Assembly: GCF_024298825.1 (NCBI RefSeq)
Contig: NZ_CP101153.1
Span: 2,542,001-2,606,000, forward strand
DNA from: Haloglomus salinum
Lineage (GTDB): Archaea; Halobacteriota; Halobacteria; Halobacteriales; Haloarculaceae
DNA: 64,000 nt
Direction: 5' to 3'
The position numbers and the translations under genes are program-made. The notes beneath the pieces are model-generated. The model did no database searches. It was not told where the DNA came from and saw only the letters and a program-made list of their open reading frames with translations. Shown piece after piece: positions 1-64,000 of the stretch (position 1 is its first letter; the number at the start of each line of letters is the position of its first letter).

Positions 1-670
1 CGACCGCGAGCGAGAGGAAGTCGGGGGCGAGGCGCTCACGGACCTGCTCGATGGCCCGGGGGTCGGTCACCTGGACGAGGTTGGTCGACTCGACGAGGAA
101 GGCGAAGGCCGTCGCCGCCAGCACCGAGAGGACGACGCCGAGCGCCTGGAACTTCACGCCCCGGCGGAACAGGTCGCCGTCGTCGATGACGGTCCCGACG
201 GCGGCGGCCATCGCCGGCCCGATGAGCGGGGCGATGACCATCGACCCGACGACCGTTGCGGGGGAGTCGAGCAACAGCCCGGCGGTCGCGACGACCGCGC
301 TCACGACGGTCAGCGTGACGTACGTCGACGGTGTCGAGGCGAGGCTCTCGGCCGTCTCCCGGAGCTCGACCTGCGCGATGCGGTCCTCGCTCGCTTCCTC
401 CTCGGCGAACCGTGCCTCCAGTTCCTCGAACTGTCTCGAGGAGACTGCCTGGGCTTCCGTCACCACCGTGACCGCGTCCTCGTCGACGCCGACCTCCGCG
501 AGCGACGTGAGAACCGGCTCGACGGCGTTCGTCGGGAGCGGGAACGTCACGACGTGCGTGTAGCGGTCGCTGGTCTCCTCGGTGACCGTGTAGTCGATGC
601 CCTCCTCCTCGAGGAGGGCGACGACCTTCCCGTACGTCCCCGGCGGGAGCGAGGCGTGGACGAGTCGCAC
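1..670 (-). CDS. DUF389 / TIGR00341 family membrane protein, partial (C-terminus cut by window edge)
   Basis: Read on the minus strand from a GTG at 668-670, the protein begins VRLVHASLPPGTY and runs off the left edge of the window. The first ~110 residues are a soluble domain that includes a stretch on test-like sensing of two values (VVTFPLPTNAVEPVL). This is followed by membrane segments containing the family-typical GSMVIAPLIGPAMA motif, and more hydrophobic helices. This order matches the TIGR00341/DUF389 family of archaeal and bacterial membrane proteins, whose function is unknown. A nearby ATG start was not available, so GTG is chosen because it opens directly on the conserved N-terminus. 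It is divergent from hisG with a 95-bp spacer. The family call is firm; the role is unknown. Confidence 0.8.
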   Translation of the reverse strand, partial: MRLVHASLPPGTYGKVVALLEEEGIDYTVTEETSDRYTHVVTFPLPTNAVEPVLTSLAEVGVDEDAVTVVTEAQAVSSRQFEELEARFAEEEASEDRIAQVELRETAESLASTPSTYVTLTVVSAVVATAGLLLDSPATVVGSMVIAPLIGPAMAAAVGTVIDDGDLFRRGVKFQALGVVLSVLAATAFAFLVESTNLVQVTDPRAIEQVRERLAPDFLSLAV

Positions 671-765
671 GGCCGGGGTTGTGGCGGGCCCGGAGATAAG
701 TGGTCGTGGTTCGGCCGGTCCCCGTCGCCCGAAACGCCTTCCCCGGTCGGCCGCGAGGGGGCGGT

Positions 766-1662
766 ATGCGCATCGCGGTACCCAACAAGGGACGCCTCCA
801 CGAGCCGACGCTCTCCCTGCTCGAACGCGCCGGACTCCACGTCGAGAACGGGAGCGACCGGAAGCTGTACGCCGACACGGTCGACCCGGACGTACAGGTG
901 CTGTTCGCTCGGGCGGCCGACATCCCCGCCTACGTGGCCGACGGCGCTGCCGCGGTCGGCGTGACCGGCCGCGACCAGGTCCACGAACACGAACACGGCG
1001 CGGACCTCGAGGAACTGCTGGACCTGGAGTTCGGACGATGCCGGCTCGTTCTCGCGTCGCCCGAGGACGGCCCCATCCGCGAGACGGCCGACCTCGAGGG
1101 CGGGACCGTCGCCACGGAGTTCCCGAACGTCACACGGACCTTCTTCGAGGGGACCGAGGTGAGCCCCGACATCGTCGAGGTCTCGGGGGCCACCGAACTC
1201 ACCCCGCACGTCGACATGGCCGACGCCATCGTCGACATCACCTCGACGGGGACCACCCTCCGGATGAACCGGCTCGCCATCGTCGACGAGGTGCTCCAGT
1301 CGTCCGTGCGGCTGTACGCCCATCCCGACCGGGTCGACGACGAGAAGGTCCGGCAGGTCGAGACCGCGCTCGCGAGCGTCCTCGCCGCCGAAGGGAAACG
1401 TTACCTGATGATGAACGTCCCGAGCGACTCGCTGGCCGATGTCGAGGACGTCATCCCCGGGATGGGCGGGCCGACGGTGATGGAGGTTGACAGCCGGGCG
1501 TCGGAGACGCCCGGTGAGGACGGCGAAGCCGCCGACGGACAGGACGCCGTCGCGGTCCACGTCGTGGTCGACGAGCGCGAGGTGTTCGAGACCATCACCC
1601 GCCTGAAGGAGGCCGGCGCCCGGGACGTCCTCGTGACCGAAATCGAGCGCCTGGTGGAGTGA
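766..1662 (+). CDS. hisG: ATP phosphoribosyltransferase, long form (HisG)
   Basis: Catalyses the first step of histidine synthesis, condensing ATP with PRPP to phosphoribosyl-ATP in the cytoplasm. The ATG at 766 gives the canonical start [11 protein letters not shown]; an in-frame extension to 700 is not conserved in character. The periplasmic-binding-like catalytic domain covers about residues 1-210, with the PRPP loop DITSTGTTL near residue 165. The C-terminal ~80 residues form the PII/ACT-like regulatory domain of long-form enzymes, so the protein should be feedback-inhibited by histidine without HisZ. That domain carries an acidic insertion of about 15 residues, as expected for a halophile. 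At 298 aa the length is normal for the family. No other his gene is adjacent, which is usual in haloarchaea. Confidence 0.95.
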
Positions 1663-1682
1663 GAGCGCACGAGGAGGGAAGG

Positions 1683-1690
1683 CTTACAAG
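1683..1690 (+). promoter_or_regulatory. Candidate TATA element of tatC
   Basis: CTTACAAG lies 24 bases before the ATG at 1714, the distance expected for a leaderless haloarchaeal transcript. It is weakly TATA-like only. Confidence 0.35.
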
Positions 1691-1713
1691 CGCATGGACC
1701 GCACACTCGGGTG

Positions 1714-3255
1714 ATGGACGACGAGGGGTCGGACCGGCGGTCGTCGGACGAAACCGACGAGCCGGCCGAGGACGCGTCCGAAGCCGTCGACGAATCCGAG
1801 AGCGACGGCTCCGGCGACGAGGACCCTCACGAGGAACTCTCTGACTCCGAGGACAGCTCCACGGACGAGGTCCACTCCGAACCAGATGATGCCGACGAGG
1901 GAGCCTACGAGCTGGAAGACGGCCCCACGGACGAGGTCGGCGACCACTCCCCCTCGTCCGAGGCTGACCCGGCCGCGGCAGCGGACGAGGCCGTCAGCGA
2001 CGGTCCGTACGGGGGCGACGTGGCGGACGATGCGGGTGCGGACGCGGATGACGTGGCTGCCGACACGGACCCGGCGGCCGACGCTGGGGAGCGCATCGTC
2101 ACGGACGATGCGGCGGAGCGCTCGCTCGAGAACGAGGTCGTCTCGCCGGGTCCGGAGGAGGACGACGAGGCCGACGAGACCGAGACGCCCGAACCGTCGC
2201 CCGAGCAGGAGCCGGTGTCGCAGTCGGACCTCGAGCCGGCAGGCGACCCCGAGGCCCAGTGGGGCCCGGCGGACGACGAGGAGTGGGAGGACCCGTTCCC
2301 CGACGTGGAGACGGAGGTCCCCGACTACGACGCCGACGACGAGGCGGTCGAGGCCTATCCCGCGAACCCGAACACGCCCGACTCCTCGGTCGAGACCGAG
2401 GACGTGGTGGGCGGGGCCACCGGACAGCCCGAGTCGGACGGCGGATACGCCGACCCGACCTCGACGACGACCGTCGAGGACGACTTCGGTGACGGCCCGG
2501 CCAGCGACCAGGAGATGCCACTGGCCGACCACATCGAGGAGATGGTCCGGCGGCTGGGCGTCGTCATCGTCGTGCTGGCGGTGGTCTCGGCCATCGTCTT
2601 CCCGTTCGCCGAGCGCATCATCAACTTCCTCTGGTTCTCCTACCTGCCCGGCCAGCTCTCGCAGTGCCCGGCCAACCCCAGCATCGCGAACGGCGGTGCG
2701 GCCTGTGCCCGCGTCTACAACCCGCTCGCGCTCATCTTCGCGCGGCTGAAGATGGCTTCGCTCGCGGGACTCGTGGTGTCGCTCCCCGTGTTCGTCTACG
2801 AGACGTACCTGTTCATGCGACCGGGCCTCTACCCGAAGGAGCGCCGCTACTACCTCGCCAGCGTCCCGACCAGTCTCGTTCTCGCCGCGGCCGGCATCGC
2901 CTTCGCGCACCTGCTGGTGCTGCCGGCCATCTTCACCTACTTCGTCTTCTACTCCCAGGACGCGACGGTCATCGCGTTCGGCCTGACCGAGACGTTCGAC
3001 CTGATGGTCCTGATGCTTGGCGGGTTCGCCATCATCTTCCAGATTCCCCTGTTCGTCAGCCTCGCGCTGATGATGGGGCTGGTCACCCGGCGGTGGATGG
3101 CGCGCAAGCGGCTGTACTTCTGGGGCGCGTTCGCCGGCCTCGCGTTCCTGTTCAGCCCGGACCCGACCGGGATGGCGCCCATCATCGTCGCCGCGACCAT
3201 GATCGTCCTCTTCGAGGGGACGCTGCTGCTGGCGAAGTGGACCGGGCGGGAGTAG
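1714..3255 (+). CDS. tatC: Twin-arginine translocase subunit TatC with long acidic N-terminal extension
   Basis: TatC is the polytopic receptor of the Tat pathway, the main export route of haloarchaea. The TatC domain starts near residue 268 with LADHIEEMVRRLG and has six hydrophobic segments. It shows the family signatures FMRPGLYPKERR (first cytoplasmic loop) and FSPDPTGMAP (before the last helices). The helix-4 position that is Glu in E. coli is Gln here (IIFQIPLF). Ahead of it lies a ~267-residue low-complexity segment made mainly of Asp, Glu, Ser, Ala and Pro. It has no membrane helix and no recognisable domain, so it is probably a disordered cytoplasmic tail. GTG 1711 is an alternative start. 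No TatA or second TatC is adjacent. Several Tat-type substrates are encoded nearby (10.3-14.3 kb, 18 kb). Confidence 0.92.
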   Translation: MDDEGSDRRSSDETDEPAEDASEAVDESESDGSGDEDPHEELSDSEDSSTDEVHSEPDDADEGAYELEDGPTDEVGDHSPSSEADPAAAADEAVSDGPYGGDVADDAGADADDVAADTDPAADAGERIVTDDAAERSLENEVVSPGPEEDDEADETETPEPSPEQEPVSQSDLEPAGDPEAQWGPADDEEWEDPFPDVETEVPDYDADDEAVEAYPANPNTPDSSVETEDVVGGATGQPESDGGYADPTSTTTVEDDFGDGPASDQEMPLADHIEEMVRRLGVVIVVLAVVSAIVFPFAERIINFLWFSYLPGQLSQCPANPSIANGGAACARVYNPLALIFARLKMASLAGLVVSLPVFVYETYLFMRPGLYPKERRYYLASVPTSLVLAAAGIAFAHLLVLPAIFTYFVFYSQDATVIAFGLTETFDLMVLMLGGFAIIFQIPLFVSLALMMGLVTRRWMARKRLYFWGAFAGLAFLFSPDPTGMAPIIVAATMIVLFEGTLLLAKWTGRE

Positions 3256-3324
3256 GGTGACCGACGTTCCGGTTCCCCGGCGTTCTCGTGTCAAGGCAAT
3301 GCCGAGTGTAAGGGCAGCGGCGAC

Positions 3325-3375
3325 TGCGACGGAGTTCTGTTGGAAGCCCTCGCCCGCTCGGCCGGTGCGTGCGAC
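3325..3375 (-). repeat. Short remnant of the interspersed element family (terminal module)
   Basis: Read on the minus strand, this stretch contains CGAGCGGGCGAGGGCTTCC followed by AACAGAACTCCGTC. It closely matches the outer end of element C (AGAGCGGGCGGGAGCTTTC, AACAGGACTCCGCC). Only the end module is present; no 19-bp core was found in the 256-bp spacer between tatC and nuoCD. It is read as a decayed or partial copy. Confidence 0.5.
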
Positions 3376-3511
3376 CTCAACCGAACGGGCGCGCGCTGGC
3401 GGCTGTGCCCGGAGAGTCAATCGCGGTACATGCTGCGAGACTTCCGTCGACGCTGTGGCGCAGATATCTGCACGGAGCCGCGAACAATCCGGGAAAGATG
3501 GTGTTTGACGG

Positions 3512-5203
3512 TTATCTGTCCACTTCGCCCATGATGGTGTCCAGGCTTCCCAGCGTCGCCACGAGGTCTGGGACGAACTCGCCCTCGCTCATCTCCGGGA
3601 GCGCCTGCAGGTTGGAGAAGCACGGCGACCGGATCTTGAACCGGGCCGGGGTATCGGTGCCGTCGCTGCGGATATAGATGCCGAGTTCGCCCTTCGCGGC
3701 CTCGACGGCCTGGTACACCTCCGTGTCCGGCTCCGGCTTGATGGTCCGGGGGACGTTGGCCTGGATCTCGCGCTCGGCCTCCGGCCAGTCGCGCAACAGG
3801 TCGATGCACTGCTCGATGATCTTCGCCGACTCCTCCAGCTCGCGGAGCCGGACGAGGACGCGCGCGTAGTTGTCCCCGTCCGGCTCGGTGACGACGTCCC
3901 AGTCCAGCTCGGGGTAGTAGCCGTAGGGGTCGTCGCGCCGGAGATCGTAGTCGATGCCCGACCCGCGGGCGACCGGACCGGTGCAGCCGTACGACTTCGC
4001 GGTCTCGGGGTCGAGGTGGCCGGTGTCGACACACCGCAGCTGGAAGATCTCGTTGCTGGTCATCAGGTCGTGGTACTCCTCGAGCTTCGCCGGGAGCTCC
4101 CCGAGGAACGCCAGGACGTCGTCGAAGAACTCCTCCCGGGGCTCCGGGATGTCCCACGCGACGCCACCCAGCCGGAGGTAGTTGAACATCATCCGCTGGC
4201 CCGTGAGATCCTCCAGCCGGTTGAGCACGGTCTCGCGGTCCTGCATCGCGTACATGAAGATGGCCGTGAACTCGCCGAAGATGTCCAGCGCGTACGTCCC
4301 GATGGCGATGAAGTGGTTGGCCAGCCGTGAGAGTTCGGCCCCCATCGTCCGGATGACCTGGGCGTAGTCGGGCACCTCGATGTCCGCCAGGTCTTCCGCG
4401 GTTCGGGCGTACGCCCACTCGTTCAGCAACCCGGAGGAGAGCCAGTCCCAGCGGTCGGGGTACGGCATGATCTGGTGGCGGTAGGTCCCCTGCTCGCACA
4501 TCTGCTCCTCGCACCGGTGGATGTAGCCGATATCCGGCTCCACGTCGGCGACCGTCTCCCCGTCCAGCGTCACGCCGAGGTGGAGCACGCCGTGCGTGGA
4601 GGGGTGGTGCGGGCCGATGTTGAGGAACATCGTGTCGCCGGCGCGCTCGTCGTCCTGCAGCGGGTTCACGTGCTCGCGGAGTGTGACGACCTGGGGCTGC
4701 TCCCGGTCGTAGTCCTCGCGGAGCGGGTGGCCCTGCCAGGTTTCGGGGAGCAGGATGCGCCGCAGGTCGGGGTGGTCGTCGTACTCGATGCCGAACAGGT
4801 CGTAGGCCTCGCGCTCGTGCCAGTCGGCGGTGTCGAAGACGCTCGCGCCGGACTCGCTGACGGGCCCGTCGTGGCGCGTCGGGACGACGAGCGCCGTCTC
4901 GAACGTGGGGTCGTCGTAGCTCCGGAGGTGGTAGACCGTCTCGAAGCGGTCGTCGTACTCCTGTGCGGTGACGCAGGCGCAGTGGTCGAACCCGGCGGCT
5001 CGCAGGCGCGCGAGCGCGTCGGCGACGGCGTCCGCGCGCACGACGAACGCCTCGCAGTTGCGGTGTGTCTCGCGCCCGACGATACGGTCTCCCAGCGCGT
5101 CGGCGGCGACGGCGGCCGGGTCGCGGTCGGCTGGTCCGTCCGGTTCTCGTGGCTGCTCGGTCGTGGCGGACTCCTGGAGGGCGCCCCCCGACTCTCGCTG
5201 CAT
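3512..5203 (-). CDS. nuoCD: NADH dehydrogenase-like complex subunit CD fusion (NuoCD)
   Basis: Peripheral-arm subunit of the haloarchaeal complex I-like enzyme, combining the 30-kDa (NuoC) and 49-kDa (NuoD) proteins. Residues ~35-165 are NuoC, with the signature [20 protein letters not shown] and [17 protein letters not shown]. The rest is Nuo[18 protein letters not shown], then [15 protein letters not shown], and at the C-terminus [18 protein letters not shown] and [12 protein letters not shown]. Both domains look intact and full length (563 aa). Start choice is uncertain: ATG 5203 fits the usual short N-terminus. GTG 5248 sits behind a GAGGAGG, and GTG 5269 is also open. It is oddly alone, with no nuoA, B or H-N on either side, flanked by tatC and a phosphatase. 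It may be a relocated gene or a second copy. Confidence 0.93.
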
Positions 5204-5316
5204 GGATGAGGCGTGTGGCGCCGTCCCCGTGGCCGTTGACACGAACACACTAGCCTCCTCAAGTACCACTCTGTCATCCCGCCACGCTCATACTCGCCCC
5301 GCCCGTCCGTCCGGTA

Positions 5317-6123
5317 GTGACGACCGTCCTGTTGCTCCGGCACGGGGAGACGACGTGGAACCGCGAGGGTCGGATGCAGGGGTGGGCGCCGACGCCCCTG
5401 ACCGAGCGTGGTCGCGAGCAGGCCCGCCGTGCCGGCGCGGCTATCGCCGACGCGTACGCGGTCGACCGCATCGTCGCCTCGGACCTCCGCCGGACGCGCG
5501 AGACGACCGTCGAGTTGCTGGCCAGTCTCGGCCTCGACCCCTCCTTCGACCGGCGGTGGCGCGAGCGCTCCTTCGGCGACCTTCAGGGACTCACCGTGGA
5601 GGCGGTGTTCGAGGGGCACCCCGAGTACTCGCTGCTCGCCTCCGGGGCTGCGGGCGCACGGGCGACACCGCCGAACGGGGAGTCGCTCGTCGACGCCCGG
5701 GAGCGTGTCCTCGACGGCTGGGACGCCCTCGTGGCGGGTGGCGACCCGGACGAAACGGTTCTGGTCGTGACCCACGGCGGCCCGCTCTTCCTGCTGCTCG
5801 CGCACGTCCGCGGGCAGGACTTCGAGACCGCGATGAGCGAGGGCTGGCCCGAGAACACCGCCCTCGCCGAACTCCGGGTCGACCGGACCGACGACGGCAT
5901 CGCGGTCGACGTGGTTCGGGACGCCGAACCGCTGCACGACCCCATCGTCCCGCACGACGACCGCCACCCGGCCGGCCGGGACGGGGAGTCGACGGACGAG
6001 GGCGCGAGCGGCGACGGGGCGCTCGAGACGACCGCCGCGGTCGAGGAGCGGGTGACCGACCGGAGGGACGGCGCGGCGACACCGGCCGAGGGCGGCGAGG
6101 CGAGCGAGACGGAACACGAATAG
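5317..6123 (+). CDS. Histidine phosphatase family protein (phosphoglycerate mutase-like), copy 1
   Basis: A member of the branch-1 histidine phosphatase superfamily, whose members dephosphorylate or transfer phosphate on small metabolites through a phosphohistidine. The nucleophile motif LLLRHGETTW is at residues 5-14. The acid-base Glu is in WRERSFGD near residue 86, and the second catalytic His is in VVTHGGPLF near residue 152. The catalytic domain ends around residue 200. It is followed by a ~65-residue acidic, Gly/Ala-rich tail absent from the next gene. Start is GTG 5317. Copy 2 follows after 23 bp in the same direction, and the two share 29 identical bases across the start of the domain. 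The substrate cannot be deduced; annotation as true phosphoglycerate mutase would be over-reach. Confidence 0.85.
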   Translation: MTTVLLLRHGETTWNREGRMQGWAPTPLTERGREQARRAGAAIADAYAVDRIVASDLRRTRETTVELLASLGLDPSFDRRWRERSFGDLQGLTVEAVFEGHPEYSLLASGAAGARATPPNGESLVDARERVLDGWDALVAGGDPDETVLVVTHGGPLFLLLAHVRGQDFETAMSEGWPENTALAELRVDRTDDGIAVDVVRDAEPLHDPIVPHDDRHPAGRDGESTDEGASGDGALETTAAVEERVTDRRDGAATPAEGGEASETEHE

Positions 6124-6146
6124 GGCCACCTGCCCGAAGCCGTCGT

Positions 6147-6803
6147 ATGACCACGGCGGTCGTCGTCCGGCACGGGCAGACGGACTGGAACAGCGAGGGT
6201 CGGATGCAGGGGTGGGCGCCGGTACCGCTGAACGAACTGGGACGCGAACAGGCCGTCGCCGCCGGCGAGTACCTCGCCGGAACGTACGACGTGGACCGGG
6301 CGGTCTGCTCGGACCTGCTTCGCACCCGCGAGACGACCACGCGCCTGTGCGAACCGCTCGGTATCGACCCAGGTGGCGACCGCGTCCGCTACACGCCGGC
6401 GTGGCGCGAGCGCGACCTCGGCGTCTACCAGGGACTCTCCTACGCGGACATGTACGACCGGTTCCCGGAGTTCGGACTCGGCGAGGCCGCCGTACAGGCC
6501 GCGGCCGAGACCCCCGAGGGTGGCGAGTCGCTGCTCGACCTCCGCGACCGCACGCTGGAGGCGTGGACCGACCTGCTGGAGCGAGCGGGAGAGAACGAGA
6601 CCGTGCTCGTCGTCACTCACGGCGGCCCCATCCACTTCGTGCTTGGCCACGTGAAACGACTCGACGTGCGCGATGCCTTCCTCGAACACTCGATGGCCAA
6701 CTGTGGTATCACCGTGCTGGAGCATCCGCCGGACGCGTCGGTCGCGGACACCGCCGACGCCGTGACGGTGGTCCGGGAGAACGTGACCGAGTGGGCGGAC
6801 TGA
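6147..6803 (+). CDS. Histidine phosphatase family protein (phosphoglycerate mutase-like), copy 2
   Basis: Tandem paralogue of the preceding gene, 218 aa. Catalytic residues are all present: VVVRHGQTDW at residues 5-14 (Gln instead of Glu after RHG), the acid WRERDLG near residue 88, and VVTHGGPIHF near residue 156. The RHGQ variant is common in the family. It lacks the acidic C-terminal tail of copy 1 and ends shortly after the domain (VRENVTEWAD). The start is ATG 6147, 23 bp after the stop of copy 1, so the two are probably co-transcribed. A phosphatase acting on a small phosphorylated metabolite is the safest call. Confidence 0.85.
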   Translation: MTTAVVVRHGQTDWNSEGRMQGWAPVPLNELGREQAVAAGEYLAGTYDVDRAVCSDLLRTRETTTRLCEPLGIDPGGDRVRYTPAWRERDLGVYQGLSYADMYDRFPEFGLGEAAVQAAAETPEGGESLLDLRDRTLEAWTDLLERAGENETVLVVTHGGPIHFVLGHVKRLDVRDAFLEHSMANCGITVLEHPPDASVADTADAVTVVRENVTEWAD

Positions 6804-6914
6804 GCTACCCGCCCGGAGGCCCCCGGCGCCCCGGGTGCGGGTCCATCGCACCGCCACGGGCCGTGCGACCCGGAATGGGTGGATGCTTTGTTCCTGCAGC
6901 CGCACCCCTCGCCC

Positions 6915-7319
6915 ATGGTCGACGATTCCGTGGACGTCCCGGCACGGTGCCGCGAGACGACGGCCCCGTTCACTATCCAGTTCGAGACCCGCGGGGATGG
7001 CTGGGTCGCGACGGAGGCCACGTCAGCCGACGGAAGCGGCAACGGCGTCGGCATCCCCGACGCCGGCCGCCGTATCCAGGGCGAGTTCCGCTCGGGAACG
7101 ACCTACGACGGGTGCCCGGACTGTGGCGAGCTGCTGTTCTTCCGGTGTGGTGGCTGCGGGCACCTCGGCTGTTACGACGGCTCCGACGCGGTCGTCTGTC
7201 CGTGGTGTGAGGAGCGGACCGTCATCCGGGGCGATATCGAGGAACTGGAGGGCGTCGGCCGTGACGACGACGGCCGGCCCTCGAAGACGGACGACGTGGG
7301 CGGGCTCTCGAAGCGGTGA
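6915..7319 (+). CDS. Conserved zinc-ribbon protein of unknown function
   Basis: A 134-aa acidic protein not matched to a characterised family. The N-terminal ~60 residues form a predicted beta-rich part (TIQFETRGDGW). The centre carries three closely spaced Cys pairs: CPDCG, CGGCG with a following C (LGCYDG), and CPWCEER. Together these would bind one or two zinc ions in a ribbon or rubredoxin-like knuckle. The C-terminal ~30 residues are polar and probably flexible. ATG 6915 is preferred over an upstream in-frame start at 6879, whose extra 12 residues look non-coding. It stands between the phosphatases and a VOC gene with short spacers. Such ribbons often mediate protein or nucleic-acid contacts, but nothing here says which. 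Confidence 0.7.
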   Translation: MVDDSVDVPARCRETTAPFTIQFETRGDGWVATEATSADGSGNGVGIPDAGRRIQGEFRSGTTYDGCPDCGELLFFRCGGCGHLGCYDGSDAVVCPWCEERTVIRGDIEELEGVGRDDDGRPSKTDDVGGLSKR

Positions 7320-7395
7320 GCCCCCCGACACGGGTGCCACCGGGTGACGACCGTGCCCGCGAGACCTCATGTGTCCCCGCGGCGTAGGCGGGCGT

Positions 7396-8016
7396 ATGAG
7401 CGACACCGACGACCCGGAGGTCACTGCCGAGTTGCCCGACGCACCGTTCCACACCACCGGCACCGACCATGTCACCATCTGGGGCTCGAACGAGGCGGAT
7501 ACCCTGGCGTTCTACCGAGACCTGCTGGGGATGCCGCTCGTGCTCCGGCAGCCGAACCTCGACGACCCCTCGCAGACACACCTGTTCTTCGACACCGGGG
7601 ACGGCCGCATCCTCACCGTCTTCGTCGGCGACCGGGCGTCGAACCAGGGCGGCCAGCGGACGCAGACCGGCGGGGTTCACCATCTCTGCTTCTCGCTCGA
7701 CCCCGAGCGGTACGAGGACGTGATGGACGCGCTGGACGAGGCCGGCAAGCGCTACAACGTCTTCGACCGCGGCATCTTCCACTCGCTGTACACCACCGAC
7801 AACAACGGCCTCGTCATCGAGCTGTCGGCGGACAAGTACGACATCCCCGACGACCGCCGGGGCGAGGTGCTGGCGACGGCCCAGCGGCTGCGGGTCGAGG
7901 ACGGTGCCGACTACGCGAAGGACGAGCACCTCGCGGCCGCCATCGAGGAACTCGGACTCGACGTCGAGCAGTACGACCTGCCCGAGGCCGAGAGCGGCGT
8001 CGGCGGCGTGGAGTAA
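7396..8016 (+). CDS. VOC (glyoxalase/extradiol dioxygenase) superfamily protein
   Basis: A 206-aa vicinal-oxygen-chelate protein. The N-terminal half holds one beta-alpha-beta-beta-beta module with a candidate metal ligand in TDHVTIWG. The second half gives GGVHHLCFSL and the carboxylate ligand in NGLVIELSADKY. The pattern His / His / Glu and the phrase DNNGLVIEL resemble ring-cleaving (BphC-type) dioxygenases and related lyases. The C-terminal ~45 residues are an acidic helical extension. The start at ATG 7396 is chosen over 7369 because the extra residues (MCPRGVGGR) lie in an upstream region with no conserved character. No catabolic gene cluster surrounds it, so the substrate is unknown. 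Confidence 0.82.
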   Translation: MSDTDDPEVTAELPDAPFHTTGTDHVTIWGSNEADTLAFYRDLLGMPLVLRQPNLDDPSQTHLFFDTGDGRILTVFVGDRASNQGGQRTQTGGVHHLCFSLDPERYEDVMDALDEAGKRYNVFDRGIFHSLYTTDNNGLVIELSADKYDIPDDRRGEVLATAQRLRVEDGADYAKDEHLAAAIEELGLDVEQYDLPEAESGVGGVE

Positions 8017-8025
8017 CCGGCCCGC

Positions 8026-8646
8026 TCAGCAGACGGGCTTCGGGTTGACGCCCAGTTCCTCCAGCGTCGAGAAGTAGTCGTCGTAGGCCGCGCCGATGAC
8101 CTCGTTCGCCGCCGCTTCGGCCTGCTCCCAGTCGTCGGCGTCGTCGGTGAGGATGTCGAGGAGTTCGACACCGTCGGCAAGGTGGTCATCGAGGTCGTTC
8201 CCCAGCCCCCGGAAGGTGCTGGCTGTCGTCGGGTCGGCCTGGCCGGTGAAGAAGCCGGTCGCCTGCGAGCGGTGTGCCTTCGCGACGAGCGTTCGACCGA
8301 CGAACGCGCCCAGGCGCTCGACCGGCGTCCCGGCGCCCTCCATCGCCGCGTACAGGTCGGGCGCCTCGCCCGGGTCGTGCGCGTCGAGTTCCCCTGCGAC
8401 CACCTCGTAGGCCTCCTGCTCGGCCTCGGCTGCCCCCGCGAAGAAGCCGCTCACATCGCTGTCGGCTGCTCCCCACCCCTCGTACGTCTCGGCGGCGGCG
8501 GCGTGGTCGTCGGCCATCGCCGTCAGCACGGCGTCGGGTTCCATCTCGCCCGCGGTGAGCGCGTACAGCGCCTTCGAGGAGCCCAGACGGGAGAGCTCGG
8601 TCTTGTTCGCTTCGCGAACCGCCGGCACGAAATCCTCCGGAGTCAT
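8026..8646 (-). CDS. Conserved haloarchaeal alpha-helical protein, possibly rubrerythrin/ferritin-like
   Basis: A 206-aa, almost wholly alpha-helical acidic protein. It contains conserved-looking segments LSRLGSSKALYALTAGEM and a central run of helices with several His and Glu residues (DDHAAAAETYEG, AEAEQEAYEVV). A four-helix ferritin-like fold is plausible, but a full set of metal-binding Glu/His pairs could not be assigned by eye. Similar haloarchaeal proteins have been labelled 'transcription antitermination protein', which nothing in this sequence supports. The start is ATG 8646. An in-frame GTG-type extension to 8709 adds a Thr-rich stretch over the promoter region. It is convergent with the VOC gene (9-bp gap) and divergent from the next membrane protein. 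Confidence 0.65.
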   Translation of the reverse strand: MTPEDFVPAVREANKTELSRLGSSKALYALTAGEMEPDAVLTAMADDHAAAAETYEGWGAADSDVSGFFAGAAEAEQEAYEVVAGELDAHDPGEAPDLYAAMEGAGTPVERLGAFVGRTLVAKAHRSQATGFFTGQADPTTASTFRGLGNDLDDHLADGVELLDILTDDADDWEQAEAAANEVIGAAYDDYFSTLEELGVNPKPVC

Positions 8647-8766
8647 GCGCGGCCGTTCGGCGGCCTGCGGTTTATGCTGGTCGGTCGTCGTGGTCGTCGC
8701 GGTCGCCACCCGGTTCCCGTCGGAGATGGGCCTTCCGACTCCCCGACCCCGGGAATCAGATGCCCG

Positions 8767-8773
8767 CTATATC
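8767..8773 (+). promoter_or_regulatory. TATA element for the 8801 membrane protein gene
   Basis: CTATATC stands 28 bases before the ATG run at 8801-8809 in otherwise GC-rich DNA. It would place the transcription start at or just before the first start codon (leaderless). Confidence 0.5.
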
Positions 8774-8800
8774 TCGGGTCAGAGCGTCTCTCTAGCCGTG

Positions 8801-9238
8801 ATGATGATGAACGCCAACCCCACTGCCGACCGCTCGATCCGCCTCTCCGGGCTGCGCGCTCCGTTCGGGCTCTGGGGCGTGATGGCCGGCCTCGCCGTCG
8901 CGAACGGTATCTTCCGCGAACTCGTCCTCGTCCCCCGCATCGGCGAGTACGCGGGACACGTCCTCAGCACCGGGCTGCTCGTGGGTGCCATCCTCGCCGT
9001 CTCGGCGCTGTACTTCACCCGGACCGGGACCGAGTACTCACGGGCCGAGCTGGCCACCGTCGGCGCCGGCTGGACGCTCCTGACCGTCGGCTTCGAGTTC
9101 CTCGTCGGCTACGCCGAGGGAACGCCCGTGAGCGTGACGCTCGGCCAGTACGACGTGCTCGCCGGGCAGGTGTGGATCGCCGTCCCGCTGACGTTGCTGG
9201 TGGCGCCGTACCTGTTCGGGTGGGTGCTGCGGGGGTGA
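8801..9238 (+). CDS. Small integral membrane protein of unknown function
   Basis: A 145-aa protein with four predicted membrane helices: around residues 20-40, 50-68, 82-98 and 122-142. The middle loop contains TRTGTEYSRAEL, and the last helix ends WVLRG. Three consecutive ATG codons (8801, 8804, 8807) can serve as start; all lie just downstream of a good TATA element. No signal peptide or catalytic motif was recognised. The layout, with short loops and few charged residues in the helices, resembles uncharacterised small haloarchaeal membrane proteins. htpX follows 70 bp downstream with its own promoter. Confidence 0.7.
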   Translation: MMMNANPTADRSIRLSGLRAPFGLWGVMAGLAVANGIFRELVLVPRIGEYAGHVLSTGLLVGAILAVSALYFTRTGTEYSRAELATVGAGWTLLTVGFEFLVGYAEGTPVSVTLGQYDVLAGQVWIAVPLTLLVAPYLFGWVLRG

Positions 9239-9279
9239 GCAGCCTCGGGGTCGGGCGGCCCGCTCACCGACGACGGGGG

Positions 9280-9285
9280 TTATAG
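9280..9285 (+). promoter_or_regulatory. TATA element of htpX
   Basis: TTATAG lies 24 bases before the htpX ATG at 9309, matching leaderless initiation. Confidence 0.5.
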
Positions 9286-9308
9286 TCACCCGCGACCTAC
9301 CCGCAGGT

Positions 9309-10175
9309 ATGGACTGGAAGACCGACTGGGGACTGCGAGGACGGATGTTCCTCACGATGTTCCTGCTGTTCGTCCTCTACATCGTCTTCGTCGGCGTGCT
9401 CGCGGCGCTCGACGTGGGGCTGTTCGCCATCGTCGGGTTCATGGCCCTGTTCTCGCTCGGTCAGTTCTTCTTCAGCGACAAACTCGCGCTCTACTCGATG
9501 GGCGCCAAGGAGGTCAGCGAGGAGGAGTACCCGGAACTGCACGCGATGGTGACCCGGCTCTCCCAGCAGGCCGACCTCCCGAAGCCGAAGGTGGCTGTCG
9601 CCGACAGCCGCGTCCCGAACGCCTTCGCGACGGGTCGCTCGCAGAAGTCCAGCGCCGTCTGCGTGACGACGGGCATCATGCAGCGCCTCGACGAGGAGGA
9701 ACTCGAGGGGGTGATGGCCCACGAACTGGCCCACATCAAGAACCGTGACGTGATGGTGATGACCATCGCCTCGTTCCTCTCGACCATCGCGTTCCTCGTC
9801 GTGCGGTTCGGCATCTACTTCGGCGGCGGCCGGAACCGCAACGGGCAGGTGTTCGTGGCCATACTCGCCTCGCTCGTGGTCTGGATACTCTCGTACGTCC
9901 TCATCCGGGCGCTCTCGCGGTACCGGGAGTTCGCCGCCGACCGCGGCGGGGCCGCCATCACCGGCAAGCCCGCGGCGCTCGCGTCGGCGCTCCTGACCAT
10001 CGACGGCTCGATGGACCGGGTACCCAGCGAGGACCTCCGCGACCAGGCCGAGATGAACGCGTTCTTCATCATCCCCATCCGCTCGGGCGTGGTCGGCCGG
10101 CTGTTCAGCACGCACCCGCCCACGGAGAAGCGGGTGGAGGCGCTCCGAGACCTGGAGCGGGAGATGGAGACCTGA
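9309..10175 (+). CDS. htpX: Zinc metalloprotease HtpX (M48B)
   Basis: Membrane-bound zinc protease that degrades misfolded membrane proteins from the cytoplasmic side. Two helices occupy residues ~15-50. The zinc-binding HELAH (MAHELAHIKNRD) is at about residue 138, followed by two more membrane segments. The third zinc ligand is Glu in YREFAADRGG. The end FSTHPPTEKRVEAL is the family C-terminal signature. Length (288 aa) is typical. The start ATG 9309 follows a TATA element directly. A stress-response gene, pspAB, lies 2.1 kb downstream in the same direction, separated by two exported-protein genes. A second M48 protease is at 39.0-40.0 kb. Confidence 0.93.
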   Translation: MDWKTDWGLRGRMFLTMFLLFVLYIVFVGVLAALDVGLFAIVGFMALFSLGQFFFSDKLALYSMGAKEVSEEEYPELHAMVTRLSQQADLPKPKVAVADSRVPNAFATGRSQKSSAVCVTTGIMQRLDEEELEGVMAHELAHIKNRDVMVMTIASFLSTIAFLVVRFGIYFGGGRNRNGQVFVAILASLVVWILSYVLIRALSRYREFAADRGGAAITGKPAALASALLTIDGSMDRVPSEDLRDQAEMNAFFIIPIRSGVVGRLFSTHPPTEKRVEALRDLEREMET

Positions 10176-10207
10176 CCGGGTGGCTGTCGACGCGTTCGGT
10201 TATCTGG

Positions 10208-10246
10208 AAAAGGCCTTTTTATATGGGCCAATTCGAATATAATTGG
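10208..10246. promoter_or_regulatory. AT-rich palindromes upstream of the Tat beta-propeller gene
   Basis: AAAAGGCCTTTT (10208-10219) is a perfect 12-bp palindrome. Eight bases later CCAATT and AATTGG (10228-10233, 10241-10246) form a 6-bp inverted repeat around a 7-base spacer. Both lie in an AT-rich island of about 90 bp after htpX. The spacing suits an operator or a terminator followed by a promoter; which one is not decided by the sequence. Confidence 0.4.
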
Positions 10247-10334
10247 AAAATTGTAGACTTATAGAACGAATAATCTGATTATGTGTTCAGTTTCGGGGGA
10301 AGACATATGTCGGAGCGGTCGCGTGCTGTGGACC

Positions 10335-11573
10335 ATGCGACCGACACGTCGACGCTTTCTGACGGCGCTCGGGGTGGGTGCGACCGGCCTGGCGGCCGGC
10401 ACGGCGGCCCTTCGGGGAGCGGACGGCGGCGCTCGCGCCGGTGGTGGCACCTGGCCCCAGCCGGGCGCCGACGCCGGGAACACCGGGTTCGTCGCCGAGC
10501 GGGGTCCGCGGACCGGACGGGAACTGTGGCGTCACGAGGCACCTGGGCCGGGCACCGCGCCGCTGGTGGCCGGCGGCCTCGTCCTCCCGCCGAGCGCCCG
10601 ACGACCGCTCGATGTGGCCACCGGTGAGCCGCGCTGGCAGGTCCAGCCGACCCCCACCGGGACCGCCGTCCCCGGTGGCCGTCGGACCCCGTACAACGAG
10701 GTGACGGCCGTTGCCGGGGACGTCGTCCTCGTCCGTGGCGGCGAGACGCTGTACGGCCTCTCGATTGCGGACGGGAGCCGAGAGTGGGCCCACGCGCTCC
10801 CGGGTCCGAACGCCGCCGTGACCGTTGCCGACGGGACGGCGTACGTCTGGACCGGGAACATGAGCCAGTCGGTCATCATCGCGCTGCGGGCCGCCGACGG
10901 GGCGTTCCGGTGGCGCTACCGGACCGACCCGGGTGTCGGCCTCCCGGCGGTCAGCGACGGCACGCTGTTCCTGAATATCGAGGGGCGGGTCACGGCGCTG
11001 GCTCCCGAGAGCGGCGAGGAGCGGTGGTCTGCCGACCCACCCCCGGCCCCACCGACCGCGGCCGAGCAGGCCAGCGGTGAGGACCGCGAGCACGGGTTCG
11101 CACGCTCGCCGGTCGTCGCCGGCGGCACGGTGTACATCGCAGACACGGCCGGCCGGCTCCACGCCCGCTCGGCGGCGGAGGGGCGCGAACTGTGGCGGTT
11201 CACGCCCGAGGAGCGGCCGCCGGCTGCACCCGGCGAGTCCGCGGCCGGCTCCCGCCCCGTCGTCGCTGACGGCACCGTCTACGCCGGGTTCGCGGACGGC
11301 CGCGTCCGTTCGCTCGACGCCGAGACGGGCGAGGAGCGCTGGTCGTTCCGGGCCTGGAACGCCGTCACCGGCACGCCCGCCGTGACCGAGGGGATGGTGT
11401 ACATCGGCGGCAGGGACACGATGGTGTACGCGCTCGACCGGGTGAGCGGCGAGCGGCGCTGGGAGTTCTCGACCGGGAGCGGTGTCACGGGCATCGCAGT
11501 CGCGGGTGGGCGGGCGTACGCGACCACGCGACGTGGCGTCGTCCACGCCCTCGGCCATGGGGGTGGGGCCTGA
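10335..11573 (+). CDS. Tat-exported PQQ-like beta-propeller protein
   Basis: A 412-aa protein starting at ATG 10335 with a twin-arginine signal (RRRFLTALGVG, residues 5-15). Ala/Gly-rich hydrophobic sequence follows, then a mature part with WPQPGADAGNTGF. It contains repeated blades of the quinoprotein/PQQ type: GEPRWQ, GSREWA, GAFRWRY, GEERWS, GRELWRF, GEERWSF and GERRWEF, each after a TVY or LYG strand, so a seven- to eight-bladed propeller is likely. A lipobox is not evident. Such proteins act outside the cell as scaffolds or sensors; quinone binding is not implied. It ends in a TGATG overlap with the next lipoprotein, so the two are translationally coupled. Confidence 0.85.
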   Translation: MRPTRRRFLTALGVGATGLAAGTAALRGADGGARAGGGTWPQPGADAGNTGFVAERGPRTGRELWRHEAPGPGTAPLVAGGLVLPPSARRPLDVATGEPRWQVQPTPTGTAVPGGRRTPYNEVTAVAGDVVLVRGGETLYGLSIADGSREWAHALPGPNAAVTVADGTAYVWTGNMSQSVIIALRAADGAFRWRYRTDPGVGLPAVSDGTLFLNIEGRVTALAPESGEERWSADPPPAPPTAAEQASGEDREHGFARSPVVAGGTVYIADTAGRLHARSAAEGRELWRFTPEERPPAAPGESAAGSRPVVADGTVYAGFADGRVRSLDAETGEERWSFRAWNAVTGTPAVTEGMVYIGGRDTMVYALDRVSGERRWEFSTGSGVTGIAVAGGRAYATTRRGVVHALGHGGGA

Positions 11574-12220
11574 TGCGCCGGCGTGACCTGCTCGCAGGTC
11601 TCGGCGCGATTGTCGGGACTGGGCTCGCGGGCTGTGCCGGGTACTGGGAGGAGGACGTGGCATCCGAGGGCCCCTGGGTCACCGAGTCCGGGCCGGGGCC
11701 GGTCGAGCGCCAGTCCATCCGGTTCCACGAGTCCCGTCGGAACCGCCGGGTCCGCCGGGTCCGGGTAGCCTGGGACGGGGCCGCGAGTGCGGTCCACGTC
11801 ACCGGGCTGATGCAGTACGGGTCGTCGACATGCTCCCGGCCCGGAATCCAGACGGTCCGCTACGACGGCGACGCCGACCGGCTGTTCGTCCGGCTGGCGC
11901 CGACCGAGCGCGACGGCGTCGACACCTGTTCGATGGACCTGGCATCCGACGTGTACCGCGCGACCATCGCGTTCGCGGGGTCGCTGCCGGCGACGGTCCA
12001 CGTGGAGTCGGCGAAGACGTACCGGGGCCGGCGGCTGGGCGGGGACCCGACCACCGTCGAGCGCACGGTGAACCGCGCCGAACAGCGCGAGCTCTGCACG
12101 ACCGACCACCCCGAAGGGAGCGACGCGGCCGAGCGAGCCCACTGGACCTGTCCGGAGCAGTACGTCCGCGCCGCGGAGAGCCACCCGGAGCGGACCCCAA
12201 CGGCCACGCCGGAGGGGTGA
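11573..12220 (+). CDS. Tat/lipobox lipoprotein of unknown function
   Basis: A 215-aa protein whose first bases overlap the stop of the preceding beta-propeller gene (TGATG). The N-terminus MRRRDLLAGLGAIVG has a twin-arginine-type start and ends in a lipobox with the lipid-anchor Cys at residue 21 (GLAGC). The mature part is mixed beta with four further Cys residues (SSTCSRPG, VDTCSMD, ELCTTD, HWTCPEQ), which could pair as disulfides outside the cell. No known domain was recognised. The C-terminal tail is Thr/Pro-rich (HPERTPTATPEG). Coupling to the propeller gene suggests that the two form an exported, membrane-anchored pair. Confidence 0.72.
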   Translation: MRRRDLLAGLGAIVGTGLAGCAGYWEEDVASEGPWVTESGPGPVERQSIRFHESRRNRRVRRVRVAWDGAASAVHVTGLMQYGSSTCSRPGIQTVRYDGDADRLFVRLAPTERDGVDTCSMDLASDVYRATIAFAGSLPATVHVESAKTYRGRRLGGDPTTVERTVNRAEQRELCTTDHPEGSDAAERAHWTCPEQYVRAAESHPERTPTATPEG

Positions 12221-12268
12221 TCGTCACCGGACGACTGAAGCGTCGGGGTGGCGTATCCGGGCGCCAAG

Positions 12269-12883
12269 ATGGGACTCCTCGACACGCTCCGCGAGGCGCT
12301 GGGGATGCGCGCGGAGGCCGACGCCACCCGCTCGGCGAACCCGGACGACCTGTTCGGGATGTCCACCGCGTACGTGACGATGGAGGCCGACCTCGACTAT
12401 CGCTCGACCGGCGACGCCGCGCTCTGCTTCTCCGGCGTCGACTCGACCGATTTCACGGCCGCCGTCCGGGCCATCGAGGATATCCTCGCTGCGGGCGAGG
12501 AGGAGACGGGGACGGCGTTCGACGTGCGCACCGACGGGAAGGGGTACGAGTGGGTGGTACTGCACGACGACGACCCCGAGGACCTCGTGACGAGCGTCCA
12601 CTTCGCAGCCGACGAGCTGGTCGAGCGGGGGTTCGGGTCGCGGCTGCTGGCGGCCGTCTTCGCGTTCGAGCAGCCCGACGAGGACTACACCGCGTACTGG
12701 CTCTACTCCTTCCGCCGGGGCGCGTACTACCCGTTCGTCCCCGACACCGACGGCCGGAAGGAGCGCGTCGAGCGCGCGGAGTTCAAACTGGAGACGGTGT
12801 TGGACGGCGAACTCGAGGTCGAACCCGAGAAGGAGTACTGGTACCCGCTGTGGCCCGACGGTGGGCGGCATCCGTGGGAGTGA
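12269..12883 (+). CDS. pspAB: PspA-associated protein PspAB
   Basis: A 204-aa soluble protein starting MGLLDTLREALGMRAEAD and continuing NPDDLFGMSTAYVTMEA. This is the recognisable N-terminus of the haloarchaeal and actinobacterial PspAB family, linked to the phage-shock (envelope stress) response. The middle has GKGYEWVVLHDDDPEDLV and the C-terminal half YWLYSFRRGAYYPFVP, with no membrane helix or signal. ATG 12269 is chosen over an in-frame codon at 12248. PspAB genes are often near htpX; here htpX is upstream on the same strand but two exported-protein genes intervene. The biochemical role is not established. Confidence 0.8.
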   Translation: MGLLDTLREALGMRAEADATRSANPDDLFGMSTAYVTMEADLDYRSTGDAALCFSGVDSTDFTAAVRAIEDILAAGEEETGTAFDVRTDGKGYEWVVLHDDDPEDLVTSVHFAADELVERGFGSRLLAAVFAFEQPDEDYTAYWLYSFRRGAYYPFVPDTDGRKERVERAEFKLETVLDGELEVEPEKEYWYPLWPDGGRHPWE

Positions 12884-12942
12884 GTTTTCGAGTCGGGTGA
12901 GCCGGGGCAAGACACTTGCCGCGGGCGTCCGCGCCCGGTCGC

Positions 12943-14346
12943 ATGCGCCGCCGCCGCGCGCTCGCCTGTCTCGCGGGCGGGCTGGCCGGACTGGCTGGCT
13001 GTAGCGGGTTCGGGGGCTCGCGTGGCACGCCGGGCTCCGTCGGCGAGCGGCCGGCGACCGACACTGCCGCGCCCGCCCCGTACCGCCCGGGCGAGGTCGT
13101 GACTGTCGGCGACGCCGGGACCTTCGTGTTGCAGGACCCCCGCGTGCAGGAGGCCGTCTTCGACAGCGAGGCGGCAGGGCTTCGGCTCCGGCAGCAGGCG
13201 GGCGTGCAGTTCCTGCTGTTCGACCTCCAGCACCGCGGCGAGGAGTACTACCCGCCGCCGACGCTCCGACTCGACGGCGAGGCCGTGCCGGTCGAACGGT
13301 TCCGGACCCGTGGCGCCGAGCCGTTCGTCGCGCGGGTTCCGGTTCGGGCGGTCGGTCGTGCGACCGTGGCGCTGAACGGCGTCCGCTGGGCCCTCCCGGG
13401 GTCGGTGACCGAAAGCCTCGCACGCCGGCCGCGCTTCCGGGTCCGCGAGGCCGACCTGGTCGCACGTGGCGACGGTGCCGCGCTCTCCCTGACCATCGGG
13501 AACGACGGTGACCGGGACGGCATCTGGCGGGCCGTCGCGAACTCCCGGCAAGTCGACGACGGCGGGGACCCCATCAGCCTGGAGGTCCCCGCCGACGAGA
13601 CGACGACCGAGGACGTGCTGTCGTTCGACCGGCCGCCGGCAGCGGTCGATGTCGCCGACCTCGGGCCCGACGACCGCGTCATCGACCACGGGCCGGACCC
13701 GGAGGGCTCGGTCGGCGAGCCCGTTCCGGTGCCCGGTGTGGGCGACGTGACGCTCACGGCTGCAGGCGTGCAGGAGGCCGTGTTCCGCTCGCACGACGGG
13801 GCGGGGCTCACCGTCCAGCACGACACCGACCGGCAGTACCTCGTCTGCTCGTTCACGGGCGCGACCGGGGGGCTCTCGACACCGACCGTGCGACTGGAGG
13901 GCGAGCCGCTACCCGCCGAGCGGGTCCGGCGGCCGAATCCCGGCCGGCTGGTCGCGGCGGTCGATCTGGCGTTCCAGCGCCTCCGGTCGGCCGAACTCCA
14001 TGCCGACGGCGCACACTGGATACTCCCGAACGAGGTGGCGGAGCACCTCGCGAAGCCGGCCGCGTTCCGACTGCGGGCGGCGGCGTTCGTTTCGGATGGA
14101 GCCGACGGGACCGCGCTCGAACTCACCGTCGAGAACGTGGGGACCCGCGCGGGCGTCTTCCGGGCGCTGGCAGCGCCCGTCGACTCGGACGATGCGGCGA
14201 TACCCCTGACACTGCCGGTCGAGGCGGGCGAACGCCGGACCGGCCTCCCGCTGTCGTTCGAGCGGCCGCCGTCGGCGTACACCTTCGACCCGGAGCCGGC
14301 GGCGACCGACCGCACCATCCGGTACCGCGAGGCCGACGCGGGGTGA
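12943..14346 (+). CDS. Lipoprotein with an internally duplicated domain
   Basis: A 467-aa protein beginning at ATG 12943 with a Tat-like RRRRALACLAGG and a lipobox (GLAGC, Cys at residue 20). A Ser/Thr/Pro linker follows. The mature part is two homologous halves of about 200 residues each. The first has VQEAVFDSEAAGLRLRQQ, the second VQEAVFRSHDGAGLTVQH. Each then contains FL or YL-V-FD/SF, P-TLRLDGE or P-TVRLEGE, and VALNGVRWALP or ELHADGAHWILP. Each half ends with a Leu-Thr-Ile/Val-N-G-type strand and SFERPP or SFDRPP. All-beta adhesin or immunoglobulin-like folds would fit, but no family was recognised. It follows pspAB after 59 bp. The duplication is visible by eye. Confidence 0.72.
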   Translation: MRRRRALACLAGGLAGLAGCSGFGGSRGTPGSVGERPATDTAAPAPYRPGEVVTVGDAGTFVLQDPRVQEAVFDSEAAGLRLRQQAGVQFLLFDLQHRGEEYYPPPTLRLDGEAVPVERFRTRGAEPFVARVPVRAVGRATVALNGVRWALPGSVTESLARRPRFRVREADLVARGDGAALSLTIGNDGDRDGIWRAVANSRQVDDGGDPISLEVPADETTTEDVLSFDRPPAAVDVADLGPDDRVIDHGPDPEGSVGEPVPVPGVGDVTLTAAGVQEAVFRSHDGAGLTVQHDTDRQYLVCSFTGATGGLSTPTVRLEGEPLPAERVRRPNPGRLVAAVDLAFQRLRSAELHADGAHWILPNEVAEHLAKPAAFRLRAAAFVSDGADGTALELTVENVGTRAGVFRALAAPVDSDDAAIPLTLPVEAGERRTGLPLSFERPPSAYTFDPEPAATDRTIRYREADAG

Positions 14347-14389
14347 GCGGACCGTCGCGTTCAATAGGACGGCTCCACACCGAGCGTCC

Positions 14390-15424
14390 GTGCAACGGCT
14401 CCACGCGCGCTACCCGTTCCTGTCCGCCGCCCGCGAGGCCGTGGAGGCGGCGGACGTGGACCTCGTCGCCCTCGTGCAGGAGGGCGGCCCGGCGGTCGAG
14501 CGCGGCGTCGAGCGGGTGCGCCGCGCACTGCTCGAGGGGACCGCCGAGAGCGAGGAGCGCCTGAGCGCGCGCCCGGAACTGCTCTCGTACCCGGTCGCGC
14601 GCGTGCTCGTCTCGCTGGTCGATGCGCCCGGCGCGACCGAGAAGTACGCCCGCGCGGAGGCCGCGCTCGCCCAGCGCCGCTTCACCACCGACTTCCAGGA
14701 GGAGCGCTCGCTCCAGAGCGGCGGCGAGACGCTGTCGCTCCAGCAACTGCTGGCGGATTTCGACCTCTCGGGCGACGTGCGGCCGACGGGCGACGGCCGG
14801 TTCGAGGTCGCCGTCACCGCGTACCTGCGCCTGAGTAGCGGCCTCGACGGGGAACACTGGCGGCTCGTCCGGCGGACGCTACGCGACGGGACGGTCCCCG
14901 TCACGAGCGACGAGCTGGAGACGCTCCTGCGCGAGGCTGTCCGCGAGCGGGTTGCCGACGGCCTCCCGCTGAACGTGCCCGACCCCATCGCCGACGCGCT
15001 GAGCGAGGAGGTAGGCCGCCTGCGGACGGCGGTCGCGGACGCGGACCCACCGCGCTCGTTCGCGGAGTTCGAGGTCGAGGCGCTCCCCCCCTGCGTGGAC
15101 GCGCTCATCGACCGCGCCCGGGACGGGGAGGACCTGCCCGACAACTCCCGGTTCGCGCTCGTCGGGTTCCTCGCCGCGTTCGAGGAACTGGACGCGCACG
15201 ACATCACGGCCGTCTGTGGCTTCGACGACCCCGAGCGGGTCCGCTACCAGCTCGACAGGCTCCGCGACGACCGCGGGGTCGCCTTCGCGCCGCCGTCCTG
15301 CGCGACGATGCAGGCCTACGGGGACTGCGTGAACAAGGACGACCTCTGTGCCGAGATCGTCCACCCGCTCTCCTACTACGCGCGGCGGACCGAGGACGGC
15401 GAGGAGGAAGTCTCCGCGGACTGA
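14390..15424 (+). CDS. priL: DNA primase large subunit PriL
   Basis: Iron-sulfur subunit of the archaeal primase, which with PriS makes RNA/DNA primers for replication. The 344-aa protein starts at GTG 14390 (MQRLHARYPFLSAARE). It has the helical N-terminal domain and then the [4Fe-4S] domain. The four cluster cysteines can be placed in LPPCVDALI, PPSCATMQ, YGDCVNKDD and LC near the C-terminus. The protein ends in an acidic halophile tail. No priS is present in the window. It follows the lipoprotein gene by 43 bp but has no functional link to it. A T5 run (15436-15440) after the stop may end transcription. Confidence 0.9.
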   Translation: MQRLHARYPFLSAAREAVEAADVDLVALVQEGGPAVERGVERVRRALLEGTAESEERLSARPELLSYPVARVLVSLVDAPGATEKYARAEAALAQRRFTTDFQEERSLQSGGETLSLQQLLADFDLSGDVRPTGDGRFEVAVTAYLRLSSGLDGEHWRLVRRTLRDGTVPVTSDELETLLREAVRERVADGLPLNVPDPIADALSEEVGRLRTAVADADPPRSFAEFEVEALPPCVDALIDRARDGEDLPDNSRFALVGFLAAFEELDAHDITAVCGFDDPERVRYQLDRLRDDRGVAFAPPSCATMQAYGDCVNKDDLCAEIVHPLSYYARRTEDGEEEVSAD

Positions 15425-15459
15425 GCGGCAGGCGTTTTTCCGTGACGGCAGCGACGGCC

Positions 15460-15995
15460 GGACCGTCTACGAAGCCCTCGCGCTCTCGACCGGCCGCGAC
15501 TCGCTGCGCTCCTCGGGGCCGGGTCGAGAGCGCTCGCCCTTCGATTCCGCCAGGGGATTGTATATGTCACAGGCGCGGCGTCCCTGCTCTTCCCCGGGTC
15601 GCGCGGCACTCGCGGGCAAGCCGCTCGGCACGCGCTCCCGGCCGGGGGTCGGTTGCTCGGCCGGCCGGTTCCGCAAACAGGAAGCGCGCGGGCGCCCTCA
15701 CTGGCGAACCCGCGAGCGCTAGCGAGCGTGGTGAGCCGCTCTCGGCGCCGGCGCGGGGAGGTCTGGGGACACTAGTGCTCCGCTGGAACCACCACGCCCG
15801 AACGCTCGGCCCAACTGGCCACAGGGCGGGACTGAAAGGGGCCGCCCGGCTCGACCGTTCCCGGGCGACGTAAGCACCGCAGCGAACGTAGTGAGCGAGG
15901 AGCGAAGCGAGCCCCGGAACGTCGAGCCGGCGGGGGCTTTCAACAGGGTTCCATCGCGGTCGTCGCTGCTGTCGCAGGGAGAGCGGGCGGGGTAT
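15460..15995 (+). repeat. Interspersed repeat element A (MITE-like, non-coding)
   Basis: An element of about 490 bp (15460-15950) plus a conserved flank. The left end (CTACGAAGCCCTCGCGCTCT) is an inverted relative of the right end, which reads GACGTAAGCACCGCAG (15867-15882), GAGGAGCGAAGCGAGC and then GGGGGCTTTCAACAGG (15932-15947). The interior holds GCTCGCCCTTCGATTCC, CTTCCCCGGGTCGCGC, GCTGGAACCACCACGC and the 19-bp core at 15824-15842. All of these blocks recur in element C, in the same order when C is read on the minus strand. The long open frames inside contain no recognisable protein, and frames are not kept between copies. Confidence 0.75.
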
Positions 15996-16223
15996 CCGAT
16001 TCCGTCGTTGTCGGTCTCTGGTTCCGCCGTCGCTGTAGTCGCAGCCATCGTGAGAAGCGTCAGTGGTGGTTTTCTCACCGACCGCGCCACGATTTCGATT
16101 TCAACTGTTACCGCCGAGCCTATCGGCATATTCGCAGATATATGACAAAATATCCAATTAACTATCGAAACGTGAACTATGGGGGGAAATGGGCAGAAAA
16201 GAGATGCTGGGTGTGAAGGAGAC
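15996..16223. other. Intergenic stretch with no recognised gene
   Basis: After element A the GC content falls, with an AT-rich patch at about 16130-16200. No gene, RNA or clear palindrome was recognised. The region is the 3' side of the small membrane protein gene on the minus strand. Confidence 0.5.
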
Positions 16224-16412
16224 TCACCTGTACGCGAACGCGGTCCCGACGCCGGCCATCACGAGGACGAAGGCGGCGATGGCGCCGACCAGCATGAGGC
16301 CGTCGATGTTCTTGCCGGAGGACATCCCGACAGCGACGATTCCGGCGGCGAACAGCGCGACGGCGGCGACGGCGACGAGAATCTCGACTATCGTCTCCCT
16401 GTCGGGGGCCAT
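16224..16412 (-). CDS. Small two-helix membrane protein
   Basis: A 62-aa protein starting MAPDRETIVEILVAVAAV. It has two hydrophobic helices (about residues 9-29 and 38-58) joined by a short polar turn, GMSSGKNIDG. The strong TATA element at 16434-16441 lies 24 bases upstream of its ATG, which supports a genuine leaderless gene. Short proteins of this form are common and uncharacterised in haloarchaea. It is divergent from the SWIM-domain gene across a 161-bp spacer. Confidence 0.7.
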   Translation of the reverse strand: MAPDRETIVEILVAVAAVALFAAGIVAVGMSSGKNIDGLMLVGAIAAFVLVMAGVGTAFAYR

Positions 16413-16433
16413 ACAGCGGCGTTCCGCCGGTCA

Positions 16434-16441
16434 ATTAAAAA
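16434..16441 (-). promoter_or_regulatory. TATA element of the 62-aa membrane protein gene
   Basis: TTTTTAAT on the minus strand, 21-28 bases before the ATG at 16412. Confidence 0.55.
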
Positions 16442-16545
16442 GGGCTTCGAAGGCGCTCCCGAGATGCCGGTGCCGCCCGGTCGCGCTCGCCGGGCGGAGC
16501 GGCCGCGCTGTCGGCGTGTTTCACTTCCACCACGCTAGCGCGGGT

Positions 16546-16550
16546 CTTAT
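16546..16550 (+). promoter_or_regulatory. Weak TATA element before the SWIM gene
   Basis: CTTAT, 24-28 bases before ATG 16574. The element is short, and the assignment rests on spacing. Confidence 0.3.
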
Positions 16551-16573
16551 GCCGATAGAAACCCTCGTTTCGG

Positions 16574-17398
16574 ATGGAGACAGAAGTGATCGCACTTATG
16601 ACGCACACAGAACACACAGCCGCGTCATCGGATGAATCGCAGTGGAAACGAAGGGGGGTATCACCCCCGCGTGAGCGTCCGGTACTCGAGCACGTGACCG
16701 ACACCACCGCCGATGGGGGTGGGTCGACCACTCGGGCCGGTGGGGACAGCGGCGGCCATCGTCGGACCGGCGACCCCCGGCGGCCGCACGCCCTCGCTCC
16801 CGACACGAGTCGGCTGGACGGGCGCTCGGCCCGCGCGTGGACGGAGCCGATGGCGGTGACGGCGCTGGGCGAGGGTCGCTACGAGGTCGAGAACAGCGAG
16901 GGGCGTACCTACGTCGTCGACCTGCCCGAGAGCGACTGCACCTGCCCGGACCACCGCATCCGGGGCGAGTCCTGCAAGCACCTCCGCCGGGTGGCTATCG
17001 AGGTGACGCGGGGACAGGTTCCGGCCCCCGGAAAGATTCGGGGGACCTGCCGGGGCTGCGAGCGCGCGGCGTTCGTCCCCGAGGACGGGCCCGCGTTCTG
17101 CCGGGCCTGCCGGCTGGAGCCGGGCGACCTCGCGACCGACCGCGAGACGGGCGACGCCGTCCTCGTCGTCCGGGTGACCGACGAGCGCGCCGACGCGGTC
17201 GCGGTCGACGGGACGGGCCGCTCCGTCGCGGACTACGAGACGAACGACGGCTACCCCGCCGACGACCCCGTGGTCGAGGTGGTGTACCCGTTCGGCGGCA
17301 ACGAACCCCTGACCGAGCGCCGGCGCTACTCGTTCCCGCACTCGCGGCTCCTGCCCCGCGACGCGGCGCTGGTCGACGCGGGCGTCGGCGACGCCTGA
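16574..17398 (+). CDS. SWIM zinc-finger protein with additional Cys-pair ribbon
   Basis: A 274-aa protein. A Ser/Thr/Gly-rich N-terminal segment (~85 residues) leads to SRLDGRSARAWTE and a SWIM domain near residues 90-145. The zinc motif is CxC-x(10)-CxH (CTCPDHRIRGESCKH). Next comes a two-pair ribbon (CRGCERAAF ... FCRACRL), followed by DLATDRETGDAVLVVRV and a beta-rich C-terminal domain. SWIM domains bind DNA or protein partners; in archaea some act with recombination proteins, but no partner is encoded here. ATG 16574 is taken because CTTAT at 16546-16550 lies a leaderless distance upstream; 16598 is the alternative. Confidence 0.8.
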   Translation: METEVIALMTHTEHTAASSDESQWKRRGVSPPRERPVLEHVTDTTADGGGSTTRAGGDSGGHRRTGDPRRPHALAPDTSRLDGRSARAWTEPMAVTALGEGRYEVENSEGRTYVVDLPESDCTCPDHRIRGESCKHLRRVAIEVTRGQVPAPGKIRGTCRGCERAAFVPEDGPAFCRACRLEPGDLATDRETGDAVLVVRVTDERADAVAVDGTGRSVADYETNDGYPADDPVVEVVYPFGGNEPLTERRRYSFPHSRLLPRDAALVDAGVGDA

Positions 17399-17415
17399 GG
17401 CGGCGCCCCACGAGC

Positions 17416-17595
17416 CTACTCCTCGCCCTCGAGCCCGACGAAGACGGTCTTCAGTTTGCGACCACAGTCCGGACAGCAGAAGCTCTGCCACTTCTCGGGG
17501 TCGAGGCCGCCGATGGTCTCGGTCCGCGTGGCGGCCTCGGCAGCCACGTCGCGGTCGCACGTGTCACAGTGGAACGAGTCCGGGACGCCTGGCAC
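17416..17595 (-). CDS. Small zinc beta-ribbon protein
   Basis: A 59-aa protein from GTG 17595. It has CDTC near the start and CCPDCGRK near the end, which together could bind one zinc ion, and ends in an acidic tail GLEGEE. The frame is open up to a GTG at 17661 that overlaps the stop of the upstream htrA-like gene by four bases, so a longer 81-aa form coupled to it is possible. The shorter start is preferred because the extra 22 residues (Arg-rich) do not look like protein-coding sequence. It is convergent with the SWIM gene. No function is assigned. Confidence 0.6.
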   Translation of the reverse strand: MPGVPDSFHCDTCDRDVAAEAATRTETIGGLDPEKWQSFCCPDCGRKLKTVFVGLEGEE

Positions 17596-17657
17596 ACCAC
17601 GGCGTAGCCGTCGCGCTGCCGAGTGCGTTTCGCCCGGACGGTCGAGACTTCGCCGAG

Positions 17658-18836
17658 TCACTCGGGGGTCGGCCGCTCCCCCAGCGTCAGCGAGACGGTC
17701 CGTTCCTCCCCATCGCGGATGATGCCGACCGCGAGTTCGTCGCCGGGACTCGTCTCCAGCGCGAGGTGGATGGAGAGGTCGTTCAGCGTCTCGATGGGCG
17801 TGTCGTCCAGCCGGCGGATGACATCGCCGCCGGTGGGGACCTCGACGTTGTTGACCGTCTTCGAGCCGTCCGACCCGCGGAGGACACCGGTCGCCGGGCT
17901 GTCGTCGCGGACGCTGGCGACGTAGGCACCCTTCACGGCCGGCAGGTCGTTCCCCTCGGCGAGCACGGGCGTCACCGGCCGGAGCCCGACGCCCATGAAC
18001 GAGTGCGTGTACTCGCCGGACTCCACGAGCGCGGGCAGCACGCGCTTCGAGAGCGCGGCGCTGACGGCGAACGCGATGTTGTCGCCCCCGCCGGAGTTGA
18101 CCACGCCGACCACGTTCGCGTCCAGGTCGACGAGCGGGCCGCCGCTGTTGCCGGGGTTGGCGGCGGCGTCCGTCTGGACCGCGTCCGGGATGACGAAGTC
18201 GTTCGCGGCCGGGAGCGAGCGGTCGATACCGCTGACGATGCCCGCCGAGACGGACTGGCCGAGACCGAACGGCGCACCCACGGCGATGACCTCCGTCCCG
18301 ACCGGTGGTTCGCGCTCGACGAACGAGAGCGGGGTCGCGTAGTCGGGGAACGAGTCGACGCTGATGACGGCGAGGTCGGAGTAGACGTCGGCGCCGACCA
18401 CCTCTCCCTCGCGCCAGTCCTGCTCGGCGAAGCCCACCTCGAACGTCTCGCCCCCCTCGACGACGTGCTGGTTGGTGACGACGTGCCCGTCGTAGACGAA
18501 GCCCGAGCCCTGCCCGGCGCGCCCGTCCGGGCCGTACGCCCGGATGACCGCGACGCTCGATACCGTCGCCTCGTACGCCGCGGTGTACGGACTCGCCCCC
18601 TCGCCTGTCGAACCGGGGCCGCCCCCCGACGCGTCGGTCGGCGTGTCGGTCGCGCCGTCGGGCTGGTCGGTGGTACTCCCGACGAACCCGGTCGAACAGC
18701 CGGCCAGCGCCGCCGCTGTCCCGGCTGCACCGAGCAGGAACGCCCGCCGGGAGCGGGGCACGCTGCCCTCACCGCTGGTCCGCCCCCCCGGGCTGGCTCC
18801 CGTACCGTCACCACGACCGTCGTTGCCGTCGTTCAC
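17658..18836 (-). CDS. HtrA/DegP-like Tat-exported trypsin-type serine protease with PDZ domain
   Basis: Surface-anchored quality-control protease, 392 aa from GTG 18836. The N-terminus has the twin-arginine motif SRRAFLLGAAG and a lipobox (ALAGC), then a Thr/Pro/Gly linker. The S1 domain shows the triad: His in TNQHVVEGG (about residue 124), Asp in YSDLAVISVD (about 155) and Ser in NPGNSGGPLVDL (about 231). The C-terminal ~100 residues are a PDZ domain, with GAYVASVRDDSPA, GGDVIRRLDDTPI and LALETSPGDELAVGI. Trimeric assembly is typical of the family. It is divergent from larE across 146 bp. The upstream reading frame to 18935 looks non-coding. Confidence 0.9.
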   Translation of the reverse strand: MNDGNDGRGDGTGASPGGRTSGEGSVPRSRRAFLLGAAGTAAALAGCSTGFVGSTTDQPDGATDTPTDASGGGPGSTGEGASPYTAAYEATVSSVAVIRAYGPDGRAGQGSGFVYDGHVVTNQHVVEGGETFEVGFAEQDWREGEVVGADVYSDLAVISVDSFPDYATPLSFVEREPPVGTEVIAVGAPFGLGQSVSAGIVSGIDRSLPAANDFVIPDAVQTDAAANPGNSGGPLVDLDANVVGVVNSGGGDNIAFAVSAALSKRVLPALVESGEYTHSFMGVGLRPVTPVLAEGNDLPAVKGAYVASVRDDSPATGVLRGSDGSKTVNNVEVPTGGDVIRRLDDTPIETLNDLSIHLALETSPGDELAVGIIRDGEERTVSLTLGERPTPE

Positions 18837-18982
18837 ACGCCGGATTCGGCCGCCCCGGCCAAAGACCCACCGCCATCGGGCACGGACGGGGCCGACCCGG
18901 GACGCCGGCTCGGTCGGCAGTCCGTGCACGGGCACGGCTGCTGACCCGTGCGCTTTTGCTTGCGCTCGCCCTCGTTCCGACG

Positions 18983-19912
18983 ATGACCGACGACGCTGCT
19001 GCCGACCCGGCGGAGGAGTCGCTCGACCCCTCGGTCCGCGAGCGGGCGGCGGCCGTCCGCGAGTCGCTGGCCGAGCTGGACGGCGTCCTCGTCGCGTTCT
19101 CGGGGGGTGTCGACTCCGCCGTCGTGGCCGCGCTGGCCCACGACGCCCTCGGCGACGATGCGGTCGCCTGTACCGCCCGGAGCGAGACCCTCCCCGCCGA
19201 GGAACTCGACGACGCCCGCCGCGTCGCCGAGGAGATCGGTATCCGCCACGAGGAGGTCACCTTCTCCGAACTCGACGACCCGAACTTCGTCGAGAACGGC
19301 GGCGACCGCTGCTACCACTGCCGGACGATGCGCCTGGGCGCCATGTTCGAGCGGGCCCGCGAACTCGACATCGACACCGTCTGCGACGGGACGAACGCCT
19401 CGGACCCCGGCGAGGGCCACCGCCCCGGCCTCCGCGCGGTCGAGGAGATGGACGCCTACTCCCCGCTGCTGGCCCACGATATCGACAAGGAGAACGTTCG
19501 CGCCATCGCCCGGGAGTACGACCTCTCGGTCGCGGACAAGCCCTCGATGGCGTGTCTCTCCTCCCGTATCCCGACCGGACTCGAGGTGACCGAGGAGCGC
19601 CTCTCGCGCGTGGAGAAGGCCGAACGCCTCCTCCGGACGTGGGGCTTCGAGCAGTTCCGCGTGCGCGACCACGACGGCCTCGCGCGCATCGAGGTCCGCG
19701 CCGACGAACTGGAGTACGCGCTCGACACCGACTTCGCGGCCGCCGCCCGCGACCACCTTCGCGACGCGGGCTTCGACCACGTCACGCTGGACCTCGCGGG
19801 CTACGAGACCGGCAGCGTCTCGCCCGAGGGCGAGACGGGGGCCGACGCCGACGACGGACTTCCCAGCGAGGCCGACGTGCTGGACGCCGAGTACCCGACC
19901 GGGGACGACTGA
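18983..19912 (+). CDS. larE: ATP-dependent sacrificial sulfur transferase LarE
   Basis: PP-loop ATPase of the nickel-pincer nucleotide pathway. LarE inserts sulfur into the pyridinium precursor of the cofactor used by lactate racemase and related enzymes. The PP-loop FSGGVDS lies at about residues 38-44. A CYHC pair and the Cys in KPSMACLSSRIP fit the type that may bind a [4Fe-4S] cluster rather than sacrificing one Cys; this is inference from Cys placement. The start is ATG 18983 (MTDDAAADP). The C-terminal ~30 residues are acidic. No larA, larB or larC is in the window, so the cofactor's user is unknown. Confidence 0.9.
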   Translation: MTDDAAADPAEESLDPSVRERAAAVRESLAELDGVLVAFSGGVDSAVVAALAHDALGDDAVACTARSETLPAEELDDARRVAEEIGIRHEEVTFSELDDPNFVENGGDRCYHCRTMRLGAMFERARELDIDTVCDGTNASDPGEGHRPGLRAVEEMDAYSPLLAHDIDKENVRAIAREYDLSVADKPSMACLSSRIPTGLEVTEERLSRVEKAERLLRTWGFEQFRVRDHDGLARIEVRADELEYALDTDFAAAARDHLRDAGFDHVTLDLAGYETGSVSPEGETGADADDGLPSEADVLDAEYPTGDD

Positions 19913-19979
19913 CCGCGCCGCTCTCCTCCCGACCGTTCTGACCACCGCCCTTTACGGGTGCGTCCGCCGACCGTCGGGT

Positions 19980-21065
19980 ATGGATGCGGACGCGGCGTCG
20001 GGGACGAGGGCGGACCGCCCCGGCGACGAACTCTGGGACGCGCTGGTGGCCGCCGGTGACCCGCTCGAACCGGCCGTCGAGGAGGCGGTCGAACTCGCCG
20101 CGGCGGGCGACCCGGTGGCCGTCGTCGGGGCCCCGTTCGGCGGCCGCGGCCGGGTGCTCGAGCGCGTCGCCGACCGGCTCGACGCGACCCACGAGCGGCT
20201 GGTGCCGGGTGCGGGCCTGCCGGCGCTCGACGGCCCGACGGTGCTGGCCGATGCCCACCACTCGTACCAGCGGACGGTCGGTGGGTTCGGGACGCTCGAG
20301 ACGCTCCTCGAGCGGGGCGCCCGGGCCGAGGGCCCGACCGTGACGGGCTGGAACCAGCACGCCTGGTCGTACCTCCTGCACGCCGTGGACATCGACGAGG
20401 CGTTCGAGGGGGTCGCGGTCCCGGCGGTCGACCGGGAGGTGCTGGGTGCGCTCGTCCGGCACTGGTCGCCCAGCATTACCTTCCGTGCCCCACCGGAGGA
20501 GGCGCGGGGTCTCCTCGGAATCGACCGACGGGTCTACTCGATTCCGGGCCTCGGTGAACGGGAGATCCCCGTCCCGGTCGTCGACACGGATGCTCTCGAC
20601 CACCGCGACGCCGAGGAGGACCCCGAGGCCGCGGTCATCCGGCGGCTGACGACGCTGTCCGACGGGAACCCGGGCGTCGCGCGGGCGCTCTGGGACGACT
20701 GTGTCGGGGATGCCGACCACGCCGCGGTCGACCCGACGGCGTTGCAGACGCCGGTCGAGCGCACGAGCGAGCGGGCCCGCGAGCGCGAGCGTGACCAGCG
20801 CGACCGCGGCACTGCGGGCGCGGGCACACCCTCGGGTGCCGACGACGCTGGCCTCGACCGTCCGACCGCGTTCTGCTGTCGGCTCGTTCTCGCGGCCGAA
20901 CGGCTCCCGCGCGAGGTCGTCGCCGAGAGCGTCGGGGATGCCGACCGCCTGCTCGGACGCCTCGAACGCCGGGGCTACGTGACGACGACCGATACGGCGG
21001 TCGCATTGCGGCCCGCGGCCGTCCCGGACGCCGTCGCCCTGACCGACGGGAGGCGGATACCGTGA
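19980..21065 (+). CDS. Degenerate P-loop NTPase-like protein coupled to MscS
   Basis: A 361-aa protein with an NTPase-like N-terminal domain. AVVGAPFGGRGRVL resembles a Walker A loop but lacks the Lys-Ser/Thr pair, and VLADAH may be a degenerate Walker B. The middle contains RLTTLSDGNPGVARALW, as in STAND-type ATPases. An acidic, low-complexity linker follows (RERERDQRDRG), and the C-terminal ~70 residues (LPREVVAESVGDADRLLGR) look like a winged-helix module. It ends with a 4-base overlap (GTGA) with the mechanosensitive channel gene, so the two are translationally coupled. No named family was recognised; a regulator of the channel or of turgor is possible but untested. Confidence 0.65.
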   Translation: MDADAASGTRADRPGDELWDALVAAGDPLEPAVEEAVELAAAGDPVAVVGAPFGGRGRVLERVADRLDATHERLVPGAGLPALDGPTVLADAHHSYQRTVGGFGTLETLLERGARAEGPTVTGWNQHAWSYLLHAVDIDEAFEGVAVPAVDREVLGALVRHWSPSITFRAPPEEARGLLGIDRRVYSIPGLGEREIPVPVVDTDALDHRDAEEDPEAAVIRRLTTLSDGNPGVARALWDDCVGDADHAAVDPTALQTPVERTSERARERERDQRDRGTAGAGTPSGADDAGLDRPTAFCCRLVLAAERLPREVVAESVGDADRLLGRLERRGYVTTTDTAVALRPAAVPDAVALTDGRRIP

Positions 21066-21880
21066 CGGGGTTCGTACCGGTCGCGCAGACGAACCCGCTC
21101 GCCGGCCTCCGGGTCGACGCCGGGACCGTCACCCAGGCGGTGCTGGTGCTGGTGGTCGCGTACGTGCTGGCGCGGCTCGTCGCCGCGGGCCTGTCGTTCG
21201 TCGCCGAGCGTGCGGGCGACCGCCGTATCGCGGTGAAGGTGTTCATCCCACTGGCCCGGTTCGTCATCTACGCGGTGGCCACCGCCTCCATCCTGGGCGG
21301 CATCTTCCAGCTCGGTTCGACGGAACTCGTCGCCGCCGGCGGCCTGCTCGGGGCCGCGCTCGGCTTCGGCATCAAGGACCTGTTCGCCAGCGTCATCGGC
21401 GGGCTGGTGGTCGTCTTCGAGCGGCCCTACCGCGTCGGCGACAAGGTCGGTCTCGGCGAACACTACGGCGAGGTGACCGACGTGGGACTGCGCGCGACCC
21501 GGCTCGTGACCCCGGACGACACGGAGGTCGTGGTGCCGAACCTGGCAATCTTCGGCGATTCCGTGGCGAACGCCAACGCCGGCGCCGCGGAGATGCTGGC
21601 GGTCGCCGAGGTCCACGTCGCCCCGACCGCCGACCACGAACGCGCCGTCGACATCGTCCGCGAGGCCGCGCTCACCTCGCCGTACGTCCGGCTCTCCGGC
21701 GAGCATCCCGTGACCGTCATCGTCGAGGATGGGCCCCACTACACGACCATCAGGGGGAAGGCGTACGTCGCGGACCTGCGCGACGAGTTCCCGTTCACCT
21801 CGGATGTGACCCGGCGGGCGCTGGCGGAGTTCGACGCGGCCGGCATCGAGCGCCCCCGGTTCGCGCCCGACGAGGCGTAG
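21062..21880 (+). CDS. mscS: MscS-family mechanosensitive ion channel
   Basis: Small-conductance mechanosensitive channel that releases solutes when the membrane stretches, protecting against hypo-osmotic shock. The 272-aa protein starts at GTG 21062. Three helices lie at about residues 18-40, 55-78 and 80-118. The pore helix and its downstream signature are AAGGLLGAALGFGIKDL and VVFERPYRVGDKV. The soluble beta domain has VTPDDTEVVVPNLAIFGD; the C-terminal alpha-beta domain ends PRFAPDEA. It is coupled to the upstream NTPase-like gene by overlap. Confidence 0.92.
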   Translation: MTGFVPVAQTNPLAGLRVDAGTVTQAVLVLVVAYVLARLVAAGLSFVAERAGDRRIAVKVFIPLARFVIYAVATASILGGIFQLGSTELVAAGGLLGAALGFGIKDLFASVIGGLVVVFERPYRVGDKVGLGEHYGEVTDVGLRATRLVTPDDTEVVVPNLAIFGDSVANANAGAAEMLAVAEVHVAPTADHERAVDIVREAALTSPYVRLSGEHPVTVIVEDGPHYTTIRGKAYVADLRDEFPFTSDVTRRALAEFDAAGIERPRFAPDEA

Positions 21881-21944
21881 GGGCCCACGTCGGCGGCGGC
21901 CGTCCCCGCACGGGATTTAAGATGTTCCCACGCGCCCCCACGGT

Positions 21945-22523
21945 ATGGACTACGAGTTGGCCATCGAGGGCGCGCCGGACACGATTCCCGGCGGGACCGG
22001 CGTGTTGCTGGTCCACCCGAGCACGGGCGAAACCGACCGCATCGACACGGACTTCCTGAAGACGGACACCGACCACCTGCTGGTCGTCTCCACCCGGACC
22101 ACCGCACGCGAGGTCCAGCAGAAACTGGAGTACTACGGCGTCGACGAGGAGAACGCCGTCATCCTCGATACGCTCTCGGTCGAGCGGGGCTACTCGCGGC
22201 GCTCGGCGAGCAACTTCCACTACGTCGGTGCGCCCGACGACCTGGACGGCATCGTGGAGGTCGTCCGCGAGTTTCTCGACACCCACGACGGCAAGCTCCG
22301 CATCAGCTTCGACTCCATCACGGAGCTGGCGTACTACGCCGACGAGGACCGCGCCCGCGGCGCCGTCGAGGACGTCCTCGCACTGCTCGCCGAGCACGAC
22401 GCCGTCGGCCTGTTCCACCTCGCCGAGGAGGTCCACGACGAGGCCGTCGTCGAGGGGTACCGCGAGCTGTTCGACGGGGTCGTCACACTCACGGCCGACG
22501 GGACGGTCACCTGCGAGTTCTGA
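21945..22523 (+). CDS. Conserved haloarchaeal KaiC/RAD55-like protein lacking a Walker A
   Basis: A 192-aa soluble protein with the alpha-beta layout of RecA-like domains. GGTGVLLVHPSTGETDRI sits where a P-loop would be but has no GK[ST]. HLLVVSTRTTAREVQQKL, VILDTLSVERGYSRRSA and ISFDSITELAYY follow as strand-helix units, with the last matching a Walker B-like position. Such degenerate KaiC-like proteins are numerous in haloarchaea and have no assigned role. The start is ATG 21945, after TTTAAGATG upstream. It is followed by thioredoxin on the opposite strand. Confidence 0.7.
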   Translation: MDYELAIEGAPDTIPGGTGVLLVHPSTGETDRIDTDFLKTDTDHLLVVSTRTTAREVQQKLEYYGVDEENAVILDTLSVERGYSRRSASNFHYVGAPDDLDGIVEVVREFLDTHDGKLRISFDSITELAYYADEDRARGAVEDVLALLAEHDAVGLFHLAEEVHDEAVVEGYRELFDGVVTLTADGTVTCEF

Positions 22524-22564
22524 GGGCGCTCGCCGGCCGGCGGCCGGCACAGAAGAGGGCCGGT

Positions 22565-22834
22565 TCAGGCGCCGGCGCGCTCCAGCGCGTCCTCGATGTC
22601 GTCGCGCTGGGTGACGCCGACGAACCGCTCGACGATGCCGTCGTCGTTCTCGATGATGAGCGTCGGCAGCGAGCGGACCTGGTACTCGTTGGCGACGTCC
22701 TGTTCCTCGTCGACGTTGACCTTCTCGAGGTCGAACCGGTCGCCCCAGTCCTCCTTCAGCTCGTCGAGGATGGGGTCCTGTGTCTTGCAGGGGCCACACC
22801 AGTCCGCGTGGAAGTCGTACAGGTTGACAGTCAT
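22565..22834 (-). CDS. trxA: Thioredoxin
   Basis: An 89-aa thiol-disulfide oxidoreductase with the active site WCGPC at residues 12-16 (HADWCGPCKTQDP). The cis-Pro loop is RSLPTLII, and FVGVTQRDDIEDAL closes the fold. It is shorter than the usual ~105 residues because the first beta-alpha unit is nearly absent, a form seen in some archaeal thioredoxins. CTTATGCG at about 22860-22867 is a plausible TATA element. It is convergent with the KaiC-like gene and divergent from the Sec61-beta gene. The redox partner is not visible in the window. Confidence 0.9.
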   Translation of the reverse strand: MTVNLYDFHADWCGPCKTQDPILDELKEDWGDRFDLEKVNVDEEQDVANEYQVRSLPTLIIENDDGIVERFVGVTQRDDIEDALERAGA

Positions 22835-22964
22835 GCTACCGCTGATTGCCGAGCCTCGCGCATAAGGATTTCCCAGCCGGGGGGTGCCGCCGGTTCATGC
22901 CGCCACGCCTGGGCGTTCCCGACAGGCCGAAAGGCTTAGGCACGGCGCTCGCCCACAGGTGGGT

Positions 22965-23126
22965 ATGAGCAGCGGACAGAACTCCGGCGGCCTGATGTCC
23001 AGTGCCGGGCTGGTCCGGTACTTCGACTCCGAGGACCGCAACGCACCGACCATCGACCCCAAGACGGTGGTCGCCTTCGGCGTCCTCTTCGGCGTTCTCA
23101 TCCAGGTCCTGAACGCGGTCGCCTGA
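22965..23126 (+). CDS. secG: Preprotein translocase subunit Sec61-beta (SecG-like)
   Basis: A 53-aa single-span membrane protein of the SecYE-beta translocon. The short polar N-terminus [20 protein letters not shown] is typical of archaeal Sec61-beta. It leads to [20 protein letters not shown] and one C-terminal transmembrane helix of ~18 residues. ATG 22965 is chosen because the upstream extension to 22884 is GC-rich, promoter-like sequence with CTTAGGC at 22934-22940. Its small size makes it easy to miss. Confidence 0.88.
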
Positions 23127-23312
23127 CCGGACCGCATCGTCTCCGATTCTCTCCACTCCCGCCAGCCGTGCCGCCGTGCACGAACGGTCGGACCAGCGAG
23201 CGCGAACGGGTCGCACTACCACGTCCAACGGAGAGCCAGCGCCCACGAAGAGATGCGCCGCTCGACGGGTGGAGAACGGGGAGAGAGAACCGCTGCCGGA
23301 TCGGTTCTCGGG

Positions 23313-23588
23313 CTAGTCGTCGGCTGCTGCGGGGGCCTCGGGTTCGCCCTCGGTCTCGGGCTGGACGATCTCGTAGAGGTTCTGCCGGGCGTCGGCGAAG
23401 TAGACGTCCTCCTCGACCGTGTCTATCTCCTCGAGTCGTTCGAGCGCGTAGCGGACCGTCCGGGCCGACAGCATCGACTCCTCGACGATGCCCTTCTGGG
23501 TCATGGGCCCGTTGTACTCGAGCACCTTGAAAACGAGCTTCGCGCTCGGCGGAAGGTCCGAGAGTTCCTCCGCGTCGGATTCTGCCAT
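23313..23588 (-). CDS. Winged helix-turn-helix transcriptional regulator (MarR/TrmB-like)
   Basis: A 91-aa protein that is essentially one winged-helix domain. LPPSAKLVFKVLEYNGPMTQ begins the fold, ESMLSARTVRYALERLEEI is the recognition region, and VYFADARQNLYEIV forms the wing. The tail is acidic and Ala-rich. GGAGGT lies five bases before the ATG and a TATA element (23617-23624) about 30 bases before, so either leaderless or SD-led initiation is possible. A general DNA-binding role is likely; targets are unknown. The 186-bp spacer toward Sec61-beta holds no recognised gene. Confidence 0.8.
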   Translation of the reverse strand: MAESDAEELSDLPPSAKLVFKVLEYNGPMTQKGIVEESMLSARTVRYALERLEEIDTVEEDVYFADARQNLYEIVQPETEGEPEAPAAADD

Positions 23589-23616
23589 CTGTACCTCCTA
23601 CTGACGCGTGCCATCC

Positions 23617-23624
23617 GTATAAAG
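23617..23624 (-). promoter_or_regulatory. TATA element and nearby SD of the winged-helix gene
   Basis: CTTTATAC on the minus strand, about 30 bases upstream of ATG 23588. GGAGGT at 23593-23598 is close to the predicted transcription start, so a Shine-Dalgarno role is uncertain. Confidence 0.5.
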
Positions 23625-23792
23625 ATTGAGGCATCGAGGCGCGTGCCGCCCGGAAACGGGGAGAACGGCATGGGCCGACCCGGTGGCACGAGGGTTACCA
23701 CACGGATGTCGGAGCCGGTCTGTGGCGCCATCGCGTGGTCGGGTCGGCGGACGGAGCGAACCGCTTTTGCCCGCGGGCAGACGAGACGAGGT

Positions 23793-24113
23793 ATGGCAAC
23801 CGACACGGTCGACCGTCGGACCGCGCACCTGCGCGGCGTGACGGTGACGACACTCGCGGCCCTCGCGGGCATCGCGGCCGCGCTGGTGTCGACCACCATC
23901 GCGACGGGCGCGACCGACCGGAGCGCGCTGTTCGTGCTCGTCGGCTTCACGTTCGCCCAGTTCGCCGTCCTGCAGGGCATCGACACCGTCGGCCTCCTCC
24001 AGCTCGATGTTGACGATTTCGGGGCCAAAGACGTTCTCTACGTCGTCTTCATGACGTTCGCGTTCTGGTTCGTCAGCTGGGGTGTCCTGCTCACCTCGGG
24101 GGCGTCGCTGTAA
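23793..24113 (+). CDS. EMC6-like small membrane protein
   Basis: A 106-aa protein with three membrane helices (about residues 20-40, 48-66 and 80-100) and a short charged loop (DVDDFGAKDVLYV). The layout resembles EMC6, a subunit of the eukaryotic ER membrane-insertion complex with archaeal relatives. Identification rests on helix pattern and on context rather than on a firm motif. Its stop overlaps the RLI start in TAATG, so the two are translationally coupled. Coupling an insertion-related protein to the ribosome-splitting ATPase would make sense, but the link is inferred. Confidence 0.62.
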   Translation: MATDTVDRRTAHLRGVTVTTLAALAGIAAALVSTTIATGATDRSALFVLVGFTFAQFAVLQGIDTVGLLQLDVDDFGAKDVLYVVFMTFAFWFVSWGVLLTSGASL

Positions 24114-25966
24114 TGGCCGAGGACAGTATCGCGGTCGTGGACCTGGACCGGTGCCAGCCCGACCGCTGCAACTACGAGTGTGCCAACTACTGCCCGCCCA
24201 ACCGCACCGGAAAGGAGTGTATCGTCACGCGCGAGGAGCGCCACGGTGACGAGCCGTACGAGGGCGGGGCCGACCAGATATCCATCTCCGAGGAGATCTG
24301 CCTGGGCGAGTCGTGTGGCATCTGTGTGAACAAGTGTCCGTTCGACGCCATCGAGATCATCAACCTCCCCGGAGAACTGGAGGAGTCCCCGGCCCACCGC
24401 TACGGGGAGAACGCGTTCGGGCTGTACGGCCTCCCCGCCCCGCAGGAGGGCCGCGTGACCGGTGTGCTGGGGCCGAACGGTATCGGGAAGTCGACGGCCG
24501 TCCGCATCCTGGCGGGCGAGATAACCCCCAACCTCGGCGACCACGAGGACGAGCCCTCGTGGGAGTCCGTCCTCGACGAGTACCGCGGGACCGCCTTACA
24601 GGACTACCTCGAGGACCTCCGGGACGGGAAGCTCGACGTGGCACGCAAGCCCCAGTACGTCGACCGTATCCCCGACCAGTTCGACGGGAAGACCTCGGAA
24701 CTGCTGGACGGCGTCGACGAGCGCGGCGTCGCCGACGAGATCACCGAGCGCCTGGGCATCGCGGGCGTCGTCGACCAGGACATCGATACGCTGTCCGGCG
24801 GCGAACTCCAGCGCGTCGCGCTCGCGGCCGCGCTGGTCCGCGACGCGGACTTCTACTTCATCGACGAGATAACGCCGTACCTCGACATCGGCCAGCGGGT
24901 GACGGCGGCTCGCCTGATTCGGGAACTCGCCGAGGCGGAGGACCGCTCGATGATGGTCATCGAACACGACCTCGCTATCCTCGACCTCGTGGCCGACACG
25001 GTCCACGTCACCTACGGTGAGCCCGGGGCGTTCGGTGTCGTCACGACGCCCAAATCGACGCGCAACGGCATCAACGAGTACCTCGATGGCTACCTCGAGG
25101 CTGAGAACATGCGCATCCGGCAGTCGCCCATCCGCTTCGAGGAGCACGCGCCCCGGCAGAGCGCCCGCGGCGATGTCCTCATCGAGTATCCCGAACTCAC
25201 CAAGTCCTACGGCGAGGGCGAGTTCACGCTCGAGGTCGAAGCCGGCGAGATACGCAACAACGAGGTTCTCGGCATCGTCGGCCCGAACGGCATCGGGAAG
25301 TCGACGTTCGCGGAACTACTGACCGGCCGGCTGGAGCCGACGGCGGGCGAGGTGGACACGCGCCTCGACATCGCCTACAAGCCCCAGTACATCGAGATCG
25401 ACCAGCCGATGCGGGTCGACTCGTTCCTCGCCTCCATCACGGACGACTTCGGGTCCTCGTACTGGAACACCGAAATCGCCCAGCCCCTGCAACTGGAGCG
25501 CATCATGGAGCAACAGCTCACGGACCTCTCGGGCGGGGAGCGCCAGCGCGTCGCCATCGCGGCCTGCCTCTCGAAGGACGCCGACCTCTACCTGCTGGAC
25601 GAGCCCTCCGCCTTCCTCGACGTCGAACAGCGGGTGCAGGCCACCAGCGCCATCCGGCGCTACACCGAGAACCACGACGCGACGGCGATGGTCATCGACC
25701 ACGACATCTACATGATCGACCTGCTGGCCGACCGCCTGCAGGTGTTCGACGGCGAGCCGGCCGAACACGGCCACGCCGGCGAACCGGTCGGGATGCGCGA
25801 GGGGATGAACCAGTTCCTCGCCAACCTCGACGTGACCTTCCGCCGCGACCAGAACACGGGCCGCCCGCGCATCAACAAGCCCGGCTCGCAACTCGACCGC
25901 AAGCAGAAGAAGCAGGGCGAGTACTACTACGCGCCGGAGGATGCCGAGGAGCTGGACGAGGAGTAG
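24113..25966 (+). CDS. rli: Ribosome-recycling ATPase RLI (ABCE1)
   Basis: Iron-sulfur ABC ATPase that splits ribosomes after termination and acts in initiation; essential in archaea and eukaryotes. Residues ~10-85 hold two [4Fe-4S] clusters, with Cys in RCQPDRCNYECANYC and then ICLGESCGICVNKCP. Two ABC domains follow, with Walker A motifs GPNGIGKSTAV and GPNGIGKSTFA, signatures LSGGELQRVALA and LSGGERQRVAIA, and Walker B motifs FYFIDEI and LYLLDEP. At 617 aa it is full length. The Arg-rich C-terminus before the acidic end (PRINKPGSQLDRKQKKQ) is typical. It overlaps the EMC6-like gene by TAATG. Confidence 0.96.
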   Translation: MAEDSIAVVDLDRCQPDRCNYECANYCPPNRTGKECIVTREERHGDEPYEGGADQISISEEICLGESCGICVNKCPFDAIEIINLPGELEESPAHRYGENAFGLYGLPAPQEGRVTGVLGPNGIGKSTAVRILAGEITPNLGDHEDEPSWESVLDEYRGTALQDYLEDLRDGKLDVARKPQYVDRIPDQFDGKTSELLDGVDERGVADEITERLGIAGVVDQDIDTLSGGELQRVALAAALVRDADFYFIDEITPYLDIGQRVTAARLIRELAEAEDRSMMVIEHDLAILDLVADTVHVTYGEPGAFGVVTTPKSTRNGINEYLDGYLEAENMRIRQSPIRFEEHAPRQSARGDVLIEYPELTKSYGEGEFTLEVEAGEIRNNEVLGIVGPNGIGKSTFAELLTGRLEPTAGEVDTRLDIAYKPQYIEIDQPMRVDSFLASITDDFGSSYWNTEIAQPLQLERIMEQQLTDLSGGERQRVAIAACLSKDADLYLLDEPSAFLDVEQRVQATSAIRRYTENHDATAMVIDHDIYMIDLLADRLQVFDGEPAEHGHAGEPVGMREGMNQFLANLDVTFRRDQNTGRPRINKPGSQLDRKQKKQGEYYYAPEDAEELDEE

Positions 25967-25989
25967 CCGACTCGTTCGACGCCGTTCGT

Positions 25990-27141
25990 TCAGCCGTCGA
26001 GTCGCATCCCACACTCTGGACAGAACGGCGGGCCGCTCGATGGTGTGACCTCGGAGCCACACGACGGACACTCGTTGTCGCTTGCTTCCTCAACCGGGTC
26101 GGCATCGCCGGCCGAGCCAGCGTCCGCGGACGGCTCCGCTCCGGTCGCCGTCACCGCGTACAGGTTCCCGTCCCGGCTCGCGATGTAGACGGTGCCGTCG
26201 GCGACCGTCGGGTCGGAGAACACCCTGTCACCGGTCTCGAATCGCCACCGTTCGGTGCCAGTGTCCGCGTCGAGCGCGTACAGGTTCCCGTCTCGGCACC
26301 CGAAGTAGACGGTCCCCTCGGCGAGTGCGGGGGTACATTTGACTGAGTCCGCCACCTCGTGCTGCCAGCGACAGGTCCCGTCTTTCCGGTTCACCGCGAA
26401 CAGGGCTCCGCGGTTCGGATATCCGTTGGCCCGACCGACATAGACCACATCACCGCTCACCAGCGGCCGACTGATGATCCCGTCCCCCGTCTCGAACTCC
26501 CAGTCCCCGGCCCCCGTGGCGGCATCCACCGCGTACAGGTGCCCGTCTTCGCTCCCGACGTAGACGGTTCCTTCGACGACGGCGGGAGGTCCGACATCGT
26601 CGCCCGTCCGGAACCGCCATCGCTCCGCTCCGGTCTCGGCATCCACGGCGTAGAGCCGTCCGTCCCAGCTGCCGAAGTAGACTGTCCCGCCCGCTACCGC
26701 TGGTGACGGGAACACCTCCCCGTCCGTCCCGTACTGCCACCGCGTCTCCCCACTCTGCCGGTCGATTGCGTACAGGTTCCCGTCGCTGCTGCCGACGTAG
26801 ACGAGTTCTCGATCCACCGCCGGGGAGAATCCCGGCCACTCCCCGATTTGGATGCGCCACCGTTCCGTCCCGTCGGACGCGTCCACCGCGTACAGGTGTC
26901 CGTCGTTGCTGGTGACGTAGACGGTGTCATCACGGACCGTCGGTGACGGACGCATCGGCCGGCCGGCCCCGAACCGCCAGCGCTCGGTCCCGGTCCGTCT
27001 GTCGACCGCGTACAGCCGGTCGCTCGAGAGATAGATGGTGTCCCCGGCCAGCACCGGGCTCGAGTCGGGTGACCCGCTCGTCCGGAACCGCCACTGCTCC
27101 GTCCCACCCGCCTCCGGGGCGTCCGTTCCTGGCCCGCTCAT
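25990..27141 (-). CDS. Cytoplasmic PQQ-like beta-propeller protein with C-terminal zinc ribbon
   Basis: A 383-aa protein from ATG 27141 ([13 protein letters not shown]). Unlike the Tat-exported propeller at 10.3 kb, it has no signal peptide. It contains about eight blades with the repeated unit [22 protein letters not shown], each built as Val-Tyr-x-Gly/Ser ... Leu-Tyr-Ala-Val/Ile-Asp ... Trp-Arg-Phe. A linker rich in Ala, Asp and Glu leads to a ribbon with CPSCG and CPECG (residues ~360-381), which should bind zinc. Intracellular propellers with zinc ribbons are uncommon; they may be scaffolds or sensors. It lies between RLI (convergent, 23 bp) and GAPDH (divergent). Confidence 0.82.
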
Positions 27142-27258
27142 GGGTGGCACCCTCCCCGGAACGGGAAAAACGTGCTGCCGTCCACTCGGCCGGGGGACCT
27201 GCCGGCGCGGAGCACGACTCTCGAAACGCTTACGCCCGGCCACCCGCCACGAGCAAGT

Positions 27259-28284
27259 ATGATCCAGGTCGCGGTCAACGGCTACGGGACCATCGGCAAG
27301 CGCGTCGCGGACGCCGTCACGCTCCAGCCCGACATGGAGCTGGTGGGCGTGGCGAAGACCAGCCCCAACCACGAGGCGGAACTCGCCGTCGAGAACGGCT
27401 ACCCGCTGTACGCGGCGGTCGAGGACCGCATCGAGCTGTTCGACGAGGCCGGCATCGAACTCGCGGGCACGGTCGACGAACTCGTCGAGGCGTCCGACAT
27501 CGTCGTGGACGCCTGCCCGTCGGGTATCGGCGCCGACAACAAGTCGATGTACGAGGAACTGGACACGCCCGCGCTCTACCAGGGCGGCGAGGACGCCGAC
27601 CTCGTGGACACGTCGTTCAACGCCCGGGCGAACTACACCGACGCCGAGGGCGCCGACCACGTCCGCGTCGTCTCCTGCAACACGACCGGCCTCTCCCGGC
27701 TGCTCGCGCCGCTCGAGGAGGAGTACGGCGTCGAGAAGGCCCGCGTCACGCTCGTCCGGCGCGGCGGCGACCCCGGGCAGACCGGCCGCGGCCCCATCAA
27801 CGACATCCTGCCCAACCCGGTCACGCTCCCGAGCCACCACGGCCCGGACGTGAACACCATCTTCCCCGACCTTTCTATCGACACGCTGGGGCTGAAGGTG
27901 CCGGCGACGCTGATGCACACGCACTCCGTGAACGTCCAGCTGGAGCCCGACGCTGCCGACATGCCCAGCGCCGACGAGGTGCGCGAGCTGCTGGCTGGCG
28001 AGGAGCGGACGTTCATGGTCCAGCCGAGCCACGACATCGACGGCGCGGGCAAGCTCAAGGAGTACGCGCTGGACCGCGGCCGGCCGCGGGGGGACCTCTG
28101 GGAGAACTGCATCTGGAGCGAGTCCATCAGCGTCGAGGACGACGACCTCTACCTGTTCCAGGCCATCCACCAGGAGTCCGACGTGGTGCCCGAGAACGTC
28201 GACGCCATCCGCGCGGTGCTGGGCGAGGCCGACGCCGCCAAGTCCCGCGAGCGGACGAACGAGACGATGGGCGTCGGGCTGTAA
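27259..28284 (+). CDS. gapB: Type II glyceraldehyde-3-phosphate dehydrogenase
   Basis: Archaeal-type NAD(P)-dependent GAPDH, 341 aa. [18 protein letters not shown] opens the Rossmann fold, the catalytic Cys140 lies in [10 protein letters not shown], and [12 protein letters not shown] and [10 protein letters not shown] are family-typical. Haloarchaea carry a type I enzyme for sugar breakdown and a type II enzyme for gluconeogenesis in species studied, so the gluconeogenic direction is likely here. The ATG at 27259 follows a 117-bp divergent spacer. A double hairpin follows the stop. Confidence 0.92.
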
Positions 28285-28310
28285 CCGGGACGGCGCCATC
28301 CGGCTCCACG

Positions 28311-28343
28311 CCGCGCAGTCGCGCGGAGTAGCCGCCGGCTACT
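28311..28343 (+). terminator. Double hairpin after GAPDH
   Basis: CCGCGC-AGTC-GCGCGG (28311-28326) is followed directly by AGTAGCC-GCC-GGCTACT (28327-28343), starting 27 bases after the GAPDH stop. No T-run follows, so this may be a 3' stabilising or processing structure rather than a classical terminator. Confidence 0.45.
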
Positions 28344-28439
28344 CGTCGCGCATACCGCTCCTGTCTCACGGCCTGTGCCGTGTCACGGTTTGTCAATGTG
28401 CGAAGCCTTTTGCCGCGTGATACCGTAGCGTCGGCCGTA

Positions 28440-28805
28440 ATGCGCCGCGACGACCGCGACGACGACCCGTTCTCGGATGTCTCGGATTTCTTCCGCGAGA
28501 TAGAGCGGATGATGGGTGGTGCCGACTCCGGCTTCGGCGACGACGTCCACTTCCGGGTCGACCGCGAGGACGACCTGGTGCGGGTGGTGGGTGACCTGCC
28601 GGGTGTCGAGAAGGAGGCCATCGACGTCCAGTGTGACGGGCACGACCTCATCGTCGGCGCCGACACCGACCGGCACGAGTACCGCGAGCGCATCGACCTC
28701 CCGGTCCGGGTCGACGAGCACTCCGCGGAGGCGACCTTCAACAACGGTGTCCTCGAGATCACGCTCGACCCCGTCGAGAGCGGCACCGGAATCGACCTCG
28801 ACTGA
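28440..28805 (+). CDS. hsp20: Hsp20/alpha-crystallin family small heat-shock protein
   Basis: ATP-independent chaperone, 121 aa from ATG 28440. A short acidic N-terminal arm (RRDDRDDDPFSDVSDFF) leads to the alpha-crystallin domain with DLVRVVGDLPGVEKEAI, HDLIVGADTDRHEYRERI and the beta-strand ATFNNGVLEITL, the family-typical G-V-L motif. No C-terminal I-x-I motif is evident; the protein ends ESGTGIDLD. The spacer from the GAPDH hairpins is ~100 bp and has CGAAGCCTTTTGCC, possibly part of a promoter. It is convergent with the ATP-grasp gene (80 bp). Confidence 0.88.
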   Translation: MRRDDRDDDPFSDVSDFFREIERMMGGADSGFGDDVHFRVDREDDLVRVVGDLPGVEKEAIDVQCDGHDLIVGADTDRHEYRERIDLPVRVDEHSAEATFNNGVLEITLDPVESGTGIDLD

Positions 28806-28885
28806 CGACCGACGCCGACTCCGTTCCGCGTTCTTCCTCTCGGAGACGCCATGCGCCAGCGGAGCGACGGCCCCGGACATCACTA

Positions 28886-29767
28886 TCACGCTCCGTCGGC
28901 CGTCCGCCGAACCAGCGCCGCCAGCCGGTCGTAGAAGCCGGGTTCGTACTTCGTCGCGGTGTCGACCGTCGGCCGGGCGTTCGTCTCGTTGACCACGGCC
29001 CGGCCGTCCCCGTCGTCGGCGACCAGCAGGTCAACGCCGAGCCAGGGGATGTCGAGCGCCGTGGCAGCCCGCTCGGCGAGGTCGCGCAGGTCGGCGGGCA
29101 GGTCCACGCCGGTCGCCTCGGCGCCGCGGTGGACGTTGTGCTTCCAGCGGCCCGCCTCGCGAGCGGTGTCGGGGAGCCGCCGTTCGACGGCGCCGACGTA
29201 CTCCCCCTCGACGCACATCACCCGGTAGTCGCGGGCGTCGGGTACGAGCGACTGGACGAGGAAGGAGCGGTCACCGGTCGCCGGGAACTCGTGGAGCAGG
29301 TCGAGGTAGTCGGTCACGCCGAGCAGGGAGTCGGCATCGCCGACCCGCGCGACGCCGATGCCGCGCGTCGCCGAGTTGGGCTTGACGACGGCGGGCGTCC
29401 CCACGCGGTCGAGCGCGTCGAGGAGCGCGGCCTCGCCGGACGGGTTCGAGACGACGACCGAATCGGGTGTCGGGACGTCTGCCCGTCCGAGTCGAGCCAG
29501 CGTCTCTCCCTTGTGCCGCGAGCGGAGCACCGCCTCGCGGTCGTTCACCCACGGCACGTCGAGCAGGGCGGCGGCGACGCCGCCCTCGGCGAGCCGCGGT
29601 GGCGCGACGAAGCCGACATCCACGTCGGGGTAGGCGTCATCCGGGGCGGTGAGGTCGACCGTTCGCTCGGCCGTCGGCAGGTGGACCGCCTCGATACCGC
29701 GCTCGGCGAGGGGTTCACGGACCCGGTCGAGGGTCTCCGCGTCGGTCGCAACCCCGAGTCTGAGCAT
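28886..29767 (-). CDS. RimK-like ATP-grasp domain protein
   Basis: A 293-aa ATP-grasp enzyme, joining a carboxyl group to an amine or thiol with ATP. The N-terminal ~100 residues are a pre-ATP-grasp fold. The central part has VVKPNSATRGIGVARV (ATP-binding Lys and Gly-rich loop), then SFLVQSLVPDARDYRVMCV and YVGAVERR. The C-terminal part has WLGVDLLVADDG and VNETNARPTVDT, where Glu and Asn would bind magnesium. The order resembles RimK/LysX/MptN enzymes, which add glutamate. Which substrate it uses cannot be read from the sequence. It is convergent with hsp20. Confidence 0.85.
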   Translation of the reverse strand: MLRLGVATDAETLDRVREPLAERGIEAVHLPTAERTVDLTAPDDAYPDVDVGFVAPPRLAEGGVAAALLDVPWVNDREAVLRSRHKGETLARLGRADVPTPDSVVVSNPSGEAALLDALDRVGTPAVVKPNSATRGIGVARVGDADSLLGVTDYLDLLHEFPATGDRSFLVQSLVPDARDYRVMCVEGEYVGAVERRLPDTAREAGRWKHNVHRGAEATGVDLPADLRDLAERAATALDIPWLGVDLLVADDGDGRAVVNETNARPTVDTATKYEPGFYDRLAALVRRTADGA

Positions 29768-29912
29768 GTCCGGCCGTGGGGCCGCCGCCCATATCAGTCG
29801 TTGGAACGGTCGGTCCGGTCCCCGGGAGCCCAGGCCTCACCGACTGGTACGGACAGGCGAACGTCCCCCGACGACTGTCAGGGCGGTGTCAGCGATCACT
29901 GGATGGCGGAAC

Positions 29913-30152
29913 TCAGGCACTGATCTCAGCGAGCTTCGGCAGGACCTTGTCGGTGGCGATGGCATAGGCGAACCCGAGGCAGACGACGCCCGGGATGACG
30001 GCCCACAGGCCGACTGTCGTATCCCCTCCCTGGACGGTTACGAAGGCGAAGTGTTCGAGGTACGCTCCCGCGGCGGAGAGCGCCACAGTCGCCAAACCAG
30101 AAAGAACCAGTTCCAGGAGTTCAGGGAGGAGGTCAACTGTCTGGGGTCGCAT
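29913..30152 (-). CDS. Small membrane protein (79 aa)
   Basis: A 79-aa protein from ATG 30152 with two hydrophobic helices (about residues 15-35 and 48-66) and a Lys-containing C-terminus (TDKVLPKLAEISA). It lies in a patch of lower GC than its neighbours (about 29.9-30.5 kb) and is divergent from another small membrane protein across an 80-bp spacer with a palindrome. No known family was recognised. Confidence 0.62.
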   Translation of the reverse strand: MRPQTVDLLPELLELVLSGLATVALSAAGAYLEHFAFVTVQGGDTTVGLWAVIPGVVCLGFAYAIATDKVLPKLAEISA

Positions 30153-30195
30153 CGTTACTGTCCGTATCAGTACGGGTGTTGATTAGCTTGCCGAA

Positions 30196-30215
30196 AGAGG
30201 AATAATAGTTCCTCT
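30196..30215. promoter_or_regulatory. Palindromic candidate operator in a divergent spacer
   Basis: AGAGGAA-TAATAG-TTCCTCT is a perfect 7-bp inverted repeat around six bases. It lies between two divergent small membrane protein genes (30152 minus and 30233 plus). Its AT-rich loop can also act as a TATA-type element. It could be a shared operator or promoter. Confidence 0.45.
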
Positions 30216-30232
30216 CGTTCCCACGGGTACCG

Positions 30233-30463
30233 ATGCAGAGAGGTAACAGCACAACCGATTACGCCAAGTTCGCGAAACAGGGGTTCCTGCTCGGTGTCGG
30301 GGCATTCCTCGTCGGGGAACTCACCGAACCGATCCAACATAGCTTCGGGATGGTGGTTCCTGGCTGGGAACACAGTCTGCTGTTCCTTCTGACGGTACTG
30401 GGGGTACTCACAGCCCTGCTCGCTCCGTTCGTGTTCGGGGTCGCCCTCCCGCTCACCCAGTAG
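30233..30463 (+). CDS. Small membrane protein (76 aa)
   Basis: A 76-aa protein from ATG 30233. A short polar start (MQRGNSTTDYAKFAKQ) leads to two membrane helices (about residues 18-32 and 46-70), with LTEPIQHSFGMVVPGWEH between them. The sequence LLGVGAFLVGELTEPIQH resembles unassigned small haloarchaeal membrane proteins. It shares a divergent palindromic spacer with the 79-aa gene, and both use a lower-GC codon set. The function is unknown. Confidence 0.62.
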   Translation: MQRGNSTTDYAKFAKQGFLLGVGAFLVGELTEPIQHSFGMVVPGWEHSLLFLLTVLGVLTALLAPFVFGVALPLTQ

Positions 30464-30530
30464 GTGGTTCGCGACAGACGCGACGGTGGGCTCTTTCGTC
30501 GCCGATGTTCCGGTTGCCGTCGAAGGGGTT

Positions 30531-31868
30531 CTAGTCGTCCGCCTTGACCTCCGAGGCGTCTGCGGTCCCCCTGAACTGGCTCCGGCTGAGCGAGGCGACC
30601 CGCTTCGCGTCGTCGAACCGGCTCGCGAACAGGCCCACCCCCAGCACGATGTAGAGCGCGGTGAAGGCGAGCAGGAGGGTGACGCTGGCGCTCTCGGCGG
30701 CCGCCTCGCTCATCGTCTGGATGAGGACGAACTCGCCGACGACCTGCGAGAGGAACAGCACGAGTAACACCACCGCTTCCTTCATCGAGATGCGGAAGTT
30801 GATGAGGATGGCCAGTGCGAAGAAGCTCTGGGCGGCGGTGAGCCATATCTCGGCGGCCTGCTTCTCGCCGAACGGGAGCGCGCCGTACTGGCCGAGTGCG
30901 ATGGAGTAGACGACGACCAGCGTCCCGATGAGCAGCGTCCACTGGTTCAGCTTCGAGGAGATGAGCGCGTTGAACGAGGCCGTCGTCCGGGCCTTGTTGA
31001 CGAGGTAGGCCGTGACGATGAGTTCGGGCGACTCGCTGGCCAGCGGCGCGAACCACTGGACCATGAAGAACTCGGGGATGCCGTAGTTCACGCCGATGGC
31101 CTCCAGCCCGTGTGCGAACGGCTCGACGGCGGTGAAGATGAGAAAGCCCGAGTAGACGAACAGCCCCAGGACGATGGGGATGCGGAGCTGTCGACCGAAC
31201 CCCTGGAGGTAGGCGGGGACGCCGACGTGGGCCTCGCTCTCCTCGATGTCGCCACGGATGATGACGAAGATGTACGTGACGTACAGCCCCACGAGGACCA
31301 GCATATCGACGATGTCGATGCCACGCCCGCCGCCGAGCATCCCGAACGGTACCAGGAACGCCCAGACGGTGGCGGCGGTGAGAAAGAGTATCTCGGTGGC
31401 GATACTCTCGTCGAGTTTGACGGCGCTCGAGAGGAACCCGTCGCCCCGGTCGACCGCGGTGTCGCCCGAGGAGCGGGCCTTGTAGATGGAGAACAGGGCG
31501 ATACCGGACCAGCCCAGGCCGATGAGGATGCGGTTAGCGCCGGTCATGTTGGCGACCGCGAGGTCGCCCCCGCCGGAGCCGGGGTTGGCGCCGGCCTGGT
31601 ACGCGTAGAGGGCGTCGACGGCGTATTCGGGCGCCACCGCGAGGACTGCGAGGACCGCGAGCGCGAATGCCCGGGGAACGTCCTTCTCGGCGGTCTCGGC
31701 GCCCCACGCCAGCAGGAAGGAGGCGCCGAGGACGGCCGACCCCGCGACGAGGACCTGCAGCACCGTGGAGAGCGTGTCGACGGAGCCGGTCGCCCAGACG
31801 CCGACCCACGGCAGCGTGAAGAGAGCCGCAACCGCCAGCGAACCGATAGAGTACCGGGCGTTTGCCAT
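30531..31868 (-). CDS. Sodium/calcium exchanger family (CaCA) membrane protein
   Basis: A 445-aa, roughly ten-helix transporter of the cation/Ca2+ exchanger superfamily, moving Ca2+ (or another cation) against Na+ or H+. Two conserved alpha-repeat regions can be seen. The N-terminal one is LAVLAVAPEYAVDALYAY, then NMTGANRILIGLGWSG. The C-terminal one is QWFAPLASESPELIVTAYL, with NALISSKLNQWTLLIGTLV. The acidic residues (Glu in APEYAVD and ASESPELIV) are the expected cation ligands. The last stretch (SLSRSQFRGTADASEV) is a cytoplasmic tail. The start is ATG 31868. Direction and ion specificity are inferred from the family only. Confidence 0.88.
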   Translation of the reverse strand: MANARYSIGSLAVAALFTLPWVGVWATGSVDTLSTVLQVLVAGSAVLGASFLLAWGAETAEKDVPRAFALAVLAVLAVAPEYAVDALYAYQAGANPGSGGGDLAVANMTGANRILIGLGWSGIALFSIYKARSSGDTAVDRGDGFLSSAVKLDESIATEILFLTAATVWAFLVPFGMLGGGRGIDIVDMLVLVGLYVTYIFVIIRGDIEESEAHVGVPAYLQGFGRQLRIPIVLGLFVYSGFLIFTAVEPFAHGLEAIGVNYGIPEFFMVQWFAPLASESPELIVTAYLVNKARTTASFNALISSKLNQWTLLIGTLVVVYSIALGQYGALPFGEKQAAEIWLTAAQSFFALAILINFRISMKEAVVLLVLFLSQVVGEFVLIQTMSEAAAESASVTLLLAFTALYIVLGVGLFASRFDDAKRVASLSRSQFRGTADASEVKADD

Positions 31869-31990
31869 CGTTCGAGGTACGCTGCCGGGGGCTTGTATCG
31901 CTTCTGCTTCCGGGACCGGGTCGGGTCACGCTCCCACGGATGGGAACCGTCGCGCCCGTTCGTACGGCGCATGTCGGATTCTCTCCACGC

Positions 31991-34504
31991 TCAGATGTCG
32001 TCCGGCTGGTCGGCGGCCTCGACGGTCCGGACGGCTGCGACGTTCTCGGCCACGTCGTGGACCCGGACCACGTCCGCGCCGCGGTCGGCCGCGAGTGCCG
32101 TGGCCGCCACCGTGGGTGCCAGCCGCTCGTCCACGTCCGCACCCAGCAGCCCGAACATCGACTTGTGCGAGTGGCCCACCAGCACGGGACAGCCCAGCGC
32201 CCGGAACTCGCCGATACGGCCCAGGAGTTCGAAGTTCTCGTGACGCGACTTGCCAAAGCCCAGGCCGGGGTCGACGAGTATCTGCGAGCGGTCGAGCCCG
32301 GCCTTCTCCGCGAGCAGGACGCGCTCGACCAGCCCCGCCAGCGTGTCCTCGACCACATCGTCGTACTCGACCTCGGCGTCGGGGTCGACCGGCGCGTTCA
32401 CGGAGTGCATCACCACGACGGGCACGTCGCGCTCGGCCGCGAGCAGGCGCATCGCGGGGTCGGCCAGCCCGGAGACGTCGTTCAGCAGGTCCGCGCCCGC
32501 GTCCAGCGCGGCCTCGGCCACCTCGGCCTTCCGCGTGTCGATGCTCACCATCGCGTCGCAGTCGGCGATGCGCTCGATGACGGGCACGACGCGCTGTCGC
32601 TCCTCCTCGGCTGGCACGGGGTCGGCACCGGGCCGCGTGGACTCCCCGCCCACGTCGACGATGTCGGCGCCTGCCTCGACCATCGCCTCCGCGCGGGCGA
32701 CGGCGTCCTCGACGGCGTCGTACTCGCCGCCGTCGTGGAACGAATCGGGCGTGGCGTTCAGGATGCCCATCACGGCGGTCCCGTCGGCCCACGGGTACCC
32801 CCGCTCGCGGGCGGCGGCATCGGGGTCCGTCCGGATGCCGAGTCGTCGCCGGAGCTGTTCGCCGAGCTGCGAGAGGCCGTACGGCTGGCCGTCGAGTTTC
32901 TCCAGCAGCGAGTTGAACTGCGCGAGCGTCCCCGAGAGGACGACATCGACGGGCTCCTGGTCCTGTCGGGAGAGTCCCGACGTGGCACACTCCCCGCCGA
33001 GCGAGAGCATCTCCTGCTTGAGGTACTCGGCCTGTCGCACCTGGACGCGGGTCTGCAGCGTCCGGTGGACCGTCTTCCCGCGCATCCGCCAGACGCCCGG
33101 GTCGGTGACGTTGGCGTCGCGGAGCGCCGCCTCGGCGGTCGGGAGGTCGTCGACCCGCTTGGGGACGTGGAGCCGCGTCCAGCGCGTCCGGGCCTCGGCG
33201 ACCGTGTACAGCGAGCCCGTGACGAGGACGGCGTCGTCCTCGTCGGCAGCGTCGAGCGCCGCGTCGAGCGCGCCGGGGACGTTGCCCGTCCGCTCGACGG
33301 TGTCGTACCCGTCGGCCGCCTCGAAGGCGGCCGCGAGCGCCCCGGACGACTCCGCACGACTCACGTCCGGGCGGCAGGTGTACACCGCGCCCCGCGGGAG
33401 CGCGGCGGCCATCCCGGCGTGGTCCTTGTCGGCCATCGCGCCGACGACGAGGTGGCAGTCCGCGAACTCGGCGTCGAACTCGGCGAGCGTCTCGGCCACC
33501 GACTCGCAGCCGCCGGGGTTGTGGGCCCCGTCGAGCACGACCAGCGGGTCCTGCGAGAGCACCTCGAATCGACCGGGCCAGTGGGCGTTGCGAAGGCCCG
33601 TCCGCAGCGCGGTGTCGGGGTCGGCCGTCGCCCGGTCGTCGAGCGCGTGGAGGGTCTGCCGGACGAGCGCGGCGGCCACGCCCGCGTTCCGGGCCTGATG
33701 GGCGCCGGGGAGCGCGAGCCGCGCGTCCAGTGACCAGTCCGGGCCAGCCAGGGTGGCGGCGCCCTCGATGCCCTCGCGCCCGTGGTAGTCGACGGTCACG
33801 TCCGGCGCCTCGTCGCGGTCGTCAGCGGCGTCGGCGGCGTCCTCCGTTCCGACCGTCAGCACGCCCCCGCGCTCGTCGGCCACCTCGTGGACGGCTGCGA
33901 GCGCCTCGCCCGTCGCCCCCGTGACGAGCGGTCGGTCGGCCGGCGTGACGTGGGCCTTGTCCCGGGCGATCTCGGGCACCGTGTCGCCCAGCACGTCGGC
34001 GTGTTCGAGCGTGACGCTCGTCACGGCGCTCGCCACCGGGTCGACGACGCTCGTGGCGTCGTGCTTGCCTCCGATGCCCACCTCGAGGACGGCCACGTCG
34101 ACGTCGGCGCGGTCGAACGCCCACAGCGCCATCGCGGTGACCGCCTCGAAGAACGTCGGTGACTCGCCCGCGCCCGCTCGCTCGACGATGTGGTCCTCGG
34201 CGGCGTCGACGAACTCGCAGACGGCACCCTTCGTGACCTGGCGGTCGTTCACGAGGATCCGCTCGCGGAGGTCGTCCAGGTGCGGGGAGGTGTACAGCCC
34301 CACGTCGAGGCCGGCCTCGCGGAGCGAGCACTCGACCATCCGTGCGGTCGAGCCCTTCCCGTTCGAGCCGGCCACCTGCACGGGGACGAGCCCCTCGTGC
34401 GGGTCGCCCAGGTGTTCGAGGAGGCGCTCCGTGGACGCCACGCCGGTCCGGGGCGAGTACCGGCGGAGGTCGAACAGGAAGTTCGCCGCCTCGTGGTAGT
34501 CCAT
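31991..34504 (-). CDS. folCP: Bifunctional folylpolyglutamate synthase / dihydropteroate synthase (FolCP fusion)
   Basis: An 837-aa fusion for folate synthesis. Residues 1-~420 are FolC, with the ATP loop AGSNGKGSTARM and HNPGGCESVAETLAEF. It joins dihydropteroate or folate to glutamate. Residues ~575-837 are dihydropteroate synthase FolP (MGILNATPDSFHDGGEY, GGESTRPGADPV, VDPGLGFGKSRHENFELL, GHSHKSMFGLL). The intervening ~150 residues (LQTRVQVRQAEYLKQEML) are an archaeal FolP-type N-terminal domain. FolC-FolP fusions of this order are known in haloarchaea such as Haloferax. The ATG at 34504 (MDYHEAANFLFDLRRY) is preferred to an upstream in-frame start at 34561. No other folate gene is adjacent. 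Confidence 0.93.
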   Translation of the reverse strand: MDYHEAANFLFDLRRYSPRTGVASTERLLEHLGDPHEGLVPVQVAGSNGKGSTARMVECSLREAGLDVGLYTSPHLDDLRERILVNDRQVTKGAVCEFVDAAEDHIVERAGAGESPTFFEAVTAMALWAFDRADVDVAVLEVGIGGKHDATSVVDPVASAVTSVTLEHADVLGDTVPEIARDKAHVTPADRPLVTGATGEALAAVHEVADERGGVLTVGTEDAADAADDRDEAPDVTVDYHGREGIEGAATLAGPDWSLDARLALPGAHQARNAGVAAALVRQTLHALDDRATADPDTALRTGLRNAHWPGRFEVLSQDPLVVLDGAHNPGGCESVAETLAEFDAEFADCHLVVGAMADKDHAGMAAALPRGAVYTCRPDVSRAESSGALAAAFEAADGYDTVERTGNVPGALDAALDAADEDDAVLVTGSLYTVAEARTRWTRLHVPKRVDDLPTAEAALRDANVTDPGVWRMRGKTVHRTLQTRVQVRQAEYLKQEMLSLGGECATSGLSRQDQEPVDVVLSGTLAQFNSLLEKLDGQPYGLSQLGEQLRRRLGIRTDPDAAARERGYPWADGTAVMGILNATPDSFHDGGEYDAVEDAVARAEAMVEAGADIVDVGGESTRPGADPVPAEEERQRVVPVIERIADCDAMVSIDTRKAEVAEAALDAGADLLNDVSGLADPAMRLLAAERDVPVVVMHSVNAPVDPDAEVEYDDVVEDTLAGLVERVLLAEKAGLDRSQILVDPGLGFGKSRHENFELLGRIGEFRALGCPVLVGHSHKSMFGLLGADVDERLAPTVAATALAADRGADVVRVHDVAENVAAVRTVEAADQPDDI

Positions 34505-34573
34505 ATCCGAGCCTTCCGTGCGGAACGCTTCAGGGTGTCGGAGTCGGTGGGTGTCACGCACCCGTCTGCGGCT

Positions 34574-34885
34574 CTACACCGGGAGGCGACGCTGTGCCCG
34601 GTCGACCAGCGACCGCAGTCGCTCGCTGTCGATGTCGTCCAGCGACACCTCGCGTGCGACCGTCACCAGTGCCGCCACGACCACGACGACCTCGACGAGC
34701 GCGAGCACCACGAGCGCGACGAGGTACGGGAGTGCCGTCTGGAGCAGCGCCAGCAGCGTCGTTCCGCCGGCAAGCGCCACCAGCAGCTGCCACAGCCCGA
34801 CCAGGCCGACGCCGACGCCCAGCAGCAGGACGACGACCGCCGCGCCGAGATAGCCCCACGGAATCGCGTCGGTGACGGTGCTCAT
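34574..34885 (-). CDS. Small membrane protein, 103 aa
   Basis: A 103-aa protein from ATG 34885 (MSTVTDAIPWGYLG). It has two or three long, Val/Leu-rich helices (about residues 10-42 and 46-75) and a charged C-terminal stretch (VSLDDIDSERLRSLVDRAQ). It is co-directional with folCP, 69 bp upstream of its start, so both may be transcribed together. No family match was recognised. Confidence 0.65.
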   Translation of the reverse strand: MSTVTDAIPWGYLGAAVVVLLLGVGVGLVGLWQLLVALAGGTTLLALLQTALPYLVALVVLALVEVVVVVAALVTVAREVSLDDIDSERLRSLVDRAQRRLPV

Positions 34886-35070
34886 GCGTGGGGGTAGTCG
34901 TGGTGACCGTATCAATATGACGGCCGTATTTGGGATAAGGCGGGATAGGTCTGGAAATAGGAACTAATGGTGCTGTTCTTATCACTGTTCTATGAGCATA
35001 GGTTGAAAATGGCGATTAGAATAAATATGGGTTGCCGCTGGCGGTTCGGGGGGCGGTCGGTGGACTGCAT

Positions 35071-35217
35071 CCGCGCGCCGAAGGCGCGCGGTTCACTCGT
35101 CCGGGGCGAGTGGTGAGTCGGCCGAAGGCCGGCGAACCCGATGCCGAGGACGAGCCTTTTCTGAACGTCTTTTCGGCAAGCGGTGACCGAAGCCGGCCGC
35201 AGGCCGGCGAGGTCACC
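35071..35217. repeat. Cluster of four triloop or short-loop hairpins downstream of the thermosome
   Basis: Four palindromes in 147 bp: CCGCGCGCC-GAA-GGCGCGCGG (35071-35091), CACTCG-TCCGGGG-CGAGTG (35094-35112), CGGCC-GAA-GGCCG (35119-35131), and a nested GGTGACC-GAA-GCCGGCC-GCA-GGCCGGC-GA-GGTCACC (35182-35217). The last is 18 bp from the thermosome stop, preceded in its transcript by a T5 run. The rest of the 349-bp gap (34886-35070) is AT-rich with no gene seen. Confidence 0.6.
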
Positions 35218-35234
35218 CGCAGCGGAAAAACGCT

Positions 35235-36914
<1,680 letters not shown>

Positions 36915-36940
36915 AGTCAGCGAAAGATTGCGAGCAGTTC

Positions 36941-36949
36941 TATATAAAA
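36941..36949 (-). promoter_or_regulatory. TATA element of the thermosome gene
   Basis: TTTTATATA on the minus strand, about 30 bases before ATG 36914. It is one of the clearest promoters in the window. A second TTTATAT lies at 37090-37096 and could be a distal promoter or the end of the next gene's transcript. Confidence 0.65.
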
Positions 36950-37123
36950 GTGGCGTTCGCGGGCCCGAATGCGTCGCTGGCCCTGCCGACATTCTCGACC
37001 GCAAACCAGCCGATGACAGCCGAGCGGCGCCGAACGCCGTGTGAATGGCTCCCAACGATACGCGCCGAGAGACGGAACTTGTTGCCGGGGTTTATATGTG
37101 TCGTCGCGGGCCGTGCTGGTCGG

Positions 37124-37513
37124 CTACTCGACCGGCTCTTTCCAGTGGACCGTCGCGGTCCCGATGACGAACGCGTCGTCGGTGGCCGCGTCGCGCCGGA
37201 TCCGGAGCGTGTTCTCCCCGCCGACGAGGTCGGTGCCGGTGATGGAGTCCATCCAGCACTGCCAGCCCGGCGCCGGGGGGATATCGAACCCGGAGAGCGG
37301 CTCGCCGTTCACGACGATCTCGTGGCCGAACTCGCTCACGTCGTAGGCCTGGAGCTGGACGAACCCCTCCGTCGGGTCGTCCGCGGGGATCTCGAACGCG
37401 TGTGCCTCGGTCCGGTCGCCGACGAACTCGGCCCACGGCGTATCGAGGTCGTCCGCGTCCTCGCCGAGCAGCTCCATGAAGTTCACCAGCGCGTAGTTCG
37501 CCCGACGTGTCAT
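37124..37513 (-). CDS. Conserved haloarchaeal protein of unknown function
   Basis: A 129-aa acidic, all-beta-looking protein: ANYALVNFMELLGED, AHAFEIPADDPTEGFVQLQAYDV, HEIVVNGEPLSGFDIP, GWQCWMDSITGTDLVGGENTLRI. The repeated beta strands ending VHWKEPVE suggest a jelly-roll or lectin-like fold. ATG 37513 is the first start after the spacer. No signal peptide or catalytic motif was seen. Similar proteins are widespread in haloarchaea without a role. Confidence 0.72.
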   Translation of the reverse strand: MTRRANYALVNFMELLGEDADDLDTPWAEFVGDRTEAHAFEIPADDPTEGFVQLQAYDVSEFGHEIVVNGEPLSGFDIPPAPGWQCWMDSITGTDLVGGENTLRIRRDAATDDAFVIGTATVHWKEPVE

Positions 37514-37639
37514 ACCTCACCCGTCGGGGGGTGACTGTATAGGTGCGACGCTACCCGGACGTACGAGCTATCGCAGATACCTGCTCAGAAAAGAATAGTA
37601 TCCTGCATATCTGTCTAGAGGGGGTAGTAATCAGAGAAG

Positions 37640-37720
37640 CGCCGGGACAGGGATTTGAACCCTGGATCCCAGAGGGAACACGCTTTCCAGGCGTGCGCCT
37701 TACCACTCGGCCATCCCGGC
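37640..37720 (-). tRNA. trnS: tRNA-Ser (anticodon GGA)
   Basis: The acceptor stem GCCGGGA pairs with TCCCGGC. A D-arm follows (GCC-GAGTGGTAA-GGC). The anticodon stem CACGC/GCGTG encloses CTGGAAA (anticodon GGA). A long variable arm with stem TCCC/GGGA marks a class II tRNA. The T arm is CAGGG-TTCAAAT-CCCTG. The discriminator is G; CCA is not encoded. No intron is seen. A CTTAAG at 37747-37752 is a suitable TATA element. Confidence 0.93.
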
Positions 37721-37746
37721 TCGAACGAGGCTAACCCGTTGTGCCG

Positions 37747-37752
37747 CTTAAG
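37747..37752 (-). promoter_or_regulatory. TATA element of tRNA-Ser
   Basis: CTTAAG lies 27 bases upstream of the tRNA 5' end on the minus strand and also covers the end of the small membrane protein gene. Confidence 0.45.
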
Positions 37753-37996
37753 GTTGTTCCTTCTTCCCGGTCGACTCCGTTCCGTCGGTTTCCGGGACCT
37801 CGAACGCGGGTCCGACCCGTCGTTCCAGCCAGTAGGCCGTACCGCCGGCGCCGACGCCGACGAGCGCTGCGACGCCCAGCGCGACCTGGAGCGTCACCGT
37901 CGCGCTCGTCAGCAGCTGGAGCGCCTGTACGCCCGCGAGGAAGGCGAGCGCGCCGACGGCACCCCACAGGAGCGCCGACTTCCGCCGGGGCCTCAT
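37748..37996 (-). CDS. Small membrane protein coupled to RidA
   Basis: An 82-aa protein with two helices (about residues 10-28 and 33-55) and a soluble C-terminal tail (PAFEVPETDGTESTGKKEQP). Its ATG overlaps the RidA stop in ATGA (37993-37996), so it is translationally coupled. The function is unknown. RidA itself is cytoplasmic, and no reason for coupling is apparent from the sequence. Confidence 0.68.
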   Translation of the reverse strand: MRPRRKSALLWGAVGALAFLAGVQALQLLTSATVTLQVALGVAALVGVGAGGTAYWLERRVGPAFEVPETDGTESTGKKEQP

Positions 37997-38376
37997 TCGA
38001 CGACCGCGACGGCCTCGATCTCGACGGCGACACCCTTCGGGAGTGCGCCGGCCTGCACGGCCGACCGCGCCGGCGGCTCCTCGCGGAAGTAGGTGGCGTA
38101 CGTCTCGTTCATCGCCTCGAAGTCGTCGATGTCCGCGAGGAAGACCGTCGTCTTCAACACGTCCGAGACGCCGGCGTCGGCCTCCTCGAGCACGGCGACG
38201 AGGTTGTCCAGTGCCTGCTCGGTCTGCTCGCTGACCGGTGCGTCGTCGAGCAGCTCCCCACCGGGCGTGAGGGGAATCTGCCCGGCTGTGAACACGAGGT
38301 CGCCGTTCGTCGTCGCCTGGCTGTACGCGCCAACCGCCTCGGGCGCCTCGTCGGTGTGGACGATGTCCTTCGGCAT
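37993..38376 (-). CDS. ridA: RidA family enamine/imine deaminase
   Basis: A 127-aa protein of the Rid/YjgF/UK114 family, which hydrolyses reactive enamine/imine intermediates made by pyridoxal enzymes. Family signatures are AVGAYSQATTNGDLVFTAGQIP, VLKTTVFLADIDDFEAMNETY and ARSAVQAGALPKGVAVEIEAVA. The Arg of PPARSAVQ is the substrate-binding residue. Full length; the ATG is at 38376. It is coupled downstream to a small membrane protein. Confidence 0.92.
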   Translation of the reverse strand: MPKDIVHTDEAPEAVGAYSQATTNGDLVFTAGQIPLTPGGELLDDAPVSEQTEQALDNLVAVLEEADAGVSDVLKTTVFLADIDDFEAMNETYATYFREEPPARSAVQAGALPKGVAVEIEAVAVVE

Positions 38377-38477
38377 GGTCGGCGGTCGGGCGCCCGGGGC
38401 GATAAAGCCCGGGTGCCGCTTGCCTGTCGGTAGGCTGGTCGTTCGTGGTTACTGACCTGGGGAGTGGATAACAGCGC

Positions 38478-38950
38478 CGACGACCTCCTGTTGAAAGCCC
38501 CCACGGGCTGAGGGCACGGGAAGACGTTCCTGCTCGCCCTTCGGGCTGCGCGGTCGTCGGCGCTACGCGCCGACTGCCTGCGGGACGGAGTCCCGCTCTG
38601 GCTGCGACTTCCCTGGTTCGCGCCGTGGGCGCTCACCCCCGCGGCTCGCTGCGGTCCTCGGGCTCCAGAGGAGCCCTGCGGTCCTTACTTCGCCGGGGGA
38701 CCGCTCAGCCCGCGGCCCCTTTCAGTCCCGCCCGGTGTGGTTTTCCGAGGTCGCGTCCACACCATGTTAGCTCGGTGTGTGCGCCCCGTGGAACGAACAA
38801 CCTCGGGTGGGAATGGAAGGGGCTGGCCGCCTCGACCCGGCCCGGCCGACGCAAGCACCGCAACGAGCGACCGAAGGGAGCGACGTGAGGAGCGCAGCGA
38901 GGCCCGGCCGGTCGAGCGGTCAGGGGCTTCCGAGGTGGTTTCTTCCAGGG
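38478..38950 (+). repeat. Interspersed repeat element B (MITE-like, non-coding)
   Basis: An element of about 470 bp. The left module (CCTCCTGTTGAAAGCCCCCA) is inverted relative to the right module (GAGGAGCGCAGCGAGGC ... GTCGAGCGGTCAGGGGCTTC). Inside are GTCGGCGC-TAC-GCGCCGAC, GCGGGAC-GGA-GTCCCGC and GGGCTCC-AGA-GGAGCCC hairpins. The 19-bp core GCCCCTTTCAGTCCCGCCC is at 38715-38733 and a second, degenerate forward copy lies near 38810. It is the most palindrome-rich of the three copies. The rest of the 648-bp gap has no gene. Confidence 0.7.
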
Positions 38951-39024
38951 AGATATCGACTACACTTCCCTCCAACTACGTCCCCTCTCCCCACCGAACC
39001 GGGGGCGCCATCCTCGCCGGAGCG

Positions 39025-40032
39025 TTACTTCACGTCGATGCGGACGCCCTGCCCTCCACGAGCGCGGGCCTCACCCGAGACCGTCGCCTCGCGTTCCTGC
39101 CGGCCGACGAGTCGCTCGATGCGCTCCTCCATCTTCGGGTGGGTCGCCAGCAGGCGCGTGAGCGTCCCCTCCTCGTCACCGTGGATTACGAGGTCCGAGA
39201 GAAGGCCGCTGGGCGGGCGCGCCGCGCGGTCGATGCGGGCGAGCGCGCTGGCGAGCGCCATTGGCCGGCCGGTCACCTCGACGGCACGGTCGTCGGCCGC
39301 AAGCTCCCGCCGCCGGGAGTAGGCCCGGAGCGCGAGCGTGAAGACGAACAGGACGACGACCGCACCCGCGGTCGCGTACGCGTGTGCCGCCGTGGCGGCC
39401 TCGGTGATCTCGCGGGGGGAGTCACCGCGGAGATAGGCGACCGCGCGGGCGACGCCGACCGTGAGGATGATGACCGGGAGCAGCGCCAGCGTCACGAGCC
39501 CGGTCACGGTACGGACGACGCTGCTTCCGAGCGTCTTCACCAGCCCGTCCCGGTTCTCGAGGTGTGCCAGTTCGTGTGCGAGGATGGTCTCCAGCTGGGG
39601 GCCATCGAGCAGCCGGAACAGGGACGGGTCGATGACGAGGAGGCCGTCGCGGGGTCCGCCGAGCGCCAGCGCGTTCGGCGTCCCCAGCTGCCCGACGGCC
39701 AGCGTGGGTGGGGCGATACCCATCTCCTCGGCCATCGCGCCGACGCGGTCGTAGAGCTCCGGGGCACGGGGCCGCGGAATCTCCGTGGGTTCGAGCTCAC
39801 GCCGGAGCGACACCAGGCCGCCCCGGTAGCTGGCGTAGCCGAACGCGAGTGCGAGGCCGAGCACGACCGCGACCGTCGTCACGGGGTCCGGACGTCGCGC
39901 CCAGAGGTAGAGCAGCCCCCGGTAGACGACGAACGCCGCGGCGGCGTACAGCACCAGCACGACGACGCCGACGACGGCCATCAGGAGCCGGAGGCCGGCC
40001 CCCGGGTCGAACGAGGTCGACGAGCGCCGCAT
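39025..40032 (-). CDS. M48 family zinc metalloprotease, second HtpX-like paralogue
   Basis: A 335-aa membrane protease from ATG 40032. Helices lie at ~15-40 and 50-68. Zinc-binding HELAH is in ILAHELAHLENRDGL (about residue 165), followed by two more helices. The Glu ligand is in RRRELAADDRAVEVTGRP. The end ATHPKMEERIERLVGRQ matches the HtpX C-terminal pattern. It is longer at the N-terminus than the htpX at 9.3 kb and differs throughout. A peripheral proteolysis role is likely. It stands between repeat B and the GTPBP1-like gene, transcribed in the same direction as the latter. Confidence 0.88.
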   Translation of the reverse strand: MRRSSTSFDPGAGLRLLMAVVGVVVLVLYAAAAFVVYRGLLYLWARRPDPVTTVAVVLGLALAFGYASYRGGLVSLRRELEPTEIPRPRAPELYDRVGAMAEEMGIAPPTLAVGQLGTPNALALGGPRDGLLVIDPSLFRLLDGPQLETILAHELAHLENRDGLVKTLGSSVVRTVTGLVTLALLPVIILTVGVARAVAYLRGDSPREITEAATAAHAYATAGAVVVLFVFTLALRAYSRRRELAADDRAVEVTGRPMALASALARIDRAARPPSGLLSDLVIHGDEEGTLTRLLATHPKMEERIERLVGRQEREATVSGEARARGGQGVRIDVK

Positions 40033-40152
40033 CGCCAGGGTATCCTCCGACGGGGGACGGGGACCGCGACGAGACACACCCGCGGGTAGGCACGGGAACG
40101 ACAAGACGGTTGCCGTGGGGACGCGCCGGTCCCTCGCCCGTCCGAGCGGGCG

Positions 40153-41790
40153 CTACTCTTCCGGGTGGATGTCGGTGACGGTGCCGACGCCCTTCGACTG
40201 TCCCTCGCGGAAGACGAAGCGCTGGCCCTCCTCGACGAGGTAGGGGTGGAACTTGAACCGGAGGCGCGCACGGCCCGTGTCTCCGGGGAGCAACTGGCCG
40301 CCCTCGGGGTAGATGGCGGCGGCCTCGCTCACTGTCTCCAGATGGACGACGGGTTCGTACCCCTCGTCGATGCGTGTGGGATGGTTGAGCACCATGACCT
40401 CGGCCTCGAACTCGCGGACCGGTTCCGGGTCGGCCGAGCGCGGCAGGAGCACCATCCCACGCTCGATATCCGCCTCGCGGACGTTCTTGAGCGCGATGCC
40501 GACGATGCGGCCCGCGCTGGCCTCGTCGACGCGGTGGTAGTGCATCTCGATGGAGCGGACCTCCACCTCACGGAAGGAGCCGTCCTGCATGGGGCCGAGC
40601 AGCAACTCGTCGCCCGCGGAGACGGTCCCCGAACGGATGGTGCCCGACGCGACCGCGCCGACGCCCTTGACGTTGTAGCTCCGGTCGATGTACATCTGGA
40701 ACGGCTCGGCGGCGGCGCCGCTCTCGGTCTTCGGGAGCCGGTGGAACAGCTCGTCGAGCACCTGCATCCCCTCCATCGTCACGGCGCTCGTCGTGACGAC
40801 GGGGACGACCGTCTCGGAGATCTCCTCGATGGCGGCCTCGACGCCGTGCCGGGCGACCGAGAGGGGCGTCCGGTCGGCGCCACGAAGGAGCCGCTCGACC
40901 TCGCGCTCGACCTCGGCGAGGCGCTCCTCACTCACCATGTCGGCCTTCGTGATGGCGACGATGGTCGGCAGCTCGGTGGCGAGGAGGATGCCGAGGTGCT
41001 CGCGGGTCGTCTTCGTGGGGCCGTCGTCGGCCGCGACGACGAGCAGGCCGTAGTCGAGTTTCTGCCCCACCAGGCCGCGGATGGTGGTGCGGAGCCAGGG
41101 TTCGTGGCCCACCGTGTCGACGAAGCTGACGAGCCGGTCGGCCTCCTCGACGACGCCGGCGCGGTCGGATTTGCGGTGCGGGTTGTCCATTCGGACGGGG
41201 CCGTCCTCGTCGTCGAAACCGTAGACGCCGTACGAGAGGTCCGCCGAGAGCCCGCGCTCCATCTCGTGGGGCTGGACGTCGAGGAAGCTCCGGGTCCCCC
41301 CCTCGCCGTCGTCGGGTTCGCCCGTGACGAGCGAACCGACCAGTGTCGACTTCCCGTGGTCGACGTGGCCTGCCGTCCCGACGACGATGTGCTCGTCATC
41401 CGTATCGAGGACGGCGCCCTCGCGGATGGTGGCGACGCCGACGATGCCGCGACTCGCCGACGGATCGACCCCATCTTTTCCGACGCCCCACGTCTGCACG
41501 TCGTCGATGTGGGCGCCGGCTTCCTCGGCCAGCAGGCTCAGCACGTCCATCGACTCGGAGAAGGCGTCGGGGCTGATGCCCGCGATGCCGCCGTCGTCGG
41601 TGACGCCGACGACGTAGGTGGCCTCGCCGTCGCCCGAGAGGACGCGGTGGCGCAACTGCGCGGCGAGGGATTCGAGGCGGCCGTCCGTCAGGTGGACGGC
41701 CCGGGTGAGCCGTTCCTTGAACTCGACGCTGCCGCCCTCCTCCTCACCGTGCTCGATGGCACGGTCGAGGAGGGCCCGGTCGGCTGGCAT
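40153..41790 (-). CDS. GTPBP1-type translational GTPase
   Basis: A 545-aa GTPase related to elongation factors. An acidic N-terminal domain (~130 residues) precedes the G domain: G1 GTAGHVDHGKSTL, G2-G3 region with VDTVGHEPWLRTTIRGL, and G4 VAITKADMVSEE. Domain II (NVKGVGAVASGTIRSG) and III (PTRIDEGYEPVVHLETV) follow and are EF-Tu-like. The end FREGQSKGVGTVTDIHPEE fits the GTPBP1/GTPBP2 family, linked to ribosome rescue or RNA surveillance in eukaryotes. The start is ATG 41790. Confidence 0.9.
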   Translation of the reverse strand: MPADRALLDRAIEHGEEEGGSVEFKERLTRAVHLTDGRLESLAAQLRHRVLSGDGEATYVVGVTDDGGIAGISPDAFSESMDVLSLLAEEAGAHIDDVQTWGVGKDGVDPSASRGIVGVATIREGAVLDTDDEHIVVGTAGHVDHGKSTLVGSLVTGEPDDGEGGTRSFLDVQPHEMERGLSADLSYGVYGFDDEDGPVRMDNPHRKSDRAGVVEEADRLVSFVDTVGHEPWLRTTIRGLVGQKLDYGLLVVAADDGPTKTTREHLGILLATELPTIVAITKADMVSEERLAEVEREVERLLRGADRTPLSVARHGVEAAIEEISETVVPVVTTSAVTMEGMQVLDELFHRLPKTESGAAAEPFQMYIDRSYNVKGVGAVASGTIRSGTVSAGDELLLGPMQDGSFREVEVRSIEMHYHRVDEASAGRIVGIALKNVREADIERGMVLLPRSADPEPVREFEAEVMVLNHPTRIDEGYEPVVHLETVSEAAAIYPEGGQLLPGDTGRARLRFKFHPYLVEEGQRFVFREGQSKGVGTVTDIHPEE

Positions 41791-41897
41791 ACGGGAACAG
41801 GTAACAGCCGCCCCGGCAAAAGGCTTCCCGACGGGGTGTGGCGCGGTACCGTGGAGCAATCGACGTACGCCGCGGGGCTCCGGTCGCGTCGGCCCCG

Positions 41898-42278
41898 TCA
41901 GGGCCAGACCAGCCCACGCAGGCTGGTCAGCGTCTCGGGGGAGGCAAAGGGGGTCTCGTCGTGGGCCATCGGCCGCAGGGCGACGAGGCCGTCGAGGCGG
42001 TCCTCCAGCCCGGCGCGGTCGGTCGTGTCGTAGCCGGTGACGGTCCACGGGGGCCAGACCGTGAGCAATTCGAACCGGCTCCCGGACCAGCGGGCGTAGA
42101 CGTCCGCCGCGCCGTCCTGGGCGACGAGCGCCAGCTCGCCGTCGGTCGCGCGCATCGTCTCGACGTGGTCCGCGAGGTCCGCGTCGCCGTCGTCGGTGAC
42201 CGCCTGGAAGACGTTACGGACCGGTTGCTGGTCGGAGTGTGCCAGCAGTACGTCCCGCACTTCTGTCTCGTCGCTCAT
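41898..42278 (-). CDS. Hypothetical haloarchaeal protein (126 aa)
   Basis: A 126-aa acidic soluble protein: ETEVRDVLLAHSDQQPVRNVFQAV, GELALVAQDGAADVYARW, FELLTVWPPWTVTGYDTT and DRLDGLVALRPM. It is rich in Asp and has no Cys cluster, signal or known motif. The frame is well supported by codon use, and ATG 42278 is a clear start. It is convergent with GTPBP1 upstream context and divergent from the secreted nuclease. The function is unknown. Confidence 0.65.
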   Translation of the reverse strand: MSDETEVRDVLLAHSDQQPVRNVFQAVTDDGDADLADHVETMRATDGELALVAQDGAADVYARWSGSRFELLTVWPPWTVTGYDTTDRAGLEDRLDGLVALRPMAHDETPFASPETLTSLRGLVWP

Positions 42279-42454
42279 CGGCCGTGTGTATGTGTGGCAC
42301 GCACATAATCTCGGGGGTGCCGGCGGCTCCCGCCGAGGGTGGAACCGCGGGCGGGCAGGGCCCTGCTCCCGGGTGGTCCTCGGTCGTCCGCCGACGGTCG
42401 CGGAGGCCTCGCCGTGGCCGCCACCGCTTTGCCGTGGGCTCGCGTGGGACCGGT

Positions 42455-43444
42455 ATGGAACGGTCCCGGCTCGTGACGGTCCTGCTCGCGATACTGCTGC
42501 TGACGGCCGGCTGTGCCGCCTCGCCGTCGACGGGCCCCGCGGGCCCGTCGGACGATGGCGCGGGCAACGGGGGAAGCGCCGGGCCGGCCGACCTCCACGG
42601 TGCCGACACGACTGGCAGCGTCACGGTCACCGTCACGCGGGTTGTCGACGGTGACACCCTGAAGGTGGAGTACGACAACGGGACCGCCGATACCGTCCGG
42701 CTGCTCGGGGTCGACACGCCCGAGGTCCACACCGACAACTCGCCCGACGAGTTCGAGGGAATTCCCGAGACCGAGGCCGGGCGCTCCTGTCTCGGGCGCT
42801 GGGGCGAGCAGGCCAGCAGCGACGTGAAGGAGACGCTGACCGGCGAGGAGGTCACGCTCTACTTCGACGCGAACGAGGGTCGCCGTGGCTACTACGACCG
42901 CCTCCTCTCGTACGTCGTCCACGACGGCTCGAACGTCAACTACGGCCTCGTCTCGGGCGGCTACGCCCGGGTGTACGACTCGCAGTTCACCGCGCGTGAG
43001 GCGTTCTACGACGCCGAATCGACCGCACAGAACGAGGGCACGGGCCTCTGGGAGTGCGCTACCGAGTCGCCGCCGACCGGCACGGCGACGGCGACCGCCG
43101 ATGGCGGCTCCACCGACGGCCGCCTCGCCGTCACCACCATCCACGCCGACGCCGAGGGCAACGACAACGAGAACCTCGACGACGAGTACGTGACTCTGGA
43201 GAACACGGGTGACTCGGACCTCTCGCTGTCGGGCTGGACCGTCAGCGACGAGGCCGGGAAGACGTACACCTTCGGCGACGTGACGCTGGCGCCCGGCGAG
43301 ACGGTGACGCTCCACACCGGGAGCGGCTCCGACACCGCGAGCGACGTCTACTGGGGCCGTGATGGGGCCGTCTGGAACAACGGCGGCGACACCGTGACCG
43401 TCCGGGACGACTCGGGGTCGGTCGTCGCCGAGCGGTCGTACTGA
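42455..43444 (+). CDS. Secreted thermonuclease-like lipoprotein with lamin-tail domain
   Basis: A 329-aa protein from ATG 42455. The Sec-type lipoprotein signal (LLAILLLTAGC) anchors it at Cys about residue 19, after which comes a Gly/Ser/Asp linker. The staphylococcal-nuclease domain contains VTRVVDGDTLKVEY, VRLLGVDTPEV and GYYDRLLSYVV, with the catalytic Arg in RLLGVDTPE, Glu and second Arg recognisable. Residues ~225-329 form a lamin-tail domain (VTLENTGDSDLSLSGWTVSDEAG, ending VVAERSY), often found on secreted nucleases in halophiles. It probably degrades extracellular nucleic acid; not tested. Confidence 0.9.
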   Translation: MERSRLVTVLLAILLLTAGCAASPSTGPAGPSDDGAGNGGSAGPADLHGADTTGSVTVTVTRVVDGDTLKVEYDNGTADTVRLLGVDTPEVHTDNSPDEFEGIPETEAGRSCLGRWGEQASSDVKETLTGEEVTLYFDANEGRRGYYDRLLSYVVHDGSNVNYGLVSGGYARVYDSQFTAREAFYDAESTAQNEGTGLWECATESPPTGTATATADGGSTDGRLAVTTIHADAEGNDNENLDDEYVTLENTGDSDLSLSGWTVSDEAGKTYTFGDVTLAPGETVTLHTGSGSDTASDVYWGRDGAVWNNGGDTVTVRDDSGSVVAERSY

Positions 43445-43486
43445 CCGCTCCTCTCCAGGGTCCTGCTTTCTGGTTGGTGGGGTGCG

Positions 43487-43921
43487 CTACGGCGTGAGAT
43501 AGTGCCTGGTTTCCTCGGCCACCCTGTCTACGAACCAACCGTGGAGTGCGCCGATGTAGGGGTCGGTGATGGCATCTTGAGCCGGTGGAGGAACGAAGTG
43601 GCTATGGAGTGGAGAATACACACTCCAGGGTGAGACGTACGACTGCTTAGGCGTCCCCCCTCGTGCCCAGTACCGCTCCTCGAGTGGGTGGGAGATCAGT
43701 CGGTCCGTCGTCGTCAGCGCAACGACCAGATACTGGGTTCCGTGGAAGGGATGACTGTTGTCGGAGAGAATCAGGCACGGACGCGTCTTTATCTCCCCCT
43801 CATCGACCTCTGTGGAATCACCGGCGTCGATGATCGACCTCGCCTCTCCCGCCAACCGGAAGGGGTCGATACTCCAGACAACATCTCCACGCTGGTATGT
43901 TCGGGTGTCCCACGAACTCAT
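43487..43921 (-). CDS. MazF/PemK-type toxin
   Basis: A 144-aa protein of the PemK/MazF superfamily, likely a ribonuclease toxin. The core motifs are QRGDVVWSID, KTRPCLILSDNSHPFHGTQYL, VVALTTTD and SYVSPWSV. The Arg of KTRPC and the following beta strands are family-typical. The C-terminus is longer than canonical MazF. It follows the antitoxin (61-bp gap, same direction) and lies in a lower-GC patch. Start ATG 43921. Confidence 0.8.
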   Translation of the reverse strand: MSSWDTRTYQRGDVVWSIDPFRLAGEARSIIDAGDSTEVDEGEIKTRPCLILSDNSHPFHGTQYLVVALTTTDRLISHPLEERYWARGGTPKQSYVSPWSVYSPLHSHFVPPPAQDAITDPYIGALHGWFVDRVAEETRHYLTP

Positions 43922-43982
43922 CTATCGACAGGCAAGCCTGCGAGTCTCAAATGTGTATTTCGCTGCTGACTCTCGGCTGACA

Positions 43983-44534
43983 TCAGTGGCCATTCTGTTC
44001 CGATTCCCCTCTCTCCGTGTCGATCTCAACGATTGCCGGTTTCGGTGAATCCGGGAGCATTCTGAACCGCGAGTCCGACGAATGGGTATCGAAGACCCGG
44101 GAGAACGTGTCGCTCTTCCCGCCGTCGCGTCCCTCGGAATGCTGGCCTGCCAGTTCATTGGTCGATGGCTCTCCATCGTAGTCTGCTGCTGCGTCCGCCC
44201 ACTCTTCCGCATCAGTATCGTCCTTGATGAACGGCTCATCGTCCTCGAACGGTTCTCCCGGTATCGATTCCATCGTCTCCAGAAGCTCGGCGAGCCGGTC
44301 CGAGTCTGTCGTGATGGCCCAGTGCTGACCGCGATGCTCGACGAATCCCCGACTCTTCAGCCGTGTGAGATTCGTACTGACTGTGTTGGGGTCCCTGTCA
44401 ATCGCCTCAGCGATCTCGCCACGTGTGAAGGCCATCTCCTCGTTCTCAACGAGGAACTCTACGACCGCTTCGGCAGTAGAGCGTTCTCTATCAGTGCTCT
44501 CCGCCGTCTCGAACTCATCGCGAGTAATCGGCAT
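43983..44534 (-). CDS. Winged-helix antitoxin/regulator of the MazF-type toxin
   Basis: A 183-aa protein with a winged-helix DNA-binding domain at residues ~18-75 (STAEAVVEFLVENEEMAFTR, IAEAIDRDPNTVSTNLTRLK, FVEHRGQHWAITT). The C-terminal half is acidic, unstructured-looking sequence rich in Asp/Glu, a form expected for a toxin-neutralising tail. It is transcribed ahead of the toxin. A palindrome and a repeated hexamer just upstream suggest self-repression. Start ATG 44534. The pairing is inferred from order and composition, with no biochemical support here. Confidence 0.72.
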   Translation of the reverse strand: MPITRDEFETAESTDRERSTAEAVVEFLVENEEMAFTRGEIAEAIDRDPNTVSTNLTRLKSRGFVEHRGQHWAITTDSDRLAELLETMESIPGEPFEDDEPFIKDDTDAEEWADAAADYDGEPSTNELAGQHSEGRDGGKSDTFSRVFDTHSSDSRFRMLPDSPKPAIVEIDTERGESEQNGH

Positions 44535-44546
44535 TCGTGGACACCT

Positions 44547-44585
44547 GCTTAGCTAGTGTAAGCTGTACTCGATGAAAAGTGTACT
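44547..44585. promoter_or_regulatory. Candidate operator of the toxin-antitoxin operon
   Basis: GCTTA-GCTAGTG-TAAGC (44547-44563) is an inverted repeat 13 bases before the antitoxin ATG. TGTACT occurs at 44564-44569 and again at 44580-44585, 16 bases apart. This spacing on one side of the DNA fits a winged-helix dimer. Confidence 0.4.
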
Positions 44586-44738
44586 GGTGAAAATCTCCGC
44601 CCCGTCCCCACACCCTCGGTCGAGATTCATCGACACTCGGTAAGATATTCGGGGGGAATCCCCCTCGCATTGGGGTCACTACGCACTCCGCACCCGCCGA
44701 CCGTAACCTTTCAACCCGCGCCCGGCGAACCGCGCGGC

Positions 44739-46034
44739 ATGTACGAGCGTCTGAAGGGCTTTCGCGACTTCTTCCCCGCGGAGATGGCCGCCCGGCGCGC
44801 CGTCGTCGACACCGTCGAGGACGTCGCGCGTCGCTACGGCTTCCGTGAGATCGACACGCCCCGCCTCGAATCCGCCGAGATGTGGGCCGACAAATCCGGC
44901 GACGACATCGTCGACGAGCTGTACGCCTTCGAGGACAGGGGTGGGCGCCACGTCACGCTCACGCCCGAGCTCACGCCGACGGTCGCGCGCATGGTCGTCG
45001 ACAAGGGGCAGGAGCTGAGCAAGCCCATCAAGTGGGTCTCGACCCGCCCGTTCTGGCGGTACGAGGCGGTCCAGCAGGGCCGCTTCCGCGAGTTCCACCA
45101 GACCAACGTCGACATCTTCGGGACCGACGAGCCGACGGCCGACGCCGAGGTACTGGCGTTCGCCGCGGACTCGCTGACCGAACTCGGCCTCACGGGCGAG
45201 GACTTCGAGTTCCGCGTCTCGCACCGCGACATCCTCGGGAACCTGCTGGAGTCGTTCGAGCCCGATGTCGACACGCGCGCGGCCATCCGCGCGGTCGACA
45301 AGCGTGCGAAGGTCGACTACGACGAGTACCTCGACCTGCTCGCGGCGGCGGGGATGGAGCGGGCCGACGCCGAATCGTTCGACGACCTCGTCGCCGGCGA
45401 CGACCTCGAGGCCGTGGCCGAGGCCGGCAACGAGGACGTGAACGCCGCCGTCGACAACCTGCGTGCTGTCCTCGACGCCGCCGAGGACTTCGGCGTCCGC
45501 GAGTTCTGCGACGTGTCGCTCGCGACCGCCCGCGGCCTCGACTACTACACCGGCGTCGTCTTCGAGTGCTTCGACTCGACGGGCGAGGTCTCGCGCTCCG
45601 TCTTCGGCGGCGGCCGCTACGACGACCTCATCGAGTCGTTCGGCGGCCAGCCCACGCCCGCTGTCGGCGTCGCGCCCGGACACGCCACGCTCCACCTCCT
45701 CTGCCAGCGCGCCGGCGTCTACCCCGACGAGGCCGTCACCACGGACTACTACGTGCTGTCGGTGGGCGAGACGCGGCCCGAGGCCCTGCGCGTGGCCCGT
45801 GACCTCCGCGAGCGCGGCCACGTCGTCGAGACGGACCTCAACGACCGCGGCTTCGGCTCGCAGCTCTCCTATGCCGACTCCATCAACGCCGAGACGGTCG
45901 TCGTCGTCGGCGAGCGCGACCTGGAGGACGGCAACGTGACGGTCAAGGACATGGCCAGCGGCGACGAGACGACGGCGCCGTTCGAGAGCTTCCCCGGCGA
46001 CGCGGAGCGGCCGACGTACGACGATTTCGCGTAA
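44739..46034 (+). CDS. hisS: Histidyl-tRNA synthetase
   Basis: Class II synthetase that charges tRNA-His, 431 aa. MYERLKGFRDFFPAEM is the conserved start; an extension to 44670 is promoter DNA. Motif 2 is RPFWRYEAVQQGRFREFHQ, His-specific loops are LDYYTGVVFE and FGGGRYDDLIESFGG, and the C-terminal anticodon domain has YYVLSVGETRPEAL and VVVVGERDL. The 204-bp spacer before it is AT-rich. Confidence 0.95.
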   Translation: MYERLKGFRDFFPAEMAARRAVVDTVEDVARRYGFREIDTPRLESAEMWADKSGDDIVDELYAFEDRGGRHVTLTPELTPTVARMVVDKGQELSKPIKWVSTRPFWRYEAVQQGRFREFHQTNVDIFGTDEPTADAEVLAFAADSLTELGLTGEDFEFRVSHRDILGNLLESFEPDVDTRAAIRAVDKRAKVDYDEYLDLLAAAGMERADAESFDDLVAGDDLEAVAEAGNEDVNAAVDNLRAVLDAAEDFGVREFCDVSLATARGLDYYTGVVFECFDSTGEVSRSVFGGGRYDDLIESFGGQPTPAVGVAPGHATLHLLCQRAGVYPDEAVTTDYYVLSVGETRPEALRVARDLRERGHVVETDLNDRGFGSQLSYADSINAETVVVVGERDLEDGNVTVKDMASGDETTAPFESFPGDAERPTYDDFA

Positions 46035-46090
46035 CTCGGAGGTTTGTGTTCAGTTGCCGAAATTGTGGGGATGAATCTGAGGTTATGGAG

Positions 46091-47218
46091 TTATCTGCTG
46101 GATAATTCCCCGAATAGCGACTCGTACTCGCCCGCGACCCGTGACCAGTCGTAGTCCAGCGCCCGCTCGCGAGCGCGCTCACCCATCGTACCCAGTGTCC
46201 CGCGGTCGGCCGCGAGCGCGTCCAGGGTTGCCGCCAGCCGCTCGGGTTTCGGGTCGACCACCCGTCCCACGGCGTCGTCGACCACGTCCGTCGCCGCGCG
46301 CGGCGAGGCCACCACGGGTGTCCCCGACGCGAGCGCCTCCAGCACCGTCAGTGGCATCCCCTCGTACGCGGAGGGCAGGACGAACACGTCGCTCCGGGCG
46401 TACCGCGCGGGGAGGTTGGCATCGGGGACGTAGCCGAGGAACGCCACGCGGTCGCCGACGCCGGTGCGCCGGACGCGCCGCTCCAGTTCCTCGCGCAGCG
46501 GGCCGTCGCCGCCGACCGTGAGCCGCCAGTCGCCGTCCGACTGCGCGACGGCGTCCACCAGCCGTTCCGGTCGCTTCTGCTCGACGAGCCGACCCTGGAA
46601 GTGGACGCGGACGGGCCCCTCGCCGTCGGATTCGGCGTCACCCGCGCCGGGGTGGAACCGCTCGGTGTCGACGCCGTTCGGGATGTCGACGAGCCGGCCG
46701 TCCGCAGCCGGGTCCGGTCCCCCGAGCCGGCCGACACGTGCGATGTCCTCGCGGACGTTGCCGGAGATGGCGACCACGCGGTCCGTGCGGCGGGCGATGC
46801 GGCGCTCCAGCGCCGCGTAGGCCAGCGCCTGGGGCTTGCCGAGGACACCCCGCGCGCCAGCGCGGGCGAGCCAGCCGTGCCAGACGAGGTGGAAGACCAT
46901 CGCCGTCGGCACGTCGAACTCGACTCCGAGGGCGGCGCTCTCGTCGGTCAGGAGGAGGGCGTCGCAGGCCTCGGCGTCGGCGCGGGCGGCGCGGGCCAGC
47001 CCCAGTTCCGTGACGGGGTTGGCCTTCACGCCGCGCGGCGATGGGTACATCCGCACGTCGATGTCGTCGATGCCGTCGCGGCGCTCGCGCGGCTCGTCGG
47101 TGAAGACGGTCACGTCGTGACCGCGCGCACCGAGCGCGCGAGTGAGGTGTTCCGTGTGGCGCTCGCCGCCGCCGGGCTCCGGGCGGGCGAAGTACGCCTG
47201 GAGCACGCCGACGTGCAT
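46091..47218 (-). CDS. Glycosyltransferase family 4 protein
   Basis: A 375-aa GT-B glycosyltransferase from ATG 47218 (MHVGVLQAYFARPEPGGGER). The donor-binding half has VHFQGRLVEQKRPERLVDAV, VAFLGYVPDANLPARYARSD and the Glu-containing motif VLPSAYEGMPLTVLEALASGTPVV. It is likely to transfer a sugar onto a lipid- or protein-linked glycan. It is downstream of a second glycosyltransferase (37-bp gap, same direction) and probably in one operon. No flippase or oligosaccharyltransferase is near. Confidence 0.9.
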   Translation of the reverse strand: MHVGVLQAYFARPEPGGGERHTEHLTRALGARGHDVTVFTDEPRERRDGIDDIDVRMYPSPRGVKANPVTELGLARAARADAEACDALLLTDESAALGVEFDVPTAMVFHLVWHGWLARAGARGVLGKPQALAYAALERRIARRTDRVVAISGNVREDIARVGRLGGPDPAADGRLVDIPNGVDTERFHPGAGDAESDGEGPVRVHFQGRLVEQKRPERLVDAVAQSDGDWRLTVGGDGPLREELERRVRRTGVGDRVAFLGYVPDANLPARYARSDVFVLPSAYEGMPLTVLEALASGTPVVASPRAATDVVDDAVGRVVDPKPERLAATLDALAADRGTLGTMGERARERALDYDWSRVAGEYESLFGELSSR

Positions 47219-47255
47219 CAGCGCCCCTCCGTCGGGCCGGGGGCGACCCAGCGCA

Positions 47256-48491
47256 TCAGAAACGCGCCTGGAAGTCGGCGTAATGCCCGGTGACCAGTTC
47301 GCGGAGGCGTGTCTCGAAGGTCTCGCGGGAGAACTCTTCGACCGCCGCGCGGGCGTCGCCGTCGGCGAGTCCGTCACGCTCGAAGCGTGCGAGTGCGGTC
47401 CGGATGCCCGCGGGCGTGCCGTCGTGGGTGTAGCCGTTCTCGCCCTCGTCGACGTGCATCCCGGGGAAGCCCGTCTCGTTGACGAGACACGCCTTGTCCG
47501 AGGCGTTCGCCTCGACGGGAACGATGCCGAAGTCCTCCCGGTGGCCGTTGAACACGACCGCGCGACAGTTCGAGAGGAGCGCGCGCTTCTCGTCCTCGCT
47601 GACGAAGCCCCGGTAGTCGACGTTCGGGAGCGAACTGACCCGCTCGCGGACGCGCGCGGCCACGTCACCCTCTGGCCCCGCGAGCAGGAGTCGGCGGTCG
47701 GTGCCGGCGAACGCCTCCACGACGGCCTCGACACCCTTCTCGTCGTCCAGCCGGCCGAGATGGAGGTAGTAGCTGCTGTCCGTCCCGGCCGAGGGGTCGG
47801 TGTCGCCGGGGTGACCACCACGCTCCCGCGCCACCGGTGCCCCGCCGTCTGTCCGGTACCGTTCCAGCGGAACCGGTGGGTAGAGCACCTCAGATTCGCG
47901 GTCGTAGTACTTCCAGAGTCGGCGCGCGATGACCGGGCTGTTGGCGAGATAGTGGTCGACGCGGCGGTCGACCGCCGCATCACGCGTCCGGAGATAGCGC
48001 AGGAGTGGTCGGCCGAGCAGCCCCAGAGCCGACCCCTTGCGCTCGTGGTAGAGGTCGTAGAACCAGCGGGGCGGGGAGTGACAGTAGTTGATGTGGAGGG
48101 TGTCGTCGGGCGTCACGACGGCCCGGGGGGTCGCCCCGGAGGTCACGAGGACATCGATGTCACCGTACTCGCGCCAGTCGACGTCCTCCCAGATGCCGTA
48201 CTCGAAGACGCGGTCGATTCCTGCCTGGGCGCGCCGGAGGGGTGTCAGCGAGAGGTCCTCCAGCACGTCGTGGAACGGGATATCCGACGGGCCGGCGGTC
48301 TCGGTCGGGGGGTCGACCGTGTAGATACAGTCCGCACCGAGCGTCTCGGCGATCGCCCCGGCGACGCGGACGGCGCCGCCGATTCCCCGGACGCGCCAGT
48401 GTGCGACCGCGATGTTCAGGTCCGCGATGTCGACCGATGGTCGTTCGGGGATGTCGACCCCAGCCGTCGCGCCGGTCGACTCGCTACTCAC
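47256..48491 (-). CDS. Glycosyltransferase family 4 protein
   Basis: A 411-aa GT-B enzyme from GTG 48491. The N-terminal half begins IAVAHWRVRGIGGAVRVAGA, with DDTLHINYCHSPPRWFYDLY in the acceptor region. The donor half has YYLHLGRLDDEKGVEAVVEAF, VDYRGFVSEDEKRALLSNC and VVFNGHREDFGIVPVEANAS. This GTG is preferred because TATA-like TTTTCTATG lies about 28 bases upstream; an in-frame GTG at 48590 is less likely. It is first in a two-gene operon with the next glycosyltransferase. The upstream spacer (235 bp) is shared with aceA. Which sugar is transferred cannot be told. Confidence 0.86.
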   Translation of the reverse strand: MSSESTGATAGVDIPERPSVDIADLNIAVAHWRVRGIGGAVRVAGAIAETLGADCIYTVDPPTETAGPSDIPFHDVLEDLSLTPLRRAQAGIDRVFEYGIWEDVDWREYGDIDVLVTSGATPRAVVTPDDTLHINYCHSPPRWFYDLYHERKGSALGLLGRPLLRYLRTRDAAVDRRVDHYLANSPVIARRLWKYYDRESEVLYPPVPLERYRTDGGAPVARERGGHPGDTDPSAGTDSSYYLHLGRLDDEKGVEAVVEAFAGTDRRLLLAGPEGDVAARVRERVSSLPNVDYRGFVSEDEKRALLSNCRAVVFNGHREDFGIVPVEANASDKACLVNETGFPGMHVDEGENGYTHDGTPAGIRTALARFERDGLADGDARAAVEEFSRETFETRLRELVTGHYADFQARF

Positions 48492-48663
48492 TGCGGAACA
48501 CTGAGGCGAAATGCATAGAAAATCCTTGTGGCCTGTGGCGGTCGGGTCGGTCGATACCACCCCTCGGCTTCGTTCGCTAGAGGATGTCACTCCCTTATAT
48601 TCGTTAGTCGAACCTAGCGCCGCGTAACTCCTTAGACGATATTACCATTATAATTCATAAGGG

Positions 48664-48670
48664 TTTTATC
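48664..48670 (+). promoter_or_regulatory. TATA element of aceA
   Basis: TTTTATC lies 57-63 bases before ATG 48727, in an AT-rich block (48640-48670). It predicts a 5' leader of about 35 bases. Confidence 0.45.
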
Positions 48671-48726
48671 CGCCCTCGTTTCACGGTCGGACAGAGTACG
48701 GGCCTTCGCGCCCGCTCAGACAACCA

Positions 48727-49794
48727 ATGGCACACGACAACGACGGCAAGGACGAGGTTGCGAGCCGCGTCCAGAACACGGAATCTATCGTTCGAGAGGT
48801 CGACAACAAGGCTGCGCGCGAGCTGCGCCAGAAGTTCGAGGAGCAGGACTTCACGTTCGCGCCCGGTCTCTACCACGCGCTCGACGCGCGCCTGGCCGAG
48901 ATGGCCGGGCTCGACGCCGCGTACATGTCGGGCTACTCGACGGTCCTGGGCCAGTTCGGCTTCCCGGACCTCGAGATGGTCACGATGACCGAGATGGTCG
49001 AGAACGCAAAGCGCATCGTCGAGTCCACGAACCTGCCGGTCGTCGCCGACTGTGACACCGGCTACGGTGGCATCCACAACGTCCGCCGCGCGGTCCGCGA
49101 GTACGAGAAGGCCGGCGTCGCCGCCGTCCACATCGAGGACCAGACGACCCCGAAGCGCTGTGGCCACATCGCTGGCAAGAAGATCGTCCCGCGTGACGAG
49201 GCGAAGGCCCGATTCGAGGCTGCCGTCGACGCCAAGCAGGACGAGGACACCATCATCATCGCCCGTACCGACGCCTACGGCTCGGCCAACGGTGACTGGG
49301 AGGAGCACCTCGAGCGCGGCCGGATGTACGCCGACGCCGGCGTCGACCTGGTCTGGCCCGAGATGCCGGACCCGTCTCGCGACGACGCTGTCGAGTACGC
49401 CGAGACCATCCACGAGACCCACCCGGACCTGAAGCTGGCGTTCAACTACTCCAGCTCGTTCGCGTGGTCCGAGGAGGAGGACCCGCTCACGTTCCAGGAG
49501 CTGGGTGACCTCGGCTACCAGTACATCTTCATCACCCTCTACGCCCTGCACAGCGGTGCGCACGCGGTCTACGAGGACATGAAGAACATCTCGGAGAACG
49601 ACGAGGAAGCGCAGTGGGACCTCGAGGACCGCTACCTCGGCCACGAGACCGAGAGCCACCACGAGCTCTCGTTCGTCTCGCGGTTCCAGGACATCGAGGC
49701 GCAGTTCGACCCCGAGGCCAAGAAGCGGATGGAGGAGTCCGCCGGCTTCACCGAGGAGGAGTCGGACCCGCTGACCTCGAACGACGACGACTGA
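48727..49794 (+). CDS. aceA: Isocitrate lyase (AceA, haloarchaeal type)
   Basis: Glyoxylate-cycle enzyme cleaving isocitrate to succinate and glyoxylate, 355 aa. It is of the short PEP-mutase/isocitrate lyase superfamily type: [36 protein letters not shown] (metal site), active-site loop KRCGH at residues 143-147 with catalytic Cys145, and [16 protein letters not shown] also occurs in methylisocitrate lyases, so that function is the alternative. The end LTSNDDD is typical of haloarchaeal AceA. No malate synthase is adjacent. Confidence 0.88.
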
Positions 49795-49811
49795 TTCCGT
49801 CGCAACTCGCG

Positions 49812-49836
49812 GCCGATTGCGGTTTTTTCTTTCTTC
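49812..49836 (+). terminator. T-rich terminator of aceA
   Basis: CCG-ATTG-CGG is followed by TTTTTTCTTTCTT (49823-49835), 17 bases after the aceA stop. T-rich tracts end transcription in archaea. Confidence 0.55.
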
Positions 49837-49973
49837 GCCCACTAGTCGCCGCTCTTCCTGATTTATATCTGTCATTCGACATCAAGCGGCGACGTTTGCT
49901 GGAAATCTGGCCCCGGTGCGCGCTTCGTCGGTCGGGCCCCGAACATATGGCCCGTCCCGCCGTCGTCGCCATC

Positions 49974-51383
49974 ATGTTCGACCAGCACGCCGACCCGGAC
50001 CCGCTCGGCCGTACGCTGGCGGGGCGGGCGTTCGCCGACCCGTTCCCGTGGCAGTTCCTCACACGTATCGCCGAGATTCCCGACCGGCTCGGCGGGTCGG
50101 CCGGGGAGCGCCGTGCGGCCGACCTCGCCCGCGAGGCACTCCCCGGCGCCCCCACGCTCCAGTCGTTCCCCATCGAGCGATGGACCCGTGGCACGACCGA
50201 CCTGACCGTCGCCGTCGACCGCCCTGACGGGCCCGTCGAGCGCTCTTTCGAGGCTGTCGCGCTCCCGTACTCGCCCGCCGGTACGGTCGCTGCGCCGCTG
50301 GTGGACGTCGGCTACGGGACCGAGGCCGAGGTCGCGGACGCGTCCCTCGACGGTGCCATCGCGGTCGCACGGACGGACAGCCCCGAGTCGAAACGCTTCG
50401 TCCACCGCATGGAGACGTACGGCCACGCCGTCGACGCCGGCGCCGAGGCGTTCCTGTTCGTCAACCACGTCCCCGGCCAGTTACCACCGACGGGGTCGCT
50501 CCGATTCGGGGGGTCGGGTGCAGTTCCGGGCGTCGGCGTCTCCCGGGAGACGGGCGCCTGGTTGGCGGACTACGCGGATGGTGACGACGACTCGCCGTCG
50601 GTCACCGCCCGTCTCGCCGTCGAAGCCGCCACCGAGCGGGCCGAGAGCCGCAACGTCGTGACTCACCTCGGCCCGGACACGGACGAGCGCGTGGTCCTGG
50701 TCGCCCACCTCGACGCACACGACATCGCGGAGGGAGCCCTCGACAACGGTGCCGGGCTCACCGTGGCCGTGACGGCCGCGCGCCTGCTCGCGGCGGTCGC
50801 CGATGACTCCGATGCGCCGGGTCCCGGCCTCGAACGAGGGATTACCGTCGCGGCGGTCGGCTGCGAGGAGACGGGCCTGCTCGGGAGCGAGGCGCTGGCC
50901 GACCGACTCGATGTCGAGCACGTCCACGCGGTCTGCAATGTCGACGGGGCCGGGCGCGCCCGCGACCTGCGGGCGTTCACGCACGGCTCGGCGGCGGTCG
51001 AGTCACTCACGCACGACGTGACCGACACCGCCGGGGCCCCCCTCCACGTCGAACCGACGCCGCACCCGTACAGCGACCACTGGCCGTTCCTCCGCGCGGG
51101 CGTCCCGGCGCTCCAGCTCCACAGCCAGCCGCCGTCGGGCGGCGAGGGGCCCGGCGGGGGCTCGCGCGGCCGCGGGTACACCCACACGCGCGCCGACACG
51201 CGGGACAAGGTGGACGCCCGGGACCTCCGGAGCCACGCGGTCCTGACCGCGCTGCTCGTGCACGCGCTGACGCGCCGGGACCTGCCACGCCGGGACCCGG
51301 CCGAAATCGCGGTCGAGTTGCGGGATACCGGTGCCGAGCCGGGGATGCGCGCGGCCGGCATCTGGCCTGCACGCTGGGACTGA
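49974..51383 (+). CDS. M28 family (aminopeptidase-type) metallopeptidase
   Basis: A 469-aa zinc peptidase. The metal ligands can be placed as His and Asp in VAHLDAHDIAEGALDNGAG, Glu pair in GCEETGLLGSEAL, Asp in CNVDGAG and a final His in YSDHWPFLRAG. An N-terminal domain of about 190 residues with a protease-associated-like fold precedes the catalytic part. ATG 49974 (MFDQHADP) is chosen; 49947 is possible (MARPAVVAI). A TTTATAT at 49860-49866 may be the promoter. No signal peptide is clear, so it may act in the cytoplasm on peptides. Convergent with truA. Confidence 0.84.
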   Translation: MFDQHADPDPLGRTLAGRAFADPFPWQFLTRIAEIPDRLGGSAGERRAADLAREALPGAPTLQSFPIERWTRGTTDLTVAVDRPDGPVERSFEAVALPYSPAGTVAAPLVDVGYGTEAEVADASLDGAIAVARTDSPESKRFVHRMETYGHAVDAGAEAFLFVNHVPGQLPPTGSLRFGGSGAVPGVGVSRETGAWLADYADGDDDSPSVTARLAVEAATERAESRNVVTHLGPDTDERVVLVAHLDAHDIAEGALDNGAGLTVAVTAARLLAAVADDSDAPGPGLERGITVAAVGCEETGLLGSEALADRLDVEHVHAVCNVDGAGRARDLRAFTHGSAAVESLTHDVTDTAGAPLHVEPTPHPYSDHWPFLRAGVPALQLHSQPPSGGEGPGGGSRGRGYTHTRADTRDKVDARDLRSHAVLTALLVHALTRRDLPRRDPAEIAVELRDTGAEPGMRAAGIWPARWD

Positions 51384-51416
51384 GCGACACTCGACGGCCG
51401 GGCCGGAGCGCGACGG

Positions 51417-52298
51417 CTACGGCTCCCGCGAGGCGCCGCGGCGCAACTGCGCGGCGACCCGCGCACCCGTCGTCCGCTCGACACGCCGGCGCTCGAACAC
51501 GGCCCATGCGGTCGCCGCGGCCCGCTGGTCGACGGCGAAGTCGAGGCTCGGGTAGTCGACACGGACGAGGACCAGCGGCTCCGGTGGCGCAGCCGCGATA
51601 CCCTCGGCCCCGGACAGCGGTTCGTCGTCGAGGACGTGGTCCACGAACGCGAGGTCGCGCTCGCCCGCGCCTACGGCCGCCAGCAGGCCGGCAACCCGGC
51701 GGACGCACTCGCGGGGGAAGCCGTCCGCCCGCGCCCGGACCCGGAGGTACGCGCCGTCCCGCTCGGCCGACAGCGAGAGGTCCCGACGTGTCCCATCGCC
51801 GCGCGGGTCGGCGCTCAGGTTGTGCAGGTCGGCCTCGCCGGAGAGCCGCTCGCACGCTCGGTCGACCGCGTCGTCGTCGGCCTCGGGGGCGTGGAGGTGG
51901 TACTCGTACTCGCGCTCGCGTGCGTCGTGGGTCGCGTGGAAGTCCGCGGGCGCGTCGGCGCTCGCCCACGCGCGGATGTCGTCGGGCAGTTCGCCACAGA
52001 ATGCACGCGGCGTCAGCCAGTCGGGCGCGTCGAACGCGACGGTCTGGGCGACGGCGGAGACGCCGCGGTCCGTCCGTCCGGCGGCGGCCCACCCCGGCGG
52101 TGTCTCGCGGCTGTCGCCGGCCGGACGCGGGTCGGCGTCGAGGACGCCGAGCCGACAGCACGCGTCCAGCAGCGTGTCCTCGACGGTATCGCCGTGTGGC
52201 TGGCGCTGGAATCCGCGGTAGGCCGTCCCGTCGTAGGCTATCCGGAAGGCCCGTCGAGTGCGCGCTGCCTCGTTGCCGTCGGCGTCCGTGTCGGTCAC
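51417..52298 (-). CDS. truA: tRNA pseudouridine synthase A (TruA)
   Basis: Makes pseudouridine at positions 38-40 of tRNA anticodon arms. The 293-aa protein starts at GTG 52298 (MTDTDADGNEAAR). The signature AFRIAYDGTAYRGFQRQPHG opens the domain. The catalytic Asp is in AAGRTDRGVSAVAQ. HATHDAREREYEYHL and FPRECVRRVAGLL follow. The in-frame extension to 53162 is the opposite strand of the nucleotidyltransferase and is not coding. It is divergent from that gene with a 60-bp spacer. Confidence 0.93.
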   Translation of the reverse strand: MTDTDADGNEAARTRRAFRIAYDGTAYRGFQRQPHGDTVEDTLLDACCRLGVLDADPRPAGDSRETPPGWAAAGRTDRGVSAVAQTVAFDAPDWLTPRAFCGELPDDIRAWASADAPADFHATHDAREREYEYHLHAPEADDDAVDRACERLSGEADLHNLSADPRGDGTRRDLSLSAERDGAYLRVRARADGFPRECVRRVAGLLAAVGAGERDLAFVDHVLDDEPLSGAEGIAAAPPEPLVLVRVDYPSLDFAVDQRAAATAWAVFERRRVERTTGARVAAQLRRGASREP

Positions 52299-52358
52299 GT
52301 CCGGGGTTCGGAGTACGGCCCCAAAACTGGCTTGCCCCGGGGCGCCCTCCGAGCGTCC

Positions 52359-53120
52359 GTGCAGGCCGTCATCCCCGCGGCCGGTCGTGGGACGCGGCTG
52401 GGTCCGCTCACCGGCCGGCGGCCCAAGCCGCTCGTCCCCGCCGCCGGTCGCCCACTCCTCGCGCACGCGTTCGACGCCGTCCGGCCCATGGTCGAAGAGG
52501 CCGTCGTCGTGGTCGGCTACCGCGGCGAGCGCATCCGCGAGCGGTTCGGTGATACCTTCGAGGGACTCCCGCTGACCTACGTCGAGCAGCCCGAGCAGCG
52601 TGGGCTGGCCGACGCCCTGGCGTGTGCCGAGCCCGCCGTCGAGGGGTCGTTCGTCCACCTGAACGCGGACAACGTCTTCGGTGCCGAGCCGGGCGGCGCG
52701 GCGAACGTGCGGCGGCTGGTGGCCCGTCGGTGCGAGACGGACGCCGACGCCGTGCTGCTGGTCGAGCGCGTTTCCCTGGCAGCTGCGCGCCAGGTCGGTG
52801 TCGTGACGACCGACGGCGCGGGTCAGGTACGCGACGTGGTGGAGAAACCCGAGTCCCCGCCTTCGCGGCTCGTTCAGACGGGCTGCTTCGTGTTCACGCC
52901 CGCGATATTCGAGGCGTGTCGCGCAATCGAGTCGGGCGACACGGGCGAGGTCGAGCTGTCGGACGCCATCGCGCGGCTCGCGCGCGGCGGACGGGTCGAG
53001 ACCGTCCGGTTGCGAGGCTGGCGTCGGAACGTCAACACCCCGTACGAGCGCGCGGCGGTCGAGGCGAGACTGGCGGGCGAGCGCGCCCGTCGGGCGTCGA
53101 GCGACCGTCTCGACCGCTGA
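52359..53120 (+). CDS. Sugar-phosphate nucleotidyltransferase
   Basis: A 253-aa nucleotidyltransferase making an NDP-sugar from a sugar-1-phosphate. GTG 52359 gives MQAVIPAAGRGTRLGPLTG, the classical nucleotide-binding loop, then RRPKPLVPAAGRPLLAHAFD. The metal-binding Asp lies in FVHLNADNVFG, and VEKPESPPSRLVQTGCFVF is the sugar-binding region. It lacks the C-terminal left-handed beta-helix of bifunctional enzymes. It could supply donor sugar to the glycosyltransferases at 46-48 kb, but that link is only inferred from proximity. Confidence 0.85.
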   Translation: MQAVIPAAGRGTRLGPLTGRRPKPLVPAAGRPLLAHAFDAVRPMVEEAVVVVGYRGERIRERFGDTFEGLPLTYVEQPEQRGLADALACAEPAVEGSFVHLNADNVFGAEPGGAANVRRLVARRCETDADAVLLVERVSLAAARQVGVVTTDGAGQVRDVVEKPESPPSRLVQTGCFVFTPAIFEACRAIESGDTGEVELSDAIARLARGGRVETVRLRGWRRNVNTPYERAAVEARLAGERARRASSDRLDR

Positions 53121-53186
53121 AATCGCACGACGCCGCCGGGTCGCGGTGGCCGCGGGATTCAATACTCCTCACGCCAATTCCGGGGT

Positions 53187-53939
53187 ATGGACCCCGCGGT
53201 GCTCCGGGACGACATGGTCGACAGCCTCGAACACGAGGCCAAGCGGTGCGTCCGGTCGGAGGCCGTGAGTGTCGCGATGCGCGAGGTGCCGCGCGAGGCG
53301 TTCCTGGACGACGAGCGCGCCGCGTACGCCGACCGCTCGTTCGAACGCCACGGGACGCGCGTCCTCTCACCCTCCACGGCCGCCCGACTGGTGGAGGCGC
53401 TCGCGCCCGAGTCGGGCGACGAGGTGCTCGTCGTCGGCGCCGGCGTCGGCTACACGGCTGCCGTCTGCGCGGAGCTCGCCGGCGCGCGCCACGTCCACGC
53501 CGTCGACATCGACCGCCGGCTGGTGTACGAGGCCCGCTCGAACCTGGCCGAGGCGGGCTACGGCGAGGTGCTCGTCGACTGTCGCGACGGCGCCGACGGC
53601 CTCCCGGAGTACGCCCCCTACGACCGCGTGCTGGTCGAGGCGGCGGCCATCGAACCGCCGCGCCACCTCGTTCGGCAACTCGCTGCGGACGGCCGGCTGG
53701 TGCTCCCACTGGGCGGCGGCGAGCAGACCCTCTCGGTCGTCACGCCGGACGCCCCGGGCGGCGAGGTGGCCGAGCGCCTCGGGACGACGGCGTTCGCCCC
53801 GATGCTGGTCGAGGGCGAGCAGGCCACCACGGTCGAGCGGAATCGAACGGTGCGCGAGGACCGCGAACACGCCCAGCGCGCGGCCGAACGGCGGAAGGGC
53901 TGGGAGCAGGAGTGGATCGACTGGGACCGAGAGTTGTAG
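53187..53939 (+). CDS. pcm: Protein-L-isoaspartate O-methyltransferase family protein
   Basis: A 250-aa SAM-dependent methyltransferase that likely repairs isoaspartate in ageing proteins. SMREVPREAFLDDERAAYAD-type entry is present as AMREVPREAFLDDERAAYAD. The Rossmann motif I is VLVVGAGVGYTAAVCAELAG, followed by VHAVDIDRRLVYEARSNL and LVLPLGGGEQTLSVV. The C-terminal ~30 residues are charged and helical. Start ATG 53187. A neighbouring repeat (element C) begins within ~120 bp of its stop. Confidence 0.85.
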   Translation: MDPAVLRDDMVDSLEHEAKRCVRSEAVSVAMREVPREAFLDDERAAYADRSFERHGTRVLSPSTAARLVEALAPESGDEVLVVGAGVGYTAAVCAELAGARHVHAVDIDRRLVYEARSNLAEAGYGEVLVDCRDGADGLPEYAPYDRVLVEAAAIEPPRHLVRQLAADGRLVLPLGGGEQTLSVVTPDAPGGEVAERLGTTAFAPMLVEGEQATTVERNRTVREDREHAQRAAERRKGWEQEWIDWDREL

Positions 53940-54059
53940 GTTGGCTCAGTATTCTGTGTATAATATTTTCAATCTGAGTTTTAGAAATATGTATGCTCCT
54001 TTCGCGATAAATGTCTCGTCCGCTCCCGCTGTGACCGTGAGAGTGGTGGCGGAGTCCTG

Positions 54060-54700
54060 TTGAAAGCTCCCGCCCGCTCTCCCTGCGACAGCCACAATCG
54101 GACCGTGTAGAAAGCCCCCGCCCGCTCGACCCGCCGGGCCTCGCTGCGCGCCTCGGGTTCGCTCCGCTCACCCTGCGGTGCTTACTTCGTCCGGGCGGGG
54201 TCGAGGCGGATTGTCGGCTCCGCCGACAATCTATTAGCTGGCCGGCTCCGCCGGCCAGCCGGGCGGCCCCTTTCAGTCCCGCCCTGTTGCCTGATTCACC
54301 GAGCGTTCGCGCGTGGTGGTTCCAGCGGGCCGCGGGGTCCCCACACCTCCCCGCGCTCGCGCTGTGGTGCTCCGGCACGCTCGCTCCGCTCGCGGCCTCC
54401 ACGGGGGTGGCGCGAGCGCGCTTCCTTTTCGTGGAACCGGCTTGTCGACCAACCGCCAGCCGGCCGGGAGCGCGTGGCGCAGCGCGGACGCGCAAGCCAG
54501 CGCGACCCGGGGAAGGGCAGGGCCACAGCGCCCGTGGAACAATCCATGCTCCTGGTGGAATCGAAGGGCGAGCACGCCCGACGAAGCACGACGACGTAAG
54601 CACCGCAGGCTCCGCGCGAGCGGAGCGAGCGCGGCGCCGAGGAGCGCAGCGAGGCGCGCGAGTCGAGCGTGCGAGGGCTTCGTAGATGTCTCCGTAGTCG
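54060..54700 (-). repeat. Interspersed repeat element C (MITE-like, non-coding)
   Basis: An element of about 640 bp, the largest copy. Both ends carry a related ~100-bp module in inverted orientation: GACGTAAGCACCGCAG at 54593-54608 on plus, and CTGCGGTGCTTACTTCGTC at 54173-54191. Each runs outward through GAGCGCAGCGAGGC and GTCGAGCG to GAGGGCTTC or GGGGGCTTTC. The 19-bp core is at 54266-54284. Hairpins ATTGTCGGC-TCC-GCCGACAAT and CTGGCCGGC-TCC-GCCGGCCAG lie beside it. Interior blocks GCTCGCCCTTCGATTCC and CTTCCCCGGGTCGCGC match element A. The remainder of the 870-bp gap is free of recognised genes. Confidence 0.75.
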
Positions 54701-54775
54701 CGGTAGTCTTGCTGTAGCGGGCGAGGGGTGCAAAGCCAGCTCTGTCCATCCCGGACTCGCGGTTTCGCAACTACC

Positions 54776-54780
54776 AAATA
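54776..54780 (+). promoter_or_regulatory. Weak TATA element of the atp operon
   Basis: AAATA centred near 54778, 32 bases before the atpH ATG at 54810, in an otherwise GC-rich end of element C. Confidence 0.35.
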
Positions 54781-54809
54781 CGCCCTTTCCGAAGTCCCCA
54801 CCGATAGAC

Positions 54810-55142
54810 ATGGCCAGGCCGGAAGTTCTCGACCGAGTCAAGGAGGCCGAGCGTGAGGCCGACGAGATCGTCGAAGAGGCGGAGGCCGACCGCGAGGAGC
54901 GCATCGACGAGGCCCGGGCGCGGGCCGAGGAGATCCGCGAGGAGGCTCGCGAGGCGGCACAGGATATGAAGGATGAACGCCTCGCGGACGCCCGCGGGGA
55001 GATCGAGGAGGAGCGCGAGGCCATCGTCGCGGAGGGCGAGGCCGACCGCGAGAAGCTGCAGGCTCGCGCTCGTGACCGGAAGGAGGAGGCGGTCGAACAC
55101 GTGGTGGACCTGTTCGAGGAGGCGGTCGATGCTCAGACCTGA
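54810..55142 (+). CDS. atpH: A-type ATP synthase subunit H
   Basis: A 110-aa coiled-coil protein forming part of the peripheral stalk (H/E heterodimer) of the archaeal ATP synthase. Almost all helical, with repeated E-x-x-x-A segments (EREADEIVEEAEADREER), and ends HVVDLFEEAVDAQT, the conserved end of the family. ATG 54810 (MARPEVLDRVKEAE) is 7 bases after a predicted transcription start. Its 3' end overlaps atpI by 14 bases. Confidence 0.87.
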   Translation: MARPEVLDRVKEAEREADEIVEEAEADREERIDEARARAEEIREEAREAAQDMKDERLADARGEIEEEREAIVAEGEADREKLQARARDRKEEAVEHVVDLFEEAVDAQT

Positions 55143-57393
55143 GAAGATGGGCCGGGTCTCGGTAACGGGATCCAAAGCAGTTCTCGACGACGTGGTCGAG
55201 ACGGCCCACGACCTCAACCTGCTCCACCTCACCGAGTACGACGGTGGCTGGGAGGGCTTCGAGCCGGGGAACCCGAGCGAGGGCGCCGACCGCGCCTCCG
55301 AGGCGCTGGTGACGGTCCGTTCGCTCGAGTCCGTCCTCGGTGTCGACGAGTCCGACGCGGAGGGCCAGCCGGTCCTGCCCGACGACCTCTACGCCGAGAT
55401 CGAGGAGGTCCGCGAGCAGGTAAACGAACTGGACGACCGCCGGGACGAACTGACCGAGGAGCTCCGGAGCGTCGCGGAGGAACTCGACGCCGTGCGTCCC
55501 TTCGTCCAGCTCGGTATCGACCTCGACCTGCTGGACGGCTACGAGAACCTCTCCGTCGCGGTCGGGGAGGGTGACGAGGCGGCCGTCCGGTCGGCGATGG
55601 TCGACCAGGCCGGCGTCGACAAGCACGAGACGTTCGCCAGCGAGGAGGACGACGTGCTCGCGGTGTTCGCCTATCCCGCCGTCGATATCTCCGACGCGCT
55701 GGTGGGCGCACAGTTCACCGCGTACGAGGTACCGGAACTCGGTGACGACGGCGAGAGCGTCAGTCCCGACCAGTACGTCCAGCAGCTCGAACAGCGTCAC
55801 CGCGAACTCCAATCCAAGCTCGAGACCGTCGAGGACCAGCTCGACGACCTCCGCGTGGAGGTCGGCGGCTTCCTGCTGGCGGCCGAGGAGAAGCTCGCGG
55901 TGCAGGTCCAGAAGGCCGAGGCACCGCTCTCCTTCGCGACGACGGAGAACGCCTTCGTCGCGGAGGGCTGGCTCCCGTACGACGAGTACGTCGAGCTGGC
56001 CGAGGGCCTGCAGGAGGCCGTCGGCGACCACGTCGACGTCGACCTGCTGGAGGTCGCCGACTACAACGAGGAGGGGCATCCGACCGACTCCGAGGATGTC
56101 GCGGGCGGTGCCGCCGGTGGCGTCGGCGAACCAGCGGCCGCCGATGGCGGTGAGGTCGCATCCGACGGTGGCCGCGACCTGGGCCGCATTGCGGAGGCCG
56201 ACGTGGCGACCGACGGTGCGGGCGCGGACGTGGCGATGAGCCACTCCACTCCACCGGTCATCCAGGACAACCCCGGCCCGGTGAAGCCGTTCGAGGCGCT
56301 GGTCGAGGTCATCAACCGCCCCAAGTACAGCGAGCTCGACCCGTCGGTCATCCTGTTCCTGACGTTCCCCGCCTTCTACGGGTTCATGATCGGTGACCTC
56401 GGGTACGGCATCCTGTACATGCTGCTCGGTGGTGCGCTCATGACCCAGTTCGACTCGGATATCATCCGGTCGCTGGGTGGCGTCGGCGTCCTCGCGGGCT
56501 TCTTCACCGCGATATTCGGCGTGCTGTACGGCGAGTTCTTCGGACTGCACCAGCTCGGGGAGATCGTCTGGGGCGGTAGCCCGCCCATCCACAAGGGGCT
56601 CATTCCCGAGTACAGCGACTACGCGCTCGGCTGGCTCGTCCTGAGCCTGCTGGCCGGCATCCTCCACCTGACCATCGGGTGGATCTTCGACTTCTACGAG
56701 AACCTGTCCCACGGCTTCAAGGACGCCATGCTGGAGTCCGGCTCGTGGCTGATGATGATGTTCGGCCTGTGGACGTGGATCTTCGCCGGCGCGTTCGGCT
56801 CCGCACCGGACCTCATCTACGGTGCCGACAGCGTCTTCAACGGACAGCCGTTCCCGCTCGGCTTCACCGGCTTCGGTCCGACGGTCGGGCTCGTCGGGCT
56901 CGGGGTGTTCTTCGTCGGGCTCATCCTGCTCGTCGCGGGTGAGCCCATCGAGGGCGTCGAGTTCCTCAACGTCCTCGTCAACGTCCTCTCGTACACGCGA
57001 CTGGCCGCGGTCCTGCTCGCGAAGGCGGGGATGGCGTTCGTCGTCAACCTCCTGTTCTTCGGCGTCTGGGTCACCGAGACCGAGAGCGGTCCGGCGTGGC
57101 ACTTCGGTATCGACCACTCGCCGCAGTACTACCTCGAACAGGGGACCTACCACGGCCACGAGGTCACGGAGGTCATGTTCGGCGGGCTCGTCCACGGCGG
57201 TATCGGCGCCGCGCTGGGCGGCATCGTCATCCTCGTCCTCGGGCACCTGCTGGTGCTCGCGCTCGGCGTGACGAGCGCCGGCCTGCAGGCCGTGCGTCTC
57301 GAGTACGTCGAGTTCTTCGGGAAGTTCTACGAGGGCGGCGGCGACGAGTACGAGCCGTTCGGCTACGAGACCCGGTTCGCCAGCGACGACTGA
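55129..57393 (+). CDS. atpI: A-type ATP synthase subunit I (a-subunit)
   Basis: Membrane stator of the archaeal ATP synthase that forms the proton/ion half-channels beside the c-ring, 754 aa. ATG 55129 (MLRPEKMGRVSVTGSK) is the usual start in haloarchaea; 55147 is an alternative. The soluble N-terminal half contains long helical hairpins and an acidic, Gly/Ala-rich insertion near residues 315-375. The C-terminal half has seven to eight helices with the conserved ion-path sequence LVNVLSYTRLAAVLL (Arg). It overlaps atpH by 14 bases, so translation is coupled. Confidence 0.93.
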   Translation: MLRPEKMGRVSVTGSKAVLDDVVETAHDLNLLHLTEYDGGWEGFEPGNPSEGADRASEALVTVRSLESVLGVDESDAEGQPVLPDDLYAEIEEVREQVNELDDRRDELTEELRSVAEELDAVRPFVQLGIDLDLLDGYENLSVAVGEGDEAAVRSAMVDQAGVDKHETFASEEDDVLAVFAYPAVDISDALVGAQFTAYEVPELGDDGESVSPDQYVQQLEQRHRELQSKLETVEDQLDDLRVEVGGFLLAAEEKLAVQVQKAEAPLSFATTENAFVAEGWLPYDEYVELAEGLQEAVGDHVDVDLLEVADYNEEGHPTDSEDVAGGAAGGVGEPAAADGGEVASDGGRDLGRIAEADVATDGAGADVAMSHSTPPVIQDNPGPVKPFEALVEVINRPKYSELDPSVILFLTFPAFYGFMIGDLGYGILYMLLGGALMTQFDSDIIRSLGGVGVLAGFFTAIFGVLYGEFFGLHQLGEIVWGGSPPIHKGLIPEYSDYALGWLVLSLLAGILHLTIGWIFDFYENLSHGFKDAMLESGSWLMMMFGLWTWIFAGAFGSAPDLIYGADSVFNGQPFPLGFTGFGPTVGLVGLGVFFVGLILLVAGEPIEGVEFLNVLVNVLSYTRLAAVLLAKAGMAFVVNLLFFGVWVTETESGPAWHFGIDHSPQYYLEQGTYHGHEVTEVMFGGLVHGGIGAALGGIVILVLGHLLVLALGVTSAGLQAVRLEYVEFFGKFYEGGGDEYEPFGYETRFASDD

Positions 57394-57688
57394 CGACCCG
57401 GTCTCGACTTCCACGGTTCTCCGGCGGATATTCTTCGAACTCCGTGCCCCCGTGCCGAATCCAGCAGCTACGGCTCTGGAACTCGTCATTCTACGGCTAT
57501 CTCGGTCGAACCGCAGAAATCGCCCGACAGGGCTTCCGTGACCCGGTTCCCACGGTGACGGGTGGATTCTCGCCCGTGAGGCACGCTACCGTGCGCAAGA
57601 CCGCGGGTGGGTTTGAGAAGTTTTATTGGCTGGCTGTCCGGATAGCCGCCTGTTCGGAAGCGACTACCCACGGAGGAACCTCAAAACA
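57394..57688 (+). promoter_or_regulatory. 295-bp intra-operon spacer with a second promoter
   Basis: No gene was recognised. GTTTTATT (57620-57627) is a TATA-type element. GGAGG at 57672-57676 lies 12 bases before the atpK ATG, a rare Shine-Dalgarno in this window. The spacer probably gives separate, higher expression of the multi-copy c-subunit gene and downstream subunits. Confidence 0.55.
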
Positions 57689-57943
57689 ATGCTGGAACTC
57701 ATCATGGCGCTTGTCACGTTCGTACTGCAGACCAACCCTGCCCCGGCCATCCCGCCGACAGCCGCAGCCGCCCTCGCCGTCGGGCTGGCCGCGTTCGGTG
57801 CGGGCTACGCCGAGCGCGGTATCGGTGCCGCCGCCGTCGGCGCTATCGCGGAGGACGACGACATGTTCGGTCGCGGGCTCATCCTCACGGTGCTGCCGGA
57901 GACGCTCGTGATCCTTGCGCTGGTCGTCATCTTCGTCGTATAA
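57689..57943 (+). CDS. atpK: A-type ATP synthase subunit K (c-ring proteolipid)
   Basis: An 84-aa two-helix proteolipid that makes the rotating c-ring. Helices are at about residues 22-48 and 62-83, with the loop ERGIGAAAVGAIAEDDD. The essential carboxylate is Glu71 in TVLPETLVILAL. ATG 57689 is preceded by GGAGG. No signal peptide is needed. It lies ~300 bp after atpI with its own promoter-like element, consistent with the need for many copies. Confidence 0.93.
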   Translation: MLELIMALVTFVLQTNPAPAIPPTAAAALAVGLAAFGAGYAERGIGAAAVGAIAEDDDMFGRGLILTVLPETLVILALVVIFVV

Positions 57944-57964
57944 ACTCCCCCCACTTTTCGATTC

Positions 57965-58549
57965 ATGAGCCTTGATACGGTCGTAGAGGACATTCGAGAC
58001 GAAGCGCGCACGCGCGCGGAGGAGATCCGCGCGGAGGGCGAGGAGCGAGCCGAGCAGATCGTCGACGAGGCAGAGGCCGACGCCGAGGAGATCGAGGCCG
58101 ACGCCGAGCAGGAGGTCGAGCGGACCATCGAACAGGAGCGCGAGCAGGCCCTCTCCAGCGCAAAGCTGGAGGCCAAGCAGGAGCGACTCGAGGCCCGACG
58201 CGAACTGCTCCAGAACGTCCGCGAGGACGTCGAGGAGGAGGTCGCCGGGCTGGAGGGCGAGCGCCGCGAGGGGCTCACCCGGACCCTGCTGGAGGCCGCC
58301 GCCCCCGAGTTCGAGGACGCCGACACCGTCCGGGTCAGGGGTCGTGCGGACGACGCCGACCTGCTGGAGACGATCTGTGACGACTACGACGGCTTCGAGG
58401 CCGGCGAACCGGTCGACTGTCTCGGTGGCGTCGTGGTCGAGAGCGAGGGCTCGCGCGTCCGTGTGAACAATACGTTCGATTCGGTGCTCGACGAGGTCTG
58501 GGAGGACAACCTCCGGGCCATCTCCGAGCGCCTGTTCGAGGAGCGATGA
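57965..58549 (+). CDS. atpE: A-type ATP synthase subunit E
   Basis: Peripheral-stalk subunit, 194 aa. The N-terminal half is a long acidic coiled coil (RTRAEEIRAEGEERAEQIVD); the C-terminal half is the globular head domain with CDDYDGFEAGEPVDCLGGVV and VNNTFDSVLDEVWEDNLR, the family signature. ATG 57965 follows atpK by 21 bases. Its stop overlaps the atpC start (ATGA). Confidence 0.92.
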   Translation: MSLDTVVEDIRDEARTRAEEIRAEGEERAEQIVDEAEADAEEIEADAEQEVERTIEQEREQALSSAKLEAKQERLEARRELLQNVREDVEEEVAGLEGERREGLTRTLLEAAAPEFEDADTVRVRGRADDADLLETICDDYDGFEAGEPVDCLGGVVVESEGSRVRVNNTFDSVLDEVWEDNLRAISERLFEER

Positions 58550-59604
58550 GTACGCGAACCCAGGGCGGCTCGAACTACGAGTACGTCACCGCGCGGGTGC
58601 GGTCCCGCCGTGCTCGGCTGTTCGACGAGGACGACTACCGCAAGCTGACGCGGATGGGGACGGGCGAGATCGCCCGCTTCATGGAGGAGTCCGAGTACGA
58701 GACGGAGATGAACGCGCTGGGGTCGCGCCACAGCGGAGTCGACCTCATCGAGTACGCCCTCAACCGGAACCTGGCGAACAACTTCGACGACCTGCTCCGG
58801 TGGGCGGACGGGAAGCTGTACGATTACGTCGCCCGCTACCTCCGGAAGTTCGACGCCTGGAACGTCAAGACCACGCTGCGTGGCATCTACTCGGATGCCG
58901 ACCGCGCGTCGGTCGAGGACGACTTCATCCGGGCCGGCGAGTTCGGCGAGGAGCGGCTGACACGCCTGCTCGACGCCGGTTCGATGGAGGAGGCCGTCGA
59001 GGAGACCCGCGGGACGATGTTCCACGGGCCGCTCGAGGTGGCACTCGAGGTGTACGAGGAGAGCGGCGAGCTGGTGCCGCTGGAGAACGCCGTCGACCGC
59101 GCGTTCTACGGGCACCTGCTCGACGACCTCCCGGAGGAGCCGGGTCGCGCGACGGAGCTGTACATCGAGTTCCTGCGCGCGGAGATCGACTTCCGGAACC
59201 TGCGGAACGCGTTCCGGCTGGCCTACTCCGGCGCGGACATCGACCCGGCGGACTACTTCATCGATGGGGGCCGCCTGTTCGGCGAGGGTGACCTCCGCCA
59301 GCTGGCGAAGAATCCCGACGAACTCGCGGCCCGCGTGCGGGAGTCGCCGTACGGCGACGACCTCGACGAGGCACTCGACGCCCTCGAACGGGCCGAGAGC
59401 CTCATCGGGTTCGAGAACGCACTCGACGCGGCGCTGCTCGAATATTCGGAGCAGCTGTCGAGCCGCTACCCGCTCTCGGTCTGCCCGGTGCTCGGCTACG
59501 TGCTCGCGAAGGAGCGCGAGATCGACAACATCCGCGCCATCGCGCGCGGTCGGGAGGCCGGACTGAGCGAGGAGGAGATCAACGAGGAACTGGTGGTACT
59601 ATGA
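58546..59604 (+). CDS. atpC: A-type ATP synthase subunit C
   Basis: A 352-aa all-helical funnel protein that joins the central shaft to the c-ring. Family phrases include NYEYVTARVRSRRARLF, YDYVARYLRKFDAWNVKTTLRGI and LGYVLAKEREIDNIRAIARG. It starts at ATG 58546, 4 bases into the end of atpE, and overlaps atpF by 4 bases. All overlaps indicate translational coupling. Confidence 0.93.
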   Translation: MSTRTQGGSNYEYVTARVRSRRARLFDEDDYRKLTRMGTGEIARFMEESEYETEMNALGSRHSGVDLIEYALNRNLANNFDDLLRWADGKLYDYVARYLRKFDAWNVKTTLRGIYSDADRASVEDDFIRAGEFGEERLTRLLDAGSMEEAVEETRGTMFHGPLEVALEVYEESGELVPLENAVDRAFYGHLLDDLPEEPGRATELYIEFLRAEIDFRNLRNAFRLAYSGADIDPADYFIDGGRLFGEGDLRQLAKNPDELAARVRESPYGDDLDEALDALERAESLIGFENALDAALLEYSEQLSSRYPLSVCPVLGYVLAKEREIDNIRAIARGREAGLSEEEINEELVVL

Positions 59605-59921
59605 GCCAGGAGATCGGCGTGGTCGGGAGCCCCGACTTCACGACGGGTTTCCGGCTCGCGGGCGTCCGGCGCTTCGTGAACGTGCCGGACGAGGAGAAGG
59701 AAGACCGACTCGACGAGGCGGTCACGGAGCTGTTCGAGGACGACGACGTCGGCATCGTCGTGATGCACGACGACGACCTCGACCACCTCTCGCGCACCGT
59801 CCGACGCAACGTCGAAACGAGTGTCGAGCCCGTGCTCGTGACGCTCGGCGGGGACTCCAGCGGCGGAGCGCTCCGCGAGCAGATCAAGCGCGCCATCGGC
59901 ATCGACCTGATGGAGGACTAA
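59601..59921 (+). CDS. atpF: A-type ATP synthase subunit F
   Basis: A 106-aa protein of the central shaft with a CheY-like fold: QEIGVVGSPDFTTGFRLAGV, IVVMHDDDLDHLSRTVRR, and ends IDLMED. Overlaps atpC by ATGA. atpA follows 3 bases later. Confidence 0.92.
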   Translation: MSQEIGVVGSPDFTTGFRLAGVRRFVNVPDEEKEDRLDEAVTELFEDDDVGIVVMHDDDLDHLSRTVRRNVETSVEPVLVTLGGDSSGGALREQIKRAIGIDLMED

Positions 59922-59924
59922 CAC

Positions 59925-61694
59925 ATGAGCCAAGCGACAGACACGACTCCGGATACGGACGGGGTCATCGACAGTGTAAGCGGCCCGGTCGTCGTGGCGA
60001 CGGACCTGGACGCGCGGATGAACGACGTCGTCTACGTCGGCGACGAGGGCCTGATGGGTGAGGTCATCGAGATTGAGGGCAATCGGACCACCATCCAGGT
60101 GTACGAGGAGACCTCCGCCGTGGCCCCCGGCGAGCCGGTCGAGAACACCGGCGAGCCGCTCACGGTGGACCTCGGGCCGGGGATGCTGGACTCCATCTAC
60201 GACGGCGTCCAGCGTCCGCTCGACGTCCTCGAGGAGCAGATGGGTGCCTTCCTCGACCGTGGCGTCGACGCGCCCGGTATCGACCTGGAGGCCGAATGGA
60301 CCTTCGAGCCGACCGTCGAGGTCGGCGACGAGGTCGAGCCTGGCGACATCCTCGGGACCGTCCAGGAGACGGTCCAGATCGAGCACAAGGTCCTGGTCCC
60401 GCCCGAGCGCGGTGACGAGGACAACTCCGGCGAGGTCGTCGAGGTCAACGGCGGCGAGCACACCGTCGAGGAGACGGTCGTCGAACTCGACACCGGCGCC
60501 GAGATCTCGATGCACCAGGAGTGGCCCGTCCGAGAACCCCGCCCCTCCGCGAAGAAGGAGACGCCGACGACGCCCCTCGTTTCGGGGCAGCGCATCCTCG
60601 ACGGCCTGTTCCCCATCGCGAAGGGTGGGACGGCCGCGATTCCGGGGCCGTTCGGCTCCGGGAAGACGGTCACCCAGCACCAGCTCGCGAAGTGGGCCGA
60701 CGCGGACATCGTCGTCTACGTTGGCTGTGGTGAGCGCGGCAACGAGATGACGGAGGTCATCGAGGACTTCCCCGAGCTGGAGGACCCCATCACGGGCAAC
60801 CCGCTCATGTCCCGGACCTGCCTCATCGCGAACACGTCGAACATGCCCGTCGCGGCGCGGGAATCCTGCGTGTACACGGGTATCACCATCGCGGAGTACT
60901 ACCGCGACATGGGGTACGACGTGGCGCTGATGGCCGACTCCACCTCGCGGTGGGCCGAGGCCATGCGCGAGATCTCCTCCCGGCTGGAGGAGATGCCCGG
61001 CGAGGAGGGCTACCCGGCGTACCTGGCCGCGCGCCTCAGCGAGTTCTACGAGCGCGCCGGCAAGTTCCAGAACCTGAACGAGACGGAGGGTTCCATCTCG
61101 GTCATCGGCGCGGTCTCGCCGCCGGGCGGCGACTTCTCCGAGCCGGTTACCCAGAACACCCTGCGTATCGTGAAGACGTTCTGGGCGCTGGACGCCGACC
61201 TCGCGGAGCGTCGGCACTTCCCCTCCATCAACTGGAACGAGTCCTACTCGCTGTACCAGGACCAGCTCGACCCCTGGTTCACGGACAACGTCGACGAGGA
61301 CTGGCCTGACCGGCGACAGTGGGCCGTCGACACGCTCGACGAGGAGGACGAACTGCAGGAGATCGTCCAGCTCGTCGGGAAGGACGCGCTGCCGGAGGAC
61401 CAGCAGCTGACGCTGGAGGTCGCACGCTACCTGCGTGAGGCCTACCTCCAGCAGAACGCCTTCCACGACGTCGACACCTACTGCGAACCGGAGAAGACGT
61501 TCCGGATGCTCGGTGCCATCAAGACGTTCAACGACGAGGCGTTCAAGGCGCTCGACGCCGGCGTCCCGGTCGAGGAGATCATCGATATCGACGCGGCCCC
61601 GCGGCTCAACCGGATGGGCGTCGCCGAGGACTACCACGACTTCATCGACGAGGTCGAGGAACAGATCGAGAGCGAACTGCAGGAGAAGTACTGA
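59925..61694 (+). CDS. atpA: A-type ATP synthase catalytic subunit A
   Basis: Catalytic ATPase subunit, 589 aa. The N-terminal barrel is followed by the non-homologous region (residues ~110-200), then Walker A GPFGSGKT near residue 240 and the [10 protein letters not shown] segment. Walker B is in [17 protein letters not shown]. The C-terminal bundle ends [12 protein letters not shown]. No intein is present. Start ATG 59925. Two bases separate it from atpB. Confidence 0.97.
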
Positions 61695-61696
61695 CG

Positions 61697-63118
61697 ATGC
61701 AGAAAGAGTACCAGACCATCACGGAGATCAGCGGCCCGCTGGTGTTCGCCGAGGTCGACGAGCCCGTCGGTTACGACGAGATCGTCGAGATCGAGACACC
61801 GAACGGCGAGGTCCGGCGCGGACAGGTGCTGGAGTCGACGAGCGAGTTCGTCGCCATCCAGGTGTTCGAGGGGACCTCAGGTATCGACAAGAACTCCTCG
61901 GTGCGGTTCCTGGGCGAGACCCTGAAGATGCCGCTCACGGAGGACCTGCTCGGCCGTGTGCTGAGTGGCTCCGGTGAGCCCATCGACGACGGCCCGGCCA
62001 TCGAACCCGAGGAGCGCCGGGAGATCGTCGGTGCAGCCATCAACCCGACCGCCCGGGAGTACCCAGAGGAGTTCATCCAGACCGGCGTCTCCGCCATCGA
62101 CGGCATGAACACCCTCGTTCGTGGACAGAAGCTCCCCATCTTCTCGGCATCGGGGCTGCCCCACAACGACCTCGCACTGCAGGTCGCCCGCCAGGCGACC
62201 GTCCCGGAGGACGTCGAGGAGGGTGACGACTCGGAGTTCGCCGTCATCTTCGGCGCGATGGGTATCACCCAGGAGGAGGCCAACGAGTTCATGGACGACT
62301 TCGAGCGCACCGGTGCGCTGGAGCGGTCGGTCGTCTTCATGAACCTCGCGGACGACCCCGCCGTCGAGCGGACGGTCACGCCGCGGCTGGCCCTCACGAC
62401 GGCCGAGTACCTCGCCTTCGAGAAGGGGTATCACGTGCTCGTCATCCTGACGGACATGACCAACTACTGTGAGGCGCTGCGCGAGATTGGCGCCGCCCGT
62501 GAGGAGGTGCCCGGTCGCCGTGGCTACCCCGGCTACATGTACACCGACCTCGCGACGCTGTACGAGCGCGCCGGCCGCCTCGAGGGTGTCGAGGGCTCTG
62601 TCACGCAGATTCCCATCCTCACGATGCCCGGCGACGACGACACCCACCCCATCCCGGACCTGACCGGCTACATCACCGAGGGGCAGATCTACGTCGACCG
62701 TGACCTCCACAGTCAGGGTATCCAGCCCCCGATCGACGTGCTGCCCAGCCTCTCGCGACTGATGGACGACGGTATCGGCGAGGGCCTCACCCGTGAGGAC
62801 CACGCCGACGTCTCCGACCAGATGTACGCCGCGTACGCCGAGGGTGAGGACCTGCGCGACCTCGTCAACATCGTCGGCCGCGAGGCCCTCTCCGAGCGGG
62901 ACAACCTCTATCTGGACTTCGCGGACCGCTTCGAGGAGGAGTTCGTCCAGCAGGGCTTCCGTACGAATCGGGACATCGACGAGACGCTCGACCTGGGCTG
63001 GGAACTGCTCTCGATGTTCCCCAAGCCCGAACTCAACCGCATCGACGAGGAACTCATCGAGGAGTACTACCACGAAGACGTCGAGGCCGAGGACGCCGAA
63101 GAGGTCGCGGCCGACTGA
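61697..63118 (+). CDS. atpB: A-type ATP synthase regulatory subunit B
   Basis: Non-catalytic partner of subunit A, 473 aa. [19 protein letters not shown] opens the beta barrel. [20 protein letters not shown] replaces a Walker A (no GKT), as expected for [21 protein letters not shown] and [18 protein letters not shown] follow. The acidic tail is [18 protein letters not shown] 61697 is 2 bases after atpA's stop. No atpD follows; the next gene is a WS/DGAT-like gene. Confidence 0.96.
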
Positions 63119-63291
63119 CGCCGGTCTCACCGTTCTCCATCACCTTCTCCCTGTGCCGGCGCGGGCCGAATCCGGATGTGTCCGAGCGTTCAGCCAGCGA
63201 CAGGTTTCTTCTACCCGGCCATCGTGTGTCGTGAGTACATGACCGCGACGGGACGGGCGACGACGGGATGGGACGGGATGGGGTGGCTATC

Positions 63292-64000
63292 ATGACCGAG
63301 GAACCGCCGGACCGGGAGGTGCTCTTGGGGGCGGACAACAGCTGGCTCCGGATGGGCGACCGGACGAACCTGATGACCATCACGGGGATGCTCCACTTCG
63401 ACGACCCCGTCTCCTACGGGGCGGTCCGACAGCAGCTGAAGGAGCGACTCCTCCCGTTCAAGCGGTTCCGTCAGCGGGTCGTCAACGAGCACACGCCCTT
63501 CCGGCGGCCGACGTGGGAGGTCGACGAGCAGTTCGATATCGACTGTCACCTCCATCACGTCGCGCTGCCCGAGCCACAGGGCAAGGCCGAGTTCCAGTCG
63601 TTCGTGGGGGACCTGCTGAGCCAGCCAGTCGACCACGACAAGCCGCTGTGGCAGGGCTACCTTGTCGAGGGAGCCGGCGACGGCAACGCGCTGGTGATGC
63701 GTATCCACCACGCGCTGGGCGACGGCTTCGCAATGATGTACGTCCTGCTCGGGCTGGCGGACGACCCGAGCGAGATCAACCTCCCCATCCGGGGCGTCCC
63801 GTCCCCCCCGGACCACGCTGCCGACGAGGACGCCACGTCGCCGGGTAGCCCCTCGGCCTCGCCCTCGGCTACGGACGCCGACGCGGACGACGGACCGGGC
63901 GTGCTGGCGTCGCTCTCGAAGGCGCCGAGCCTCCTCGTTCGGGGCGCGCGCGCCACGAAGATCGGCACGGAGTCGATGTTCCTCCCGAAGGAGTCCGAGA
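63292..64000 (+). CDS. Wax ester synthase/diacylglycerol acyltransferase-like (WS/DGAT), partial at 3' edge
   Basis: About 236 residues are present before the window ends. The start MTEEPPDREVLLGADNSWL leads to NLMTITGMLHFDD and QRVVNEHTPFRRPTWEV. The condensation-type active site HHALGDG (IHHALGDGFAMMYVL) lies near residue 137. Such enzymes esterify acyl-CoA with alcohols or diacylglycerol in bacteria; their substrate in archaea is uncertain. An acidic, Ser/Pro-rich insertion near residues 170-200 precedes GVLASLSKAPSLLVRGARATK. A short open frame at 63239-63295 overlaps its start by ATGA. Confidence 0.85.
   Translation, partial: MTEEPPDREVLLGADNSWLRMGDRTNLMTITGMLHFDDPVSYGAVRQQLKERLLPFKRFRQRVVNEHTPFRRPTWEVDEQFDIDCHLHHVALPEPQGKAEFQSFVGDLLSQPVDHDKPLWQGYLVEGAGDGNALVMRIHHALGDGFAMMYVLLGLADDPSEINLPIRGVPSPPDHAADEDATSPGSPSASPSATDADADDGPGVLASLSKAPSLLVRGARATKIGTESMFLPKESE

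What the first reader, a model, noticed from the sequence alone, without database searches (positions are those of the whole stretch)
54090..54690. Element C has ~100-bp terminal inverted modules with high similarity
The left end read on minus (GAAGTAAGCACCGCAGGGTG, then GAGGCGCGCAGCGAGGCCC) and the right end read on plus (GACGTAAGCACCGCAGGCTC, then GAGGAGCGCAGCGAGGCGC) clearly match over about 100 bp and both point outward to a GGGCTT motif. This is the terminal inverted repeat structure expected of a transposon-derived element.
Basis: seen in the sequence. Interest (0 to 1): 0.55.

Follow-up and report, generated by a model that had tools for sequence, protein, structure and literature searches.

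The report
Paired DNA-hairpin repeat of haloarchaea
The two inverted ends of this element are two copies of a roughly 115-base foldable hairpin that is scattered between genes in most sampled salt-loving archaea and looks built to fold as single-stranded DNA, which makes it an uncharacterised repeat family rather than the ends of an ordinary transposon.

Summary
In detail: the two ends of element C match in inverted orientation (71 identical of 92 columns, score 83; best of 300 shuffles 34). The transposon reading holds only in part. Each end is one copy of a hairpin module (M) of about 115 nt or more: window 54110-54279 (-) and 54557-54682 (+). The window's genome (Haloglomus, inferred) has 108 model matches. 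The model finds M in 246 of 292 haloarchaeal genomes; in a phylum sample of 120 genomes all 17 positives are of the same order. M is intergenic (2 of 70 centres in called genes), matches no Rfam family, and covaries strongly. Its apical triloops are mostly GNA (109 of 141; 13% in shuffled segments), a motif stable in DNA. The pair encloses no room for a transposase, and IS200-type TnpA is not associated. The element is old at this locus. On plasmids, M or its remnant lies upstream of an RPA-like OB-fold gene in 8 of 12 loci chosen either way. Best reading: a transposase-free repeat of paired hairpins recognised as folded single-stranded DNA by an unidentified factor.

The parts
54062..54109 (-). 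outer tandem unit: a second copy of the left end (GAAAGCTCCCGCCCGCTC, read on +) plus locus-specific spacer
   Evidence: direct repeat D3, spacing 48; equivalent units are longer arrays in other copies, e.g. 54 bp x 3.4 in L007 and 57 bp x 3.5 in L019
54110..54279 (-). hairpin module M1 (type I ends), with two additional perfect hairpins inserted at about 54210-54230 and 54237-54259
   Evidence: model R1 match 54110-54226(-), 71.2 bits, E 5.4e-16; inner end at 54270-54279 read directly
54280..54556 (.). central non-coding block, shared with other class-1 copies in the genome
   Evidence: whole-genome search: pieces that cross it have about 68-88% identity, e.g. 83% over query 109-537 at C1:2450973
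54557..54682 (+). hairpin module M2 (type II ends GAATCGAAGGGCGAG ... GAGGGCTTCG)
   Evidence: model R1 match 81.1 bits, E 1.5e-18
54683..54712 (+). outer flank; in this position copies are still similar (consensus TAGGTGTttcCGTcGTCGC)
   Evidence: flank conservation falls to background after about 30 bp in 23 type II modules
15470..15941 (.). second inverted module pair of the window: 15470-15548(-) and 15829-15941(+)
   Evidence: R1 matches 66 and 112 bits
38637..38931 (.). third inverted module pair, of a second class with a short centre: 38637-38700(-, core of a longer module) and 38810-38931(+)
   Evidence: R1 matches 44.5 and 103 bits; class alignment
53187..53939 (+). left neighbour gene, protein-L-isoaspartate O-methyltransferase family
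   Evidence: PF01135 E 1.4e-36
54810..55142 (+). right neighbour gene, archaeal ATP synthase subunit H
   Evidence: TIGR02926 E 2.5e-16, above its cut-off

Best explanation
Element C is a non-coding, transposase-free interspersed repeat of Haloglomus. It is built from two oppositely oriented copies of a hairpin module, M, that is found across the haloarchaea, placed around a shared central block. Shown: the anatomy, the copy number, the class-wide occurrence, the intergenic position, and complementary variation of the two arms together with preserved purine-rich mismatched loops. Inferred: M is recognised when one DNA strand is single-stranded and folded (during replication, transfer or repair), by a factor acting in trans. 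Conserved ends and internal loops give specificity, and the stem only has to pair. That recognition would let copies spread and rearrange without coding for an enzyme. The enzyme is not identified. At this locus the element is old and is now mostly rearranging rather than jumping.
For: 108 matches in the genome at E 0.01 or better (150 of 10,257 candidates scored), 30 neighbouring pairs of them in (-,+) order less than 1 kb apart. 246 of 292 class genomes and 67 of 78 genera. In a phylum sample 17 of 120 genomes, all 17 in the window's order. Covariation: 50 own modules, 94.2% of cells paired against 76.6% shuffled, score 0.430 against 0.136, slid controls at most 0.056; 103 modules from 80 named haloarchaeal loci, 31 of 35 pairs changed on both sides, 743 cells (that alignment was fitted to the structure). 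Triloops: 109 of 141 are GNA with the middle base free, against 773 of 6074 (13%) when the same segments are shuffled; GA faces GA next to the loop in 110 of 141. G.T pairs in only 36 of 1667 cells outside one position. M centres inside called genes 2 of 70, random points 1166 of 1400. Signs of mobility: two class-2 copies 94% identical over 469 bp at different places, and two of 21 collinear sites in G001 where the interval is too short to hold the element.
Against: No enzyme, no target-site duplication and no clean empty site was found. The empty-site borders (L051, L063) do not align base to base and could be deletions in G001. IS200-type TnpA presence does not follow M (M+Y+ 171, M+Y- 75, M-Y+ 31, M-Y- 15; p 0.86). 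With DNA parameters the window's right module does not fold into the family hairpin and 22 of 200 shuffles fold at least as well (z -1.29); three other folds have z -2.4 to -4.2. Complementary arm changes can also arise by template switching inside a palindrome (recalled mechanism), without selection. RNA parameters also fold M very well.
Confidence: 0.55

Rival explanations
1. MITE of a canonical transposon: the modules are terminal inverted repeats used by a DDE transposase supplied in trans.
For: Inverted ends, high copy number, no coding content; class-2 copies are 94% identical at different sites and their outermost ends look imperfectly inverted (read by eye).
Against: 42 of 108 matches have no partner by the model; arms of a single M are complementary to each other and vary between copies, which ordinary TIRs do not require; no target duplication seen in the few sites compared; no transposase with such ends was seen, but no search by the ends of known IS elements was possible.
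Confidence: 0.15
2. Structured RNA or transcript-end structure: M works as RNA, for example in 3' untranslated regions.
For: Very stable RNA folds, deep covariation, intergenic placement.
Against: GNA triloops and few G.T pairs fit DNA better; all gene contexts occur (tandem 35, convergent 17, divergent 11, locus edge 5, inside a gene 2; M along the tandem genes 13, against them 22); no Rfam match.
Confidence: 0.15
3. Plasmid-derived single-strand site: M belongs to a plasmid locus upstream of an RPA-like OB-fold gene (replication or transfer), and chromosomal copies descend from it.
For: 8 of 12 plasmid M loci examined lie next to the gene (4 of the first 8, then 4 of 4 fetched after the pattern was noticed); 8 of 12 plasmid loci picked by the protein keep M, its ends or a partial core; the 2 near-full-length own-genome genes have M or a remnant upstream; presence in 292 genomes is associated (166/80/10/36, odds ratio 7.5, p 1.2e-8).
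Confidence: 0.2

Closest known systems
SMR-A small mobile repeats of Haloquadratum walsbyi (PMC3119063, passages read)
   Same: about 110 bp, prominent inverted arms, non-coding, tens of copies, transposase unknown
   Different: SMR-A is described for Haloquadratum; its sequences could not be compared here. M is class-wide, with a shared conserved core and copy-to-copy covarying stems; insertion into IS605-type palindromes was not tested
PATEs of Haloquadratum (same passages)
   Same: non-coding, palindromes near the ends, core deletions
   Different: PATEs lack inverted ends and their palindromes are related to IS605-type transposons; here IS200-type TnpA shows no association
Bacterial REP/BIME/REPIN with TnpA-REP
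   Same: intergenic hairpins, often as inverted pairs, single-strand recognition (recalled)
   Different: REPs are 20-40 bp (abstract of PMC3733652 as listed); M is about 115 nt; only the IS200 subclass of this TnpA family is reported from Archaea (PMC6006769 passages)
Integron attC sites (recalled, no call)
   Same: conserved ends plus a stem whose sequence is free as long as it pairs; recognised as folded single strand
   Different: no integron integrase or cassettes were looked for; different core; a resemblance only

Membership tests
DNA transposon or MITE with terminal inverted repeats | inverted repeats at both ends | tested here: met
   ends align inverted, score 83 against maximum 34 in shuffles; but each end is itself a hairpin
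DNA transposon or MITE with terminal inverted repeats | target-site duplication | tested here: inconclusive
   no clean empty site in G001 comparisons
DNA transposon or MITE with terminal inverted repeats | ends shared with a transposase-bearing element | not tested
   no collection of IS ends was available; the 12 annotated plasmid M loci each hold a single M by the model, and transposase genes lie about 1.4 and 2.4 kb from it in two of them (L247, L248), not followed up
SMR-A | about 110 bp with prominent inverted arms, non-coding | tested here: met
   50 distinct modules of 102-126 nt used; the longest of the 71 extractions was 236 nt
SMR-A | sequence relation to HqIRS42/43/55 | not tested
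   their sequences were not held
SMR-A | insertion inside IS605/PATE palindromes | not tested
   centre of element C not compared with IS605 ends
PATE | link to IS200/IS605 TnpA | tested here: not met
   PF01797 in 202 of 292 genomes, no association with M (odds ratio 1.10, p 0.86); nearest M to two of the three own TnpA genes 25 and 57 kb, the third not located. Presence only; TnpB was not tested
REP/BIME | 20-40 bp palindrome with TnpA-REP | tested here: not met
   module is 102-126 nt in the 50 used; the TnpA family shows no association
Described structured RNA | match to an Rfam family | tested here: not met
   no match at gathering score in the window besides a tRNA; with relaxed threshold over 53940-54810 one hit far below its gathering score, E 0.25

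The most novel reading that the evidence does not exclude
M is a class-specific folded single-stranded-DNA site. It evolved on haloarchaeal plasmids next to an RPA-like single-strand-binding gene, serves a single-strand step (replication start, transfer origin or strand capture), and has colonised chromosomes as paired hairpins, a DNA counterpart of a structured RNA family with GNA triloops and GA mismatches as its fold code.
Probability: 0.22. Interest if true: 0.75.

Novelty: new variant of a known kind. Interest (0 to 1): 0.6.

Why it matters
A hairpin family with this much covariation, present in 246 of 292 sampled haloarchaeal genomes and without an Rfam match, was not found described in the searches made (open-licence papers only). 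If its folded form is DNA, haloarchaea offer a case where natural selection shows, over hundreds of copies, which single-stranded DNA folds matter in cells; the loop code fits mini-hairpins studied in the test tube. It also gives a repeat that marks at least one rearrangement point, and a handle for finding an unknown single-strand-acting enzyme.

Tried and rejected
IS200-type TnpA as mobiliser: presence in 292 genomes does not follow M. Known RNA family: none. Virus carriage: 0 exact matches of one core pattern in viral contigs and no match of one module among phage records; both test few forms of M. A larger autonomous version inside module pairs: the 30 own-genome (-,+) pairs have gaps of 80-468 bp, too short for a transposase; longer spacings were not searched for genes. 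Homology between the centre of element C and the plasmid non-coding region: the 40 best of 367 local matches, the only ones printed, fall on M itself or within about 25 bases of it. The OB-fold gene as the general mobiliser: 49 of 79 genomes at the match cap have it, no more than the base rate. Literature: searches; of PMC3119063, PMC12306157, PMC6006769 and PMC11101458 I saw passages found by term, not the whole text; the mini-hairpin papers (Hirao 1994, Yoshizawa 1997) were seen only as titles in a reference list.

Full report
Observation. The inverted similarity of the two ends of element C is confirmed: 92 columns, 71 identical, score 83, against a maximum of 34 in 300 dinucleotide-shuffled pairs and 45 in up to 2000 random inverted pairs of the window. 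The element lies between a protein-L-isoaspartate methyltransferase-family gene (53187-53939) and the gene for ATP synthase subunit H (54810-55142), which is followed by subunit I.

Genome and copies. A search of the window's own genome (4,190,378 bases, one contig) with element C gave 120 matching pieces at E 0.001 or better, with 40 of 219 candidates scored. G001, of the same genus, has a contig of the same length (4,179,737) as NZ_CP101166.1, Haloglomus halophilum ZY41, so the window is taken to come from Haloglomus (inference). All 4 genus genomes searched, the own one included, carry the repeat.

The module. Reading 74 core matches side by side showed that each end is a module with conserved ends, a conserved two-part core (GACGYAAGcACCGCAG ... 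GAGGAgCGCAGCGAG) and stems that differ between copies while staying complementary. 71 extractions had both borders, 41 with type I ends and 30 with type II ends, of 102-236 nt; a few are the same module taken twice. The 50 distinct ones of at most 126 nt were used; the other 21 were left out as longer or duplicate. The 56 short ones printed fold as one long hairpin interrupted by purine-rich loops, with RNA parameters. One core position swaps together (38 C-G, 12 G-C).

Covariation. On 50 own-genome modules aligned by sequence, 94.2% of 1717 cells pair (76.6% in shuffles, 32-45% when slid), 23 of 35 pairs change on both sides, score 0.430 against 0.136 and at most 0.056. The structure was taken from folds of these same sequences. 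On 103 modules from 80 named haloarchaeal loci (some of the same genus), 93.0% of cells pair, 31 of 35 pairs change on both sides, score 0.512 against 0.140 shuffled and at most 0.079 slid; that alignment was fitted to the model and leans towards it. Template switching inside palindromes could also make arms agree, but it should remove the mismatched loops, and these are kept (inference).

DNA or RNA. Of 193 modules in three sets with no sequence in common, the loop segment could be bounded in 181 (50, 35 and 96) and an apex was found in 157. The search took the shortest loop first: 141 had a triloop, 16 a loop of 4-7. Of the 141, 109 are GNA with any middle base, and 110 have GA facing GA next to the closing pairs. 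Shuffling the same segments gave 773 GNA of 6074 triloops, 13%, and far fewer triloops per segment. d(GNA) triloops are known as unusually stable DNA mini-hairpins (titles seen; the stability of tandem GA pairs in DNA is recalled). G.T pairs are 36 of 1667 cells when one position is set aside, 56 of 1717 with it. This favours single-stranded DNA as the folded form but does not prove it: DNA-parameter folds gave z -1.29 for the window's right module, which did not take the family hairpin, -2.51 and -2.41 for two other copies and -4.20 for the left module, whose two extra hairpins add to the score.

Distribution. The covariance model finds M in 246 of 292 class genomes and 67 of 78 genera at E 1e-4 or better, with at most 12 candidates scored per genome. 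In a phylum sample, 17 of 120 genomes match; all 17 are in the window's order, and 2 further genomes of that order do not match. Plasmids hold it too: 43 of 72,556 plasmid records match one module. No phage record matches that module, and no viral contig has the exact core.

Arrangement. In the own genome 108 matches were found. Among neighbours less than 1 kb apart, 30 pairs are (-,+), 2 are (+,-) and 1 is (-,-); 42 matches have no neighbour that close. Gaps within the (-,+) pairs are 80-110, 274-284 and 314-468 bp. M is intergenic: with a simple codon-usage gene caller trained on 40 annotated genes, 2 of 70 M centres fall inside genes against 1166 of 1400 random points; the 70 are one per named locus, out of 103 matches. 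Some outer ends carry tandem arrays of the end plus a locus-specific spacer.

History at this locus. G001 and G003 keep an element in the same gap; the right side is collinear (92% and 84%), the left half differs. The model finds a full-length module in G001 (98 bits) and a weaker one in G003 (48 bits). In G002 the two neighbour genes lie about 400 kb apart on opposite strands, so a rearrangement has its breakpoint here; no clear module was found at either G002 junction. The element is therefore old here, not a fresh insertion.

Mobility. Flanks of 30 own copies were searched in G001: both flanks were collinear for 21, one flank for 5, none for 4. Interval lengths in the 21 differ from the own genome by -1038 to +2100 bp. 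Two intervals (L051, L063) are shorter than the flanks alone, so the element is missing; in L053 only the ends of the hairpin remain; in L016 the centre is deleted with a short shared sequence at the junction (by eye; 20 of the 21 were fetched, L022 was not). Direction of change is not known. Two class-2 copies are 94% identical over 469 bp and another pair 96% over 366 bp, which suggests fairly recent spread or gene conversion.

Search for the enzyme. IS200-type TnpA (PF01797) is in 202 of 292 genomes but independent of M (171, 75, 31, 15; p 0.86). On plasmids, 8 of 12 M loci examined lie about 430-560 bp upstream of a 285-299 aa protein; the hit was in 4 of the first 8 loci fetched and in 4 of 4 fetched after the pattern was noticed, and two of the loci (L247, L253) are near-copies. 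In the 4 such proteins scanned, the C-terminal part matches haloarchaeal replication factor A (NF005553, E 7e-14 to 9e-19, far below that model's whole-protein cut-off). Of 12 plasmid loci chosen by that protein, 4 have a full M at the same place, 4 keep its ends or a partial core, and 4 have nothing; three of the end-only loci are near-copies of one another. The own genome has two near-full-length copies of the gene and two partial matches. The two near-full-length ones have M (about 1.05 kb upstream, with another reading frame between by eye) or a core-less remnant (about 0.6 kb upstream); one of the two genes has an internal stop; the partial matches were not examined. Presence is associated over 292 genomes (166, 80, 10, 36; odds ratio 7.5, p 1.2e-8), without correction for ancestry, but genomes at the match cap have the gene no more often than all genomes (49 of 79 against 176 of 292). 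I read this as an old plasmid home of M, not as proof that the protein moves it.

Verdict. The finding is correct as an observation and too narrow as an interpretation. It is best filed with transposase-free palindromic repeats (SMR, REP and MITE-like), as a class-wide variant with an unusual, DNA-like fold. Membership in SMR-A is untested because those sequences were not held; membership in PATE and REP fails on the features tested.

Noticed in passing
L019 555-1466 (own genome C1 about 2,021,197-2,022,108): A 16-bp unit (ACTCGCTGCGCTCCTC) repeated about 57 times inside one copy of the element; the orthologous interval in G001 (Haloglomus halophilum) is about 1 kb shorter.
   Followed up: partly
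L257-L268, about 500-850 bp upstream of the OB-fold gene: The non-coding DNA upstream of the plasmid RPA-like gene is itself conserved in the loci compared and holds long palindromes (GCGCGCTCTCGCTCGCGCC...GGCGCGAGCGAGAGCGCGC); it could be a plasmid origin or transfer site.
   Followed up: partly
G002 near 3,522,633 and 3,919,186: The genes on either side of element C are about 400 kb apart on opposite strands in this relative: a rearrangement breakpoint at the element.
   Followed up: partly
L229 (G001 C1:1,691,900-1,695,050): The site orthologous to own copy L059 holds about 2.1 kb of extra DNA in G001.
   Followed up: no
L051, L052, L054, L056, L063 and window about 38,400-39,000: A second class of the element, with a short centre, about 500 bp, with conserved outer ends (GTGCGTAGGTACTGG ... 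CTCCAACTACGTCCCCT) and a mosaic of two right-end types, suggesting exchange between copies.
   Followed up: partly
L247 4550-6100 and L248 5460-6104: Transposase genes lie about 1.4 and 2.4 kb from M on two plasmids; whether M relates to them was not tested.
   Followed up: no
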